DNA from: an endosymbiont of unidentified scaly snail isolate Monju
GTDB lineage: Bacteria; Pseudomonadota; Gammaproteobacteria; Chromatiales; Chromatiaceae
Length of the DNA: 64,000 bases
Assembly: GCF_000801295.1 (NCBI RefSeq)
Contig: NZ_AP012978.1
Coordinates: 2,401,001-2,465,000 of the forward strand
Direction of reading: 5' to 3'
The notes beneath the pieces are model-generated. The model saw only the letters and a list, made by a program, of their open reading frames with translations, was not told where the DNA came from and made no database searches. Below are positions 1 through 64,000 of this stretch, piece after piece. The number at the start of each line of letters is the position of its first letter. The first letter of the stretch is position 1. The position numbers and the translations under genes were made by a program.

Positions 1-431
1 AGGACTTCGCCCTGTCACACCCCGGTGGCAGCCTGGGCAAGCGCCTGCTGCTGCGGGTCTCCGACCTGATGCACGAGGGCGAGCGCCTGCCGGTGGTGCG
101 CGAGTCCGACCCGCTGCGCGAGGCCCTGCTGGAGATGACCGCCAAGGGCCTGGGCATGACCGCCATCCTCGACGCCAGCGACACCTTGATCGGCGTCTTC
201 ACCGACGGCGATCTGCGGCGCTGTTTCGATGCCCGCCACGACCTGCACGACGCGCGAGTGGGTGACGTCATGACCCGCGGCGGGGTGCGTATCCAGGCCG
301 ACCGCCTGGCTGCCGAGGCATTGAAACTCATGCAGGACCGCCAGATCAATGCCCTGCTGGTCGTCGACAGCGAAGACCGCCTGGTCGGCGCGCTCAACAT
401 GCACGATCTGCTGCGCGCGGGCGTGGTCTGA
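1..431 (+). CDS. kdsD: Arabinose-5-phosphate isomerase, C-terminal part
   Basis: This is the 3' end of a gene that begins before the window; codons start at base 3. The first visible residues (DFALSHPGGSLGKR) are the end of the SIS sugar-isomerase domain. Two CBS domains follow, with the typical GVFTDGDLRR and LVGALNMHDLLRAG endings. KdsD converts ribulose 5-phosphate to arabinose 5-phosphate, the first step of Kdo synthesis. It is followed 18 bp later by kdsC, the usual order in Gammaproteobacteria. Confidence 0.93.
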   Translation, partial: DFALSHPGGSLGKRLLLRVSDLMHEGERLPVVRESDPLREALLEMTAKGLGMTAILDASDTLIGVFTDGDLRRCFDARHDLHDARVGDVMTRGGVRIQADRLAAEALKLMQDRQINALLVVDSEDRLVGALNMHDLLRAGVV

Positions 432-449
432 GACGAGGGAGGAAGCGAG

Positions 450-974
450 ATGCAGGACCTACAGGCACGAGCCCGCCAGATCGAACTGGTGATCTTCGAC
501 GTGGACGGGGTACTCACCGACGGCAGCCTGTTCCTGGGCGACGACGGCCAGGAATACAAGGCCTTCAATTCCAAGGACGGCCACGGCATGAAGATGCTGC
601 AACAGGCCGGCGTGAAGATCGCCATCATCACCGGCCGCACCTCCGAGGTGGTGCGCATCCGCATGCAGAGCCTGGGGATAGAGCACGTCTTCCAGGGCAT
701 CGAGAACAAGCTCGAGGCCTACGAGGAACTGAAACGGCGCCTGCGGCTGGACGACGCACAGATCGCCTACGTCGGCGACGACGTGGTGGACTTGCCGGTG
801 ATGACCCGGGTCGGCCTGGCCATCTGTGTGGCCGACGGTCACGCCCTGGTGCGGCGGCATGCACACTGGACCACCAGCCACGCCGGTGGCCGCGGCGCCG
901 CGCGCGAAGTCTGCGAGCTGCTGATGGACGCCCAGGGCAAGCTCGCCGCCGCCCTCGACGCCTACCTGGCCTGA
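450..974 (+). CDS. kdsC: 3-deoxy-D-manno-octulosonate 8-phosphate phosphatase
   Basis: A 174-residue HAD-superfamily phosphatase of the normal KdsC size, without a cap domain. Motif I is DVDGVLTDG with catalytic D17 and D19. Motif II is ITGRTS, and the Mg-binding motif IV is VGDDVVD near residue 110. It removes phosphate from Kdo 8-phosphate in the cytoplasm to give Kdo for lipid A core assembly. A GAGGGAGGAAG purine stretch just upstream serves as ribosome binding site. It lies between kdsD and lptC. Confidence 0.95.
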   Translation: MQDLQARARQIELVIFDVDGVLTDGSLFLGDDGQEYKAFNSKDGHGMKMLQQAGVKIAIITGRTSEVVRIRMQSLGIEHVFQGIENKLEAYEELKRRLRLDDAQIAYVGDDVVDLPVMTRVGLAICVADGHALVRRHAHWTTSHAGGRGAAREVCELLMDAQGKLAAALDAYLA

Positions 975-978
975 GCCC

Positions 979-1545
979 ATGCGCCACCCCCTGTTCGTGT
1001 GGACCCTGGTGGCGCTGCTCGCCGGCCTGAGCTGGTGGCTGGCCGAACGCCCCGCCCCCCCGCGCGAGCAGGCGACCGTGCACGCCGACGTACGCCGGGT
1101 GGACTATTACCTGCGCGAACTGGGCGTCACCACCATGGGCAGGGACGGCCGACCGGCACGCACCCTGCGCGCCGCCGAGCTGCGCCACTACAGTGACGAC
1201 GACACCACCGGGGTGCGCACCCTCCGCCTCACCCTCCACTCGCGCGATGCCCCACCGTGGGAGATCCGCGCGGACACCGGCTGGGTCTCGGCGTCAGGCG
1301 ACCTCGTCCTGCTCGACGGCGAGGTGCACATCACCCGCGAAGGGGCGGAAGGTGTCCGCCCGATGCGCATCGACACCCGCAACCTGCGCATCCAGCCGGA
1401 ACAGGGCTATGCGGAGACCGACGAACGGGTTAGGGTACGCTCGAGGCGGGACCGACTGGATGCCAGCGGCATGCAGGCCTGGTTCCACCATCCGGCACGC
1501 ATCAAGTTTCTAGCCGACGTAAAGGGATACTATGCGCCACCTTGA
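979..1545 (+). CDS. lptC: LPS export periplasmic protein LptC
   Basis: A 188-residue bitopic protein with one N-terminal transmembrane segment (about residues 5-22, LFVWTLVALLAGLSWWLA) and a periplasmic LptC beta-jellyroll domain. Family features include the AELRHY segment and the LDGEVHI strand. LptC takes LPS from the LptBFG transporter and passes it to LptA. The start is 4 bp after the kdsC stop and the 3' end overlaps lptA by 14 bp, so kdsC-lptC-lptA are translationally coupled. Confidence 0.9.
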   Translation: MRHPLFVWTLVALLAGLSWWLAERPAPPREQATVHADVRRVDYYLRELGVTTMGRDGRPARTLRAAELRHYSDDDTTGVRTLRLTLHSRDAPPWEIRADTGWVSASGDLVLLDGEVHITREGAEGVRPMRIDTRNLRIQPEQGYAETDERVRVRSRRDRLDASGMQAWFHHPARIKFLADVKGYYAPP

Positions 1546-2017
1546 ACACTTCCTGCTCGCCCTGCTGCTGACCTGGAGCAGCCTGAGTACGGCACTGGAC
1601 AGCGACCGCCGCCAGCCTGTGGACCTGGCCGCCGACAGCGTGGACATCGACGAGGGCCGCCAGGTCGCCATCTACAAGGGCAACGTCGAACTGCGGCAGG
1701 GCAGCATGCACCTGCGCGCCGACCGCGTCACCATCCACCACCGCCAGCGCAAGCCCGACCGCATCGTCGCCGAGGGCCGGCCGGTGCGCTTCGAACAGGA
1801 TACTGGTCGCGGTCGCATCAAGGCGCGCGCGCGCAAGGCCGAATACGTGGTGAACAGCGAGATCCTCTACCTCATCGGCGACGCGGTACTGGTACAGAAC
1901 GGCAACACCATGAAGAGCGACCGCATCGTCTACGACCGGGTGAAACACAAGGTGCGGGCCGGCGCCGCCGCCAAGGGCAAGCAACGGGTGCGCATCACCA
2001 TCCAGCCCGGCCAGTGA
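1532..2017 (+). CDS. lptA: LPS transport periplasmic protein LptA
   Basis: A 161-residue secreted protein with a Sec signal peptide (residues 1-21, ending near LSTA) and an OstA/LptA beta-jellyroll domain. Typical LptA stretches are [11 protein letters not shown] near the N-terminus, [10 protein letters not shown] and [16 protein letters not shown]. LptA polymerises into the periplasmic bridge that carries LPS to the outer membrane. It overlaps lptC and ends 4 bp before lptB. Confidence 0.92.
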
Positions 2018-2021
2018 GCCC

Positions 2022-2747
2022 GTGTCCCGCCTCGCCGCCCAGGGCCTGATCAAGCGCTATCGCGGCCGCGACGTGGTCGCCGGCGCCTCGCTGCACCTCG
2101 ATGCCGGCGAGGTGGTGGGCCTGCTCGGCCCCAACGGCGCGGGCAAGACCACCTGCTTCTACATGCTGGTGGGGCTGATCCCGCCGGACGCGGGCCAGGT
2201 GCTGCTCGGCGAACAGGAGGTCACCGATGCCCCCATGCACGCGCGGGCGCGCCTGGGCCTGGGCTACCTGGCACAGGAGCCCTCGGTGTTCCGCGGTCTG
2301 AGCGTGGCCGAGAACGTGCTCGCCATCCTCGAGTTGCGGCGCGAACTGGGCCGTGCGCAGCGGCGCGAGGAATGCGACCGCCTGCTGCACGAGTTCGGGC
2401 TGCGCCACCTTGCAGACAATCCGGCCGCCGGCCTGTCGGGAGGCGAGCGCCGGCGCCTGGAGATCGCCCGCGCGCTGGCCGCCGAGCCCCGTTTCCTGCT
2501 GCTCGACGAACCCTTCGCTGGCGTGGACCCTATCTCGGTGGTGGATATCCAGCGCATCATCGGCCAACTCAGCGAGGCCGGCATCGGCATCCTCATCACC
2601 GACCACAACGTGCGCGAAACCCTGGGTATCTGTCAGCGTGCCTACATCATGAACCGCGGCGCCATCCTCGCCCAGGGCGCCCCCGACGAGATCCTCGCCG
2701 ACCCCGAGGTGCGCTCGGTGTACCTGGGCGAACACTTCCGCCTCTGA
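2022..2747 (+). CDS. lptB: LPS export ABC transporter ATP-binding protein
   Basis: A 241-residue ABC ATPase starting at GTG. Walker A is GPNGAGKTT, the Q-loop lies in YLAQEPSVF, the signature is [15 protein letters not shown], Walker B is [13 protein letters not shown] and the H-loop is TDHNVRE. It powers LPS extraction from the inner membrane with LptF and LptG, which are not in this window. In many relatives rpoN follows directly; here the pentose-phosphate/glycogen block comes next. Confidence 0.95.
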
Positions 2748-2810
2748 GAATCCTCCCAAACCGCCGGCGCCTGCTACGCTTGGGAGTCCAGGAACGGTGG
2801 AGACAGGGCC

Positions 2811-4237
<1,427 letters not shown>

Positions 4238-4245
<8 letters not shown>

Positions 4246-5719
4246 TGATTGCAGCCTGGTCATCTTCGGCGCCACCGGCAATCTGGCGCAGCGCAAGCTG
4301 TTCCCGGCGCTCTACCACCTGGACGCCTCGGGACTGCTGCCGGCCGGTCTGAAGATCCTGGGCAACGGACGCAGCGAACACAGCCGCGAGAGCTGGCAGC
4401 AACATGTGCGCGGCGCCCTCGAGGCGCACGCACGGGACCCGCTGGTCCCCGAGACCTGGCAACGTTTTGCATCGCGGCTGTACTACCTGCGCGGCGACCT
4501 TTCCGCGCCCGACACCTACCACCAGCTGGGGCAGACACTGCACGGCAGCGACTGGCCGGACAACCGGGTGTTCTACGTGGCCCTGCCACCGGCGCGCTAT
4601 GGCAGCATCATCGAATCACTGGGCGAGGCCGAGCTGCTGAACGAGAACGACGGGCACTGGCGCCGGGTGGTGATCGAAAAGCCCTTCGGGGCCGACCTGG
4701 AGAGCGCGCGCAGCCTGCAAAGCAAGCTCTCGCGCTACCTGAACGAGCACCAGACCTACCGCATCGACCACTACATGGGCAAGGCGATGGTGCAGAACAT
4801 CCTGGTCTCCCGTTTCGCCAACCTGCTGTTCGAGCCCCTGTGGAACCGCACCCACATCGAGCAGGTGCAGATCACCCGTACCGAGACCCTGGGCGTGGGC
4901 TCACGCGCCAGTTTCTACGAGCACACCGGGGCGCTGCGCGACATGCTGCAGAGCCACCTGATGCAACTGATGTCGCTGATCGCCATGGAACCGCCGGTAT
5001 CCATGCACAGCGACGACCTGCGCGACGAAAAAGTGAAGGTGCTGAAATCCATTCGCCCCATCCATCCCTCGGCGGTCAACGCGTGCGCCTTCCGCGCCCA
5101 GTACACCACCGGCCGCAACGGCGGCGAGACCGTGCCTGGCTACCTGGAAGAGCCGGGCGTCGACCCCCACAGCGTCACCGAGACCTATGCCGCGCTCAAG
5201 CTCTACGTGGACAACTGGCGCTGGCGCGACGTGCCCTTCTACCTGCGCACCGGCAAGCGCATGGCCGAAGCGCTGTCCACCATCGCCATCAGCTTCCGCC
5301 AGCCACCCAAGCACTTCTTTCGCAGGGCGCACATCGAGCGCCCGCCGCCCAACTGGATGATCATGAGCATGTCGCCCGAGGAGTCACTGCGCATCGAGAT
5401 CACGGTCAAGCGGCCAGGCATGACCATGTCCACCCGACAAATCAGCCTGGATGCTCCCTTCCGCTGCGAATACCATGCCCAGACCGGCGCCTACGAGGGC
5501 CTGCTGCTCGACGTGCTCGAGGGCGACAACTCGCTGTTCCTGCGCTACGACGAGGTGGAATGGGCCTGGCGGGTGGTCGATCCGGTGCTGCATGCCTGGG
5601 CCACCGAGCGCGACTACATCGCCAGCTACCCCGCAGGCAACTGGGAACCGGCCGAGGTGGGGCGTATCTTCGACCGACCGCATCACCACTGGCGCAATCA
5701 TCTGGATCCCGAGTCATGA
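4238..5719 (+). CDS. zwf: Glucose-6-phosphate 1-dehydrogenase
   Basis: A 493-residue G6PDH. The nucleotide-binding fingerprint is GATGNLAQRKL at the N-terminus, EKPFG follows, and the active site is RIDHYMGK with the catalytic His. The reading frame is open further upstream, but ATG 4238 fits the family N-terminus (MSDDCSLVIFG) and overlaps the gnd stop. It oxidises glucose 6-phosphate to 6-phosphogluconolactone, feeding pgl next door. Its 3' end overlaps pgl by 4 bp (ATGA). Confidence 0.95.
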
Positions 5720-6384
5720 CCACCTGGATCGGCTGCGAGGACGCGGACGCCCTGGCCACCGAGGCAGCGCGCCTGATCCGTGCCGCGGCGGCCGAAGCGA
5801 TCGCCCGCCATGGGCACTTCCGGCTGGTACTGGCAGGCGGCACTACCCCGCTGGCCACCTATCGGCTGCTCACCGAACAACCCGAGGGGCTGGCCGACTG
5901 GCACCTGTACTACGGCGACGAGCGCTGCCTGCCGGCGGACGATCCACAACGCAACGCCAGCCTGGTCGCAGAGACCGGCCTGCCGACACACGCCAGTCGC
6001 CACCATCCCATTCCCGCCGAGGCCTGCCCCGAGGGCGCGGCTGTGCGTTACACCGCCACCATCACCCCTGCCCTGCCCTTCGACCTGGTGTTGCTGGGCA
6101 TGGGCGAGGACGGCCACACTGCCAGCCTGTTCCCCGGTCACCATTGGCCCGACCAGCCGGTGATCCCGGTCGAGAACGCCCCCAAGCCACCGTCACGACG
6201 GGTCAGCCTGGGCCCCACCAGCCTGCGCGCCTGCCGGCAGATGCTGGTGCTGGTCAGCGGCGAGGGCAAGGAAGAGGCGCTACGCGCCTGGCGCGCCGGT
6301 GAAGACCTGCCGGTGACACGCGTCGCCGACCTGCCGCAGGCGCGGGTGCTGGTCGAGCGCAACCTGCTGGAGACCGCGCCATGA
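5716..6384 (+). CDS. pgl: 6-phosphogluconolactonase
   Basis: A 222-residue protein of the DevB/Pgl family, related to glucosamine-6-phosphate isomerase. Key stretches are LVLAGGTTP, YYGDERCLP with the phosphate-contacting region, and LLGMGEDGHTASLFPG containing the catalytic His. ATG 5716 overlaps the zwf stop and is the family start. It hydrolyses 6-phosphogluconolactone to 6-phosphogluconate, linking zwf to gnd. It overlaps glk by 4 bp. Confidence 0.94.
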   Translation: MTTWIGCEDADALATEAARLIRAAAAEAIARHGHFRLVLAGGTTPLATYRLLTEQPEGLADWHLYYGDERCLPADDPQRNASLVAETGLPTHASRHHPIPAEACPEGAAVRYTATITPALPFDLVLLGMGEDGHTASLFPGHHWPDQPVIPVENAPKPPSRRVSLGPTSLRACRQMLVLVSGEGKEEALRAWRAGEDLPVTRVADLPQARVLVERNLLETAP

Positions 6385-7316
6385 GCCGACTGGCCGCCGA
6401 TGTCGGAGGCACCTGGACCCGTCTGGCGCTGCTCGACGGCGGGGAGACCCGTACCCGGCACTATCGCAATGCCGGCTTTTCCGACCTCTATCAGATCATC
6501 GAACGTTTCCTGCTCGACGAACAGGTGGCAGCGACCACCATCAAGTACATGGTACTGGCCCTGCCGGGCCCGGTGGGCGAGGCGCCGATGCACCTCACCA
6601 ACCTCGGCTGGGTAGTGAAGCACGAGGGCCTGCACGCCTGCTGCCCACGGGCGCACATCCGCCTGCTCAACGACTTCCAGGGCGCCGCGGTGGGGGCACT
6701 GCACGCCAGTGAGGGACGCTGGCTCAACCCACATGCCGCGGCACCGGCAAGCCGGGGCCCGGCGGTGGTCACCGGCCCCGGGACCGGCCTGGGCCTGGCC
6801 TGGTACGCGGACATTACCGAGGCCGCGCTGCCCCGGGCCAGCGAAGGCGGGCATGCCGATTTCGCGCCGGCCGAAGCACGGCAGCGCGCCTTGCACGCCT
6901 GGCTGGCACAGCGCCATGGTCACGTCTCCTGGGAGCGGGTGCTGTCCGGGCCGGGACTGGGCGAACTGCATGCCTTTCTCGCCGCGGCAGAAGACCCTTT
7001 GCCCCCAGAGCAGGTCCAGCAACACGCCGAGACCGGCGATGCGACAAGCCGCGAGGCGATTGCACTGTTCCTGCGCATCCTCGGCAACTGGGTCAGCAAC
7101 CTGGCCCTGCTGTTCCGTCCTGCGGCCGGGATCTGGCTGTGTGGCGGCGTGGTCCAGCACCTGGCACGCTGGTTTGCGGGCGATGCCTTCCTCGAAGGTT
7201 TCCTGGCCCGCGGGCGCATGCAGGCCGTGGCACGCGAGACCCCGGTACGCCTGGTCGAGCAGGCCGATGTCGGTCTCGCGGGGGTCATTCATCTGGCAAG
7301 AGGTCTGACGCCATGA
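6381..7316 (+). CDS. glk: Glucokinase
   Basis: A 311-residue ROK-unrelated, Glk-family (bacterial type A) glucokinase. ADVGGTWTRLALL is the N-terminal ATP phosphate-binding loop, LLNDFQGAAVG holds the catalytic Asp, and VTGPGTGLGLAW is the second glycine-rich motif. It phosphorylates glucose released from glycogen or maltodextrins, feeding zwf or glycolysis. It overlaps both pgl and glgC by ATGA, so it belongs to the same transcript. Confidence 0.93.
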   Translation: MSRLAADVGGTWTRLALLDGGETRTRHYRNAGFSDLYQIIERFLLDEQVAATTIKYMVLALPGPVGEAPMHLTNLGWVVKHEGLHACCPRAHIRLLNDFQGAAVGALHASEGRWLNPHAAAPASRGPAVVTGPGTGLGLAWYADITEAALPRASEGGHADFAPAEARQRALHAWLAQRHGHVSWERVLSGPGLGELHAFLAAAEDPLPPEQVQQHAETGDATSREAIALFLRILGNWVSNLALLFRPAAGIWLCGGVVQHLARWFAGDAFLEGFLARGRMQAVARETPVRLVEQADVGLAGVIHLARGLTP

Positions 7317-8611
7317 AGGATGAGAACCAACAACAGAAACTCTATCGCTACTATGTCGAACCCCGCATGGTCAGCGATCTCACGCGCAACACCCTCGTGC
7401 TGGTGCTCGCCGGTGGCGTGGGCTCGCGCCTGAAGAACCTCACCAAGTGGCGCGCCAAGCCGGCGGTACCCTTCGGCGCCAAATACCGCATCATCGACTT
7501 CCCGCTGTCGAACTGCGTCAACTCCGGCCTGCGGCGCATCGGCGTGCTCACCCAGTACAAGTCGCACTCGCTGATCCGCCACCTGCAACGCGCCTGGAGC
7601 TTCATGCGCCCGGAGATCGGTGAGTTCGTGGAGATCATCCCCGCCCAGCAGCGCCTGCGCCAGGAGTGGTACCAGGGCACTGCCGACGCCATCTACCAGA
7701 ACCTGGACATCATCTATCGGCACAACCCGAAATACGTGCTGGTACTCGGCGGCGACCACATCTACACCATGGACTACAGCCGCATGCTCCAGCATCACGT
7801 GAAACACCGCGCGGACCTCACCGTGGGCTGCATCGAGGTGCCGCTGAGCGAGGCCAGCGCCTTCGGCGTGATGTCGGTGGACGAGAACCTCGAGATCACC
7901 CGCTTCACCGAAAAGCCGGCACACCCCGAACCCATACCGCAACACCCTGACGTGGCGCTGGCCTCGATGGGGATCTATATCTTTTCCATGGGGTTCCTCG
8001 CCGACATCCTGATCCGCGACGCCGAGGAGCCGACATCCGAACACGACTTCAGCAAGGACATCATTCCCAAGGCGATCCGCGACGCACGCGCGGTGGCCTA
8101 CCCCTTCGTGGACGAGCGTGGCCACCCTGCCTACTGGCGCGACGTGGGCTCCCTGTACTCCTACTGGAAGGCCAACATCGAGCTATGCGATATCGAACCG
8201 GAACTCAACCTGTACCGGCGCGACTGGCCTATCTGGACCTACCAGACACAGAGTCCGTCCGCCAAGTTCGCCTTCGACGACGAGGACCGGCGCGGCATGG
8301 CGGTGGACTCGCTGGTGGCCGGCGGCTGCATCATCTCGGGCGCCCTGGTGCGGCATTCGGTGATCTCCTTCAACACCACGATCGAGACCGGCAGCCTGAT
8401 CGAGGACAGCGTGATCCTGCCCAAGGTGAGCATCGGCAGGAACTGCACCATCCGCCGAGCCATCATCGACAAGGGCACCCTGATCCCCGACGGCATGCAG
8501 ATCGGCGTGGACCTCGAGAAGGACCGCCAGCGCTTCCTGGTCACCGAAGAGGGCATCGTGCTGGTCACTCCCGGACAGATGGGCCAGCGTCTGCACTTCG
8601 AGCGCGAGTGA
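7313..8611 (+). CDS. glgC: Glucose-1-phosphate adenylyltransferase
   Basis: A 432-residue ADP-glucose pyrophosphorylase. The N-terminal nucleotidyltransferase domain has AGGVGSRL, RAKPAVPFGAKYRIIDF and GGDHIYTMDY; the C-terminal third is a left-handed beta-helix with hexapeptide repeats. ATG 7313 overlaps the glk stop and gives the expected short N-terminal extension. The loop reads GGVG rather than the GGRG of enteric GlgC. It makes ADP-glucose, the committed step of glycogen synthesis, usually under allosteric control. Confidence 0.95.
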   Translation: MKDENQQQKLYRYYVEPRMVSDLTRNTLVLVLAGGVGSRLKNLTKWRAKPAVPFGAKYRIIDFPLSNCVNSGLRRIGVLTQYKSHSLIRHLQRAWSFMRPEIGEFVEIIPAQQRLRQEWYQGTADAIYQNLDIIYRHNPKYVLVLGGDHIYTMDYSRMLQHHVKHRADLTVGCIEVPLSEASAFGVMSVDENLEITRFTEKPAHPEPIPQHPDVALASMGIYIFSMGFLADILIRDAEEPTSEHDFSKDIIPKAIRDARAVAYPFVDERGHPAYWRDVGSLYSYWKANIELCDIEPELNLYRRDWPIWTYQTQSPSAKFAFDDEDRRGMAVDSLVAGGCIISGALVRHSVISFNTTIETGSLIEDSVILPKVSIGRNCTIRRAIIDKGTLIPDGMQIGVDLEKDRQRFLVTEEGIVLVTPGQMGQRLHFERE

Positions 8612-8612
8612 G

Positions 8613-10361
8613 ATGAGCACACCACGCCTGCGCTTCGTACTCTGCTGGCACATGCACCAGCCCTGGTACCGCGAGACCCTTGACGGCGACCACGCCCTGC
8701 CCTGGGTCTACCTGCATGCGCTCAAGGACTACAGCGACATGGCGGCACATCTCGAGGCGCACCCGGCAATGCGTGTGGTGGTCAACTTTACCCCGGTACT
8801 GCTCGAACAGCTCGCACACTATGCCGAGCGGCTGCGGGCCTGGCTGAACCACGGCAGCAGCATCCCCGACCCGCTGCTCGAACTGCTCGCCGGGCTGCGC
8901 CCCGTGCCCGAAGACCCGGACCAGCGCCGGGAGTTGCTGCGCTGTTGCCTGCGCGCCCACGCCCCGCGCATGATCGACCCCCACCCGGGATTCCGTGAGC
9001 TGCTTGTCCCCCTGGGCTATCCCGAGATCCCCGAGGACGACCTCCCCCTCCTGGACTACCTCGACGACCAGTATTTCATCGATCTGCTGGTGTGGTATCA
9101 CCTGGCCTGGCTGGGCCATTCCCTGCGCGCACATCCCACCGTACAAGGTCTGATGCACAAGGCCCGCCTTTTCGATCTCGCCGACCGGCGTGCCCTGCTG
9201 TCCCTGTTCGCCGAGATCATCGAGGGCCTGCCCGGCCGCTACCGTACGCTGGCCGAGAGCGGGCAGATCGAACTGTCGGCCACCCCCTGGAGCCACCCCA
9301 TCGTGCCGTTGCTGCTCGACTTCGAGAGTGCGCACTGTGCCCTGCCTGGCTGCTCACTGCCCGTACACCCCGGCTACCCCGGCGGCGAGGCGCGCGCGGA
9401 ATGGCAACTCGCGCACGGCCTGGCGGTGTTCGAACGCTTCTTCGGCCGCCGCCCGCAGGGGGTCTGGCTCTCCGAGGGCAGCGTCAGCGAGCAGGCAGTG
9501 GCACTGCTCGCCCGCTTCGGTATCACCTGGACTGCTTCGGGCGAGGGGGTATGGCACAACAGCCGGCGCCTCTCGGGACTGCCCCATGACACTCCCGAGG
9601 CGCGCCACGCCCTGTTCGTGCCGCACCGCATGCCCCAGGAGACCACCCGCCTGTTCTTCCGCGACGACGGCCTGTCCGACCGCATCGGCTTCGAGTACCA
9701 GCACTGGAACAACGAAGATGCGGTGACCGATTTTCTCCATCACCTGCACAACATCCGCAACTACCTGGGAAAGCACGCGGGCGAACGGGTGGTGAGCGTG
9801 ATCCTCGACGGCGAGAACGCCTGGGAATACTACCCCGACAACGCCTGGCACTTCCTCGGCGAGCTGTACCAGCGCCTGGCCACCGACCCGCTGATCGAGG
9901 TCACCACCTTCGGCGAAGCACAAAGCCAGGTGCCGGAGCTGGAGCTGCCGCGGCTGTGCGCCGGCAGCTGGGTGCACGGCTCCTTCTCCACCTGGATCGG
10001 CGAGCCCGCCAAGAACCGTGCCTGGGACCTGCTGGTGGAGGCCAAGCGTGCCTACGACGAAGTGCTCGCCAGCGGCCGGCTCGATACCCACCGCCGGCTC
10101 GATACCCACCGCCGGCTCGATACCCACCGCCGGCTCGAGGCCGGCCTGCAACTGGCCGTGTGCGAGGGCTCGGACTGGTTCTGGTGGTTCAGCGACGACA
10201 ACCCGGCCGACAGCGTGCAGTCCTTCGACCGCCTCTATCGACAGCAACTGGCACACCTCTACGAACTGCTCGGCAAGCCGCCCCCCGATGCGCTGGCCCG
10301 CCCGCTCGCCCATGGTGGCGGTCACGCGGCCAACGCCGGCACCATGCGCCGCGCGCCATGA
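8613..10361 (+). CDS. Glycoside hydrolase family 57 glucan enzyme
   Basis: A 582-residue GH57 protein. The N-terminal motif is CWHMHQPWY, WLSEGSVSE holds the likely nucleophile region, FRDDGLSDRIGF carries the likely acid/base Asp, and VILDGENAWEYYPDN and EGSDWFWWFSDDNP are the later family motifs. GH57 includes alpha-amylases, 4-alpha-glucanotransferases and branching enzymes, and the exact activity cannot be read here. It sits between glgC and malQ, which points to a cytoplasmic alpha-glucan role. About residues 489-506 contain three RLDTHR repeats from an 18-bp tandem repeat. It overlaps malQ by 4 bp. Confidence 0.9.
   Translation: MSTPRLRFVLCWHMHQPWYRETLDGDHALPWVYLHALKDYSDMAAHLEAHPAMRVVVNFTPVLLEQLAHYAERLRAWLNHGSSIPDPLLELLAGLRPVPEDPDQRRELLRCCLRAHAPRMIDPHPGFRELLVPLGYPEIPEDDLPLLDYLDDQYFIDLLVWYHLAWLGHSLRAHPTVQGLMHKARLFDLADRRALLSLFAEIIEGLPGRYRTLAESGQIELSATPWSHPIVPLLLDFESAHCALPGCSLPVHPGYPGGEARAEWQLAHGLAVFERFFGRRPQGVWLSEGSVSEQAVALLARFGITWTASGEGVWHNSRRLSGLPHDTPEARHALFVPHRMPQETTRLFFRDDGLSDRIGFEYQHWNNEDAVTDFLHHLHNIRNYLGKHAGERVVSVILDGENAWEYYPDNAWHFLGELYQRLATDPLIEVTTFGEAQSQVPELELPRLCAGSWVHGSFSTWIGEPAKNRAWDLLVEAKRAYDEVLASGRLDTHRRLDTHRRLDTHRRLEAGLQLAVCEGSDWFWWFSDDNPADSVQSFDRLYRQQLAHLYELLGKPPPDALARPLAHGGGHAANAGTMRRAP
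10077..10138 (+). repeat. 18-bp tandem repeat inside the GH57 gene
   Basis: Three perfect head-to-tail copies of an 18-bp unit (10077-10094, 10095-10112, 10113-10130), then the first 8 bases of a fourth. Each unit is in frame and encodes RLDTHR. The repeat lies in a surface-like linker before the last GH57 motif, so copy number can change without breaking the gene. Confidence 0.95.
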
Positions 10362-11719
10362 ATGAGCGCACAGGCGAACACCAGGCCGGGATCCTGCTGC
10401 ACCCCACCTCGCTACCTTCCGGGCGGCTGGACGGTGACGTGGAGCGCTGGCTGGACTGCCTGTGCCGCGCTGGCGCCCGGGTCTGGCAGATGCTCCCGCC
10501 GGGCATCCCCGATACCACCGGCTCGCCCTACCAGAGCTGTTCGGCATTCGCCGCAAACCCGGCACTGCTCGCACCCGATCCCACCCTGCCGCTGGCCGAG
10601 TTGACCCGCGAAGACTTTGTGGCGCGCGAACGCGACTGGCTGATCGACTTTGCGCGCTTTCGCGTGCTCAAGCAACGTCACGACCAGCGCCCCTGGCAGG
10701 ACTGGGCGGCCCCGCTGCGCGACCGAGAACCGGCAGCGCTGGCTCGCCTCGACCAGGAGGCACAGGCCGAGATCGACCGCGAGATCGACTGCCAACACCT
10801 GCCGCAACGGCGCTGGCTGGCGATCCGTGCCGAATGCGCACGCCGTGGCCTGCACCTGTTCGGCGACCTGCCACTGTTCGTGGCTCTGGACAGCGCCGAA
10901 GTCTGGGCGGCACGCGAACTGTTCCTGCTCGACGAGCACGGCCAGCCGATCTATGTGGCCGGCGTCCCGCCGGACTATTTTTCCGAGATCGGGCAACGCT
11001 GGGGCAACCCGCACTACGACTGGCAGGCCATGCAGGCCGACGGCTTCCGCTGGTGGCGGCGACGCCTGCGCCGCACCCTGGACTGGTTCGACCTGGTACG
11101 CCTGGATCATTTTCGCGGCCTGGTGGCGAGCTGGATGATCCCGGCCGACAGCGCCACCGCCGCCGAGGGTTTCTGGCAACCGGTACCCGGCGCCGCCCTG
11201 CTCGAGGCCCTGCACGGCGAGTTCCCCGAGCTGCCGCTGGTCGCCGAGGACCTGGGCATCATCACCCCCGAGGTACTCACCTTGCGCCAGCGCTTCGAGC
11301 TGCCCGGCATGGCGGTGCTGCAGTTCGCCTTCGACGGCCACGAGGACAATCCGCACAAACCCGCCAATATCGGGCCGGATACCGTGGTCTATACCGGTAC
11401 CCACGACAACGACACGGTTCACGGCTGGTTCGCGGCACAGGACCCGGCTACTCGGGAGTTCGTCTATCACCTGCTCGGCGGGCAGGCCGAGGATGACGTG
11501 GCAGACCTGCTGATCCAGGCCGCGCTGGCGAGCCGCGCCTGGCTGGCGGTGCTGCCACTGCAAGACCTGCTGCGCATGGGCAGCGAGGCACGCATGAACA
11601 CCCCCGGCACCACCGAGGGCAACTGGCGCTGGCGCGTCACCTGGGAACAAATCGATCCGGCACGTCTGGACTGGCTGCGCGGGCGCCTGCGCGAGACGGG
11701 ACGCGACCATGAGTGTTGA
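10358..11719 (+). CDS. malQ: 4-alpha-glucanotransferase
   Basis: A 453-residue GH77 amylomaltase, somewhat shorter than the usual 490-510. Conserved parts are GILLHPTSLPSG, SPYQSCSAFAANP, the nucleophile region VRLDHFRG, the acid/base region LVAEDLG and YTGTHDNDT. ATG 10358 overlaps the GH57 stop. It transfers glucan segments between maltodextrins in the cytoplasm, recycling short chains from glycogen breakdown. Its 3' end overlaps glgB by 11 bp. Confidence 0.92.
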   Translation: MNERTGEHQAGILLHPTSLPSGRLDGDVERWLDCLCRAGARVWQMLPPGIPDTTGSPYQSCSAFAANPALLAPDPTLPLAELTREDFVARERDWLIDFARFRVLKQRHDQRPWQDWAAPLRDREPAALARLDQEAQAEIDREIDCQHLPQRRWLAIRAECARRGLHLFGDLPLFVALDSAEVWAARELFLLDEHGQPIYVAGVPPDYFSEIGQRWGNPHYDWQAMQADGFRWWRRRLRRTLDWFDLVRLDHFRGLVASWMIPADSATAAEGFWQPVPGAALLEALHGEFPELPLVAEDLGIITPEVLTLRQRFELPGMAVLQFAFDGHEDNPHKPANIGPDTVVYTGTHDNDTVHGWFAAQDPATREFVYHLLGGQAEDDVADLLIQAALASRAWLAVLPLQDLLRMGSEARMNTPGTTEGNWRWRVTWEQIDPARLDWLRGRLRETGRDHEC

Positions 11720-13883
11720 AACCCTGCTCGAACGCCTGCACCAGGGCCACCTGCACGACCCCTTCCTGGTGCTGGGCCGGCACCGGGACGCCAAGGGCGA
11801 GGTAGTCCGCGCCTTCCTCCCGCAGGCCCGCCAGGCCTGGCTGGACGAACTGGGGCAAATGGAACGTGTCAGCGCGGACGGCCTGTTCGAATACCGCCTG
11901 AGCCCGGCACAGGCCACACAGTTGCCGCCCCATTACCACATCGCCTGGAGCGAACCGGGCGACGATCGCCGGCACCGGGTCGTCAGCCCCTGGAGCTTCG
12001 GTCCGCAGCTCGGCGACGGCGACCTGCACCTGTTCGGCGAAGGGCGCCACCACCATGCCTATCGCTTCCTCGGCGCGCGCCCCTGGCGCATCGACGACAT
12101 CGACGGCGTGCTGTTCGCGGTCTGGGCGCCGGGGGCACGACGGGTCAGCGTGGTCGGCGACTTCAACGGCTGGCACGGCCTGCGTCACCCCATGCGCCTG
12201 CGCGGCGACGGCGGTGTGTGGGAGTTGTTCGTGCCCGGCCTGCACCCCGGCGATCCCTACAAGTACGAGATCCTGGGGCCGGCCGGCCAGCTGGTGCTCA
12301 AGGCCGATCCCTATGCGCGCCGCACCGGTCTGCGCCCCGAGACCGTCAGCCGGGTGCCCGACGACACGCCCTTCGCCTGGTCCGACCACGACTGGTTGCT
12401 CGCGCGCGAACGCTGGGACTGGCAACACCAGCCAATGTCCATCTACGAGCTGCACCTGGGCTCCTGGCAGCGGCGTGCCGACGGCGGCTTCCTGAACTAC
12501 CGCGAGATTGCCAAGCGCCTGGTGCCCTATGTACGCGACCTGGGCTTCACCCACGTCGAACTGCTGCCGGTCATGGAGCACCCGCTGGACGAGTCCTGGG
12601 GCTACCAGGTCACCGGCTTCTACGCGCCCACCGCCCGCTATGGCGAGCCGGACGACCTGCGCTGGCTGATCGACCACTGCCATCGCCACGGCATCGGCGT
12701 CATCCTCGACTGGGTGCCGGGCCACTTCCCGCGCGACGAGTTTGCCCTGGCGCGCTTCCTCGGCGAACCGTTGTACGAACACCCCGACCCGCGCCGCGGC
12801 GAACACCGCGACTGGGGCACCCTGATCTTCGACTACGGGCGCAACGAGGTGCGCAATTTCCTGCTTGCCAACGCGGTGTACTGGCTGGAGGAGTTCCACG
12901 CCGACGGCCTGCGCGTGGACGCGGTCGCCTCCATGCTCTATCTCGACTATTCGCGCGAACCCGGCGACTGGCTGCCCAACATCCACGGCGGGCGCGAGAA
13001 CCTGGATGCCATCGCCTTCCTGCGCGAGACCAACGAGGTGCTGCACGGGCGTTTTCCGGGGGCACTGAGCATCGCCGAGGAATCCACCGCCTGGCCCATG
13101 GTCTCACGCCCCACCTGGATGGGCGGCCTCGGTTTCAGCATGAAATGGAACATGGGCTGGATGAACGACACCCTGAGCTATTTCCGCGAAGACCCGCTGC
13201 ACCGCAAGCATCACCACGGCCGGCTGACCTTCGGGCAGCTCTACGCCTACCACGAGAATTTCGTGCTGCCGCTGTCGCACGACGAGGTAGTGCACATGAA
13301 GGGCAGTCTGCTCGGCAAGATGCCGGGAGACGACTGGCAACAGTTCGCCAACCTGCGCCTGCTGCTGTGCTGGCAGTTCGCCCACCCCGGCAAGCAGCTC
13401 CTGTTCATGGGCGGCGAATTCGCCCAGCGCGTCGAATGGAGCGAGGCGCGCGAACTGGACTGGCACCTGCTGGAACACGACGCACACCGCGGCACCCAGG
13501 CCCTGGTGCGCGACCTCAACCGGCTGCACGCCCAGTATCCCGCCCTGCACCGCCATGACTTCGAGTCCGAGGGCTTCACCTGGCTGGACTGCGAGGACGC
13601 CAACCATTCCGTGCTGGCCTTCACCCGAGAGGGCGACGGCCAGGTACTGGTGTGCGTGCTCAACTTCACCCCGGTTCTGCGCGAGGGTTACCGGGTGCCC
13701 CTGCCCGGCCCCGGGCAGTATCATGAGATCTTCAATTCCGACTCGGCCCACTACGGTGGCACCAACTGCGGCAACGAGCCGGTGGCGGCGGAACCCCTGC
13801 CCTGGCGCGGGCAGGACTGGTCCGCGGCATTGACCCTGCCGCCGCTGGGCATGCTGATCCTCGAACCCGAACCCGAACCCTGA
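11709..13883 (+). CDS. glgB: 1,4-alpha-glucan branching enzyme
   Basis: A 724-residue GH13 branching enzyme with two N-terminal beta-sandwich domains (one CBM48-like, around FAVWAPGARRVSVVGDFNGW), then the catalytic barrel with DGLRVDAVASML (nucleophile Asp), SIAEES (acid/base Glu) and LSHDEVVH. The length is usual for bacterial GlgB. It introduces alpha-1,6 branches into glycogen. It starts inside the malQ 3' end and is followed 12 bp later by glgA. Confidence 0.96.
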   Translation: MSVETLLERLHQGHLHDPFLVLGRHRDAKGEVVRAFLPQARQAWLDELGQMERVSADGLFEYRLSPAQATQLPPHYHIAWSEPGDDRRHRVVSPWSFGPQLGDGDLHLFGEGRHHHAYRFLGARPWRIDDIDGVLFAVWAPGARRVSVVGDFNGWHGLRHPMRLRGDGGVWELFVPGLHPGDPYKYEILGPAGQLVLKADPYARRTGLRPETVSRVPDDTPFAWSDHDWLLARERWDWQHQPMSIYELHLGSWQRRADGGFLNYREIAKRLVPYVRDLGFTHVELLPVMEHPLDESWGYQVTGFYAPTARYGEPDDLRWLIDHCHRHGIGVILDWVPGHFPRDEFALARFLGEPLYEHPDPRRGEHRDWGTLIFDYGRNEVRNFLLANAVYWLEEFHADGLRVDAVASMLYLDYSREPGDWLPNIHGGRENLDAIAFLRETNEVLHGRFPGALSIAEESTAWPMVSRPTWMGGLGFSMKWNMGWMNDTLSYFREDPLHRKHHHGRLTFGQLYAYHENFVLPLSHDEVVHMKGSLLGKMPGDDWQQFANLRLLLCWQFAHPGKQLLFMGGEFAQRVEWSEARELDWHLLEHDAHRGTQALVRDLNRLHAQYPALHRHDFESEGFTWLDCEDANHSVLAFTREGDGQVLVCVLNFTPVLREGYRVPLPGPGQYHEIFNSDSAHYGGTNCGNEPVAAEPLPWRGQDWSAALTLPPLGMLILEPEPEP

Positions 13884-13895
13884 GGGAGACGCACC

Positions 13896-15397
13896 ATGCC
13901 AGCCACCATGACCCGCTCCGCCCGCCCCCTCCGGGTACTGTATGCCGCCAGCGAGGCCTGGCCGTTGATCAAGACCGGCGGCCTGGGCGACGTGGCGCAC
14001 GCCTTGCCCAACGCCCTGCACACCCTGGGGGCGGACCTGCGCCTGGTACTGCCCGCCTACCGCGAGGTGCTGCGCCAGGTCGAGGACCTGCAGATCCTCG
14101 GCTGGCTGGACCTGGGTGACGGCAGCGAAGCACGCATCGTGCAGGCCTGGCACCCGGCCTTCGAGATGCCCCTTTGGCTGGTGGACATCGGCGAGTTGTT
14201 CGACCGCGAAGGCAACCCCTATGTCGACCCCGACGGCCACGACTGGCCCGACAACCCGCAACGCTTCACCCGCTTCTCACGCGCCGTGGCGCTGCTCGGC
14301 GTGGATACCCTGGAAACCGGCTGGCGACCCGACATCGTGCATGCCAACGACTGGCAGACCGGTCCCGTGGCCGCCTTCCTGCACGAGATGCCGCAGGCGC
14401 CGCGCAGCCTCTATACCATCCACAACATTGCCTACGATGGCCAGTTCGACCATGCCACCTTCGAGGCCTTGCATCTGCCTGCCAGGTGGTGGTCCATCGA
14501 CGGCGCCGAGTTCCATGGCCGCTTCTCGCCCATGAAGGCCGGGCTGATGTTCTCCGACCGCATCAACACGGTCAGCCCCACCTATGCGCGCGAAATCCAG
14601 ACACCTGAACATGGCTACGGTTATGCTGGCATACTGCAGCATCTGCGGCACAAGCTCAGCGGCATCCTCAACGGCATCGACACCCGGGTATGGGACCCGG
14701 CGAACGACCCGCACATCGCCGCCAACTACGATTGCGACAGCGACCTGGAGGAGGTCCGCCACCTCAACCGCAAGGCACTGCTCGAAGCCCTGGGCGCAGA
14801 ACCCCAGGCCGCGGCCGCCCGCGCACCGGTGATCGGTTTCGTCGGCCGCCTGGTCCACCAGAAGGGCATCGACCTGCTGATCGAGGCAATCCCCAAACTG
14901 GTGCGCCAGACCACTGTGCGCTTCGCCATCGTGGGCAGCGGCGAACGGCGCTACCAGGCTCGCCTGGAACAGCTCCGCCAGCGCCTCCCGGCTCGGGTGT
15001 TCTGCTACATCGGCTATTCCGAGCCCCTGGCCCACCAGCTCGAGGCCGGCGCGGACATCTTTGCCATGCCCTCGCGCTACGAACCCTGCGGGCTGAACCA
15101 GCTCTACAGCCTGCGCTACGGCACCCCGCCGGTGGTGCGCCGCACCGGCGGCCTGGCCGACACCGTGGAACATGCCAGCCCCCGCGCCCTGGCTGACGGC
15201 AGCGCTACCGGCTTCGTGTTCGATGCCCCCACCGCCCCGGCCCTGGCACAGGCCCTGCGCCAGGCCTTGCGCACACGCCAGGATCCGGTCCTCTGGCGTC
15301 AGCTGCAATGCGCTGGCATGCAGCGCCCGCTGGGCTGGGAACAGAGTGCGCGACGCTATCTCGAACTGTACCGAACCATCCTGCAGGACAAACGACC

Positions 15398-15401
<4 letters not shown>
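13896..15401 (+). CDS. glgA: Glycogen synthase (ADP-glucose type)
   Basis: A 501-residue GT5 glycogen synthase. The KTGGLGDV motif near residue 27 binds ADP-glucose, HANDWQTG and TIHNIAYDG lie in the N-terminal Rossmann domain, and the C-terminal domain has GFVGRLVHQKGIDLL and PSRYEPCGLNQLYSLRYGT. ATG codons at 13896 and 13908 are both possible; 13896 has the better-spaced GAGGGAG sequence. It extends glucan chains using ADP-glucose from GlgC. It overlaps glgP by 4 bp. Confidence 0.95.
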
Positions 15402-17866
<2,465 letters not shown>

Positions 17867-17945
17867 GACCGGATTCACCGTGCGGGAATGTTTTGCACCA
17901 GATCAGCCCACCCCGGGCTCGCGGCGGTACAATTGGACTCAGCGT

Positions 17946-17971
17946 CAATATTGCACCCGGGCGCAATATTG
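17946..17971. promoter_or_regulatory. 26-bp near-perfect palindrome upstream of rpoN
   Basis: CAATATTGC at 17946-17954 and GCAATATTG at 17963-17971 are perfect inverted 9-mers around a CCCGGG core; the only mismatch is 17955/17962. It lies 57 bp before the rpoN ATG and 80 bp after the glgP stop. No T-run follows, so it looks more like a protein-binding operator than a terminator. A weak promoter-like pair (TTGCAC at 17951, TAGAAT at 17976, 19-bp gap) overlaps it. Confidence 0.5.
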
Positions 17972-18027
17972 GAGCTAGAATGAACATAAAAGCCACAGGC
18001 GCAGTATCCATTGGCAGTTTCAGCTGA

Positions 18028-19488
18028 ATGAAACCCACGCTTCAACTCCGCATTGGTCAGCACCTGACCATGACCCCGCAACTGCAGCAGGCGATAAAGC
18101 TGCTGCAGTTGTCTACACTGGACCTGAAGCAGGAGATCCAGGAGGCGCTCGAGTCCAACCTGATGCTCGAGACCGAGGAGGAAGGCGCACAGAAGGAATC
18201 CGCCGATTCCATGCCCGAGGCTCTCGAATCCGCGGCGGGCGACAGTCCGGCCAACGACATCAACAACGAGCGGGAGATCCAGATCGAGACCGCCACCATC
18301 CCCGAGGAACTGCCGGCCGATACCAGCTGGGACGACCTTTACGACAACATCACCCTGCCGACCACGAGTAACGTCAACGACATGCTAGCCCAGCGCAGCG
18401 CCGACGAGTCGCTGCACGATCACCTCACCTGGCAGATGGAGTTGACCCACTTCAGCCCGCTGGATCTGCGTATCGCCGAGCCCATCATCGACAGCATCGG
18501 TGACGACGGCTACCTGCACGCCAGCCTGGAAGACATCGCCGCCAGCGTCCCCGACGCCAGTCCCGGGCTGGACGAGGTGGAGGCCGTGCTGCACCGCATC
18601 CAGGCCTTCGACCCGCCAGGCGTGGGCGCGCGCGACCCGCGCGAGGCCCTGCTCATCCAGGCGCGCCAGCTCAGTGACGAATACGATTCGCGCGAACTGG
18701 CGCTCGAAATCCTCGAACACCACTTCAAGCTGCTCACCGAGGGTCGCCAGGAAGTCCTGCTGCGCAAGCTCAAGGTCTCGCCCGAGGAGCTGGCCGAGGC
18801 GGTAGCCCTCATCCGCTCGCTCAACCCGCACCCGGGCAGCGCCATTCCCGGTCCGCCCCCCACCTACGTGGAACCGGACGTGTTCGTGTTCAAGCGCGAG
18901 GGACGCTGGATGGAGGAACTCAACCCCGACGCTTCGCCGCGCCTGCGCGTCAACCCCACCTATGCCGCGATGATCCGTCGCGCCGACAACAGCGACGACA
19001 ATATCGTGCTCAAGAACCACCTGCAGGAGGCGCGCTGGTTCATCAAGAGCCTGCAGAGCCGCAACGAGACCCTGCTCAAGGTGGCGCGCGCCATCGTCGA
19101 GCACCAGCAGGCGTTCTTCGAGTACGGCGAAGAAGCCATGAAGCCGCTGGTGTTGCGCGACATCGCCGAAAAGGTCGAGATGCACGAATCGACCATCTCG
19201 CGGGTCACCACCCAGAAATACATGTACACCCCGCGCGGCACCCTGGAGTTCAAGTACTTCTTCTCCAGCCACGTGAGTACCGACAGCGGCGGCGAGGCCT
19301 CGGCCACTGCCATTCGCGCGGTCATCAAGAAGCTGATCGCCGCCGAGCCACCGGGCAAGCCGTTGTCGGACAACAAGATCGCCAACCTGCTGGCCGAACA
19401 GGACATCAAGGTGGCACGGCGCACCGTCGCCAAGTATCGGGAGTCGATGGGCATTCCCCCGTCGAACGAACGCAAGCGCCTGGCCTAG
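18028..19488 (+). CDS. rpoN: RNA polymerase sigma-54 factor
   Basis: A 486-residue sigma-54. The Gln/Leu-rich activator-interaction region starts at the N-terminus (LTMTPQLQQAIKLLQLS), an acidic linker spans about residues 45-110, then the core-binding region and the helix-turn-helix region (ESTISRVTTQKYM), and the C-terminal RpoN box reads ARRTVAKYRE. It directs RNA polymerase to -24/-12 promoters. It is followed by hpf, ptsN, hprK and rapZ as in many proteobacteria. Confidence 0.97.
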   Translation: MKPTLQLRIGQHLTMTPQLQQAIKLLQLSTLDLKQEIQEALESNLMLETEEEGAQKESADSMPEALESAAGDSPANDINNEREIQIETATIPEELPADTSWDDLYDNITLPTTSNVNDMLAQRSADESLHDHLTWQMELTHFSPLDLRIAEPIIDSIGDDGYLHASLEDIAASVPDASPGLDEVEAVLHRIQAFDPPGVGARDPREALLIQARQLSDEYDSRELALEILEHHFKLLTEGRQEVLLRKLKVSPEELAEAVALIRSLNPHPGSAIPGPPPTYVEPDVFVFKREGRWMEELNPDASPRLRVNPTYAAMIRRADNSDDNIVLKNHLQEARWFIKSLQSRNETLLKVARAIVEHQQAFFEYGEEAMKPLVLRDIAEKVEMHESTISRVTTQKYMYTPRGTLEFKYFFSSHVSTDSGGEASATAIRAVIKKLIAAEPPGKPLSDNKIANLLAEQDIKVARRTVAKYRESMGIPPSNERKRLA

Positions 19489-19511
19489 GCGCCTCAACAA
19501 AGGAGAGGAAC

Positions 19512-19847
19512 ATGCAACTGAACCTGACCGGTCACCATGTCGATATCACCGACTCCATGCGCAACTATGTCAACGAAAAACTGGCGAGACTCACCCGCCA
19601 CTTCGACCATGTGACCAATGTGCACGTGATCCTCAGTGTGGAAAAGCTGGAACAGAAGGCCGAGGCCACCCTGCACGTGTCGGGCAACGACATCTTTGCC
19701 GAGGCCGTCAACGAAGACATGTACGCCGCCATCGACGCCCTGGTGGACAAGCTCGACCGACAGGTGATCAAGCACAAGGAAAAGCTCAAGAGCCACCGCA
19801 GCAACGGCCAGCAGCCGCCCCTGGAGGCCACCGAGATTCCGAACTGA
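19512..19847 (+). CDS. hpf: Ribosome hibernation promoting factor (short form)
   Basis: A 111-residue HPF/YfiA-family protein, with no C-terminal dimerisation domain. N-terminal NLTGHHVDITDSMRNYVNEK, HFDHVTNVHVIL and NEDMYAAIDALVDKLDRQV are the conserved segments. AAAGGAGAGG precedes the start. It binds the 30S decoding region in stationary phase and, with RMF, forms 100S dimers. Downstream of rpoN it is the usual neighbour. Confidence 0.95.
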   Translation: MQLNLTGHHVDITDSMRNYVNEKLARLTRHFDHVTNVHVILSVEKLEQKAEATLHVSGNDIFAEAVNEDMYAAIDALVDKLDRQVIKHKEKLKSHRSNGQQPPLEATEIPN

Positions 19848-19876
19848 CGACGAGACACCACGCGGACGGTCAGCCC

Positions 19877-20338
19877 ATGCCCACCACGGACATCCTCGGC
19901 ATCGAGTCCATACGCCTGGACGACACCTCGCCGAGCAAGAAACGGGTGCTCGAGCAGGCGGCGCACCTGCTCGCACCCCACGACGCGGAACTGAGCGAAC
20001 GCATCTTCGGGCGCCTGCTCGAACGCGAACGCCTGGGCAGTACCGGGCTGGCCGGCGGCGTGGCCCTGCCGCACGCACGCATGCCCGACATCACCCAGAC
20101 CCGCGGCGCATTCCTGCGGCTGGCCTCCCCGGTGGACTTCGACAGCTTCGACGGCCGCCCGGTAGACCTGGTGTTCGCACTGCTGGTCCCCGAGGAGGCC
20201 ACCGAGGCCCACCTGCAACTGCTGGCCGAACTGGCCCGCACCTTCAACGACCCGACCTTGCGCGCCCAGTTGCGGCGCGCCACCCCCGCGCAGGCGCTCG
20301 ACCTGCTGACCCGCCGCCTCGCCCACGAGGCCGCATAA
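19877..20338 (+). CDS. ptsN: PTS IIA-like nitrogen-regulatory protein
   Basis: A 153-residue EIIA-Ntr with the phosphorylation site GVALPHARM (His66). It receives phosphate from EI and HPr, both encoded here, and regulates potassium transport, nitrogen and cell-envelope responses rather than sugar uptake. The 3' end runs directly into hprK with no intergenic gap, so the two are coupled or were before hprK was damaged. Confidence 0.94.
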   Translation: MPTTDILGIESIRLDDTSPSKKRVLEQAAHLLAPHDAELSERIFGRLLERERLGSTGLAGGVALPHARMPDITQTRGAFLRLASPVDFDSFDGRPVDLVFALLVPEEATEAHLQLLAELARTFNDPTLRAQLRRATPAQALDLLTRRLAHEAA

Positions 20339-20339
20339 G

Positions 20340-21258
20340 GTCCGCGTCCGCGATCTCTACGAGGCGCTGCGCGACAAGCTGCGGCTGCAACTGATCGCAG
20401 GAGAACCCGGACTCGACCGCGCCCTGCTGGACGATACCCTGGACCCCGCCAGCTACCTGGTGGCCGGGCCGCTGAGCGACATCCACCCCAACCGTATACA
20501 GGTCATCGGTCACGCCGAGCAACGATATCTCGAAGCCCTGGGAGACGACCGCGAGCCGATGCTCGAGCGCCTGTTCCACAGTCCCACCCGGGTGGTGGTG
20601 CTGGTCGACGGGCTATCGGCGGACCCAATCCTGCTCGCACATGCCGAACAGGCCGGGGTGGTGGTGCTGGCCAGCCCGCTGTCGATACGCACCGTGCTCG
20701 ACCATCTCCAGTATTTCGCCACCCTGCGCCTGTCGGACAAGACCACCCTGCACGGCGTGTTCATGGAAGTACTGGGCATGGGCGTGCTGATCACCGGCGA
20801 CCCGGCGGTGGGCAAGAGCGAACTGGCACTGGAACTGGTCAGCCGCGGCAACCGCCTGGTCGCCGATGACGCCCCGGAGTTCACCCGCATCGCGCCAGAC
20901 ATCATCAGTGGCAGCTGCCCCCCCTGCTGCGCGATTTCCTCGAAGTTCGCGGCCTGGGCGTGCTCAACATCCGCGCCATGTTCGGCGACAACGCCATCAA
21001 GCACGACAAGTACCTGCGCCTGATCGTGCACCTGCAACCCATGACCGATCAGGAACTGGCCACCATGGAGCGGCTGGCTGCCCGCCAGGAGATCCGCGAG
21101 GTGCTCGGCGTACCCATCCCGCAGGTCACCATCCCGGACGCAACCTGGCCATCCTGGTGGAGGCTGCGGTGCGCGCTCACCTGCTGGCCCTGCAAGGCTA
21201 CGATGCCACCGAGGAATTCATCGAGCGCCAGCAGCAGGCCCTGACCAACGCCGACTGA
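20340..21258 (+). pseudogene. hprK: HPr kinase/phosphorylase, disrupted
   Basis: The product is recognisable across three frames: an N-terminal part (VRVRDLYEALRDKL to VADDAPEF) with Walker A GDPAVGKSE, a middle part (LRDFLEVRGLGVLNIRAMFG) and the end (GRNLAILVEAAVRAHLL). One base is missing in the C7 run at 20918-20924, and the frame changes again near 21134-21137, where a few residues of the usual IPVAAGRNL segment are also absent. No ATG, GTG or TTG precedes VRVRDLY after the in-frame stop at 20307; one extra G in CATAAGG (20334-20340) would give an ATG overlapping the ptsN stop. HprK phosphorylates Ser46 of HPr. It is a pseudogene or a locally poor sequence. Confidence 0.85.
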
Positions 21259-21267
21259 TCGCGCCTG

Positions 21268-21285
21268 CCGGATGTTTCACCGGCA
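21268..21285. repeat. 18-bp match to the MITE terminus
   Basis: These 18 bases between hprK and rapZ are identical to 56359-56376, the end of the second MITE-like element. The rest of the element is absent. It could be a remnant, an insertion scar, or chance; 18 identical bases in a short intergenic gap make chance less likely. Confidence 0.45.
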
Positions 21286-21307
21286 CCGAACCCCTATAAT
21301 CTCCACC

Positions 21308-22180
21308 ATGAGCGCCAGCACCCCCAAGCTGATCGTTGTCTCGGGCCTGTCGGGCTCGGGCAAGAACATCGCGCTCAACGTACTGGAAGATGCCGGCTAC
21401 AACTGCATCGACAACCTGCCGCTGCACCTGTTCGAGACCCTGGCGCACGACATGGTGCGCCAGGAAGGCCGGCTTCCGCCGCTCACCGCGGTGGGGATCG
21501 ACGCACGCAGCCCGTGCCGGCAACTGATGGCCCTGCCGCGGCTGCTCGCCGACCTGCGCGAGAACGGCATCGTCTGCGAGCTCGTGTTTCTCGAGGCCGA
21601 CAACGAGATCCTCATCCAACGCTTCAGCGAGACCCGTCGCCGCCACCCACTGAGCAACGAATACGACGACCTGGAAGGCGCCATCGAAAAGGAGCGGCAA
21701 CTGCTCGCTCCATTGCGCGAGGCCGCCGATCTGAGGGTCGACACCAGCCGCACCACCCTGCACCAGCTGCGCGACATCATCCGTGCGCGGGTCGCCAAAC
21801 GCCCGGCCGGCGCACTGTCGATCCTGCTCAAGTCCTTCGGCTTCAAACACGGTCTGCCACGCAATGCCAATTTCGTGTTCGACGTACGCTGCCTGCCCAA
21901 TCCCCACTGGCATCCGGAGCTGCGTCCGCTCACCGGTCGTGATCCGGCGGTAGCCACCTTTCTCGAGGAGAGCCCCGAGGTCGATCGCATGTTCTACGAC
22001 ATCAACGACTTCATCCAGCGCTGGATCCCCAGCTTCGAGGCCGAAGGCCGTGCCTACCTGACCATCGCCATCGGCTGCACCGGCGGCCAGCACCGTTCGG
22101 TGTACTTGGTCGAACGGCTCTGTCGCAGCCTGGAAAAGCTGGGCCGCCACGTACAGTGCCGGCATCGGGAACTGGCATGA
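21308..22180 (+). CDS. rapZ: RNase adapter protein RapZ
   Basis: A 290-residue RapZ (YvcJ family). The N-terminal P-loop reads GLSGSGKNIAL, followed by EDAGYNCIDNLP; the C-terminal RNA-binding part has SFGFKHGLPRNANFVFDVR and CTGGQHRSVYLVE. The Walker A Ser/Thr is Asn here. In E. coli RapZ guides RNase E to the GlmZ small RNA and controls glucosamine-6-phosphate synthase. ATG 21308 matches the family start; the open frame upstream is not conserved. It overlaps the next PTS gene by ATGA. Confidence 0.95.
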   Translation: MSASTPKLIVVSGLSGSGKNIALNVLEDAGYNCIDNLPLHLFETLAHDMVRQEGRLPPLTAVGIDARSPCRQLMALPRLLADLRENGIVCELVFLEADNEILIQRFSETRRRHPLSNEYDDLEGAIEKERQLLAPLREAADLRVDTSRTTLHQLRDIIRARVAKRPAGALSILLKSFGFKHGLPRNANFVFDVRCLPNPHWHPELRPLTGRDPAVATFLEESPEVDRMFYDINDFIQRWIPSFEAEGRAYLTIAIGCTGGQHRSVYLVERLCRSLEKLGRHVQCRHRELA

Positions 22181-22569
22181 GCACCGGCATCCTCCTCATC
22201 ACCCACCCCGGGATCGGCAACGCCATGCTTTCCAGCGCACGCCGCATCCTGCCCGACTGCCCATTGCGCATCCGCTGTCTCGAGGTGCCCAACGATGCGG
22301 CCCCCGAACGCCTGCAACGCGAGGCCGCCGATCTGCTCGCCCGCCTCGACCAGGGCGAGGGCGTGCTGATCCTCACCGACATCTTCGGCGCCACTCCCAA
22401 CAATATCGCGCGCCGCCTGGCCGAGCCCGGTCGGGTGAGCGTGCTCGCCGGCCTCAGCCTGCCCATGCTGGTACGCCTGTTCAACTACCCCAACGAAGAC
22501 CTCAACGGCCTGTGCGAAGCCGCCATCCAGGGCGCGATGCGCGGTATCGGCCAATACAATGGAGCCTGA
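22177..22569 (+). CDS. PTS IIA component, mannose family (regulatory)
   Basis: A 130-residue stand-alone EIIA of the mannose/fructose family, with phosphorylation site His10 in LITHPGIG and the conserved LTDIFGATPNN. No IIB, IIC or IID genes are in view. Such free IIA domains next to rapZ and ptsH are common in proteobacteria and are thought to have a regulatory role. ATG 22177 overlaps the rapZ stop. Confidence 0.9.
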   Translation: MSTGILLITHPGIGNAMLSSARRILPDCPLRIRCLEVPNDAAPERLQREAADLLARLDQGEGVLILTDIFGATPNNIARRLAEPGRVSVLAGLSLPMLVRLFNYPNEDLNGLCEAAIQGAMRGIGQYNGA

Positions 22570-22570
22570 C

Positions 22571-22840
22571 ATGCTGGAGAAGGAAGTGACCATCCCCAAC
22601 AAGCTTGGCCTGCACGCGCGTGCCGCGGCCAAGCTGGTCAACGTGGCCAGTGCGCACGCCGCCGAAGTGACGCTGCTCAAGGACGGACAGGAGGTCAACG
22701 GCAAGAGCATCATGGGCGTGATGATGCTGGCCGCCAGCCAGGGTACCACCATCCACCTGCGTACCAGCGGCCCGGACGAGCAGGCGGCCATGGACGCCCT
22801 GCTGGCCCTGATCGCCGATCGCTTCGGGGAGGCCGAGTGA
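22571..22840 (+). CDS. ptsH: Phosphocarrier protein HPr
   Basis: An 89-residue HPr. With ATG 22571 as start, the EI-dependent phosphorylation site is His15 (GLHARAA) and the HprK target is Ser46 (GKSIMGVMMLA), both at the canonical positions. An ATG at 22559 in the same frame lies inside the preceding gene and is less likely. It carries phosphate from EI to the two IIA proteins. It overlaps ptsI by GTGA. Ser46 is retained although hprK looks broken. Confidence 0.96.
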   Translation: MLEKEVTIPNKLGLHARAAAKLVNVASAHAAEVTLLKDGQEVNGKSIMGVMMLAASQGTTIHLRTSGPDEQAAMDALLALIADRFGEAE

Positions 22841-24561
22841 TCGTCGGCTGCGTCGGCATCGGCGTCGGCGCCGGCGCACGCATCGCCATCGGCGAGGCCT
22901 TCGTCCTGTGTCGCGGACCGATCTGCGTCTCCCCGGCCTGGGTCCGCCCGCACCAGGTCGAAGACGAGGTCCGGCGCTTCGAGGCAGCTGTCGGGATTGC
23001 CTCGCAGCAGCTCCAGGCGATCCGCGACGAGATCCCCCCGGATACCCCGGGTGAGATCAGCGAATTCATCGACAGCCACCTGCTGATGATCGAGGACCGT
23101 GCCCTGAGCTCCGGCGTGGCCAGCCTGATCCGCCAGCGCCTGGCCAGCGCCGAATGGGCCCTGCAACAACACTGTGACGCCCTGGTCGAGGTGTTCGAGC
23201 AGATGCAGGACGCCTATCTGCGCACCCGGCGCGACGACCTGATCCACGTGGTGCAACGCATCCTGAAGGTGTTGACGGCGCGCCACGACAGCGAGCCCGA
23301 CGACCTGCAGGGACAGATCGTGCTCGCCGAGGACCTGTCGCCGGCCGACGTCATCCTGCTGCACAACCGGCAGGTGGCGGGCTTCGTCACCGAGCACGGC
23401 GGCCCCATGTCACATACCGCCATCCTCGCGCGCAGTCTGGGCATCCCCGCAGTGATCGGCGCGCACGGCGCCGGCGCCTGCCTGAAACATGGCGAACTGC
23501 TGGTACTGGACACCGACAACGGCTGCGTGCTGCCCAACTGCGACCCGGCCCTGATCAGCCATTTCCAGGACCGGCGCGAATACGATTTCCAGCGCACCGC
23601 CCTGCTGCGCCAGGAGAGCCACCGCCCCGCCACGACCCGCGACGGCCTGCACGTGCGCTTGCTGGCCAACATCGAACTGGCCGGCGACGTTGCCGAAGCG
23701 GTGCGCAACGGCGCCGACGGCATCGGCCTGTACCGCACCGAATTCCTGTTCATGAACCGCAACGACCTGCCCGACGAGGAAGAACACTTCGCTGCCTACC
23801 GCGAGGTGATCGAGGGCATGCCCGAACGCGCGATCGTGATCCGCACCCTGGACCTTGGCGCCGACAAGCCGCTCGCCGGCACCCGCGACGGCGAAAGCGG
23901 CAGCAACCCCGCGCTGGGCCTGCGCGCCATCCGCCTGTGCCTCAAGGAACCGGAACTGTTCAAGCCCCAGCTGCGCGCCATCCTGCGTGCCTCGGCGCTC
24001 GGCGATGTGAGCATCATGCTGCCCATGCTCACCAACCTGTGGGAAGTGGAGCAGACCCACAAACTGATCCGCCACTGCATGCACGAGCTCGATATCGAGG
24101 GCACACCCTACAACCGAAACATCCCCGTCGGCGGCATGATCGAGGTCCCCGCCGCCGCACTGGCCACCCCGCTGTTCGCCCGCGCGCTCGACTTCCTTTC
24201 CATCGGCACCAACGACCTGATCCAGTACACCCTGGCCATCGACCGCGTGGACAACGAGGTCAACTACCTCTACGACCCCCTGCACCCGGCCATACTGCAA
24301 CTGATCGCGCGCGTCATCGAGGCCGGCAGGCAGGCCGGTATCCCGGTGAGCATGTGCGGCGAGATGGCGGGTGACCCACGCTTCATCCCCCTGCTCATCG
24401 GCATGGGCCTGCACGAACTGAGCATGCAGCCGGCCGCCCTGCTCGATGCCCGGCAACTGATCCGCGAACTCGATGCCGGGGAACTGGTCGAACGCACCCG
24501 CGACTTCTTCGAACACATCGACACCGCCGACCCCCTCAGCCTGCTCAGTCACTGGCAATGA
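22837..24561 (+). CDS. ptsI: PTS enzyme I (PEP-protein phosphotransferase)
   Basis: A 574-residue EI with GTG start overlapping the ptsH stop. The active-site His is in EHGGPMSHTAIL (near residue 190), and the PEP-binding barrel has GIGLYRTEFLFM, RTLDLGADK and SMCGEMAGDP. There is no N-terminal GAF domain, so it is EI rather than EI-Ntr (PtsP), though it can phosphorylate PtsN through HPr. Without a permease nearby the system looks regulatory. Confidence 0.95.
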   Translation: MIVGCVGIGVGAGARIAIGEAFVLCRGPICVSPAWVRPHQVEDEVRRFEAAVGIASQQLQAIRDEIPPDTPGEISEFIDSHLLMIEDRALSSGVASLIRQRLASAEWALQQHCDALVEVFEQMQDAYLRTRRDDLIHVVQRILKVLTARHDSEPDDLQGQIVLAEDLSPADVILLHNRQVAGFVTEHGGPMSHTAILARSLGIPAVIGAHGAGACLKHGELLVLDTDNGCVLPNCDPALISHFQDRREYDFQRTALLRQESHRPATTRDGLHVRLLANIELAGDVAEAVRNGADGIGLYRTEFLFMNRNDLPDEEEHFAAYREVIEGMPERAIVIRTLDLGADKPLAGTRDGESGSNPALGLRAIRLCLKEPELFKPQLRAILRASALGDVSIMLPMLTNLWEVEQTHKLIRHCMHELDIEGTPYNRNIPVGGMIEVPAAALATPLFARALDFLSIGTNDLIQYTLAIDRVDNEVNYLYDPLHPAILQLIARVIEAGRQAGIPVSMCGEMAGDPRFIPLLIGMGLHELSMQPAALLDARQLIRELDAGELVERTRDFFEHIDTADPLSLLSHWQ

Positions 24562-24569
24562 GGCCAAAC

Positions 24570-24621
24570 GTTCGCGGCGGGGACGCCGCTCCCACATGTC
24601 CTCGGGCCGAGCCGTCGCGGC
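24570..24621 (-). repeat. REP-like palindromic element
   Basis: In reverse complement this reads like the units at 63074-63273: a GGAGCGGCGTCC segment, then CGCCGCGAAC. It also shares the 16-mer GTTCGCGGCGGGGACG with the element at 62026. It sits between ptsI and mgtE. Confidence 0.6.
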
Positions 24622-24678
24622 TGGGCGGTCGTCTGGCTTCCCTGCTAGAATGATGTGTTTCCCCGGAGTCTGCACACC

Positions 24679-26037
24679 ATGAGCGCCGCCATCGACAATT
24701 CGGAAGATCTGCGCATGGCGCGCCTGCAGGAGATCCTCGAGTCCGGGGCCATGCGCTCGGCACAGCGCCTGCTCAAGACGCTCACCCCTGCCGAGATCGC
24801 GCATCTGCTCGAATCCCTGCCGCAGGCCAAGCGCGACATCCTCTGGAGCTTGATCGACCCGACCATCGAGGGCGAGGTGCTGGTCAGCCTCAGCGACGAG
24901 GTGAAGGCCGAGCTGGTCAAGGACATGGACGCCGCGAGTTGGCTGGCGGCGACCGAGAACCTCGACCTCGACGACCTCACCGACCTGGTCCAGGACATGC
25001 CGGAAACGGTGGTGGACGAGGTGATGAGCGCACTCGACGATCAGCACCGCCACCGCCTGGAAGCCATGCTCTCCTACCCGGAGGACACCGCTGGCGGCCT
25101 GATGAACACCGACACGGTGACCGTCCGTCCGGAGGTCACCCTGGACGTGGTGCTGCGTTACCTGCGCCGCCTGGGCGAGGACATGCCATCGGACACCGAT
25201 GCCCTGTTCGTGGTCAACCGCGACGACGAGTACCTGGGCGTGCTGCCGCTGTGGAAGCTGGTCTCAGGCAACCCCGAGGACACCGTGGCCGAGGTCATGA
25301 CCCTGGCACTCAGCCCCCTGCCGGTGGACATGCCTGCCTCCGAGGTGGCGCGCTACTTCGAGACCCACGACATCTCCTCGGCACCGGTGGTGGACGACCG
25401 CGGGCGCCTGCTCGGCCGGATCACGGTCGACGACGTGGTGGACGTGATCCGCGAAGAGGGCGAGCACCAGTTCATGGGCCAGGCCGGCCTGTCCGAGGAA
25501 GAAGACATGTTCGCCCCGGTGCTGGCCAGCACCCGGCGCCGCGCGGTCTGGCTGGGGGTCAACCTGCTCACTGCCTTCCTCGCGTCCTGGGTGATCGGCC
25601 TGTTCGAGGAGACCCTGTCGAAATACGTCGCGCTGGCCGTGCTGATGCCGATCGTCGCCAGCATGGGAGGCATCGCCGGCAGCCAGACCCTCACACTGGC
25701 CATCCGCGGTATCGCACTCGGCCAGCTCACGGGCAAGAACGCCCGTCATCTGCTGCTCAAGGAGCTGGCCGTGGGCATCCTCAACGGCATCATCTGGGCG
25801 ATAGTGGTCGGTATCATCGCCGGCGTCTGGTTCGACAACCCCCGCCTGGCGGTGCTCATCGCCATGGCCATCGTCATCAACCTGCTGTTCGCCGCCTTCT
25901 CCGGCGCGGTGCTGCCGCTCGCGCTCAAGCGCTTCGGCATCGACCCGGCGCTCGCCGGCTCGGTCCTGCTGACCACCGTCACCGACGTGGTGGGCTTCTT
26001 TGCCTTCCTGGGCCTCGCCAGCCTGTTCCTGGTGTAA
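24679..26037 (+). CDS. mgtE: Magnesium transporter MgtE
   Basis: A 452-residue MgtE. The N-terminal superhelical domain (about 1-125), a CBS pair (about 130-255, with DTAGGLMNTD and TVDDVVDVIREEGEHQ) and five transmembrane helices (about 280-450, with PIVASMGGIAGSQT in the pore region) are all present. The cytosolic domains sense Mg2+ and gate the channel. ATG 24679 is chosen because the domain starts there. The gene is followed by a strong hairpin facing the convergent nap operon. Confidence 0.95.
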   Translation: MSAAIDNSEDLRMARLQEILESGAMRSAQRLLKTLTPAEIAHLLESLPQAKRDILWSLIDPTIEGEVLVSLSDEVKAELVKDMDAASWLAATENLDLDDLTDLVQDMPETVVDEVMSALDDQHRHRLEAMLSYPEDTAGGLMNTDTVTVRPEVTLDVVLRYLRRLGEDMPSDTDALFVVNRDDEYLGVLPLWKLVSGNPEDTVAEVMTLALSPLPVDMPASEVARYFETHDISSAPVVDDRGRLLGRITVDDVVDVIREEGEHQFMGQAGLSEEEDMFAPVLASTRRRAVWLGVNLLTAFLASWVIGLFEETLSKYVALAVLMPIVASMGGIAGSQTLTLAIRGIALGQLTGKNARHLLLKELAVGILNGIIWAIVVGIIAGVWFDNPRLAVLIAMAIVINLLFAAFSGAVLPLALKRFGIDPALAGSVLLTTVTDVVGFFAFLGLASLFLV

Positions 26038-26051
26038 ACCCAAGGGAGAAA

Positions 26052-26085
26052 CACCCTGACAGGGCCGGGAGACCCTGTCAGGGTG
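26052..26085. terminator. Bidirectional hairpin between mgtE and napC
   Basis: CACCCTGACAGGG (26052-26064) and CCCTGTCAGGGTG (26073-26085) form a perfect 13-bp stem with an 8-base loop. It lies between convergent genes 14 bp after the mgtE stop and 18 bp before the napC stop. There is no clear U-run, so it may act as a weak terminator or mRNA-stabilising structure. A close relative lies after maf (56225-56259). Confidence 0.7.
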
Positions 26086-26103
26086 CCGCGGGCGACAGCG
26101 ACA

Positions 26104-26685
26104 TCATTCCTCTGTCTTGTCCTCGGGATGCACCGCCAGCACCGCGCTGGGGTCGTCCTCGGACATGTCGGGCAACTGGTGGGCGATGCCCTTGTGGCAA
26201 TCGATGCAGGTCTTGCCCGCGTCCAGACCTTCCTGGTGCTCGCGCCGCGCACGCCGTCCCTGGGCCATGTAGTCCATCGAACCGTACTCGTGGCAATTGC
26301 GGCACTCGCGCGAGTCGGTCTCCTTCATGGTCTTCCAGACATGGCGGGCCAGTTCCAGGCGCTTGGCCTCGAACTTCTCGCGCGTGTCGATCGAGCCCAT
26401 CACCTTGTGATACAGCTCGTTGGAGGCCTGGATCTTGCGCTTGATCTTGTAGATCCATTCCTTGGGCACATGGCAGTCGGGACAGGTGGCACGCACGCCG
26501 GTGCGGTTGAGGTCATGGATGCGCCCCTTGTACTCGGCATACACGTTGTCACGCATCTCGTGGCAGGAGATGCAGAACTGCTCGTTGTTGGTCAGCTCCA
26601 TGGCCCAGTTGAATCCCCCCCAGAAGATCACCCCCAGGACCATTCCGACCAGCAGGGTGCCGATGGCTATGTTGCGTTTGGCCAT
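26104..26685 (-). CDS. napC: Tetraheme cytochrome c NapC (quinol dehydrogenase)
   Basis: A 193-residue NapC/NirT-family protein with an N-terminal membrane anchor (about residues 7-29) and four heme motifs: CISCH, CPDCH, CRNCH and CIDCH. It passes electrons from the quinol pool to NapB and NapA in the periplasm. It is the last gene of napFDAGHBC. All motifs are intact, unlike upstream napA and napF. Confidence 0.95.
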   Translation of the reverse strand: MAKRNIAIGTLLVGMVLGVIFWGGFNWAMELTNNEQFCISCHEMRDNVYAEYKGRIHDLNRTGVRATCPDCHVPKEWIYKIKRKIQASNELYHKVMGSIDTREKFEAKRLELARHVWKTMKETDSRECRNCHEYGSMDYMAQGRRARREHQEGLDAGKTCIDCHKGIAHQLPDMSEDDPSAVLAVHPEDKTEE

Positions 26686-26710
26686 GTTCAGGCTCCTTCG
26701 TGTCTCGTGT

Positions 26711-27169
26711 TTACCAGCTGCTCACGCTCTCGACCGGCTTGAATGTGTTGTCCACCAGCGGCAGGGCGTTGGTCTGCGGCACGTGGCACTGCAGGCAGAA
26801 GTAGCGGCGCGCCGAGACATTGGCCAGCACCACGCCATCACGGCTCTGGAAGTGCGTCTGGCTGATCTTGGTCGCATGGTGCCGGCGGTAGTTCTTCCAG
26901 CTGTGGCAACTCAGGCACTTGTTGTGCTTGATCGTCACCTCGTAGCCGTCGATCTTGTGGGGGATCAGCGGCGGCTGCAGCACGTAGTTGCGCGGCAGCG
27001 GCTGGCCGTCCTTGTTGTAGCGCTTGACCTCCGGTACCTCGGTGGTCTCGTCGATGGCGTTTTCGCCGCGCAGGGACTGGATCTCGACCGCCAGCACGGA
27101 CTGCCCCAGCAGCAGGGCGCACAGGCCGAAGGCGGCGAGAAGGGGCTTCTTCGCAGTTTGGTTCTTCAT
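26711..27169 (-). CDS. napB: Diheme cytochrome c NapB
   Basis: A 152-residue periplasmic cytochrome with a signal peptide (residues 1-27, ending QSVLA) and two heme motifs, CLSCH and CLQCH, plus the conserved PPLIPHKIDGY. It is the small electron-transfer subunit that docks to NapA. The start overlaps the end of napH by 4 bp. Confidence 0.95.
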   Translation of the reverse strand: MKNQTAKKPLLAAFGLCALLLGQSVLAVEIQSLRGENAIDETTEVPEVKRYNKDGQPLPRNYVLQPPLIPHKIDGYEVTIKHNKCLSCHSWKNYRRHHATKISQTHFQSRDGVVLANVSARRYFCLQCHVPQTNALPLVDNTFKPVESVSSW

Positions 27170-28074
27170 GGCGAAACCTCACTCTGATGGGTCGATCCGG
27201 CGGTCGCCGGTCGAACGTGATTGTCGAAACGTTGGGTGAATCGGAACACGTCCCTGGCGCAGACATCGATGCAGCGCCCGCAGTTGGTGCACAGGCCGGA
27301 GTCGATCACCGGACCGTGCCCCTTCGCCTCGCCCTTGAGGGCGGGGGCTATGACCTGCTTCTCGGGGCAGACGGCGAAGCAGTCCATGCAGTCGTCGCAG
27401 GCGGCGCGATTGACCGCCGAGACCCGCAGCAGAGACCAGCGCCCGAGCAGTCCGTAGAAGGCGCCTACGGGGCAAAGGTGCCCGCACCAGGCACGCCGCG
27501 CGATCAGCAGGTCGAGCAGGAAGATCCCCAGCACCACGGCCCAGGCCAGGCCCATGCCGAAGATCAGCCCCCGGTGCATCATCGACACAGGGTTGATCAG
27601 TTCCCAGGTCAGGGCGCCGGTGACCGCGGGCATCAGCAGCACCAGTCCCAGCATCCACCAGCGCAGGCGCCGCGACAGGCTGGCCCCGCCCTTGAGGTTG
27701 AGGCGCATGCGCAGCCATTCGGCGGCATCGGTGACCATGTTCACCGGGCACACCCAACTGCAGTACACCCGCCCCCCGACCAGCAGGTAGAAAGCGAGCA
27801 CGATGAGCGCACCGACGGCGGCGATGGTCTCGGGCAGGTGACCCGACATCAGCACCTGCAGCAGCAGCAGCGGATCGGTCAGCGGCAGCACGTCCAGAGT
27901 CAGGCTGGAAGAGAGGTTGCCCTTGACGATCCACCCCCCGAACCAGGGACCGACCAGGAACAGCAGGAGGATGGCCAACTGGGTGAGACGGCGCGCCAGC
28001 AGCCAACGGTTGGCCGCCAGCCAGCCCTTTTCGCGCCGCACCGCCAGACCCGGCATCTCGCCCGCTTTCATCAC
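27166..28074 (-). CDS. napH: NapH ferredoxin-type membrane quinol dehydrogenase
   Basis: A 302-residue protein with four transmembrane segments and two Cys motifs in the first cytoplasmic-side loops (YCSWVCPVN and WCGHLCPVG), followed by two 4Fe-4S motifs ([13 protein letters not shown] and [11 protein letters not shown]). It forms the NapGH module that can feed electrons from ubiquinol. The gene overlaps napG and napB. Confidence 0.94.
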
Positions 28075-28745
28075 AGGCCTCCCTTGCGGTTGAGGGTGTC
28101 GAGGGGATTGTCCGAAAAGGGCGAGTCGGCCGGCTGTTCACGGATCAGGCCCTCGCCCTCGTAGTCGTAGCGCATGCCCTCGGGCAGGTTGTACTGGTGC
28201 GGCGCGTCGGGGGTCACCAGGGCGCCGCCGGCCTTTTCCTTCTCCTTCCAGCCGAGGCGGTAGTGGCGCCCCAGCCTGCCCTTGACCAGGCGGATGGGCA
28301 GCACCTTGATCGCCGCCTCCTCGAGGATGCAGACCTCCTCGCACTTGCCACAGCCGGTGCAGTCCGAGGAGTGCACCACCGGGATGAAGCGGGCGTGCTT
28401 GCCGCTGCGCCGGTTGTGCTGCAGCTCCAGGGTGATGGCCTTGCCACGCACCGGGCAGACGTTGAAACACACCTCGCAGCGGAGACCCTGAAAGGCGATG
28501 CAGTCCTCCTGGTCGGTGATCAGGGCCACCCCCATGCGCGCCTGGGTGATGTCGGCGAGCGAATGGTCCAGGGCGCCCGTGGGACAGGCCGCGACGCAGG
28601 GGATGTCCTCGCACATCTCGCAGGGCACCTTGCGCGCCTCGAACCAGGGCGTGCCCAGAGCCACGCCGGCGGCGCTGCGCAGCCCCTCGGTCAGGAGGCG
28701 CCGCCGCACCGGATCGAACCCCTTGTCACGCCTGCCGCTCATCAT
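28071..28745 (-). CDS. napG: NapG ferredoxin-type protein, one cluster missing
   Basis: A 224-residue NapG with cluster motifs [21 protein letters not shown] and [11 protein letters not shown], plus a C-terminal extension. The N-terminus goes straight from a twin-arginine-like region ([14 protein letters not shown]) to [18 protein letters not shown]. Known NapG proteins have about 45 residues here, including the first cluster motif (CVRCGQCVQACP in E. coli). An in-frame internal deletion of that cluster is the simplest reading. It would normally transfer electrons from NapH toward NapC or NapB. Confidence 0.85.
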
Positions 28746-28768
28746 GCCCTCGTGCGCTCGGCGGCCGC

Positions 28769-31317
28769 TCAGGCCTTGACCACCTTGACCGCGTTCTTCT
28801 TGAAGTCGGTCTCCTTCGACAGCGGGTCGGTGGCGTCCAGGGTGAGCTTGTTGACCAGGCGGCTGGCATCGAACCAGGGGATGAATACCAGCCCGCGCGG
28901 CGGCCGGTTGCGCCCCCGGGTCTCCACCCGCAGGGTGATCTCGCCGGTGCGGCTGATCACCCGCACCGGCATGCCACGGCGCAGGCCACGCGCCTTGGCA
29001 TCATCCGGGTTCATGAACACCAGCGCGTCGGGCATGGCGCGGTACAGCTCGGGCACCCGCCGGGTCATGGAACCCGAGTGCCAGTGCTCCAGCACCCGCC
29101 CGGTGGCCAGCCACAGGTCGTACTCGTCGTCCGGCGACTCGTGCGGCGGCTCGTAGGGCGCGGCGATGATGTTCGCCCGGCCATCGGGCTTGCCGTAGAA
29201 GTAGATCTCCTGTCCTTCCTTGACGAAGGGATCGTAGCCCTCGCGGTAGCGCCACAGGGTCTCCTTGCCGTTCACCACCGGCCAGCGCAGGCCACGCGCC
29301 TTGTGATAGGCATCGAACTCGGCCAGGTTGTGGCCCTTCTTCGGCCCCTCGACCCCGAAGCGACGGTACTCTTCGAACAGCCCCTTCTGCAGGTAGAAGC
29401 CGAAGTGCTCGGACTCGTCGTTGTCGTAGACGTTGCCACGGTCGTCCTTCACGGTGCCCGGCGTATAGGGGAACTGGTCCACGAAGCCGTTGCGATAGAG
29501 CACCTCGTAGAGGGTCCTGCCGCGATATTCCGGTTTCCTGGCAAGCAGTTCCTCGGGCCAGACGTCCTCGACCTTGAAGTACTTGGAGAACTCCACCAGC
29601 TGCCAGAGGTCGGAACGCGCTTCGCCCGGCGCCTTGACCTGCTGGCGCCAGAACTGGGTACGCCGCTCGGCGTTGCCGTAGGCGCCCTCCTTCTCGGTCC
29701 ACATGGCCGTCGGCAGGATCAGGTCGGCGGCCATCGCCGAGACCGTGGGATAGGGATCGGAGACCACCACGAAGTTCTCGGGATTGCGCCAGCCGGGATA
29801 GACCTCGTTGTTGATGTTCGGCCCGGCCTGCATGTTGTTGTTGCACATCACCCAGTAGCAGTTGAGCTTCCCGTCCTTGAGCATGCGGCTCTACAGTACC
29901 GCGTGATATCCGGGCTTGCCGGGGATGGTGCCCTCGGGCAGTTTCCAGACCTTCTCGGCGAAATCGCGGTGCGCCTTCTTCTTGACCACCAGGTCGGCCG
30001 GCAGGCGATGGGCGAAGGTGCCCACCTCACGCGCGGTGCCACAGGCCGAGGGCTGGCCGGTGAGCGAGAAGGGACCGCAACCCGGCTTGGAGATCTTGCC
30101 GCTTAGCAGGTGCACGTTGTAGCACAGGCCGTTCACCCACACGCCCCGGGTGTGCTGGTTGAAGCCCATGGTCCAGAAGGACACGACCTTCTTGTCCGGG
30201 TCGGCATACAACTTCGCCAGTCGCTCCAGTTTCTCGGCGGGCACGCCGGAGAGTTCGGAGACGTACTCCAGGGTGTAGGGCTCGAGCAGCTTCTTGTATT
30301 CCTCGAAGCTGATCTTGCTCAGCTTGCCCTTGGCGCGGTTCTTCGCCTTCTTCTCGCGCGGATCGTCGGGACGCAGGCCATAGCCGATGTCGGTCGGGGT
30401 CTTGGTGAAGTTGACGTGCTTGTTGACGAAGTCCCAGTTCACCGCGTCGTTCTGCACGATGTAATTGGCGATGTAGTTGAGGATCGCCAGATCGGTCTGC
30501 GGCTTGAAGACCATGCCGTTGTCGGCCAGCTCGAAGCTGCGGTGGGTGTAGGTGGAGAGCACGTGCACCTCGCAACCGGGCTTGGTGAGCCGGGTGTCGG
30601 TCAGGCGCGACCAGAGGATGGGGTGCATCTCGGCCATGTTCGAGCCCCAGAGCACGAAGGCGTCGGCATGCTCCAGGTCGTCGTAGCAGCCCATGGGCTC
30701 GTCGGCACCAAAGGCGCGGATGAAGGCCCCCACCGCCGAGGCCATGCAATGCCGGGCGTTGGGGCGATGTTGTTGGAACGGAAGCCTGCCTTGTACAGCT
30801 TGGAGGCGGCATAGCCCTCCCAGACGGTCCACTGGCCGGAGCCGAACATGCCCACGCTGGAGGTAATCTTCTCCGGCGGCAGGCCCTTGTTGCGCTCCAT
30901 GTCGCGCTTGATCGCGGCCTTCCATTTTTCGGCCATGATGGAGAAGGCCTCGTCCCAGGAGATCGGCTCGAACTCGCCATCCTTGTCGTACTCCCCGTTC
31001 TTCTTGCGCAGCAACGGCGTGGTCAGGCGGTCCTTGCCGTACATGATCTTGGACAGGAAATAGCCCTTGATGCAGTTGAGCCCCTTGTTCACCGGGGCAT
31101 CGGGGTCGCCCTGGGTGGCCACCACCCGGCCGTTGCGGGTGCCCACCAGCACCGAGCAGCCGGTGCCGCAGAAGCGGCAGGCCGCCTTGTCCCAGCGGAT
31201 GGTTGCCTTGTCGTAGCCGCCATGGGCAGCGAGCGCCTGGCGGGCCCCGGGAACGGCGACCCCGGCCGCGGCGGCGATGGCGTTGTTCTTGATGAATTCA
31301 CGACGAGTCTGTTTCAT
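28769..31317 (-). pseudogene. napA: Periplasmic nitrate reductase NapA, disrupted
   Basis: A full-length NapA (about 850 codons) is recognisable: TAT signal (RREFIK), 4Fe-4S motif CRFCGTGCS, the molybdenum-ligand region [11 protein letters not shown] and the C-terminal [17 protein letters not shown]. Two lesions break it. One base is missing near 30761-30765, where NNIDPNARHC is expected. An in-frame TAG lies at 29891-29893 between HAVL and SRMLKDG, where relatives have Gln (CAG). Two independent lesions favour a real pseudogene, but the frameshift could be a sequence error. It is preceded by napD (ATGA overlap) and followed by napG. Confidence 0.9.
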
Positions 31318-31592
31318 TGGGCCAACTCCTGTTGGGGTTCATAGGCTTCGGATTCGGTGTCGATCTCGTGGTAGACCAGCGAGGTGGAGACGACCCCATC
31401 GACCAGCGCCAGCTGCGTGATGGTGTCGGCGCACTCGCGTCCGAACGGCCCCTCGACAGTCACCACCAGCTTGCCGCCCTCGCCACGGGCGTGCACCTCC
31501 ACGCCGGGAAGCGCCTCCAGGTCCTGCTCCACCCGGGGCAGACACTCGGGACGCGCCATCACCAGCACACCGCAGACGTTGTATTCACTCAT
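31314..31592 (-). CDS. napD: NapD chaperone for NapA
   Basis: A 92-residue NapD-family protein starting [16 protein letters not shown], with the [12 protein letters not shown] core strand. NapD binds the twin-arginine signal of NapA and holds back export until the cofactor is inserted. The gene overlaps both napF and napA by ATGA, and is intact. Confidence 0.93.
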
Positions 31593-32069
31593 GCCGCCTC
31601 CTCCATCATCAGCACATCCACAGGACAGGCCGCGACGCAGGCGCCGCAGCCCGTACAGGCATCGATGTCGATTCGCAGAATGGCGCGACCGCCGAGCTGA
31701 GGCTGGAAGCGGATTGCCGCGGCCTCGCAGACATCCTCGCAGGCACGACAGACCACTCCACGCGCCGCCAGACAGCCATCGGCCAGCCGCGGCCGCAGTG
31801 TCCAGAGGGAGCAGTCGCAAAGGGAACATCGAAGGCCTCGCGCTCGCAGACCTCCACGCAGGCTGTGCAGAAGTGGCAACCCGCGCGCGTGAAGTCGATG
31901 CGGGGGAAACCGCCGTCACCACGCACCAGCACCCCGGTCTCGCAGGCATGGAGCAGGCATCGCAACGATCACAACGCTCGGTGAAATCGACCGCCGACCA
32001 GGGAGGGAAGGGCAGCGCGGCTTCCCTTCCACGCAACAGCCCTCTTCGTTCAGGATCGGCCCCGCTCAT
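31589..32069 (-). pseudogene. napF: NapF ferredoxin-type protein, two frameshifts
   Basis: Three frames together give a NapF of about 160 residues: VDFTERCDRCDAC, then HACETGVLVRGDGGFPRIDF and CHFCTACVEVCEREAF, then CLAARGVVCRACEDVCEAAAIRF and CTGCGACVAACPVDV. One C appears lost near 31953 (GCCTGCTCCATGCC for GCCTGCCTCCATGCC). A second shift lies near 31800-31815 before the TLRPRLADG segment. NapF is a cytoplasmic Fe-S protein thought to help mature NapA. ATG 32069 is the likely start. Confidence 0.85.
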
Positions 32070-32097
32070 GGCGCCACCTCTATCAACGTATCGTTGA

Positions 32098-34812
<2,715 letters not shown>

Positions 34813-34821
34813 GGGCCCGCC

Positions 34822-35313
34822 ATGATCCTTCCCGCCTCTCGCCTGTCGCTGCTGCTGGTGCTGGCCCTGCTGTTGACCGCCTGCGGCTTCCAGCCGCGCG
34901 GCGCTCGCACCGACCTGGGCCACCTGCCCCAACCGTTGCAGCTCGTCGGGGTGGACCCCTACTCGGATCTGGGACGCAAACTGCGCCGCCAACTGCGCGA
35001 GGCCGGCGTGCGCCTGGATGAGCGCGCGGACGGCGCGGGCAGCGTGTTGCGCATCGCCGATGCGCGCAGCGAGCGCCGTCTGCTCAGCCTGGACGCACGC
35101 AACCGCGCCGCCGAGTACGAACTGAGCGAGATGCTGCGCTATTCACTGCGCAGTGGCGGCCAGACCACACCCCAACAGACCCTGCGGGTCACCCGCATCC
35201 TGCTGCAACCGGGCAACGAGCTGCTGGCGCGCCAGCGTGAGGAACGCCGCCTGCGCGAAGCGATGCGCCGCGAGCTGTTACGGCAACTGATCCGGCAGCT
35301 TGCCGCCCGTTGA
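34822..35313 (+). CDS. lptE: LPS-assembly lipoprotein LptE
   Basis: A 163-residue outer-membrane lipoprotein with lipobox LLTACGF (Cys at about residue 21). It contains the LptE/RlpB fold, with the usual sequence divergence. LptE plugs and assembles the LptD barrel that inserts LPS in the outer leaflet. Position between leuS and holA supports the call. Confidence 0.9.
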   Translation: MILPASRLSLLLVLALLLTACGFQPRGARTDLGHLPQPLQLVGVDPYSDLGRKLRRQLREAGVRLDERADGAGSVLRIADARSERRLLSLDARNRAAEYELSEMLRYSLRSGGQTTPQQTLRVTRILLQPGNELLARQREERRLREAMRRELLRQLIRQLAAR

Positions 35314-35319
35314 GACGCC

Positions 35320-36324
35320 ATGCGCCTGCGGCTCGAACAGCTCGAGAGCCACCTGCGCAAGCCCCTGCTGCCGGTCTACCTGGTCACCGGCGACGAACCG
35401 CTGCAGAGCGGCGAGGCAGCCGATGCCATCCGCGCCGCCGCACGCGCCGCCGGCTTCGCCCAGCGCGAGGTGATCGAGGCCGGCCCCGGCTTCGACTGGA
35501 ACGGGCTCACTGCCGAAGCGGCCAGCTTCTCGCTGTTCGCCGAGAAAAAGCTCATCGACCTGCGCCTGCCCTCGGGCAAGCCGGGGCGCGAGGGCGGCAA
35601 GGCGCTCGCCGACTACTGCGCCGATCCGCCGCCCGACACCCTGTTGCTGCTCACCCTGCCCAGGCTCGATCGCCAGCAGCAATCCGCCAAGTGGTTCAAG
35701 GCGATCGAAAAACTCGGCGCGGTGGTGCAGATCTGGCCGATCGGTCCACGCGAGCTGCCGCGCTGGATCGAACAACGCCTGCGCACTGCCGGCCTGCAGC
35801 CGACCCGCGAAGCGGTGCAGCTGCTGGCCGACCGCGTCGAGGGCAACCTGCTCGCCGCCCGCCAGGAGATCGACAAGCTGCTGCTGTTGCACGGCCCGGG
35901 ACCGCTCGATGCCGAGGCCCTGCTCGGCGCGGTCGCCGACAGCGCCCGCTACGACGTATTCGAACTGGTCGATACCGCGCTGCGCGGCGAAACCGGGCGT
36001 GCCCTGCGTATCCTCGAAGGGCTGCGCGGCGAAGGCACTGCCGCTGCCGTGGTGCTGTGGGCCCTGCATCGCGAGATCGCCCAGCTCGCCGGGATCGCCA
36101 TCGCCGCTGCCCGGGGCGTGAGCATCGACCATGCCCTGACCCGCGCCAAGGTCTGGGACAAGCGCAAGCCACTGCTGCGCCGCGCGGTATCCCGCCTGCG
36201 GCCCGCACAATGGCTGGCCCTGCTCAGCGACTGCCAGCAGGCCGATTGCGCGGTCAAGGGCGCCGATCCGCTCGACCCCTGGCTGCAACTGGAACGCATC
36301 ACCGCACGCATCGCCCATGCCTGA
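35320..36324 (+). CDS. holA: DNA polymerase III subunit delta
   Basis: A 334-residue HolA. Typical segments are PVYLVTGDEPLQSGEA near the N-terminus, LLLLTLPRLDR, WIEQRLRTAGL and LLADRVEGNLLAARQEIDKL. It opens the beta clamp in the clamp-loader complex. It lies directly after lptE and overlaps the next gene by 8 bp. Confidence 0.94.
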   Translation: MRLRLEQLESHLRKPLLPVYLVTGDEPLQSGEAADAIRAAARAAGFAQREVIEAGPGFDWNGLTAEAASFSLFAEKKLIDLRLPSGKPGREGGKALADYCADPPPDTLLLLTLPRLDRQQQSAKWFKAIEKLGAVVQIWPIGPRELPRWIEQRLRTAGLQPTREAVQLLADRVEGNLLAARQEIDKLLLLHGPGPLDAEALLGAVADSARYDVFELVDTALRGETGRALRILEGLRGEGTAAAVVLWALHREIAQLAGIAIAAARGVSIDHALTRAKVWDKRKPLLRRAVSRLRPAQWLALLSDCQQADCAVKGADPLDPWLQLERITARIAHA

Positions 36325-36847
36325 GGCCATGCCGCCACTGGTTCCGGTCAGCCTGCCGGTGGTCCGCCAACCCGGCTTCTGGCGCTGCACCTTCGCCTGG
36401 CTCAGCACACGCCGCCGCTGGCGTCTCGAACAGGACTGGACCTATACCCTGCCCGACGGCACGTCCATCGTACTGCCGGCCGGCTTCGTCACCGACGGCG
36501 CCTCGGCACCGCGCCTGCTCTGGCCACTGATCCCGCCCTCCGGCCCCCTGCTGGTGCCCAGCCTGGTCCACGACTTCGCCTACCGCCACGGCTACCTGCC
36601 CAGCCCGGACGGCAACGGCGGCCTGCGCCGTCTGCACGAAGGCGCGCCGCGCAGGCACTGGGACTGGCTGTTCCACGAGCTGGCACGCATCGAGGCCGGG
36701 CACAACCTGTTCACCCTGCTCGCCGGCCCGGTGATGCGCCTGTTCGGCTGGCACGCCTGGCGGCGTCACCGGCACCAGCGTCGCCCGGGGACCTCTGATC
36801 AAGCACCTCCCCATGACCAGGGAAGCGAGGAAAACACCGTTTCATAG
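36317..36847 (+). CDS. DUF1353 family protein
   Basis: A 176-residue protein with the DUF1353 signature: LPAGFVTDGASAPRLLWPL followed by LVHDFAYR. The family is found in phages and bacteria and has no settled function. There is no signal peptide. The start overlaps holA, and the GC content is like its neighbours. The C-terminal tail (after about residue 155) is low-complexity and probably not structured. Confidence 0.75.
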   Translation: MPEAMPPLVPVSLPVVRQPGFWRCTFAWLSTRRRWRLEQDWTYTLPDGTSIVLPAGFVTDGASAPRLLWPLIPPSGPLLVPSLVHDFAYRHGYLPSPDGNGGLRRLHEGAPRRHWDWLFHELARIEAGHNLFTLLAGPVMRLFGWHAWRRHRHQRRPGTSDQAPPHDQGSEENTVS

Positions 36848-36957
36848 GGCACCCGGCCCTGGCCGCTGGTGACGCAAGGGAGCGACAGGCGACCGGCTGA
36901 CACCACGCCGAGGCCTTTGGCAGAATCCATCTCATGCCGATGCCGGAAGGCCTGATC

Positions 36958-37710
36958 ATGATCCGTTTCCTGCTCCCTTTCCTGCTGGTCGCCGCCCTGC
37001 TCGGCGGTTGCCAGACCCTGCCCGAACAGCGCGTCAACGAACGCGTGCTCGATCACCCCGAGCTGGTCACTGGCGGCGGCCGGGTCCTGTTGCTGCCAAT
37101 CGATGTCGAGATCAAGGAGATGAGTGCCTCCGGACTCAGCGAAGTGGTCCCGGCATGGACTGATACCGCGCGCGGCCTGTTGCGGCAGCAACTGCTGGCG
37201 CGCGGCGCCACACTGTTGAGGGCACGCGAACTCCAGCCCCTGCCCACTGATCTCGACCCGGAGCTGGCGCAGCAGGTCGAAGAACACAACAAGCTCGCCA
37301 AGCTGGTCTGGGCCGACGCCTTCCTGATGAACCGGCTCGGCGGCCCGGCCTGGGCACACAAGGCCCGGCACTTCGACTACAGCCTGGGGCCCGGGCTGGC
37401 GCCCCTGGCCGAGCACACCGGTGCCGACCGCGCCCTGCTGGTCCTCGGCGAGGACGTGCACACCACTGCCGGGCGCAAGGCACTGATGATCGGCCTGGCC
37501 GCGCTCGGCGTGGCCGTGCCGCTGGGGCATACCTTCGTCTCGGTGGCGCTGGTCGACCTGCACAGCGGCGATCTGCTGTGGATGAACACCTACCTGCGCG
37601 GTGACGACACCTCGTTGCTCGAGGCAGAAGACGTTCGCAAGGTGCTCGACACCCTGTTCGCCGGCTATCCCGGCATCGAGGCCTACCGCCAGTTCGCGCG
37701 GAGCGAATGA
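36958..37710 (+). CDS. Predicted lipoprotein, unknown function
   Basis: A 250-residue protein with a lipoprotein signal peptide (LVAALLGGC, Cys at residue 17). ATG 36958 is preferred to 36934 because it puts the basic residue and hydrophobic stretch at the N-terminus. I do not recognise the family. The body has a GGRVLLLPIDVEI strand and a segment around 160-200 (ALLVLGEDVHTTAGRKALMIG) resembling lipoproteins with a VSVALVDLHSGDLLW motif, seen in some secreted GNA1162-like proteins. It ends just before the MITE-like element. Confidence 0.65.
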   Translation: MIRFLLPFLLVAALLGGCQTLPEQRVNERVLDHPELVTGGGRVLLLPIDVEIKEMSASGLSEVVPAWTDTARGLLRQQLLARGATLLRARELQPLPTDLDPELAQQVEEHNKLAKLVWADAFLMNRLGGPAWAHKARHFDYSLGPGLAPLAEHTGADRALLVLGEDVHTTAGRKALMIGLAALGVAVPLGHTFVSVALVDLHSGDLLWMNTYLRGDDTSLLEAEDVRKVLDTLFAGYPGIEAYRQFARSE

Positions 37711-37722
37711 TGCCTCGCGCGC

Positions 37723-37982
37723 CTAGCCCGAATATTTCACCGGTCGAACAACGCTCTAGCCCTAAGAGGCTGAATGATCAAGCAAAAATGGCAAAAAGGG
37801 AGGCCAGCCGCCGGTTACAGTTTGTCCCCCGCGTTGTTCTATCCCGATTCCGGCGGTTTCTCGCTCGCTGTGGCTTGGTTTTCACTCAAGCGATAGCGCA
37901 GGCTATCGCTTGAGTGAAAACCAAGCCACAGCGGCTGCGAATTCCGCCGGCTCTCGGGATCCCGGTGCAACATTCGGGCTAG
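37723..37982. mobile_element. MITE-like element, copy 1
   Basis: About 252 bp (37727-37978) flanked by CTAG on both sides, with imperfect inverted ends (CCCGAATATTTCACCGG and its counterpart CCGGTGCAACATTCGGG). It has no transposase gene. It matches the reverse complement of 56358-56612 over nearly its whole length, with scattered changes. CTAG and the TTAA at copy 2 both fit YTAR, the target-site preference known for IS5-group elements, so mobilisation by an IS5-like transposase elsewhere is inferred. Confidence 0.8.
37867..37932. repeat. Perfect 31-bp hairpin inside MITE copy 1
   Basis: Bases 37867-37897 and 37902-37932 are perfect inverted repeats with a 4-base loop (GCAG). In copy 2 the corresponding arms have diverged (for example near 56405-56470). 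A hairpin this long would be very stable in RNA, and could protect or stop the transcript running toward the M48 gene. Confidence 0.9.
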
Positions 37983-37986
37983 CCTG

Positions 37987-39105
37987 TTGCCGTTGATCGC
38001 CCTGCTCGCCGCCTGCAACAGCGGGCCGGTACGCGACCTGCGGGGCGCGGCCGACACCCGCCAGCTCAGCGACGCCCAGCAACGACGCTGGCACGAGGCC
38101 GCACAGATCGACCGCTCGCTGCGCAACAAGGGGCTGCTGCTCGAGGATGCCGAGACCCAGGCCTATGTGCAATCGATCATGGACCGCCTGTTCCCCGAGT
38201 TTCGCGGCACCCTGCACGTACACATCGCGCGCTCCTCGGCACTCAACGCCTTCGCCCTGCCCAACGGCAGCATCTACATCAATCTGGGCCTGCTGGCACG
38301 CATGCGCAACGAGGCACAGCTGGCCATGGTGCTCGGCCACGAGGCCACCCACTTCATCGAGCAGCACAGCCTGCGCCAGCGCGAGAACATCGACACCCTG
38401 GCCGTGGCCGGCATTGCCACCACGGTACTCACCGGCATCCCCTTTTCAGGGCAACTGCTGATGCTCGGCGCCATGTCGGGCTATTCGCAGGACCTGGAAC
38501 GCGCCGCCGATCAGGGCGGCTTCCGGCGTCTGACCGAGGCCGGTTACGACCCGCACCAGGCGCCCGAGGTCTTTCGCCTGATGCGCGAGGAGGTCGATGC
38601 CCTGGATATCGACCAACCCTTCCTGTATTCCAGCCACCCGCGCCTGAGCGAGCGCATCGAGACCCTGAACCGACTGGCCGAACCGGTCACCGACGGCGGC
38701 GAGATCGGCGAGTCTGCGTTCGCCCGGCACATCGCGCGCCTGCGCGGGCTCCTGCTGGCGCAATACCTCGACGAAGCCGATTACAAGCGCCTGATCCTGA
38801 TACTGGAAGACCCGCAACGCCGCAGCGACTATCCACCCGAGGCCGATTTCCACCTCGGCGAGGCCTACCGCCTGCGCGGAGAAGACGGCGACGAGAAAAA
38901 GGCGCTCGCCGCCTGGCAGCGCTGCCTGGAGAAAGCCCCCGACTTCGCCCCCGTGCATCGTGCGCTGGGCCTGCATGCCATGCGCAACCAACAGCCCGCC
39001 GAGGCGATCATCCACCTGCGCCGCTACCTGGCGCTGGCCCCGCAGGCCCGTGATCGCGCCTACATCCGGTCCTATCTCGAACGACTCGAAGGCAAGAAGC
39101 CATGA
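37987..39105 (+). CDS. M48 family metallopeptidase with TPR region, 5' end altered
   Basis: A 372-residue zinc peptidase of the M48 (BepA/LoiP-like) type: HEATH in VLGHEATHFIEQHS, then ERAAD containing the third ligand region, and TPR-like helices from about residue 270 to the end. The start is unusual. The only start-like codon near the N-terminus is TTG 37987, giving PLIALLAACNS with a lipobox but no basic n-region. The MITE-like element ends 5 bp before, and no ATG or GTG is available in frame. Insertion probably removed the original first codons. It may act in outer-membrane protein quality control. It overlaps the next gene by 4 bp. Confidence 0.8.
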   Translation: MPLIALLAACNSGPVRDLRGAADTRQLSDAQQRRWHEAAQIDRSLRNKGLLLEDAETQAYVQSIMDRLFPEFRGTLHVHIARSSALNAFALPNGSIYINLGLLARMRNEAQLAMVLGHEATHFIEQHSLRQRENIDTLAVAGIATTVLTGIPFSGQLLMLGAMSGYSQDLERAADQGGFRRLTEAGYDPHQAPEVFRLMREEVDALDIDQPFLYSSHPRLSERIETLNRLAEPVTDGGEIGESAFARHIARLRGLLLAQYLDEADYKRLILILEDPQRRSDYPPEADFHLGEAYRLRGEDGDEKKALAAWQRCLEKAPDFAPVHRALGLHAMRNQQPAEAIIHLRRYLALAPQARDRAYIRSYLERLEGKKP

Positions 39106-39656
39106 AACGACTCGGCCTCATCACCCTTTTCCTGCTGCTCGCCGGCTGTGCCGGTCAATGGGTCCACATCCGTGACAACGGGCAACGGCAGATCAGCAGC
39201 AGCCGCTACGACGTGGCCCTGCCGCTCGACTGGGTCAGGCGCGAGACCCCCGATGGCCTGATCGTCTCGCGTGACGGCCCCGACCTGCAGAAGATCCTGC
39301 TGCGCGCGGTACCCCACGACAAGGCCTTCCCCACCATCGAACAGACATCGCGCCCCGACATGCTGCCTTCGGACCTGGGCGCCCGGTTCATCGCCGAGCT
39401 GCGTGCCGGCGACAGCGATGGCCTGCCCAGCCTGGAGATCGAAGAAGAAGGCCCGGCCAGCCTGGACGGCCACGAGGCCTTCCGCCTGCGGGCCAACTAC
39501 CGCAATGCCGACGGCATCCGCTTCCGCCTGCTGGCCTATGGCACGGTCACCGACAAGGGCTATGTCGAGCTGGTCTACGTGGCGCCGGCCATCTACTACT
39601 TCGCGCGCAACCTGGACGACTTCGAGGCGGTGCGCGCCAGCCTGAAACTGCATTGA
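39102..39656 (+). CDS. Predicted lipoprotein, unknown function
   Basis: A 184-residue lipoprotein with a clean signal (LFLLLAGC, Cys at residue 16). It is not assigned to a family here. The body is mostly beta-strand-like ([18 protein letters not shown]) with a conserved-looking ending ([19 protein letters not shown]), similar to small secreted domains that resemble PsbP-like folds; this is only a shape impression. It overlaps the M48 gene by ATGA and probably shares its transcript. Confidence 0.65.
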
Positions 39657-39699
39657 GCGCTATAATGCGTGCTTTCGTGCCGTCTCACGGGAGCCGCAG

Positions 39700-40980
39700 A
39701 TGCCACAGACCCAGCCCATCGACGACATCGACGCCTACCTGCGCGATCTGGGCGAGCGTGCCCGCGCCGCCTCGCGCGTGCTCGCCGCGGCCGACACCGG
39801 GGCCAAGAACCGCGCGCTCGAGGCCATCGCCGGCGACCTGGACGCCCACCGCGACGCGCTCGCCGAGGCCAACCGGAAAGACCTCGAGGCCGGTCGCGCC
39901 AAGGGACTGGACGCCGCCCTGCTCGATCGCCTGGAACTGACAGAAGCCCGTATCGACGCCATGATCGAGGGCCTGCGCCAGATCGCCGCCCTGCCCGACC
40001 CGGTCGGCGAGATCTTCGACATGAACTACCGGCCCTCCGGCATCCAGGTCGGACGCATGCGCGTACCGCTGGGCGTGGTCGGCATCATCTACGAGTCGCG
40101 CCCCAACGTCACCGCCGATGCCGCCGCCCTGTGCCTCAAGGCCGGCAATGCCACGGTGCTGCGCGGCGGCTCCGAGGCCTTTCATTCCAACCAGGCGATC
40201 GCCGCGAGTATCGCCCGCGGCCTGGGCGCGGCCGGCCTGCCGGAAGATGCCGTGCAGGTCATCGCCACCACCGATCGTGCCGCGGTCGGTGCCATGATCA
40301 CCCTGCCCGAGTACATCGACGTCATCATCCCGCGCGGCGGCAAGGGCCTGATCGAGCGCATCTCGCGCGAGGCCCGGGTGCCGGTGATCAAGCACCTCGA
40401 CGGCATCTGCCACGTCTACATCGACGACGAGGCCGACCCGCAGAAGGCCTTCGACGTGGCGCTCAACGCCAAGACCCAGCGCTACGGCACCTGCAACACC
40501 ATGGAAACGCTGCTGGTGAATGCCACCGTGGCAGACGACATCCTGCCCTCGCTGGCCGAGGCCTACCGCGAGAAGGGCGTGGAACTGCGCGGCTGCCCGG
40601 CCACCTGCGCCATTCTCGGCGAGGCCTGCGTGCCGGCCACCGATGCCGACTGGGACACCGAGTACCTCGCCCCCATCCTGTCAATCCGCGTGGTCGAAGA
40701 CCTGGATGCCGCCATCGCGCACATCAACACCCACGGCTCGCAGCACACCGACAGCATCATCACCGAGAACATCACCAAGGCGCGGCGTTTCCTGCGCGAG
40801 GTGGACTCCAGCTCGGTCATGATCAACGCCTCGACCCGCTTCGCCGACGGCTTCGAATACGGCCTGGGCGCCGAAATCGGCATCTCCACCGACAAGTTCC
40901 ACGCCCGCGGCCCGGTCGGGCTGGAAGGGCTCACCTCGGTGAAATGGGTAGTGGTGGGCGACGGCCACATTCGTACCTGA
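39700..40980 (+). CDS. proA: Gamma-glutamyl phosphate reductase
   Basis: A 426-residue ALDH-superfamily protein. [26 protein letters not shown] and the catalytic Cys in [14 protein letters not shown] are typical of ProA. It reduces glutamyl 5-phosphate to the semialdehyde in proline synthesis. It leads into nadD and rsfS in the conserved cluster. Confidence 0.96.
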
Positions 40981-40990
40981 GCATCGCGCC

Positions 40991-41620
40991 GTGATCGGCA
41001 TCCTCGGCGGGACCTTCGACCCAGTTCACCACGGACATCTGCGCATCGCGCTGGACGCAGCCGAGGTGCTGGGGCTGCGCGAGGTGCGCCTGCTGCCGCT
41101 GGGCCAGGCAGTTCACCGCGAACAACCCCGGGCCACGGCACAGCAACGGCTGGCCATGCTGCGCCTCGCCGTCGAAGGGCACCCGCAGTTCATCGTCGAT
41201 GACCGCGAAATCGCACGGGGCGGCCCTTCCTACATGGTGGACACCCTCGCCTCGCTGCGCGCAGAACACCCCGACACTCCCCTGTGCCTGCTGCTGGGCG
41301 GCGATGCCTTTGCGGGTTTCGCGCGCTGGCGCGACCCGGAGCGCATCCTGCAACTGGCCCACCTGGCAGTCCTCACCCGCCCGGGCGAGCCGTTGAGCGA
41401 CGACCCCGTACTGGCCGCCCTGACCGCCGATCGCCTGCGCCCCCCGGAGGCGCTGGCGGCATACCCGCATGGCGGGCTGACACGCATCGAGGCCACCCAG
41501 CTCGCCATTGCCTCCAGTGACATCCGCGCGCGCATTGCCACCGGTCGCGACCCCTCCTTCCTGCTGCCCGACCCGGTGCTGGGCTACATACGCGAACAGG
41601 GCCTCTACCGAGTGGTTTAG
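40991..41620 (+). CDS. nadD: Nicotinate-nucleotide adenylyltransferase
   Basis: A 209-residue NadD beginning with GTG. N-terminal GGTFDPVHHGHL is the nucleotidyltransferase HxGH motif; IASSDIRARI near the C-terminus is the ISSTxIR motif. It adenylates nicotinate mononucleotide in NAD synthesis. It lies directly after proA. Confidence 0.95.
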   Translation: MIGILGGTFDPVHHGHLRIALDAAEVLGLREVRLLPLGQAVHREQPRATAQQRLAMLRLAVEGHPQFIVDDREIARGGPSYMVDTLASLRAEHPDTPLCLLLGGDAFAGFARWRDPERILQLAHLAVLTRPGEPLSDDPVLAALTADRLRPPEALAAYPHGGLTRIEATQLAIASSDIRARIATGRDPSFLLPDPVLGYIREQGLYRVV

Positions 41621-41653
41621 AATGTGTGCAGACACAACTCCATCGAGTACGAA

Positions 41654-42013
41654 ATGCAGGTAGAAGCACTGCGCGACCTGGTGGTCGCCACCCTCGAAGA
41701 CATGAAGGCCCACGACATCGTGGTCATCGACGTGCGCGGACGCACCGTGATCGCCGATTACCTGGTGATCGCCTCGGGCAACTCCGACCGCCACGTCAAG
41801 TCCGCCGCCGAAGCCGTCGCCTTCCGTGCCAAGCAGGCCGGCGAGCCACCGCTGGGTGAAGAGGGCGTGCAGGAAGGCGAATGGGCGCTGATCGACCTCA
41901 ACGGCGTCATCGTGCACGTGATGCAGCCACGGGTGAGGGATTACTACCAGCTCGAAAAGCTCTGGGAGCTCGACCCCGGCGCAGCAGAAAAACTGATGCG
42001 CGAACACGAATAG
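41654..42013 (+). CDS. rsfS: Ribosome silencing factor RsfS
   Basis: A 119-residue RsfS (Iojap family). ATG 41654 gives the family start MQVEALRDLVVATLEDMKAHDI; DYLVIASGNSDRHVKS and GEWALIDLNGVIVHVM are signature segments. It binds uL14 and blocks subunit joining when nutrients are low. The next conserved gene, rlmH, is 13.1 kb away instead of adjacent, because the accessory block begins here. Confidence 0.95.
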   Translation: MQVEALRDLVVATLEDMKAHDIVVIDVRGRTVIADYLVIASGNSDRHVKSAAEAVAFRAKQAGEPPLGEEGVQEGEWALIDLNGVIVHVMQPRVRDYYQLEKLWELDPGAAEKLMREHE

Positions 42014-42032
42014 AGGAACCCCCCGCGCAGCG

Positions 42033-43007
42033 ATGGACCGCTTCGACCGCATCTACCAGCTCCACCACCTGCTCGATGCCGCGCGCCGACCGCGCCCGCT
42101 GCGTCGCCTGGCCGAGGACATGGAGTGCTCGGAACGCACCGTCAAGCGCACCATCAGCTACCTGCGGCTCTACCTGCACGCGCCCATCGAATATGACCGC
42201 GCGCACAACGGCTACTACTACGACACACGCAGCGGCGAGTTCGAACTACCTGGCCTCTGGTTCAACGCCAGCGAACTGCAAGCCCTGTTGCTGATGCAGC
42301 AACAGCTGGAACAGGTCGAGCCCGGCCTGCTCGAGCCCCAGCTCGCCCCGCTGCGAAGTCGCATCGACGAGCTGCTCGCCCGTCAGCACCTCGCCGGAAA
42401 TGAACTGAACCGGCGCATCCGCCTGATCGCCACCGCCACCCGCGACCCCGGCCACCGCCTTACCCACATCGCCGAGGCCCTGCTCGCCCGCCAGCGCCTG
42501 CGCATCCGCTACCACGATCGCTCCCGCGACCACAGCACCGAGCGCGAAATCAGCCCGCAACGGCTCACCCGCTACCGCGACAACTGGTACCTCGAAGCCT
42601 GGTGCCACCTGCGCAAGGCTCTACGTCTGTTCGCCATCGAGCGCATCGAACAACTGGAACCCGTCGACAGCCCCGCCAACGAGATCTCACCCGAACGCCT
42701 CGACGCCACCTTCGACGCCGGCTACGGCATCTTCGCCGGCCCCGCCCGCCACACCGCCGTGCTCGCCTTCAGCCCGCAACGCGCCCGCTGGGTGGAACAG
42801 GAACGCTGGCACCCCGAACAACAGACCCGCTGGCGCGAAGACGGCCGCTTCGAACTGCGCCTTCCCTACAGCAACCCCACCGAGCTGATCATGGACATCC
42901 TGCGCCACGGTCCGCATGTCGAGGTACTGGCCCCCGACAGCCTTCGACAGGCCGTGCACCAACAACTGAGCGAGGCATTGTCCCTCTACGACAGGGACAC
43001 GGAATGA
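42033..43007 (+). CDS. WYL-domain transcriptional regulator
   Basis: A 324-residue regulator with an N-terminal winged helix-turn-helix (about 1-60, RFDRIYQLHHLLDAARRP and CSERTVKRTISYL) and a WYL domain (about 140-215, around RYRDNWYLEAWCHLRKALRLFAIERI). A WCX-like C-terminal region follows. WYL regulators bind nucleic acid or nucleotide ligands and often sit beside CRISPR-Cas and other defence genes. It lies immediately upstream of the cas genes and is probably their regulator. Its sequence is intact. Confidence 0.9.
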   Translation: MDRFDRIYQLHHLLDAARRPRPLRRLAEDMECSERTVKRTISYLRLYLHAPIEYDRAHNGYYYDTRSGEFELPGLWFNASELQALLLMQQQLEQVEPGLLEPQLAPLRSRIDELLARQHLAGNELNRRIRLIATATRDPGHRLTHIAEALLARQRLRIRYHDRSRDHSTEREISPQRLTRYRDNWYLEAWCHLRKALRLFAIERIEQLEPVDSPANEISPERLDATFDAGYGIFAGPARHTAVLAFSPQRARWVEQERWHPEQQTRWREDGRFELRLPYSNPTELIMDILRHGPHVEVLAPDSLRQAVHQQLSEALSLYDRDTE

Positions 43008-43053
43008 CCCGGTAGGGGATGCAGAATAACCAGGTCATCAAGGAGGACGCCAA

Positions 43054-43179
43054 ATGGAACACCCCGGATTCATGCTGTTGCTGATCATTGCTCTGTTCGC
43101 CCTGTGTTGGTGGGTGGTGAGCCGCCTGAGCAATGCCTGCTTCAACATTCCAAGCCGGACTGTCTGGAGATCTGAATGA
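43054..43179 (+). CDS. 41-residue membrane ORF coupled to cas3
   Basis: A small ORF too short for usual gene callers. It starts MEHPGFMLLLIIALFALCWW, so about residues 6-24 form a single transmembrane helix, followed by a short polar tail. A strong AAGGAGG ribosome binding site lies 8 bp before the ATG. Its stop TGA overlaps the cas3 ATG (ATGA), so cas3 translation is likely coupled to it. I know of no standard type I-C component of this kind. It may be a leader ORF or a true small membrane protein. Confidence 0.6.
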   Translation: MEHPGFMLLLIIALFALCWWVVSRLSNACFNIPSRTVWRSE

Positions 43180-45719
43180 CACGGACAACCGCATCGCTTC
43201 TCCAGGACACCGGCGCAATCGCACATGTCCAACAAAAAGCCAATGGTGCCTGGGAGGTACACCCTCTCAAAGATCACTTGACGGCTGTTGCGCAAATCGC
43301 TGGCCGGCTGGCCGGGGCTTTCGGCGCGGGCGACTGGGCTGGCACTGCAGGCCTGTGGCACGACCTCGGCAAGTACCGCCCGGCCTTCCAGCGTTACATC
43401 CGGGATGTTTCGGGGTTCGATGCGGAGCAGGCCCATGTGGAAGCAGAAGGCAGTGGCCGGGTCGATCACTCCACCGCGGGCGCCATCCATGCGGTACGTC
43501 AATGGGGCGTCCATGGAAGGGTGCTGGCCTACCTGATCGCCGGCCATCATGCGGGACTGCCTGACTGGTCGAAGCTGGAGGCCGGCGGCAGTCTGAAGGA
43601 ACGCTTGGCCCGCGAACAACTCCTGGATGAAGCACTGGCCCAGGCCCCTCATCAACTGCTCGACACCGGCCGGCCGGATTTCCAGGTGCCCGGCGGGCGG
43701 GCGGGTTTCGCGTTCTGGGTACGCATGCTGTTCTCCTGCCTGGTGGATGCCGACTTTCTCGACACCGAGGCCTTCATGGATGGTGGAAAGGCGGCCCTGC
43801 GCGGTGGTTACCCTGCGCTGGCCAAACTGCGCAGTGCCTTCGATGACCACATGGAGGCGCTGATGCGCATGGCGCCGGACACCCCGGTCAACCGTCTGCG
43901 CCGGCAGATTCTGGAAGACTGCCGGAATGCGGCCAGGCAGACCCCCGGTTTCTTTTCGCTCACCGTGCCCACTGGTGGCGGAAAGACACTCTCGGGCATG
44001 GCCTTCGCTCTGGATCATGCCATCGCGCACGGCAAGCGACGCGTGATCCATGTGATTCCCTATACCAGCATCATCGAGCAGACCGCCGACATCTTCCGCA
44101 ACATCTTCGGCGAGGCGGTGATCGAGCATCACAGCAGCCTCGACCCGGAAAGGGAAACGGCGCGCTCCCGCCTGGCCGCCGAGAACTGGGATGCGCCGGT
44201 GATCGCCACTACCACGGTCCAGTTCTTCGAATCCCTGTTCGCCGCCCGTCCCGGCCGCTGCCGCAAACTGCACAACCTCATCGACAGCGTCATCGTGCTG
44301 GACGAGGCTCAGCTGCTGCCACCGAAGTTCCTGCAACCTATTCTCGACGTGCTGAACCTGCTGGTGGACCACTACAAAGTAACGGTGGTGCTCTCCACCG
44401 CCACCCAACCGGCACTGCACAGCCGGAACCGCCTGCCCGGCGAGCCCCCCTTGCGGGGTATCGACAACTTGCGTGAGATCATCCCCAACCCCGATGCGCT
44501 CTATCAACAACTGGACCGGGTGCAAGTCATCCTGCCCGACGATCTGAATGCCGGTCGTGGCTGGGAAGCGATTGCCCATGAGATCCGCCGGCACGAATCG
44601 GTGCTGGCCGTCGTCAACACCCGGCGTCATGCCCGGGAACTGCATGCCTTGCTACCCAGAGGCACCCTCCACCTCTCGGCCCTGATGTGCGGCCAGCACC
44701 GCGCCGACCTGATCGCCAGCATCAAGCAGCAGTTGCAACAAGGGTTGCCGGTGCGGGTAGTGAGCACCCAACTGGTGGAGGCCGGTGTCGATCTGGACTT
44801 TCCCGTGGTCTATCGCGCCCTGGCCGGGCTGGACTCCATTGCCCAGGCCGCCGGTCGCTGCAATCGGGAAGGACGGCTCGAAAAGGGCAAGGTGGTGGTC
44901 TTCGTGCCGCCGGAGCCGCCCCCTCCGGGTGTGATGCAACGTGCCGCCGCCAAAACGATCTCTGTCTTGAGCGCCCATGGTGAACGCCCGCTGGATCGCG
45001 CCAATTTCACCCGATTTTTCCAGTTGTTCTATGACGACAGCGATCTGGACGAAAAAGCCATCACTGACTGCCTCACCCCCAAGGGAGAGAGAAGCGATAC
45101 CCTCCAGGTACAGTTCCGCACCGCGGCCCGGCGCTTTCGGTTGATCGAAGAGACCGGAGAACAAATCCTGGTGCGCTACCACGCGCATGAAGAGGACGAA
45201 GCCATCGACCGATTGCTCGGCACCTTGCGCAAGAAAGGACCCAGCCGCTACCAACGCAAAACCGCTGATCCCCAGTCCGGCCTGCCGCCTTTCGGTTTCG
45301 AGTGGAAGGAGATCCCCTTCATCGTCGAAATCGACATGCGGGGCAAGCTGATTCAGATCGAGGACACCCGCGAGGGAAGCGGCAGAAAAAAAAAAGGCGC
45401 GGGCCTATCTACTCCCACGGGCGGTCAAAAGAGCCTCGGGCATTGCGGCCAACCTGCTGTGGGACAACACCGAATACGCTCTGGGCATTCCCCGCAAGGT
45501 CAAGCCGGGTCAGAAAAAACCGGACCCACAACGCGTGGCGGAACAACAAGCGACATTTTGCCGGCGGATACGAGCGCTGCCCGAGGAAGCACAATCCGAC
45601 CCCGGCATCCAGGCCATCCTTGCCTTTTTCGACCAACTGGAATGCCGCGCATTGATTCGACAGCCCGCATGGACAGCATTGCGAACCAATCCGAACGTCA
45701 GCTTTCGCCTGGCCGGTGA
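43176..45719 (+). CDS. cas3: Type I-C Cas3 nuclease-helicase, C-terminus replaced by Cas8c start
   Basis: The first ~690 residues are Cas3: HD nuclease motifs LWHDLGKY, HSTAGA and AGHHAG, Walker A TGGGKT, DEAQ box LDEAQLL, motif III STATQP and motif VI QAAGRCNREG. All catalytic motifs are kept. At about 45246-45251 the Cas3 C-terminus breaks off (LRKKGPSR) and joins in frame to the Cas8c N-terminus (YQRKTADPQSG, FEWKEIPFIVEID). The frame then leaves Cas8c at the A10 run (45386-45395) and continues in an unrelated frame to 45719. About the last 50-80 residues of Cas3 and the whole of cas5c are missing. Confidence 0.85.
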   Translation: MTRTTASLLQDTGAIAHVQQKANGAWEVHPLKDHLTAVAQIAGRLAGAFGAGDWAGTAGLWHDLGKYRPAFQRYIRDVSGFDAEQAHVEAEGSGRVDHSTAGAIHAVRQWGVHGRVLAYLIAGHHAGLPDWSKLEAGGSLKERLAREQLLDEALAQAPHQLLDTGRPDFQVPGGRAGFAFWVRMLFSCLVDADFLDTEAFMDGGKAALRGGYPALAKLRSAFDDHMEALMRMAPDTPVNRLRRQILEDCRNAARQTPGFFSLTVPTGGGKTLSGMAFALDHAIAHGKRRVIHVIPYTSIIEQTADIFRNIFGEAVIEHHSSLDPERETARSRLAAENWDAPVIATTTVQFFESLFAARPGRCRKLHNLIDSVIVLDEAQLLPPKFLQPILDVLNLLVDHYKVTVVLSTATQPALHSRNRLPGEPPLRGIDNLREIIPNPDALYQQLDRVQVILPDDLNAGRGWEAIAHEIRRHESVLAVVNTRRHARELHALLPRGTLHLSALMCGQHRADLIASIKQQLQQGLPVRVVSTQLVEAGVDLDFPVVYRALAGLDSIAQAAGRCNREGRLEKGKVVVFVPPEPPPPGVMQRAAAKTISVLSAHGERPLDRANFTRFFQLFYDDSDLDEKAITDCLTPKGERSDTLQVQFRTAARRFRLIEETGEQILVRYHAHEEDEAIDRLLGTLRKKGPSRYQRKTADPQSGLPPFGFEWKEIPFIVEIDMRGKLIQIEDTREGSGRKKKGAGLSTPTGGQKSLGHCGQPAVGQHRIRSGHSPQGQAGSEKTGPTTRGGTTSDILPADTSAARGSTIRPRHPGHPCLFRPTGMPRIDSTARMDSIANQSERQLSPGR
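45386..45395 (+). other. A10 homopolymer at the Cas8c frame break
   Basis: Ten A bases in a row. With nine, the reading continues GSGRKKKARAYLLPRAVKR, as in Cas8c; with ten, it enters another frame. Runs of nine or more A are known sites of transcriptional slippage and of replication slippage, and are also common sequencing-error sites. Confidence 0.85.
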
Positions 45720-46520
45720 CAGTGTGCTCATCTGCCAGCGCCCGGCCGTGCAGGCAGCCATAGAACGACTGGCAGAATCGACCGCCGACAACAGCGACTC
45801 GGGCATCTGCCTCATTACCGGAGACCGGCGCGGAATCGCCCGCCTGCATCCGGCTATCAAGGGTGTTTGGGGTGCCCAAAGTACTGGGTCAAACATCGTC
45901 TCGGTCAATAACAAAGTTTCCGGAACAAATAACGCTGGCCCGACACCTGCCTTTGCTTCATTCCGAAAACAGCAAGGATATAACTCTCCTGTTGGGGAAC
46001 GCCCGGCTTTCGCCTACACCACCGCCCTCAACCACCTGCTGCGCAAAGATTCGCCCCAGCGCCTGCAGGTGGGCGACAGCTCCACCGTGTTCTGGGCGGA
46101 AGAACCCACCTCGATGGAAACCGACGTGGTGGATATCTTCGGTGAGCCGACCAGGGACGACCCTGATCGAAACACCGAAAAAATCCGCGAATTGTTCCAC
46201 TCGGTGCATGCCGGCCGCTGGACCGACGACGAGGACAAGACCCGTTTCTACGTGCTGGGCCTGGCCCCCAATGCCGCTCGCATTGCCGTGCGCTTCTGGC
46301 AGGTCACCACCGTGGGCGAACTCGCCGAGCGGATCGTCCGGTACTTTGCCGATATCCGCATCGTTCACCACCCCGAGCAGCCAGAGTATCTGCCGCTGTT
46401 TCGCCTGCTGGTGACCACGGCCACCCAAGGCAAGGCCGACAACATCCCACCCAACTCGCCGGCGATTTTCTGCGCGCCATCTGAACCGCCCCGGATATTC
46501 CGGAGACTGTTTTGTTTGAG

Positions 46521-47417
<897 letters not shown>

Positions 47418-47421
<4 letters not shown>

Positions 47422-47741
47422 CTCTTCAGTTTGCGGTCGAGCTCCGCCTGGGCAAAAAAAGCCGACGCCGTCTTCAGAATCTCGTTGGCCCGCCTCAGCT
47501 CCCGGTTCTCCCGTTCCAAGGCCTTGAGCCGCTCGCGCTCCGACGTCGTCAGACCCTCACGCAGTCCTTGATCACGCTCGGCCTGTCTCACCCATTTGCG
47601 CAGCGTCTCCGGCGTACAGCCGATCTTGGCCGCGATGGAGGTCATCGCCGCCCATTGGGAATCATGCTCGCCCTGATGATCAAACACCATGCGAACCGCC
47701 CGTTCCCGGACCTCAGGGGAATATCTCTTGCTCGTATCCAT
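47418..47741 (-). CDS. IS3-family transposase OrfA
   Basis: A 107-residue helix-turn-helix protein ([29 protein letters not shown]) with a leucine-zipper-like C-terminal part ([23 protein letters not shown]). It binds the inverted ends and controls transposition. A slippery TTTTTTT lies near its end for fusion with OrfB. Confidence 0.92.
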
Positions 47742-48334
47742 AGACTCTATCCTCTCAAGAAATGGAGTCTCCGGAATATCCGGGGCGGTTCACTCGCGGG
47801 CCAACCCTACCCCCGAACCTTGCTGGCGGCAGCCGTGCAACGCATCCGCGCCGAACGAGAGGTCACCTATCCCCGCGCCGCACTCATCAAGGGCTGCATC
47901 AACCGCGCCACCCGTTATTCGAACCCGGACAGAAAGGAGGAACTGACCGTGTCACTGGACCCTGACAACACGAACCCCGGCTACCGGCTGGGCCGGCTTT
48001 TCGCCGTGCTGGAGAAGATTCAGGAAGAAGCCAACCCCGGCATCAATGCCACCATTCGCGACCGCTACTATGGCTCGGCATCGAGCACACCGGTGGCGGT
48101 CTTCCCGACGCTGATCAAGCTGTCCAAGCACCACCTGGGGAAACTGGAGCACAAGGGGCGGGAGGTGCAGTTCGAGCGCCTGCTGGGCGAGATCATCGAC
48201 GGCATCGGCGACTTTCCCGCCCATCTCTCACTGGAAGACCAGGGCCGCTTCGCCATTGGCTACTACCACCAGCGGCAGGATTCTTTCAAGAAACGCAACG
48301 CTGAATCCCAAACAGAAAATCAAGGAGAAGACCA

Positions 48335-49417
48335 ATGAGCCTGGAAAACCGTTACGACTTCGTGCTGCTGTTCGATGTCAAGGAAGGCAATCCCAACGGA
48401 GACCCCGATGCCGGCAACCTCCCGCGCGTGGATGCCGAGACCGGACAGGGGCTGGTGACCGATGTCAGTCTGAAACGCAAGGTGCGCAATTATGTCGGAC
48501 TCGTGAAAGAGGAGCAGCCGCCTTATGAAATTTACGTGAAGGAGAAAGCTGTCCTCAATTTGACGCATGTTCGTGCCTACAAAGGAGTGGAGGCCGAAGA
48601 TCAACTGGAACAAGACAAGAAAGGGCACTGGAAATCCAAGGGGAAAGGAAGCAATGAAGATGCAAAAAAATGGCTCTGTAATAACTTTTATGACATTCGC
48701 ACCTTTGGTGCTGTGATGTCTTTAGGTGTGAACTGCGGCCAGGTTCGGGGCCCAGTGCAGCTCACCTTTGCCCGTTCCATCGATCCGATCTTCAGTCAGG
48801 AGCACTCCATCACCCGCATGGCGGTGGCGACCGAGGCCGAAGCCGAAGCCGAAGCCGAAGCCGAAGCCGAAGCCGAAGCCGAAGCCGAAGCCGAAGCCGA
48901 AGCCGAAGCCGAAGCCGAAGCCGAAGCCGAAGCCGAAGCCGAAGCCGAAGCCGAAGCCGAAGCCGAAGCCGAAGCCGAAGCCGAAGCCGAAGCCGAAGCC
49001 GAAGCCGAAGCCGAAGCCGAAGCCGAAGCCGAAGCCGAAAAACAGGATGGCGACAACCGCACCATGGGCCGCAAGCACACCGTCCCCTATGGCCTCTATC
49101 GCGCTCACGGCTTCGTCTCCGCACCGCTGGCCTGCCAGACCGGCTTCTCGGAAGAAGACCTGAAGCTGCTCTGGGAAGCGCTGTGCAACATGTTCGAACA
49201 CGATCACTCCGCCGCCCGTGGCGAGATGGCCACACGCGGGCTCTATGTGTTCAAGCACAACAGCAAGCTGGGCAACGCCCATGCCCACGATCTGTTCGAC
49301 CGGATACAGGTGGGGCGCAAGGAAGACGTGGCCGTGCCACACCAGTTCTCTGACTACGTAGTATCCATCGATGACAGCAACCTGCCCGAAGGCGTGGAGT
49401 TGATTCAAATGTCTTGA
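48335..49417 (+). CDS. cas7: Type I-C Cas7 (Csd2) with (Ala-Glu)34 expansion
   Basis: A 360-residue Cas7: N-terminal [20 protein letters not shown], then [31 protein letters not shown], and after the repeat [21 protein letters not shown]. Ordinary I-C Cas7 has a short ATEAEAEK-type segment here; in this gene it is expanded to Glu plus 34 Ala-Glu pairs, about 69 residues. The frame is kept. Without the expansion it is of normal length, about 290 residues. Cas7 forms the Cascade backbone that coats the crRNA. ATG 48335 overlaps the Cas8c stop. Confidence 0.92.
48836..49039 (+). repeat. Hexanucleotide microsatellite (GCCGAA)34 in cas7
   Basis: Thirty-four perfect tandem copies of GCCGAA, 204 bp, with no interruption. 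Each copy encodes Ala-Glu in the cas7 frame. Because the unit is 6 bp, copy-number change never breaks the frame. Complete homogeneity suggests recent or continuing slippage. Confidence 0.97.
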
Positions 49418-49429
49418 CCAGGAGCCGGA

Positions 49430-49456
49430 CCGGACATGGCGGAACGCCATGTCCGG
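49430..49456. repeat. 12-bp hairpin between cas7 and cas4
   Basis: CCGGACATGGCG and CGCCATGTCCGG pair perfectly around a GAA loop, 12 bp after the cas7 stop. The structure covers the ATG at 49449, which supports ATG 49467 as the cas4 start. No U-run follows, so it may be an mRNA processing or stability element rather than a terminator. Confidence 0.75.
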
Positions 49457-49466
49457 CGCAAGCAAC

Positions 49467-50105
49467 ATGGAAGAGGAACGCCTGATCCCCATCTCTGCCC
49501 TGCAACACCTGGCCTACTGCCCCAGACAGTTCGCCCTGATCCACCTGGAGCAGGCCTGGGAAGAAAACCGCTTCACTGCGGAAGGACGGCTGTTGCATCG
49601 GGTGGTGGACGCCGGCGCCAGCGAAACCCGCCATGACCTGCATATCGCCCGTGGTGTGCACCTCATCTGCCATGCCCTCGGGCTGGTGGGCAAGGCCGAT
49701 GTGGTGGAATTCCACCGCGCGGAATCCGGTTGCACCCTGCCCGATCGGGAAGGATTTTGGCGACCCTGCCCCGTGGAATACAAAAGGGGGCGCTCCAAAC
49801 AGGCCGACTGGGACCGAATCCAATTGTGCGCCCAGGCGCTGGCGTTGGAGGAGCAATTCGACCTTGCCATTGAAGAAGGCGCTCTGTTCTATGGCAAACA
49901 GCGCCGACACGAGCGCGTGACATTCGATAACAGGCTCCGGGAACAGACCTGCCAGCTCGCCCGCCAAGCTCACGCCCTGCTGAAAGAGGCCACATTACCT
50001 CCGCCTGAACCCGGCACGAAATGCATGCACTGCTCTCTGGAAGCGATCTGTCTCCCCGAGCGCAAGGACGCACAGGCCTATCTCGACCGGGTACTCACAC
50101 CATGA
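49467..50105 (+). CDS. cas4: Cas4 exonuclease, adaptation
   Basis: A 212-residue Cas4 (RecB-like). Cluster Cys residues are in LAYCPRQFA near the N-terminus and KCMHCSLEAICLPE at the C-terminus; the nuclease motif is PVEYKRGR. It trims and orients prespacers and selects PAM-containing ends in types I-A to I-D. ATG 49467 is preferred to 49449, which is in the hairpin. It overlaps cas1 by ATGA. Confidence 0.92.
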   Translation: MEEERLIPISALQHLAYCPRQFALIHLEQAWEENRFTAEGRLLHRVVDAGASETRHDLHIARGVHLICHALGLVGKADVVEFHRAESGCTLPDREGFWRPCPVEYKRGRSKQADWDRIQLCAQALALEEQFDLAIEEGALFYGKQRRHERVTFDNRLREQTCQLARQAHALLKEATLPPPEPGTKCMHCSLEAICLPERKDAQAYLDRVLTP

Positions 50106-51133
50106 AACGTCTGCTCAACACCCTCTACCTCACCACCCAGGGAGCCTGGCTGAGCCGGGAGCGGGAGACTCTGGTCGTCAAGGTCGACCATGAAATCCGG
50201 CTGCGGCTGCCCATTCACCACATCGACAGCATCGTGGCCTTAGGCCAGGTCAATGCCACGGCGCCCCTGCTGGGATTCTGCGCAGCGCGGGGTGTGCGCA
50301 TGGCCTTCTTCACGGAACAGGGTCGCTTTCTGGCCCGCGTGGAAGGTCCTGTATCGGGCAACGTGCTGTTGCGCAAGGCCCAGTACCAATGGCATGAGTC
50401 CACGGAACAGAGCGCGCGAATCGCAGGCACCCTGATCGCCGCCAAGATCGTCAACAGCCGCACCGTATTGCAGCGGCATCTACGCGACCGCCCCGACTGC
50501 CCCTACCGCGCCGACATCGAACAGGCGATCCAACACCTGGTTACCCTGCTGCGCCGTGTGCGCACCGAAACCGATCTGGACACCCTTCGCGGTTACGAAG
50601 GGGCTGCGGCACGTGCCTATTTCGACTGTTTCGACCACCTCATTCTGCATGACGATCCGGGGTTTCGTTTTGCAGGCCGCAATCGCAGGCCCCCCACCGA
50701 TCCCGTCAACGCCCTTCTCTCTTTCGTCTATACCCTGTTGCGCCATGACGTGGCCTCGGCACTGGAAGGTGTGGGCCTGGACCCGGCCATCGGTTTTCTG
50801 CATCGCGCCCGTCCAGGCAGGCCGGCACTCGCGCTGGATCTCATGGAAGAACTGCGCCCCCAACTGGCCGATCGCCTGGTGCTTTCGCTCATCAACCGCA
50901 GGCAGTTACGTGCGTCTGGATTCAACACCACCGAAACCGGTGAAGTCCGCATGACCGAGGCCACTCGCAGGCAGGTGCTTACCGCCTGGCAGGAACGCAA
51001 ACGAGAAACACTCAAACATCCCTATCTGGAAGAGACCGTGGAAATCGGCCTGATTCCGTACTTGCAAGCCCGTTTGCTGGCAAGCTATCTGAGAAACGAC
51101 CTGAATGCCTACCCCGCCTTCGTCTGGTGCTGA
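50102..51133 (+). CDS. cas1: Cas1 integrase
   Basis: A 343-residue Cas1 of the I-C type. Start [17 protein letters not shown]; the metal-binding region includes [10 protein letters not shown] (Glu), [22 protein letters not shown] (His and Asp) typical of active Cas1. All catalytic residues are present. It integrates new spacers with Cas2. It overlaps cas4 and is followed 11 bp later by cas2. Confidence 0.95.
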
Positions 51134-51144
51134 GGAAAGACATC

Positions 51145-51435
51145 ATGATGGTACTGATCACCTATGATGTGAATACAGAAAGCCCCGGAGGAGCCCGCCG
51201 GTTGAGACGCATCGCCAAGGCCTGTCAGGACTACGGGCAGCGCGTGCAATTTTCCGTGTTCGAATGCCTCGTCGAACCGGCCCAGTGGACCCAGCTCAAG
51301 CAGACCCTGATCGAGGAAATGGACCCCGAGCGTGACAGCCTGCGTTTCTATTACCTGGGCACCAACTGGCGCCGACGCGTGGAACATGTCGGAGCAAAAC
51401 CGGCCTACGATCCTGAAGGCACGCTCATCCTTTGA
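51145..51435 (+). CDS. cas2: Cas2 adaptation protein
   Basis: A 96-residue Cas2 with ferredoxin-like fold start [21 protein letters not shown] (Asp in the ITYDV strand) and [13 protein letters not shown] 51145 is the likely start, with MMV; ATG 51148 is also possible. It bridges two Cas1 dimers. The last gene before the array. Confidence 0.95.
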
Positions 51436-51619
51436 TCAGAATATCGCGAACCACCAGCCCACACCCATTATGCGGCAGGTTCGCGATGCTCTTTCACAAT
51501 TCAAATCAATCACTTGCAAGAGACGCTTTCAATCTGTAACGAGAAAATGGCCGTGACCAGAACAGGTTCGCGCATCTTGTCCCGTTCCGGCAGCGCATGT
51601 CTGCACTTACAATAACGCG
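51436..51619 (+). promoter_or_regulatory. CRISPR leader region
   Basis: 184 bp between cas2 and the first repeat, clearly AT-richer than the surrounding genes. It holds CAGGTTCGCG twice (51476-51485 and 51563-51572) and its inverted core CGCGAACC at 51445-51452, as well as an A/T-rich stretch (TTTCACAATTCAAATCAA). The orientation (cas2, leader, then repeats ending GGATTGAAAC) is usual for I-C arrays. Confidence 0.7.
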
Positions 51620-51718
51620 GTCGCCCCCATCACGGGGGCGTGGATTGAAACTTCAGGTTTGCTCCAAGTCGATGCCGAGGTCGGCGGTCGCCCCCATCAC
51701 GGGGGCGTGGATTGAAAC
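51620..51718 (+). CRISPR. Minimal type I-C CRISPR array, two repeats and one spacer
   Basis: Two identical 32-bp repeats (51620-51651 and 51687-51718), beginning GTCGCCCCCATC and ending GTGGATTGAAAC, with an inner CGCCCCC/GGGGGCG hairpin, typical of type I-C. One 35-bp spacer lies at 51652-51686. After the second repeat comes non-repeat sequence. No third repeat follows, so the array has been lost or never grew. The spacer does not match anything I could see in this window. Confidence 0.95.
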
Positions 51719-51895
51719 CCGCCAATCGACGACGGCAGCGCCAACCTGCCAATGTCAGGCCCAGCCAAACACTTTCTGATATGGCACTGCCAGATCGCAC
51801 CTCATCCCCGACAGATCCAGCTGCAATCATTCCCTCCCTCGGCCGGTCATATTTTGACCAGCAACAAGGAAGGCCACACACAGAGGAGAGGTTTC

Positions 51896-52165
51896 ATGAA
51901 GCTATCCACAACTTCGGCCGGCATGGTCCTGGCCGTGGCGGCAGCCGGCATGCTCGGCGGGTGCTCGGAATACGGCACCCGCTACAGCAGCATGGCCGCC
52001 ACCGAGCAAACGGTTCACTGTTACGGGGTGAACAAGTGCAAGGGCTACAACGATTGCAAGACGGCCAGCAATGCCTGCAAGGGCAAGGCCTCATGCAAGG
52101 GGCAGGGCTTCGTGAACATGTCGGAGAAGGCCTGCACCGAGGTGGGCGGAACCGTCGGTTCCTGA
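51896..52165 (+). CDS. bufA: Bufferin-type RiPP precursor, lipoprotein form
   Basis: An 89-residue BufA2-like (DUF2282-related) precursor with six Cys in the core: HCYGVNKCKG, NDCKTASNACKG, KASCKGQGF and MSEKACTEVGG. Bufferins are ribosomal peptides modified by an MNIO enzyme to bind metals such as copper in the periplasm. The signal ends in a lipobox-like MLGGCSEYG, so this copy is predicted to be lipid-anchored, probably in the outer membrane (Ser at +2). GAGGAGAGG precedes the start. The second precursor follows 29 bp later. Confidence 0.88.
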   Translation: MKLSTTSAGMVLAVAAAGMLGGCSEYGTRYSSMAATEQTVHCYGVNKCKGYNDCKTASNACKGKASCKGQGFVNMSEKACTEVGGTVGS

Positions 52166-52194
52166 GCCCGATTCCATACAAAGGAGGATACGCA

Positions 52195-52461
52195 ATGAAG
52201 ATATCGAAGAGGACGGCCGGTATCGGGCTCGGCGCCGCGCTGGCGATGGCGGCCGCCGGAATGACAGGCGTTGCCAGCACGGCAATGGCCTCGAGCAGCG
52301 GCAAGGTGCACTGCTATGGCGTCAACAAGTGCAAGGGATACAACGACTGCAAGAGTGCCAGCAATGCCTGCAAGGGCAAGGTCTCCTGCCAGGGCCAGGG
52401 TTTCGTGCTCATGTCGAAACATGCCTGCGATGCCATCGGGGGCAAGGCCAAGAAGGAGTAA
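52195..52461 (+). CDS. bufA: Bufferin-type RiPP precursor, soluble form
   Basis: An 88-residue paralogue of the preceding gene, with an ordinary Sec signal (ending ASTAMA) and the same six-Cys core: HCYGVNKCKG, NDCKSASNACKG, KVSCQGQGF and SKHACDAIGG. An ideal AAAGGAGG lies 7 bp upstream, suggesting high expression. It should be exported and free in the periplasm. Confidence 0.9.
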   Translation: MKISKRTAGIGLGAALAMAAAGMTGVASTAMASSSGKVHCYGVNKCKGYNDCKSASNACKGKVSCQGQGFVLMSKHACDAIGGKAKKE

Positions 52462-52512
52462 TCCACCCGGCCACCGTTCCTGCGGGATGGTGGCCTTTCG
52501 GGAGAACACGCC

Positions 52513-53379
52513 ATGTCCCGCCCCTTTCTCGGCTTCGGCCTGGGCCTGCGCACTGACCATTACGCCTATATTGAAGAACACCGGCCAGATGTCGACTGGT
52601 TCGAGATCCTGTCCGAGAACTACATGGTGCCTGGCGGCAAGCCACTGGCCCACCTCGACCGGATTCGTGCCGACTACCCGATGGTCATGCACGGTGTCTC
52701 GCTGTCGATCGGCAGCACCGACCCACTCGATCTCGACTACCTCGCCCAGCTGAAGACGCTGGCCAAACGCGTGGAACCGCACTGGATCTCCGACCACCTG
52801 TGCTGGACCCGTGTCGATCACACCAACAGTCACGACCTGTTGCCGCTGCCCTACAACGAGACGGCCATTGCGCACATCGCCGAGCGCATCCGACAGGTGC
52901 AGGACTACCTGGGCCGGCAGATCCTCATCGAGAACCTGTCGAGCTATGTCACCTATCACGCTTCGGAAATGCCCGAGTGGGAATTCCTCGACGAGATCGC
53001 ACGCCGTGCCGACTGCCTTGTCCTGCTCGACATCAACAACATCTACGTCAGCGCGCACAACCACCATTTCGACCCGGTGGACTATCTCGACGGCATGAGC
53101 CCTGAACGGGTGATGCAGTTTCACCTGGCCGGTCACTGCCATGATGGCCTCATGATCATCGACACTCACGACCACCCGGTCTGCGACCCGGTGTGGACCC
53201 TGTATGCAGACGCCCTGCGACGCTTCGGCGCAGTCAGCACCATGATCGAGCGCGACGACGACATCCCCGCCTTTCCCGAACTGCGCGCCGAACTGGCGAT
53301 CGCCGAACGCATTGCCGGCGAGACCCTGCCTGTGCCTGCGTTGCAGACATCGCAAACGGCGCTGCGAGGCCTCGCCTGA
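52513..53379 (+). CDS. bufB: MNIO (DUF692) bufferin maturation enzyme
   Basis: A 288-residue MNIO enzyme. Conserved segments with iron-binding residues: MHGVSLSIGS, WISDHLCW, IENLSSYV, LLDINNIYV and FHLAGHC. Family members use two or three irons to oxidise Cys residues of a peptide, for example to thiooxazole-type groups. It directly follows the precursors and overlaps the partner gene by one base. Confidence 0.93.
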   Translation: MSRPFLGFGLGLRTDHYAYIEEHRPDVDWFEILSENYMVPGGKPLAHLDRIRADYPMVMHGVSLSIGSTDPLDLDYLAQLKTLAKRVEPHWISDHLCWTRVDHTNSHDLLPLPYNETAIAHIAERIRQVQDYLGRQILIENLSSYVTYHASEMPEWEFLDEIARRADCLVLLDINNIYVSAHNHHFDPVDYLDGMSPERVMQFHLAGHCHDGLMIIDTHDHPVCDPVWTLYADALRRFGAVSTMIERDDDIPAFPELRAELAIAERIAGETLPVPALQTSQTALRGLA

Positions 53380-54170
53380 TGGACGGCCTGCGCGACCTGC
53401 AACAGGCCTTTCTGGGGCACCTGCTGGGCGAAGGCAGCCCCATCGCCGGGGCCATCGAATCCACTGCCGGCGCCTCGGCCGCCGAACGGCTCGGCATCTA
53501 TGCCACCGGCTATCGCCTGCGCCTGAAAGAGGCTATGGAGACGGACTATCCCCGCCTGCATGCCTACCTCGGTGACACCCTCTTCGATCGCCTCGCCGAC
53601 ACCTACATCCACCGCTATCGTTCGCACGGCACCAGTCTGCGTGGCTACAGCCGCCACATGGGAGAGCTGCTGGACGAACTGCCGCCGTTCAGCGGCCTGC
53701 CGGTGCTTGGCGAGATCGAGCGCATCGAGCGCGCCTTCAACCACAGCTTCGACGCCGCCGACCGCCCGCTGCCCGGCCCCGCTCTGCTTGAACGGATTCC
53801 TCCCGCAGCCTGGCCCGACATGCGTCCGGTCCTGCACCCCTCGGTCACCCTGCTGCCGCTGCGCTACAACAGCTTTGCCATCTGGCGGGCGCTGGCGGAC
53901 GAGACCCAGCCCCCCGAGCCGACCGAGGCTCCCGCCATCTGGCTGATATGGCGCCGCGACCTGGTCAGCCGTTACCGGGCCCTGCCGGCACACGAGGCCG
54001 AGGCGCTGAACGCCATCCGCAACGGCGAGCCCTTCGGCGCCGTGTGCGAGCACCTGCTCCAACACTTTGCTCCCGAGGCGGTTCCCCGGGAGGCGGTCCA
54101 GCTGTTGCAGTCCTGGCTCATCGAGCAGGTCATCGCCACGCTTGACTGGGAGGCCACACCACCCAGCTGA
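53379..54170 (+). CDS. bufC: DUF2063 partner protein of the MNIO enzyme
   Basis: A 263-residue protein of the DUF2063 family. The N-terminal DUF2063 domain has LRDLQQAFLGHLLG and GIYATGYRLRLKEAMETDYP; the C-terminal region has the LLQHFAPEAVP and LLQSWLIEQ segments. Such partners contain a domain that recruits the precursor peptide to the MNIO enzyme. ATG 53379 overlaps the bufB stop. Confidence 0.9.
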   Translation: MDGLRDLQQAFLGHLLGEGSPIAGAIESTAGASAAERLGIYATGYRLRLKEAMETDYPRLHAYLGDTLFDRLADTYIHRYRSHGTSLRGYSRHMGELLDELPPFSGLPVLGEIERIERAFNHSFDAADRPLPGPALLERIPPAAWPDMRPVLHPSVTLLPLRYNSFAIWRALADETQPPEPTEAPAIWLIWRRDLVSRYRALPAHEAEALNAIRNGEPFGAVCEHLLQHFAPEAVPREAVQLLQSWLIEQVIATLDWEATPPS

Positions 54171-54204
54171 TAGAATCCCCGGCCGGCTATCAGGGACAGA
54201 ATTC

Positions 54205-55137
54205 ATGGCAGGCTCCAGCACCAAGGTTATCCTCGCCGCGCTGGCGGGCAACACCGCCATCGCCATCACCAAGTTCGCCGCCGCGGTCTTTACCGGCAGT
54301 TCGGCCATGCTCTCCGAGGGCATCCACTCGCTGGTGGATACCGGCAACCAGGGACTGCTGCTCTACGGCATGCGCCGCGCCAAGCGTCCGCCAGACGCCC
54401 GCTTTCCCTTCGGACACGGCAAGGAGATCTACTTCTGGAGCTTCGTGGTGGCCATCCTCATCTTCGCGGTCGGCGCCGGAGTATCCATCTACGAAGGCAT
54501 CCACAACATGCTCGACCCCCGGCCGATCACCAATCCGCTGGTCAACTACATCGTGCTCGGGCTGTCCCTCGTCTTCGAGGGCGGGGCCTGGTGGTTCGCG
54601 CTGCGCGAGTTCGGCAAGACCAAGGGAAAGATGGGCTATATCGAAGCCGTGCAACGCGGCAAGGACCCGTCGATGTTCGTGGTGCTGTTCGAAGACTCGG
54701 CCGCCCTGTTGGGGCTGCTGGTGGCAATGGCCGGCATCGCCACCGCACAGTTCACTGGCATCCTCTGGTTCGACGGCCTGGCCTCAGTGGTCATCGGCCT
54801 GATCCTGGGCGCCACCGCCATCTGGCTGGCGATCGAGACCAAGGGCCTGCTGATCGGCGAGAGCGCCAACCGCGAGGTGGTCGCCGGTATCCGCGAGCTG
54901 GTCTCGGCCGAGCCGGCGATCGAAGCCATCAAGGAACTGCTGACCATGCACATGGGACCGGATTTCGTGCTGGTGACCATGGCGGCCGACTTCCGCGACG
55001 ATCTGGATGCCGGCACCATCGAGCACACCATCGCGCGCCTCGACCGCGCCATCAAGGCACGCTGGCCCGAGGTGAAGAAGGTGTTCATCGAGGCCGAGTC
55101 CCTTGTCCCGCGCGTCGAGCACCCCGCCCCCGCATGA
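54205..55137 (+). CDS. Cation diffusion facilitator family transporter
   Basis: A 310-residue CDF transporter with six predicted membrane segments. The metal-site motifs are [13 protein letters not shown] (second helix) and [11 protein letters not shown] (fifth helix). FPFGHGKE is typical. A cytosolic C-terminal domain follows from about residue 215. CDF proteins export Zn2+, Mn2+ or similar ions by proton antiport. Its metal cannot be told from sequence. It lies 34 bp after the bufferin cluster and overlaps rlmH, so it may be part of the metal function. Confidence 0.9.
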
Positions 55138-55604
55138 AGATCCACCTGATCGCGGTCGGCGAGCGCATGCCCCGCTGGGTGCAGGAGGGCTATGCCGAGT
55201 ACGCCCGTCGCCTGCCACGCGAATGCACCCTGCAGCTGGTCGAGATCGCCCCGGGCCGGCGCGGCAAGGGCGCCGATACCGCGCGCGCGGTGCGCGAGGA
55301 GGGCGAGCGCCTGCTGGCGGCCATCCCCAGGGGCGCGCGAGTGATCGCCCTGGAGGTGAACGGCCGGCCCTGGTCCACCGAGCAACTGGCCGGCCAGCTC
55401 GAGAAATGGCTGGCCGGGGGCAGTGACGTGGCCCTGCTGGTCGGTGGCCCCGAGGGGCTGTCGGAGGCCGCCCGCAAGGCGGCTGCACAGCAGTGGTCGC
55501 TCTCGCCGCTGACCCTGCCGCACCCCCTGGTGCGGGTGATCGTCGCCGAGCAGCTCTACCGCGCCTGGAGCATTCTCGCCAACCATCCCTATCATCGCGC
55601 CTGA
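55134..55604 (+). CDS. rlmH: 23S rRNA pseudouridine(1915) N3-methyltransferase
   Basis: A 156-residue SPOUT methyltransferase. It begins [15 protein letters not shown] and has the SAM-binding knot [13 protein letters not shown] and [14 protein letters not shown] near the end. It methylates pseudouridine 1915 in the decoding-site helix 69. ATG 55134 overlaps the CDF gene. It usually follows rsfS directly, so this marks the right-hand edge of the accessory block. Confidence 0.95.
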
Positions 55605-56164
55605 TGTTGATCCTTGCCTCGCAATCACCCCGCCGCGCCGAGCTGCTGCGCCAGATCGGCGTCGATTTCCGTGTCGCGCCCGCGCACATCGACGAGACCC
55701 CGCAACCGGGCGAGCCCCCCGCCGACTACGTGGCCCGCATGGCGCGGGAGAAGGCCCGCGCAACGGCGGTCCAGCACCCGGGAGCCCTGGTACTGGGCGC
55801 GGATACCTCGGTGATCCTCGACGGGCACATCCTCGGCAAGCCCGCCGACCGCGAAGAAGGCATCGCCATGCTGCTGGCGCTGGGCGGACGGGAACACCAG
55901 GTGCTGACCGCCGTGGCCCTGGCCGGCCCCCACGAGGATCAGGCCCTCTCGGCAAGCCGGGTGCGCTTCCGCCCCGTCGGGCGCGAGGAGGCCGCGCGCT
56001 ACTGGGCCACGGGCGAGCCGGCGGACAAGGCCGGCGGCTACGCCATCCAGGGGCTGGGCGCGGTGTTCGTCGAACACATCGAGGGCAGCTACTCGGGCAT
56101 CATGGGGCTGCCCCTGTTCGAGACCGCTCAGCTGCTGGCCGACGCCGGCCTGCCCCGCCCCTGA
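55604..56164 (+). CDS. Maf-type nucleoside triphosphate pyrophosphatase
   Basis: A 186-residue Maf protein. Start [15 protein letters not shown], then [11 protein letters not shown] and [28 protein letters not shown]. It hydrolyses dTTP and UTP or modified nucleotides (YhdE-like). ATG 55604 overlaps the rlmH stop. Confidence 0.94.
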
Positions 56165-56224
56165 ATCGCGGGCACTCCCGGCCTGCCCGACGGTCACAGG
56201 GAGGTAAACCCCGGTTTCACCTGA

Positions 56225-56259
56225 CACCCTGACAGCCCCCTGAAGACCCTGTCGGGGTG
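56225..56259. terminator. Hairpin after maf
   Basis: CACCCTGACAG (56225-56235) pairs with CTGTCGGGGTG (56249-56259), with one G-T type pair. It is the same stem family as 26052-26085 after mgtE. It has no U-run. It could be a terminator or a dispersed stabilising element. Confidence 0.5.
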
Positions 56260-56353
56260 GTGGCGAGGACACACCGCCCCGGGCGAGGGAACGGGAGCAT
56301 CGGCGATTTCCCGAGACGGGGTGTGATTCCCGGCGCCACGTACCTGCTTGGCG

Positions 56354-56616
56354 TTAACCCGGATGTTTCACCGGCATCCCGAGAGCCGGCGGAGTTCGCA
56401 GCCGCTGTGACGCCGGTTTGGAGCGAAAGCGATAGCTGTCGCTATCGCTTGAGTGAAAACCAAGCCACAGCGAGCGAGAAACCGCCGGAATCGGGATAGA
56501 ACAACGCGGGACACAAACGGTAACCGGCGACTGGCCTCCCTTTGGTTTCCATTTTTGCTCGTTATTCAGCTTCTTAGGAAGAGAGCGTTGGTCGGCCGGT
56601 GAAATATTCGGGTTAA
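56354..56616. mobile_element. MITE-like element, copy 2
   Basis: A 255-bp element (56358-56612), reverse orientation relative to copy 1, flanked by TTAA on both sides. The inverted ends are CCCGGATGTTTCACCGG and CCGGTGAAATATTCGGG. No coding capacity. It ends 9 bp before the rng start codon, so it contributes the rng leader and may contain its promoter. The region 56165-56357 before it has only the maf hairpin and no gene that I can support. Confidence 0.8.
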
Positions 56617-56625
56617 ACTGAACTC

Positions 56626-58074
56626 ATGAACGAAGAAATCCTGATCAACGTCACCCCACCCGAGACCCGTGTCGCCGTGATCGAAAACGGCGTGGTACAG
56701 GAGATCATAATCGAGCGCACCGCGCGCCGTGGCCTGGTGGGCAACATCTACAAGGGCAAGGTGTGCCGGGTACTTCCGGGCATGCAGGCGGCCTTCGTCG
56801 ATGTCGGCCTGGAGCGCGCGGCCTTTCTGCACGCCTCCGACATCTATTGCACCTCGGGACGCGAGCAGCCGATCACCGAACTGGTGCGCGAGGGCGGCGA
56901 GATCGTGGTGCAGGTGGTCAAGGACCCGCTGGGCAGCAAGGGCGCGCGCCTGACCACCAACGTCTCCATCCCTTCGCGTTACATGGTGTTCATGCCCAAC
57001 ATGCGCAGCGTGGGGGTCTCGCAGAAGATCGAGGACGAGGACGAACGCGTGCGCCTGCGCGAAATCCTGGCCCGCTTCGCCGCCGAGTCGGAACTGCCTG
57101 CCGGCTTCATCGCGCGCACCGCCGCCGAGGGCATCGGCGAGGAGGCCCTGCGCCAGGACATGCTCTACCTGCAGCGCCTGTGGCAATCCATCAAGGAGAA
57201 GGCGCGTAACGTCAAGGCGGTCGAAGTACTGCACGAAGACCTGCCACTGGGCCTGCGTGCGCTGCGCGACCTGGTCGGCCCCGAAGTCGAACGGGTGCGC
57301 ATCGACTCGCGTTCCACCTTCGAGAAGGCGCGCCAGTTCGCCCACAAGTTCCTGCCCGACGCCGACACCCAGATCGAGTACTACCCCGGCGAGCGTCCCA
57401 TCTTCGATCTCTACGGCGTGGAGGACGAGATCCAGAAGGCCCTGCGCCGCACTGTCGAGCTCAAGTCCGGCGGTCACCTGGTGATCGATCAGACCGAGGC
57501 AATGACCACCATCGATGTCAACACCGGGGCCTTCGTCGGCCATCGGACCCTCGAGGAGACCATCTTCAAGACCAACCTCGAAGCCGCACAGGCCATCTGC
57601 CGCCAGCTGCGGCTGCGCAACCTGGGGGGGATCATCATCATCGACTTCATCGACATGACCGATCTCGATCACAAGCGCCAGGTGATCCGTGCGCTCGAAC
57701 GCTGCCTGGCACGTGATCACGCCAAGACCCACATCTCCGAGGTCTCCTCGCTGGGCCTGGTGGAGATGACCCGCAAGCGCACCCGCGAATCGCTCGAGCA
57801 TGTGCTGTGCGAGACCTGCCCCACCTGCCGCGGCCGGGGGTCGATCAAGACCGCCGAGACCACCTGCTACGAGATCTTCCGCGAGATCCTGCGCGAGGCG
57901 CGCCAGTTCGACGTCGAACAGCTGCTGGTGCTCGCCGCGCCCGACGTGATCGACCGCCTGCTCGACGAGGAATCGCAGAACCTCGCCGAGCTGGAGCAGT
58001 TCATCGGCAAGCCCATCAAGTTGCAGGCCGAGGCGCTCTACACCCAGGAGCAGTACGACGTCGTGCTGGTCTGA
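56626..58074 (+). CDS. rng: Ribonuclease G
   Basis: A 482-residue RNase E/G family endonuclease, of RNase G length. An S1 domain lies at about 35-125, catalytic Asp residues are in TTIDVNTGAFVG and IIIIDFIDM, and the Zn-link is CETCPTCRGRGSI. It processes 16S rRNA and decays some mRNAs. There is no long acidic scaffold, so it is not RNase E. It leads yhdP in the conserved order. Confidence 0.95.
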   Translation: MNEEILINVTPPETRVAVIENGVVQEIIIERTARRGLVGNIYKGKVCRVLPGMQAAFVDVGLERAAFLHASDIYCTSGREQPITELVREGGEIVVQVVKDPLGSKGARLTTNVSIPSRYMVFMPNMRSVGVSQKIEDEDERVRLREILARFAAESELPAGFIARTAAEGIGEEALRQDMLYLQRLWQSIKEKARNVKAVEVLHEDLPLGLRALRDLVGPEVERVRIDSRSTFEKARQFAHKFLPDADTQIEYYPGERPIFDLYGVEDEIQKALRRTVELKSGGHLVIDQTEAMTTIDVNTGAFVGHRTLEETIFKTNLEAAQAICRQLRLRNLGGIIIIDFIDMTDLDHKRQVIRALERCLARDHAKTHISEVSSLGLVEMTRKRTRESLEHVLCETCPTCRGRGSIKTAETTCYEIFREILREARQFDVEQLLVLAAPDVIDRLLDEESQNLAELEQFIGKPIKLQAEALYTQEQYDVVLV

Positions 58075-58089
58075 CACACGGAACCGGCA

Positions 58090-61000
58090 ATGAAAGGGCT
58101 CCTTCGACTGACCCGCCGCTTCCTCATCGTCCTGATCCTGGGCTGGGGCCTGCTGGCCCTGCTGGTGCGCCTGTCCACCCCCCTGCTGGAACACGCGCGC
58201 GAACCCCTGGCCCGCTGGCTGAGCGAACAAGCCGGCATGCCAGTGCAGATCACGCGCCTGGAGGCGAGCTGGTGGGGACTCGGGCCCCGGCTCGATCTCT
58301 ACGATGTGCGCCTTGGCGAGGGCGCGGCCGGCATCCACCTGCGCGAGGTCGAACTCGACCTCAACCACACCAACCTGCTGCGCGGCAACCTCTTCGACGC
58401 CCTGCGGCTGACCATCGAAGGATTGCAACTCAACCTGGTCCTCGAAGCCGACGGCCAGTTGCACGTCGAGGGCTTCCCGGTACGCGATGGCGGCCAGCCG
58501 GCCATCGCCCTGCCGCGCTATCTGCGTCTGCGCAACACCCGGCTGACCTGGGAAGACCGCCGGTACGGCGCGCCGCCGATCACCATCGACCCCCTGTACC
58601 TGGACGTGGCGAGGGACGGCCAGCACCTGCATCTCAACGGTGGATTGGACAGTTCCTTCGGCAAGCTGCACTTCGCCGCCGACATCCACGGCTACCCGGC
58701 CGGGCGGCACTGGCGCGGCACCAGCTACCTGAAAGGCGAGGCACTGGCGCTGCCGCCCCTGCTCGGCCGTTACCTGCCCGCCCCCTACCACTTGCTGGGC
58801 GGCAGGCTCGATCTCGAGCTCTGGCAGGTCTGGGAGAATGCCCGCGAAATCGCCGCCCGTGGACACGTGGAAGCGCACCGCCTGCGTTTCGGCAACCGCG
58901 AACAACCGGGCCGGGAGTTCAGCCTGCACCGGGCGAGCGCAGATCTCGACTTCGCCGAGGCCACCGACGGCGAATGGCGCATCCTCTCCGACGCCCTCAC
59001 GCTACAGACCGGACCCGACGATCCGCCGCTGACCACCGCACTGGCCATTCGTCATCGCCCCGACCCACGGGGCACCCTCGACATCGCCGCCACCCGCCTG
59101 CCGGTCGCCCTGCTCGTCCAGGCACTGCATCTGCGCCCGACCGACCCGGCGCTGGACGAGGCCCTGGCAGCGCTGGCCCCGCGCGGCGAACTGCAGGCAC
59201 TTCGGCTGCACATCGCCCCCGGCCAGGCCGACAGCTGGGCGCTGGACACCCGCCTGCGCAACATCGCTGCCAAGCCCTGGCAGGGCTTCCCCGGCTTCCA
59301 GGGACTCGACGGCCGCCTCACTGCCACCGCCGAACGGGCGCGGCTGGCGCTGGACTCGAAGGCCCTGCCACTGGACTACCGGGAACTGTTCCGCGCCCCG
59401 CACCGGCTGGAGCAACTGAGCGGCGTGCTGCACTGGCAACGCGAGACCGACGGCTGGCGCCTGTTCACCGACGACCTGCGCCTGGCCACGCCCGACCTGC
59501 GTGGCGCCCTCTGGCTCGATCTGCAACAACACCAGGGACAGACACCTCGGCTGGCGCTGCGCGCGCGGATCGAAGACGGCGCGGTGGAGGCCACCGGCCG
59601 CTACCTCCCCACGGCCATCATGAGCGACGAGCTGGTGGACTGGCTGGACCACGCCCTGCAGGGCGGCCGAATGGAGCGCGCCGACCTGCTGCTGGTCGGC
59701 CCCCTGGCCGACTTCCCGTTCAACGAGCACGCCAACGGGGTGTTCGAGGTCGATGCCCGGCTCGCCGACGTGGACCTGGACTATCGCAGCGGCTGGCCGG
59801 CGCTGCACCAGGTCGCCGCGCGGCTGTTCTTTCACCAGAACAGCCTGGACATCGACCTGCCGGAAGGCCGGGTCTACGACAGCCGCCTGCTCGACACCCA
59901 CGTCCGCCTGGCCACCCTGAACCCGGCCAGCCCCCTCCAGGTAACAGCGCGCATCGAGGGACCACTGGCCGATGAACTGCGCCTGTTGCGCGAACCCGCC
60001 CTGCGCGGGCGTTTCGGAGACATCGCGAAACAGATGCAGGCCGAGGGACCGACTCGCCTCGACCTGGACTTCCAGCTCCCGCTGGGCGCCCACGGGGCTC
60101 GACTGGCGCTGGATGGCCGGCTGTACCTGCGCGGGAACCGGCTGCACCTGCCCAAATGGCAGGTCGCCCTCGAACAGCTCAAGGGCGAGATTGCTTTCGA
60201 CCTTCACAGCCTGCGCGCACGGAACCTGCGGGGTCAGGCCTTCGGCGCGCCATTGCGCCTGGACATCGAGCCGGTGGCCGAGGGCACCCGCATCCGCGCC
60301 CGCGCCCGCTGGGGCAGCACCCTGTTGCAGCAACGCTTCCCCGCGTTGCCCCTGCACCTGGCGTCGGGCGCCAGCGACTTCACCCTCGAACTCGACTTCC
60401 CCGCGCAGCGGCAGGGCAAACGCCCGGTGCTGCTCAGCCTGCGCAGCGACCTCAAGGGCATGCGGCTGGACTTGCCCGCTCCGCTGGGCAAGCAGGCGGC
60501 GCAGGCGCGGCCACTGGCCATCACCCTGCCGCTGGGCCAGCCCCCCGGTCCGCTGCACCTGCGCTACGACAAGGCCCTCGACGCCCGCTTCAGCCTGGAC
60601 GGCCACCGTGGCGAGCTCCGCTATGCCCGTGGTCAGGCGCAACTGCCTCGCAAGAACGGTTTCCGCGTGCTGGCCCGGGTGAAGACGCTGGATATCGGCG
60701 CCTGGCGGGAGCTGTTCGCCAGCCTCGCCCGGGACGGTCGGCAGCCTCCTCCCTGGTCGGTCGAACTCGAGGCCAAACGCCTGCGCGTCGGCGAACTGGC
60801 TATCGACAAGGCCCGGCTACAGGCCCAGCACGAGAGCGGCGGCATCATCGACGGTCGGCTGGAGGCGCCGCTGGTCACGGGCGACCTGCACTACGAACCA
60901 GGCGAGCGCGGGCAGCTGCACCTCAACCTCGAACAGCTGCACATCCGTTTCGATCCGGAAACCGCCTCAGCGCCGCCGCCCGACCCGGCCAGCGGCCCCG

Positions 61001-62019
61001 ATCCGCGGACCCTGCCCCGGCTCGTCTTCAACTGTGCCGACCTGCGCATCAACCAGGCCGACCTCGGCGTCGCCCATCTGGCACTGCAACCGGCAACCGA
61101 CGGCGCCGACATCACCGAACTCGACTTCAAGGGCCCGGCAGGCACCCTCGAGGCGCGGGGCCGCTGGGCCTGGCGGAAGGGCCGTGCTCACACCTATCTG
61201 GGCGGGCGTTTCCAGAGCAAGGATCTGGGGGCCTTTCTCGCCGGGCTGGGCTATCCCCGACAGATGATCGATGCCCGTGCCGACATCCGCTTCGATCTCG
61301 ACTGGCCGGGTCACCCGGCACAGATCCACCGCGCCGCCCTGCACGGCCAGGGCAAGATCGACATCCGCGACGGCCGCCTGGCGGACGTGGATCCCGGTAT
61401 CGCGCGCGTGCTCGGCCTGCTCAGTCTCGACGCCCTGAGCCGGCGCCTCCGCCTCGACTTCGGCGACGTGCTCAAGAAGGGATACACCTTCGACAGCATC
61501 GTCGGCAGTTTCCAGCTCGGCGACGGTCAGGCGATCACCCGCGACCTGGTGGTAGACGGCCCCTCCGGCCGTATCGAGATCGGCGGACGCATCGGACTGG
61601 TGGCGCGCGACTTCGACCAGGTGGTGCAGGTCACTCCCAAACTGGATACCACTCTGGCCATCGCCGGGACCATCGCCGGCGGGCCAGTGGCCGGGCTGGC
61701 CACCCTGATCGCCCAACGCCTGCTGTCCGACGAAATCGATCAGATCAACCGCTTCGAGTACAGCGTCACCGGCAGCTGGGACGACCCCAAGCTCACCCCG
61801 CTGGAGTCCGGCGGTCCCATCTCCCGCCTCTTCAACACCCTGGGCGGCAAGGACACCCAGCGCAAGACCGAGGCCCAGGAGAAGGCCATCGACGAGAACA
61901 AGACCCGTCCCAGGCGCAATGTCCTGCAAAAGCTGCTGGGCACCGGGAAGACCCCACCCTCGAAACAGCCCTCCCCCGCGGAGACCCCACCTGCGGACGA
62001 AGGCGCCTTTCCCCAATAA
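58090..62019 (+). CDS. yhdP: YhdP family AsmA-like bridge protein
   Basis: A 1309-residue protein with an N-terminal membrane segment (about 10-28) and a very long repeated beta-strand periplasmic body of the DUF3971/AsmA type; the end is low-complexity and charged (Lys/Pro/Glu-rich). E. coli YhdP has about 1270 residues and is one of three proteins thought to carry phospholipids between the membranes. It is placed between rng and the nitrilase/tldD genes as in other Gammaproteobacteria. Confidence 0.93.
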   Translation: MKGLLRLTRRFLIVLILGWGLLALLVRLSTPLLEHAREPLARWLSEQAGMPVQITRLEASWWGLGPRLDLYDVRLGEGAAGIHLREVELDLNHTNLLRGNLFDALRLTIEGLQLNLVLEADGQLHVEGFPVRDGGQPAIALPRYLRLRNTRLTWEDRRYGAPPITIDPLYLDVARDGQHLHLNGGLDSSFGKLHFAADIHGYPAGRHWRGTSYLKGEALALPPLLGRYLPAPYHLLGGRLDLELWQVWENAREIAARGHVEAHRLRFGNREQPGREFSLHRASADLDFAEATDGEWRILSDALTLQTGPDDPPLTTALAIRHRPDPRGTLDIAATRLPVALLVQALHLRPTDPALDEALAALAPRGELQALRLHIAPGQADSWALDTRLRNIAAKPWQGFPGFQGLDGRLTATAERARLALDSKALPLDYRELFRAPHRLEQLSGVLHWQRETDGWRLFTDDLRLATPDLRGALWLDLQQHQGQTPRLALRARIEDGAVEATGRYLPTAIMSDELVDWLDHALQGGRMERADLLLVGPLADFPFNEHANGVFEVDARLADVDLDYRSGWPALHQVAARLFFHQNSLDIDLPEGRVYDSRLLDTHVRLATLNPASPLQVTARIEGPLADELRLLREPALRGRFGDIAKQMQAEGPTRLDLDFQLPLGAHGARLALDGRLYLRGNRLHLPKWQVALEQLKGEIAFDLHSLRARNLRGQAFGAPLRLDIEPVAEGTRIRARARWGSTLLQQRFPALPLHLASGASDFTLELDFPAQRQGKRPVLLSLRSDLKGMRLDLPAPLGKQAAQARPLAITLPLGQPPGPLHLRYDKALDARFSLDGHRGELRYARGQAQLPRKNGFRVLARVKTLDIGAWRELFASLARDGRQPPPWSVELEAKRLRVGELAIDKARLQAQHESGGIIDGRLEAPLVTGDLHYEPGERGQLHLNLEQLHIRFDPETASAPPPDPASGPDPRTLPRLVFNCADLRINQADLGVAHLALQPATDGADITELDFKGPAGTLEARGRWAWRKGRAHTYLGGRFQSKDLGAFLAGLGYPRQMIDARADIRFDLDWPGHPAQIHRAALHGQGKIDIRDGRLADVDPGIARVLGLLSLDALSRRLRLDFGDVLKKGYTFDSIVGSFQLGDGQAITRDLVVDGPSGRIEIGGRIGLVARDFDQVVQVTPKLDTTLAIAGTIAGGPVAGLATLIAQRLLSDEIDQINRFEYSVTGSWDDPKLTPLESGGPISRLFNTLGGKDTQRKTEAQEKAIDENKTRPRRNVLQKLLGTGKTPPSKQPSPAETPPADEGAFPQ

Positions 62020-62025
62020 AGCAAT

Positions 62026-62070
62026 GTTCGCGGCGGGGACGCCACTCCTACCGTCCCCGGGCCGAACCTT
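62026..62070 (-). repeat. REP-like palindromic element
   Basis: On the minus strand this reads GGTTCGGCCCGGGGACGG, then GGAGTGGCGTCC and CCGCCGCGAAC, the same family as 63074-63273 and 24570-24621. It lies between yhdP and nit. Confidence 0.6.
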
Positions 62071-62169
62071 CACAAGCCATGCCCATCGCCTGGCCTGATA
62101 AACTGGGCGTCCCTCCGGCAGCTCGCTGCCGGCACACACACTGGACAGAACGAAGCAACATCCCCTGAC

Positions 62170-63021
62170 ATGAGCGTAACCTCCTCTCCCCTCAAGGCCG
62201 CCGCCATCCAGATGGCCTCCGGTACCAATGTCAACGCCAACCTGCTCACCATCGAGAAACTGCTCGAGGAGGCCGCTCGCCAGGGTGCGACACTGGCCGT
62301 ATTGCCCGAGAACTTCGCCTATCTGGGCGCCTCGGGGCGCGACGTGCTGCCCTACCGCGAGGTGCAGGGTGATGGCCCCTTGCAACACTTCCTGTCGCAG
62401 ATCGCGGCCCGGCTGGGGATCTGGATCGTCGGCGGCACCATCCCGCTGGAAGGCGAGGACGCCGGTCGCTGGCGCGCCGCCTCCCTGGTATTCGATGCCG
62501 AGGGCCGCGAGGTGGCCCGTTACGACAAGCAGCACCTGTTCGACGTCACCCTGCCCGATTCCGACGAGCACTACAGTGAGTCGGACGCTATCGAGCCGGG
62601 CAACGAGGTGGTGGTCGTCGACAGCCCCATCGGCCGACTCGGCCTCGCGGTGTGCTACGACCTGCGCTTCCCCGAGCTGTTTCGCGCCATGGTCGATCGT
62701 GGCGCAGAAGTCTTTGCCCTGCCGGCGGCCTTCACCGCGGTAACCGGCCGCGCGCACTGGGAAGTGCTGGTACGCGCCCGCGCCATCGAAAACCTCGCCT
62801 GGGTGATCGCCGGCGCCCAGGGCGGCTTCCACGTCGGTGGACGCGAGACCTGGGGCCACAGCATGGTGGTCGACCCCTGGGGCAGCGTGCTCGCGTGCCA
62901 GGAGCGCGGCAACGGCATCGCCATTGCCACCATCGATCCCGCGTTCCAGCGCGCCACCCGGCGCAGCTTCCCCTGCCTGGACCACCGGCGCCTGCAATGC
63001 GCTGCCGACGAGACCGAGTGA
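62170..63021 (+). CDS. Carbon-nitrogen hydrolase (nitrilase family)
   Basis: A 283-residue amidohydrolase with the Glu-Lys-Cys triad: PENFAYLG (Glu), YDKQHLFD (Lys) and CYDLRFPEL (Cys). It resembles the Nit1/YbeM group that removes deaminated glutathione, but substrate cannot be proven here. It lies between yhdP and tldD, as in relatives. Confidence 0.92.
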   Translation: MSVTSSPLKAAAIQMASGTNVNANLLTIEKLLEEAARQGATLAVLPENFAYLGASGRDVLPYREVQGDGPLQHFLSQIAARLGIWIVGGTIPLEGEDAGRWRAASLVFDAEGREVARYDKQHLFDVTLPDSDEHYSESDAIEPGNEVVVVDSPIGRLGLAVCYDLRFPELFRAMVDRGAEVFALPAAFTAVTGRAHWEVLVRARAIENLAWVIAGAQGGFHVGGRETWGHSMVVDPWGSVLACQERGNGIAIATIDPAFQRATRRSFPCLDHRRLQCAADETE

Positions 63022-63073
63022 GCGCAGGCAACACGCCCGGTCGAAACGCCACAGCCCCATCGTCCCTTCACCT

Positions 63074-63273
63074 GTCGCGACATCTTCGGCCCTGAAGACG
63101 GACCCACCCGTGGGGGCGGCGTTCCCGTCGCGAACCTTCGGCCCGAGGACGGGCCTCCTACAGGCAGGAGCGACATCCCGTCGCGAACATGCGGCCCGAA
63201 GACGGGCCTCCTGCGGTAGGAGCGACGTCCTCGTCGCGAACCTTCGGCCCGGGTCGGGCCTCCTGCAGGTGGC
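63074..63273. repeat. Tandem array of 53-bp REP-like units
   Basis: Three full units of exactly 53 bp (63074-63126, 63127-63179, 63180-63232) and a partial fourth from 63233. Each starts GTCGCGA and holds a palindrome such as GGCCCGAAGACGGGCC; the next half reads GGAGCGACGTCC. The first unit is the most divergent. This fills most of the 357-bp gap between nit and tldD; I see no gene in it. Confidence 0.85.
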
Positions 63274-63378
63274 GTACCATTCCATCTGACAGGGGCCGAA
63301 TCCCCCTTCGTCGCAGTGTTGCATTGCGTCCCCACGCCCCCTATCTTCGCTCAACACTCCCAAAGGAAGTACGCACGC

Positions 63379-64000
63379 ATGACCGACTCCCTCGATATCG
63401 CCCGTGCCACTCTGCTCGACGCCTCCGGGCTGGGCGAGCAGGCCCTGACACAGGTCATGGACCGGCTGCTCAGCCGGCAGATCGACACCGCCGATATCTA
63501 TCTGCAGTACTCGCGGCTGGAATCCTGGGTGCTCGAAGACGGCATCGTGCGCGAGGGCAGCCACAGCATCGAGCAGGGCGCGGGCCTGCGCGCGGTGGCC
63601 GGGGACAAGACCGGCTTCGCCTACACCGAGGACATCGACCTGCCGCAATTGCTGGAGGCGGCCGGGACGGCGCGCGCCATCGCCCGCGCCGGACAGAGCG
63701 GCCGGCAGGCCATCGCCTCGCGGCGCGACCTGCCGCAACTCTACGCCCCGCTCAACCCCATCGACTCGCTGGACGAGGCCGCCAAGCTGGCGCTGATGCG
63801 CGAACTCGACGAGGCGGCACGCGCCGCCGATCCGCGCGTGCAGCAGGTGATCGTGAGCCTGGTCGCGGCCCAGGACACGGTGCTGGTGATCGACGACCAG
63901 GGGCGGCTGGCGGGCGATGTGCGGCCGCTGGTACGCATCAACGTCAGCATCATCGTCGAGCAGGACGGGCGGCGCGAACAGGGCAGCGCCGGCGGCGGCG
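63379..64000 (+). CDS. tldD: Metalloprotease TldD, N-terminal part
   Basis: The first 207 codons of TldD, running off the window. LEAAGTARAIARAGQS and YAPLNPIDSLD are typical, as is the early DTADIYLQYSRLESWVLEDGIV. TldD with TldE forms a zinc protease that digests unfolded peptides and helps mature small peptides such as microcin B17. An AAAGGAAG lies upstream. Its metal-binding region lies beyond the window. Confidence 0.94.
   Translation, partial: MTDSLDIARATLLDASGLGEQALTQVMDRLLSRQIDTADIYLQYSRLESWVLEDGIVREGSHSIEQGAGLRAVAGDKTGFAYTEDIDLPQLLEAAGTARAIARAGQSGRQAIASRRDLPQLYAPLNPIDSLDEAAKLALMRELDEAARAADPRVQQVIVSLVAAQDTVLVIDDQGRLAGDVRPLVRINVSIIVEQDGRREQGSAGGG

Follow-up and report, generated by a model that had tools for sequence, protein, structure and literature searches.

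Bufferins form a large new class of metal-binding peptides, and those of the Buf2 type are the closest described relatives of the locus analysed here. According to the main text passages of Antoine et al. (2025, PMC12452194), lipoprotein signals are predicted for approximately 16% of Buf2 bufferins, which might be membrane-anchored; tandem precursor genes occur in Buf2, and preliminary results place the signal peptide within the recognition sequence of Buf1. In the corresponding passages of Chen et al. (2025, PMC12636315), a subset of bufferins is named among the RiPP-lipoprotein hybrids (DAG-RiPPs); DybA and NedA are lipidated in E. coli, NedA being both triacylated and modified, copper sequestration at the membrane is suggested for NedA, release on vesicles is suggested for lipidated MNIO peptides, and the +2 sorting rule is alluded to. 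Since both papers report it, the central idea of an anchored bufferin is already in print as a prediction, and the premise of the initial annotation of our locus, that bufferins are known as soluble peptides, has been out of date since these lipoprotein-type Buf2 precursors and lipidated MNIO peptides were published in 2025.

The window, by which we mean the whole stretch of 64,000 nucleotides that was analysed, belongs to a genome of 2.6 Mb in a single contig. At positions 51896-54170 it contains two paralogous six-cysteine precursors, an MNIO enzyme and a DUF2063 partner, as had been annotated initially; coordinates, translations and family matches all agree on this content. The features of the locus are these:

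51823..51848, + strand: conserved element GCAATnWTTnC-N9-CCGGTC, candidate promoter of the pair (aligned upstream regions of five genus members)
51896..52165, + strand: bufA2-L, precursor with a lipoprotein-type signal, 89 aa (translation; NF050166, 88.3 bits; lipobox conserved in 5/5 in the genus)
52195..52461, + strand: bufA2-S, paralogous precursor with an ordinary Sec-type signal (AMA-S) and a six-Cys core, 88 aa (translation; NF050166, 80.6 bits)
52513..53379, + strand: bufB, MNIO maturase (NF050167, 391.2 bits; PF05114, 372.9 bits)
53379..54170, + strand: bufC, DUF2063-domain partner (PF09836, 66.6 bits, cut-off 27.2)
54205..55137, + strand: CDF cation efflux transporter, 34 bases after bufC (TIGR01297, 151.5 bits)

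All four genes of the cluster lie on one strand, with gaps of 29 and 51 bases, and the bufB stop overlaps the bufC start by one base. Both precursors score above the cut-off of NCBIfam BufA2 (60 bits) and the MNIO enzyme downstream of them above that of BufB (310 bits), while neither precursor matched a Pfam family in the profile search; the C-terminal RRE-type part of bufC gave weak matches only (PF22106, E 0.16; NF050145, HvfC, 30.4 bits against a cut-off of 142). Each precursor has six core cysteines, all invariant in a 13-row alignment of relatives; bufA2-L adds a seventh, Cys23, and bufA2-S has no cysteine before the core. We consider it rather probable that this is a Buf2-type operon in which one BufB/BufC pair serves two metal buffers, one anchored and one free in the periplasm.

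Lipoboxes were called throughout the survey by pattern and by eye, not by SignalP, with a pattern scan that follows a PROSITE-like rule. The lipobox of bufA2-L, MLGGC-SEYG (residues 19-23), ends the hydrophobic stretch, has Lys2 near the start and Ser as the +2 residue, and is joined to the six-Cys core by an 18-residue tether. Conservation was assessed in a set of eight genomes of the genus, the window's own included, of which five have the tandem pair, one has a single soluble BufA2 and two have no BufA2. In the five pairs the lipobox cysteine is present in every first precursor (LGGC in three, LAGC in two) and in none of the second, which argues that the pattern is more than chance; the initial annotation had predicted an anchored precursor beside a free one, and the same split recurs in all five pairs, with the lipobox cysteine conserved in these close homologues. 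L-x-G-C is invariant across the five first precursors, while the 18-residue linker has otherwise diverged, keeping only Ala34 and the TVH adjoining the core. Pairwise dN/dS (ten comparisons for each gene) is 0.17-0.32 for the first precursor gene and 0.07-0.25 for the second, and both genes are hence maintained under purifying selection. The hydrophobic stretches stay similar between first and second precursors in the alignment of relatives, which fits one shared maturase.

These data bear on two alternatives. It is very improbable that Cys23 is not lipidated and that signal peptidase I cuts further on, for instance after Ala34 (SMA-A), so that both products are soluble. The invariance of Ala34 in the five first precursors, where it falls close to the AMA-S site of the second in the alignment, would suit such a cut; however, this site, the only signal-peptidase-I-like one seen, is separated from the hydrophobic stretch by approximately 12 residues and has no conserved residue at -3 (Ser, Ser, Tyr, Asn and Asp across the five first precursors), whereas L-x-G-C never varies among them and 56 unique lipobox BufA2 precursors occur among the matches listed. 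A second alternative, which we regard as unlikely, is that duplication only raises the amount of bufferin, the anchoring of one copy being a side effect that drift has left in place, with no separate role. Retention of the lipobox in all five pairs despite the divergence of the linker speaks against this, and we return to it with the wider survey.

The destination of an anchored product may be read from the residue that follows the lipobox cysteine. By the E. coli +2 rule, which is less certain in other bacteria, the +2 residues of lipobox precursors favour the outer membrane, because Asp follows the cysteine in only one of the 56 unique lipobox precursors among the matches listed, and Ala, Ser and Thr together account for 40. 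From this cysteine to the core these 56 have 13-27 residues, with a median of 18.

The candidate promoter element lies 72-79 bases before the first start codon in the five genus pairs, and we take it to resemble the promoter of an alternative sigma factor. Each of the five pair genomes has the exact pattern once at its pair, and G005 has one extra occurrence; since the pattern was defined from these same sites, its rarity elsewhere is the sole evidence, there being no occurrence in the three genomes of the genus that lack the pair and none of the reversed-pattern control in all eight. Outside the genus it was absent from the 14 other mixed clusters checked, and a sigma-70 scan found nothing. 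A regulator of the NrsF type, as in Buf1 clusters, was considered and rejected: none exceeded the cut-off in the eight genus genomes, with one sub-threshold match in G004.

Downstream, the CDF gene adjoins bufferin in G000, G003 and G006, and a fragment of it lies approximately 1.7 kb off in G004. In G005 and G001 it is located near rlmH, maf and rng with no bufferin beside it, and for this reason was set aside as a part of the system; it is probably a positional neighbour, possibly co-transcribed with the cluster. In G007, a 1.9-Mb genome of the genus, fragments of bufB and bufC lie upstream of the CDF gene at the same site (L258, ~6338-6805), representing a decayed bufferin cluster. Directly before the bufferin cluster of the window, two CRISPR-like repeat copies were seen by eye (51620-51718), just upstream of which are type I-C cas7, cas4, cas1 and cas2. 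The cas7 gene (48335-49417; type I-C, TIGR02589, 400.3 bits in two stretches) holds 34.8 copies of CCGAAG at 48831-49039, encoding approximately 70 residues of Glu-Ala repeats, either a real expansion or an assembly effect.

This neighbourhood bears on a third alternative, that outer-membrane vesicles carry metal-loaded lipidated bufferin out of the cell and that the free form serves to collect periplasmic metal. The vesicle release proposed for lipidated MNIO peptides (PMC12636315) and +2 residues favouring outer-membrane sorting are consistent with such shedding, but the genes adjoining the pair give no pointer to vesicles or shedding and the CDF neighbour occurs away from bufferin too, and we think this export improbable.

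The frequencies of tandem and single clusters rest on four even draws of genomes, which were scanned for BufA2 at E 1e-10; the stretches around the listed matches were read and their N-termini sorted by lipobox pattern. BufA2 was found in 71 of 370 genomes in the class draw and in 35 of 397 in the phylum draw; a third draw, from the class of G517, gave 16 of 337, and a fourth gave 67 of 369. This fourth draw mostly repeats the class draw, and 5 places were taken from the 4 genomes that were new in it; the phylum draw was split into classes by hand from kinship. A separate named-search set of at least 80 loci was found with an alignment holding the five pairs and is thus biased to such pairs; 17 of 80 of its clusters were duplicates and do not enter the non-duplicate totals. 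Also set aside, as non-Buf2, were three odd clusters, of which one is gammaproteobacterial and two come from outside that class; L061, a soluble Buf2 with a Buf1-like ORF, was excluded from the Buf2 tandems, and seven MerC-like Buf2 fusion clusters were kept apart as type T.

In the even draws, 14 of 93 gammaproteobacterial single-copy clusters have a lipobox, near the published 16%. Random pairing at that frequency gives 0.256 as the expectation for each tandem to be mixed. With MerC-like fusions left out, the observed share among gammaproteobacterial Buf2 tandems is six of seven (p 0.0015, on seven clusters in total), or five of six without the window's genus (p 0.005). This excess is the second point against a duplication that serves dosage only. 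On the other side, the seventh gammaproteobacterial tandem is a soluble triple, and outside the class all six Buf2 tandems, three of them from one genus, are soluble only, as are all 26 single clusters (two odd clusters apart); these soluble duplicates would suit a dosage effect and indicate that duplication needs no anchor. Furthermore, either form seems to suffice. Among the places examined, lipobox BufA2 occurs in 22 of 100 genomes, 12 of which also have a soluble BufA2 and 10 of which show none, so that the mixed pair is not obligatory, and 77 of the 100 are soluble only.

Among the matches listed for the class draw, the phylum draw, the genus set and the named search together, which comprise 190 non-duplicate clusters, a soluble precursor is also present in 19 of 19 non-duplicate tandems with a lipobox precursor, a count that includes the doubtful lipobox LFAC of L152 and takes 13 of its 19 members from the window's genus or the search seeded with such pairs (6 from the even draws, 4 more from the genus, 9 from the biased named search). 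The lipobox precursor comes first in 17 of these 19 listed tandems. At the pair of G299 (L082) the MNIO enzyme was not seen, the contig ending there.

Precursors of other architecture were also encountered. Seven clusters (L110, L118, L120, L122, L125, L130 and L136) encode frames of 239-254 residues in which a multi-span part containing CCLG, which we presume to be MerC and name accordingly, forms the N-terminus and a Buf2 core the C-terminus; in L122 the fusion is in tandem with a short Buf2. Such frames resemble the MerC-Buf2 fusions published in the main text of PMC12452194. Two-domain Buf2 precursors (L133, L161, L166, L119, L252 and L254) occur in Methylophaga- and Cycloclasticus-like genomes as soluble partners to a six-Cys lipobox copy, and are single elsewhere. 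L123 (G340, 4082-5428) is a triple in which one precursor is soluble and two have a lipobox, the final one being a long Cys-rich repeat form.

By parsimony, eight changes are required for the mixed state on the MNIO tree (157 rows, 152 of them labelled). In the core tree (49 columns) most forks lack resolution, and at least two label changes follow from the starred branches. The two copies of L082 join there with starred support of 97 and those of L111 at 86, unstarred, so that some pairs look like local duplications. A single origin of the mixed pairs is neither shown nor excluded by these trees.

Returning to an operon with one maturase and two buffers, we infer its co-transcription, the cysteine modification, lipidation, outer-membrane sorting, copper as the ligand and a division of labour from the named families. 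BufB/BufC would modify the core cysteines of both precursors in the cytoplasm, before their export by Sec. bufA2-L would then receive its lipid on Cys23 and be cleaved by signal peptidase II. With Ser at +2 its destination would be the outer membrane, its metal-binding core hanging on the 18-residue tether, while bufA2-S would be cut by signal peptidase I and be free in the periplasm. The two products would act as buffers at two sites for a thiophilic metal, copper being the most likely, and metal buffering would be split between membrane and periplasm. More tentatively, and with somewhat less than even confidence, we suggest a two-compartment buffer for Gammaproteobacteria at large, with capture or storage at the outer membrane and shuttling in the periplasm, in which local duplication, together with gain or loss of the lipobox, gave rise to mixed pairs several times. 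An anchored and a free precursor at one maturase would represent a natural experiment on the purpose of the lipid anchor, with the soluble twin as its built-in control, and with such a pair the handling of copper in the periplasm would come to include a membrane-fixed pool.

Among published systems, the captophorins (fontiphorin, oxazolin and bufferin 1; Gadgil et al. 2025, PMC12668002) are alike in being metallophores, with thiooxazoles, produced by an MNIO enzyme and a partner; the main text of that paper does not contain the terms 'signal peptide', 'lipo' or 'Buf2'. The likeness to Buf2 as described in the main text of PMC12452194 is close, extending to a six-Cys precursor with a Sec signal, the MNIO enzyme, the DUF2063 partner and the order ABC, whereas a tendency of tandems to combine anchored and free forms, and conservation of the lipobox in pairs, are not stated there. 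Nor did the main text passages of PMC12636315 or our literature searches, supplements aside, yield a statement of that tendency. The DAG-RiPPs DybA and NedA, in the passages describing them (PMC12636315), share with bufA2-L an MNIO-modified precursor with a signal peptidase II lipobox; however, NedA has EGKCG motifs where the window's precursors have the six-Cys Buf2 core, and those systems are single lipidated products with no anchored and free pair in one cluster. Hence, the anchored bufferin itself is mostly anticipated in print, and the new part is the recurrent, genus-conserved mixed pair.
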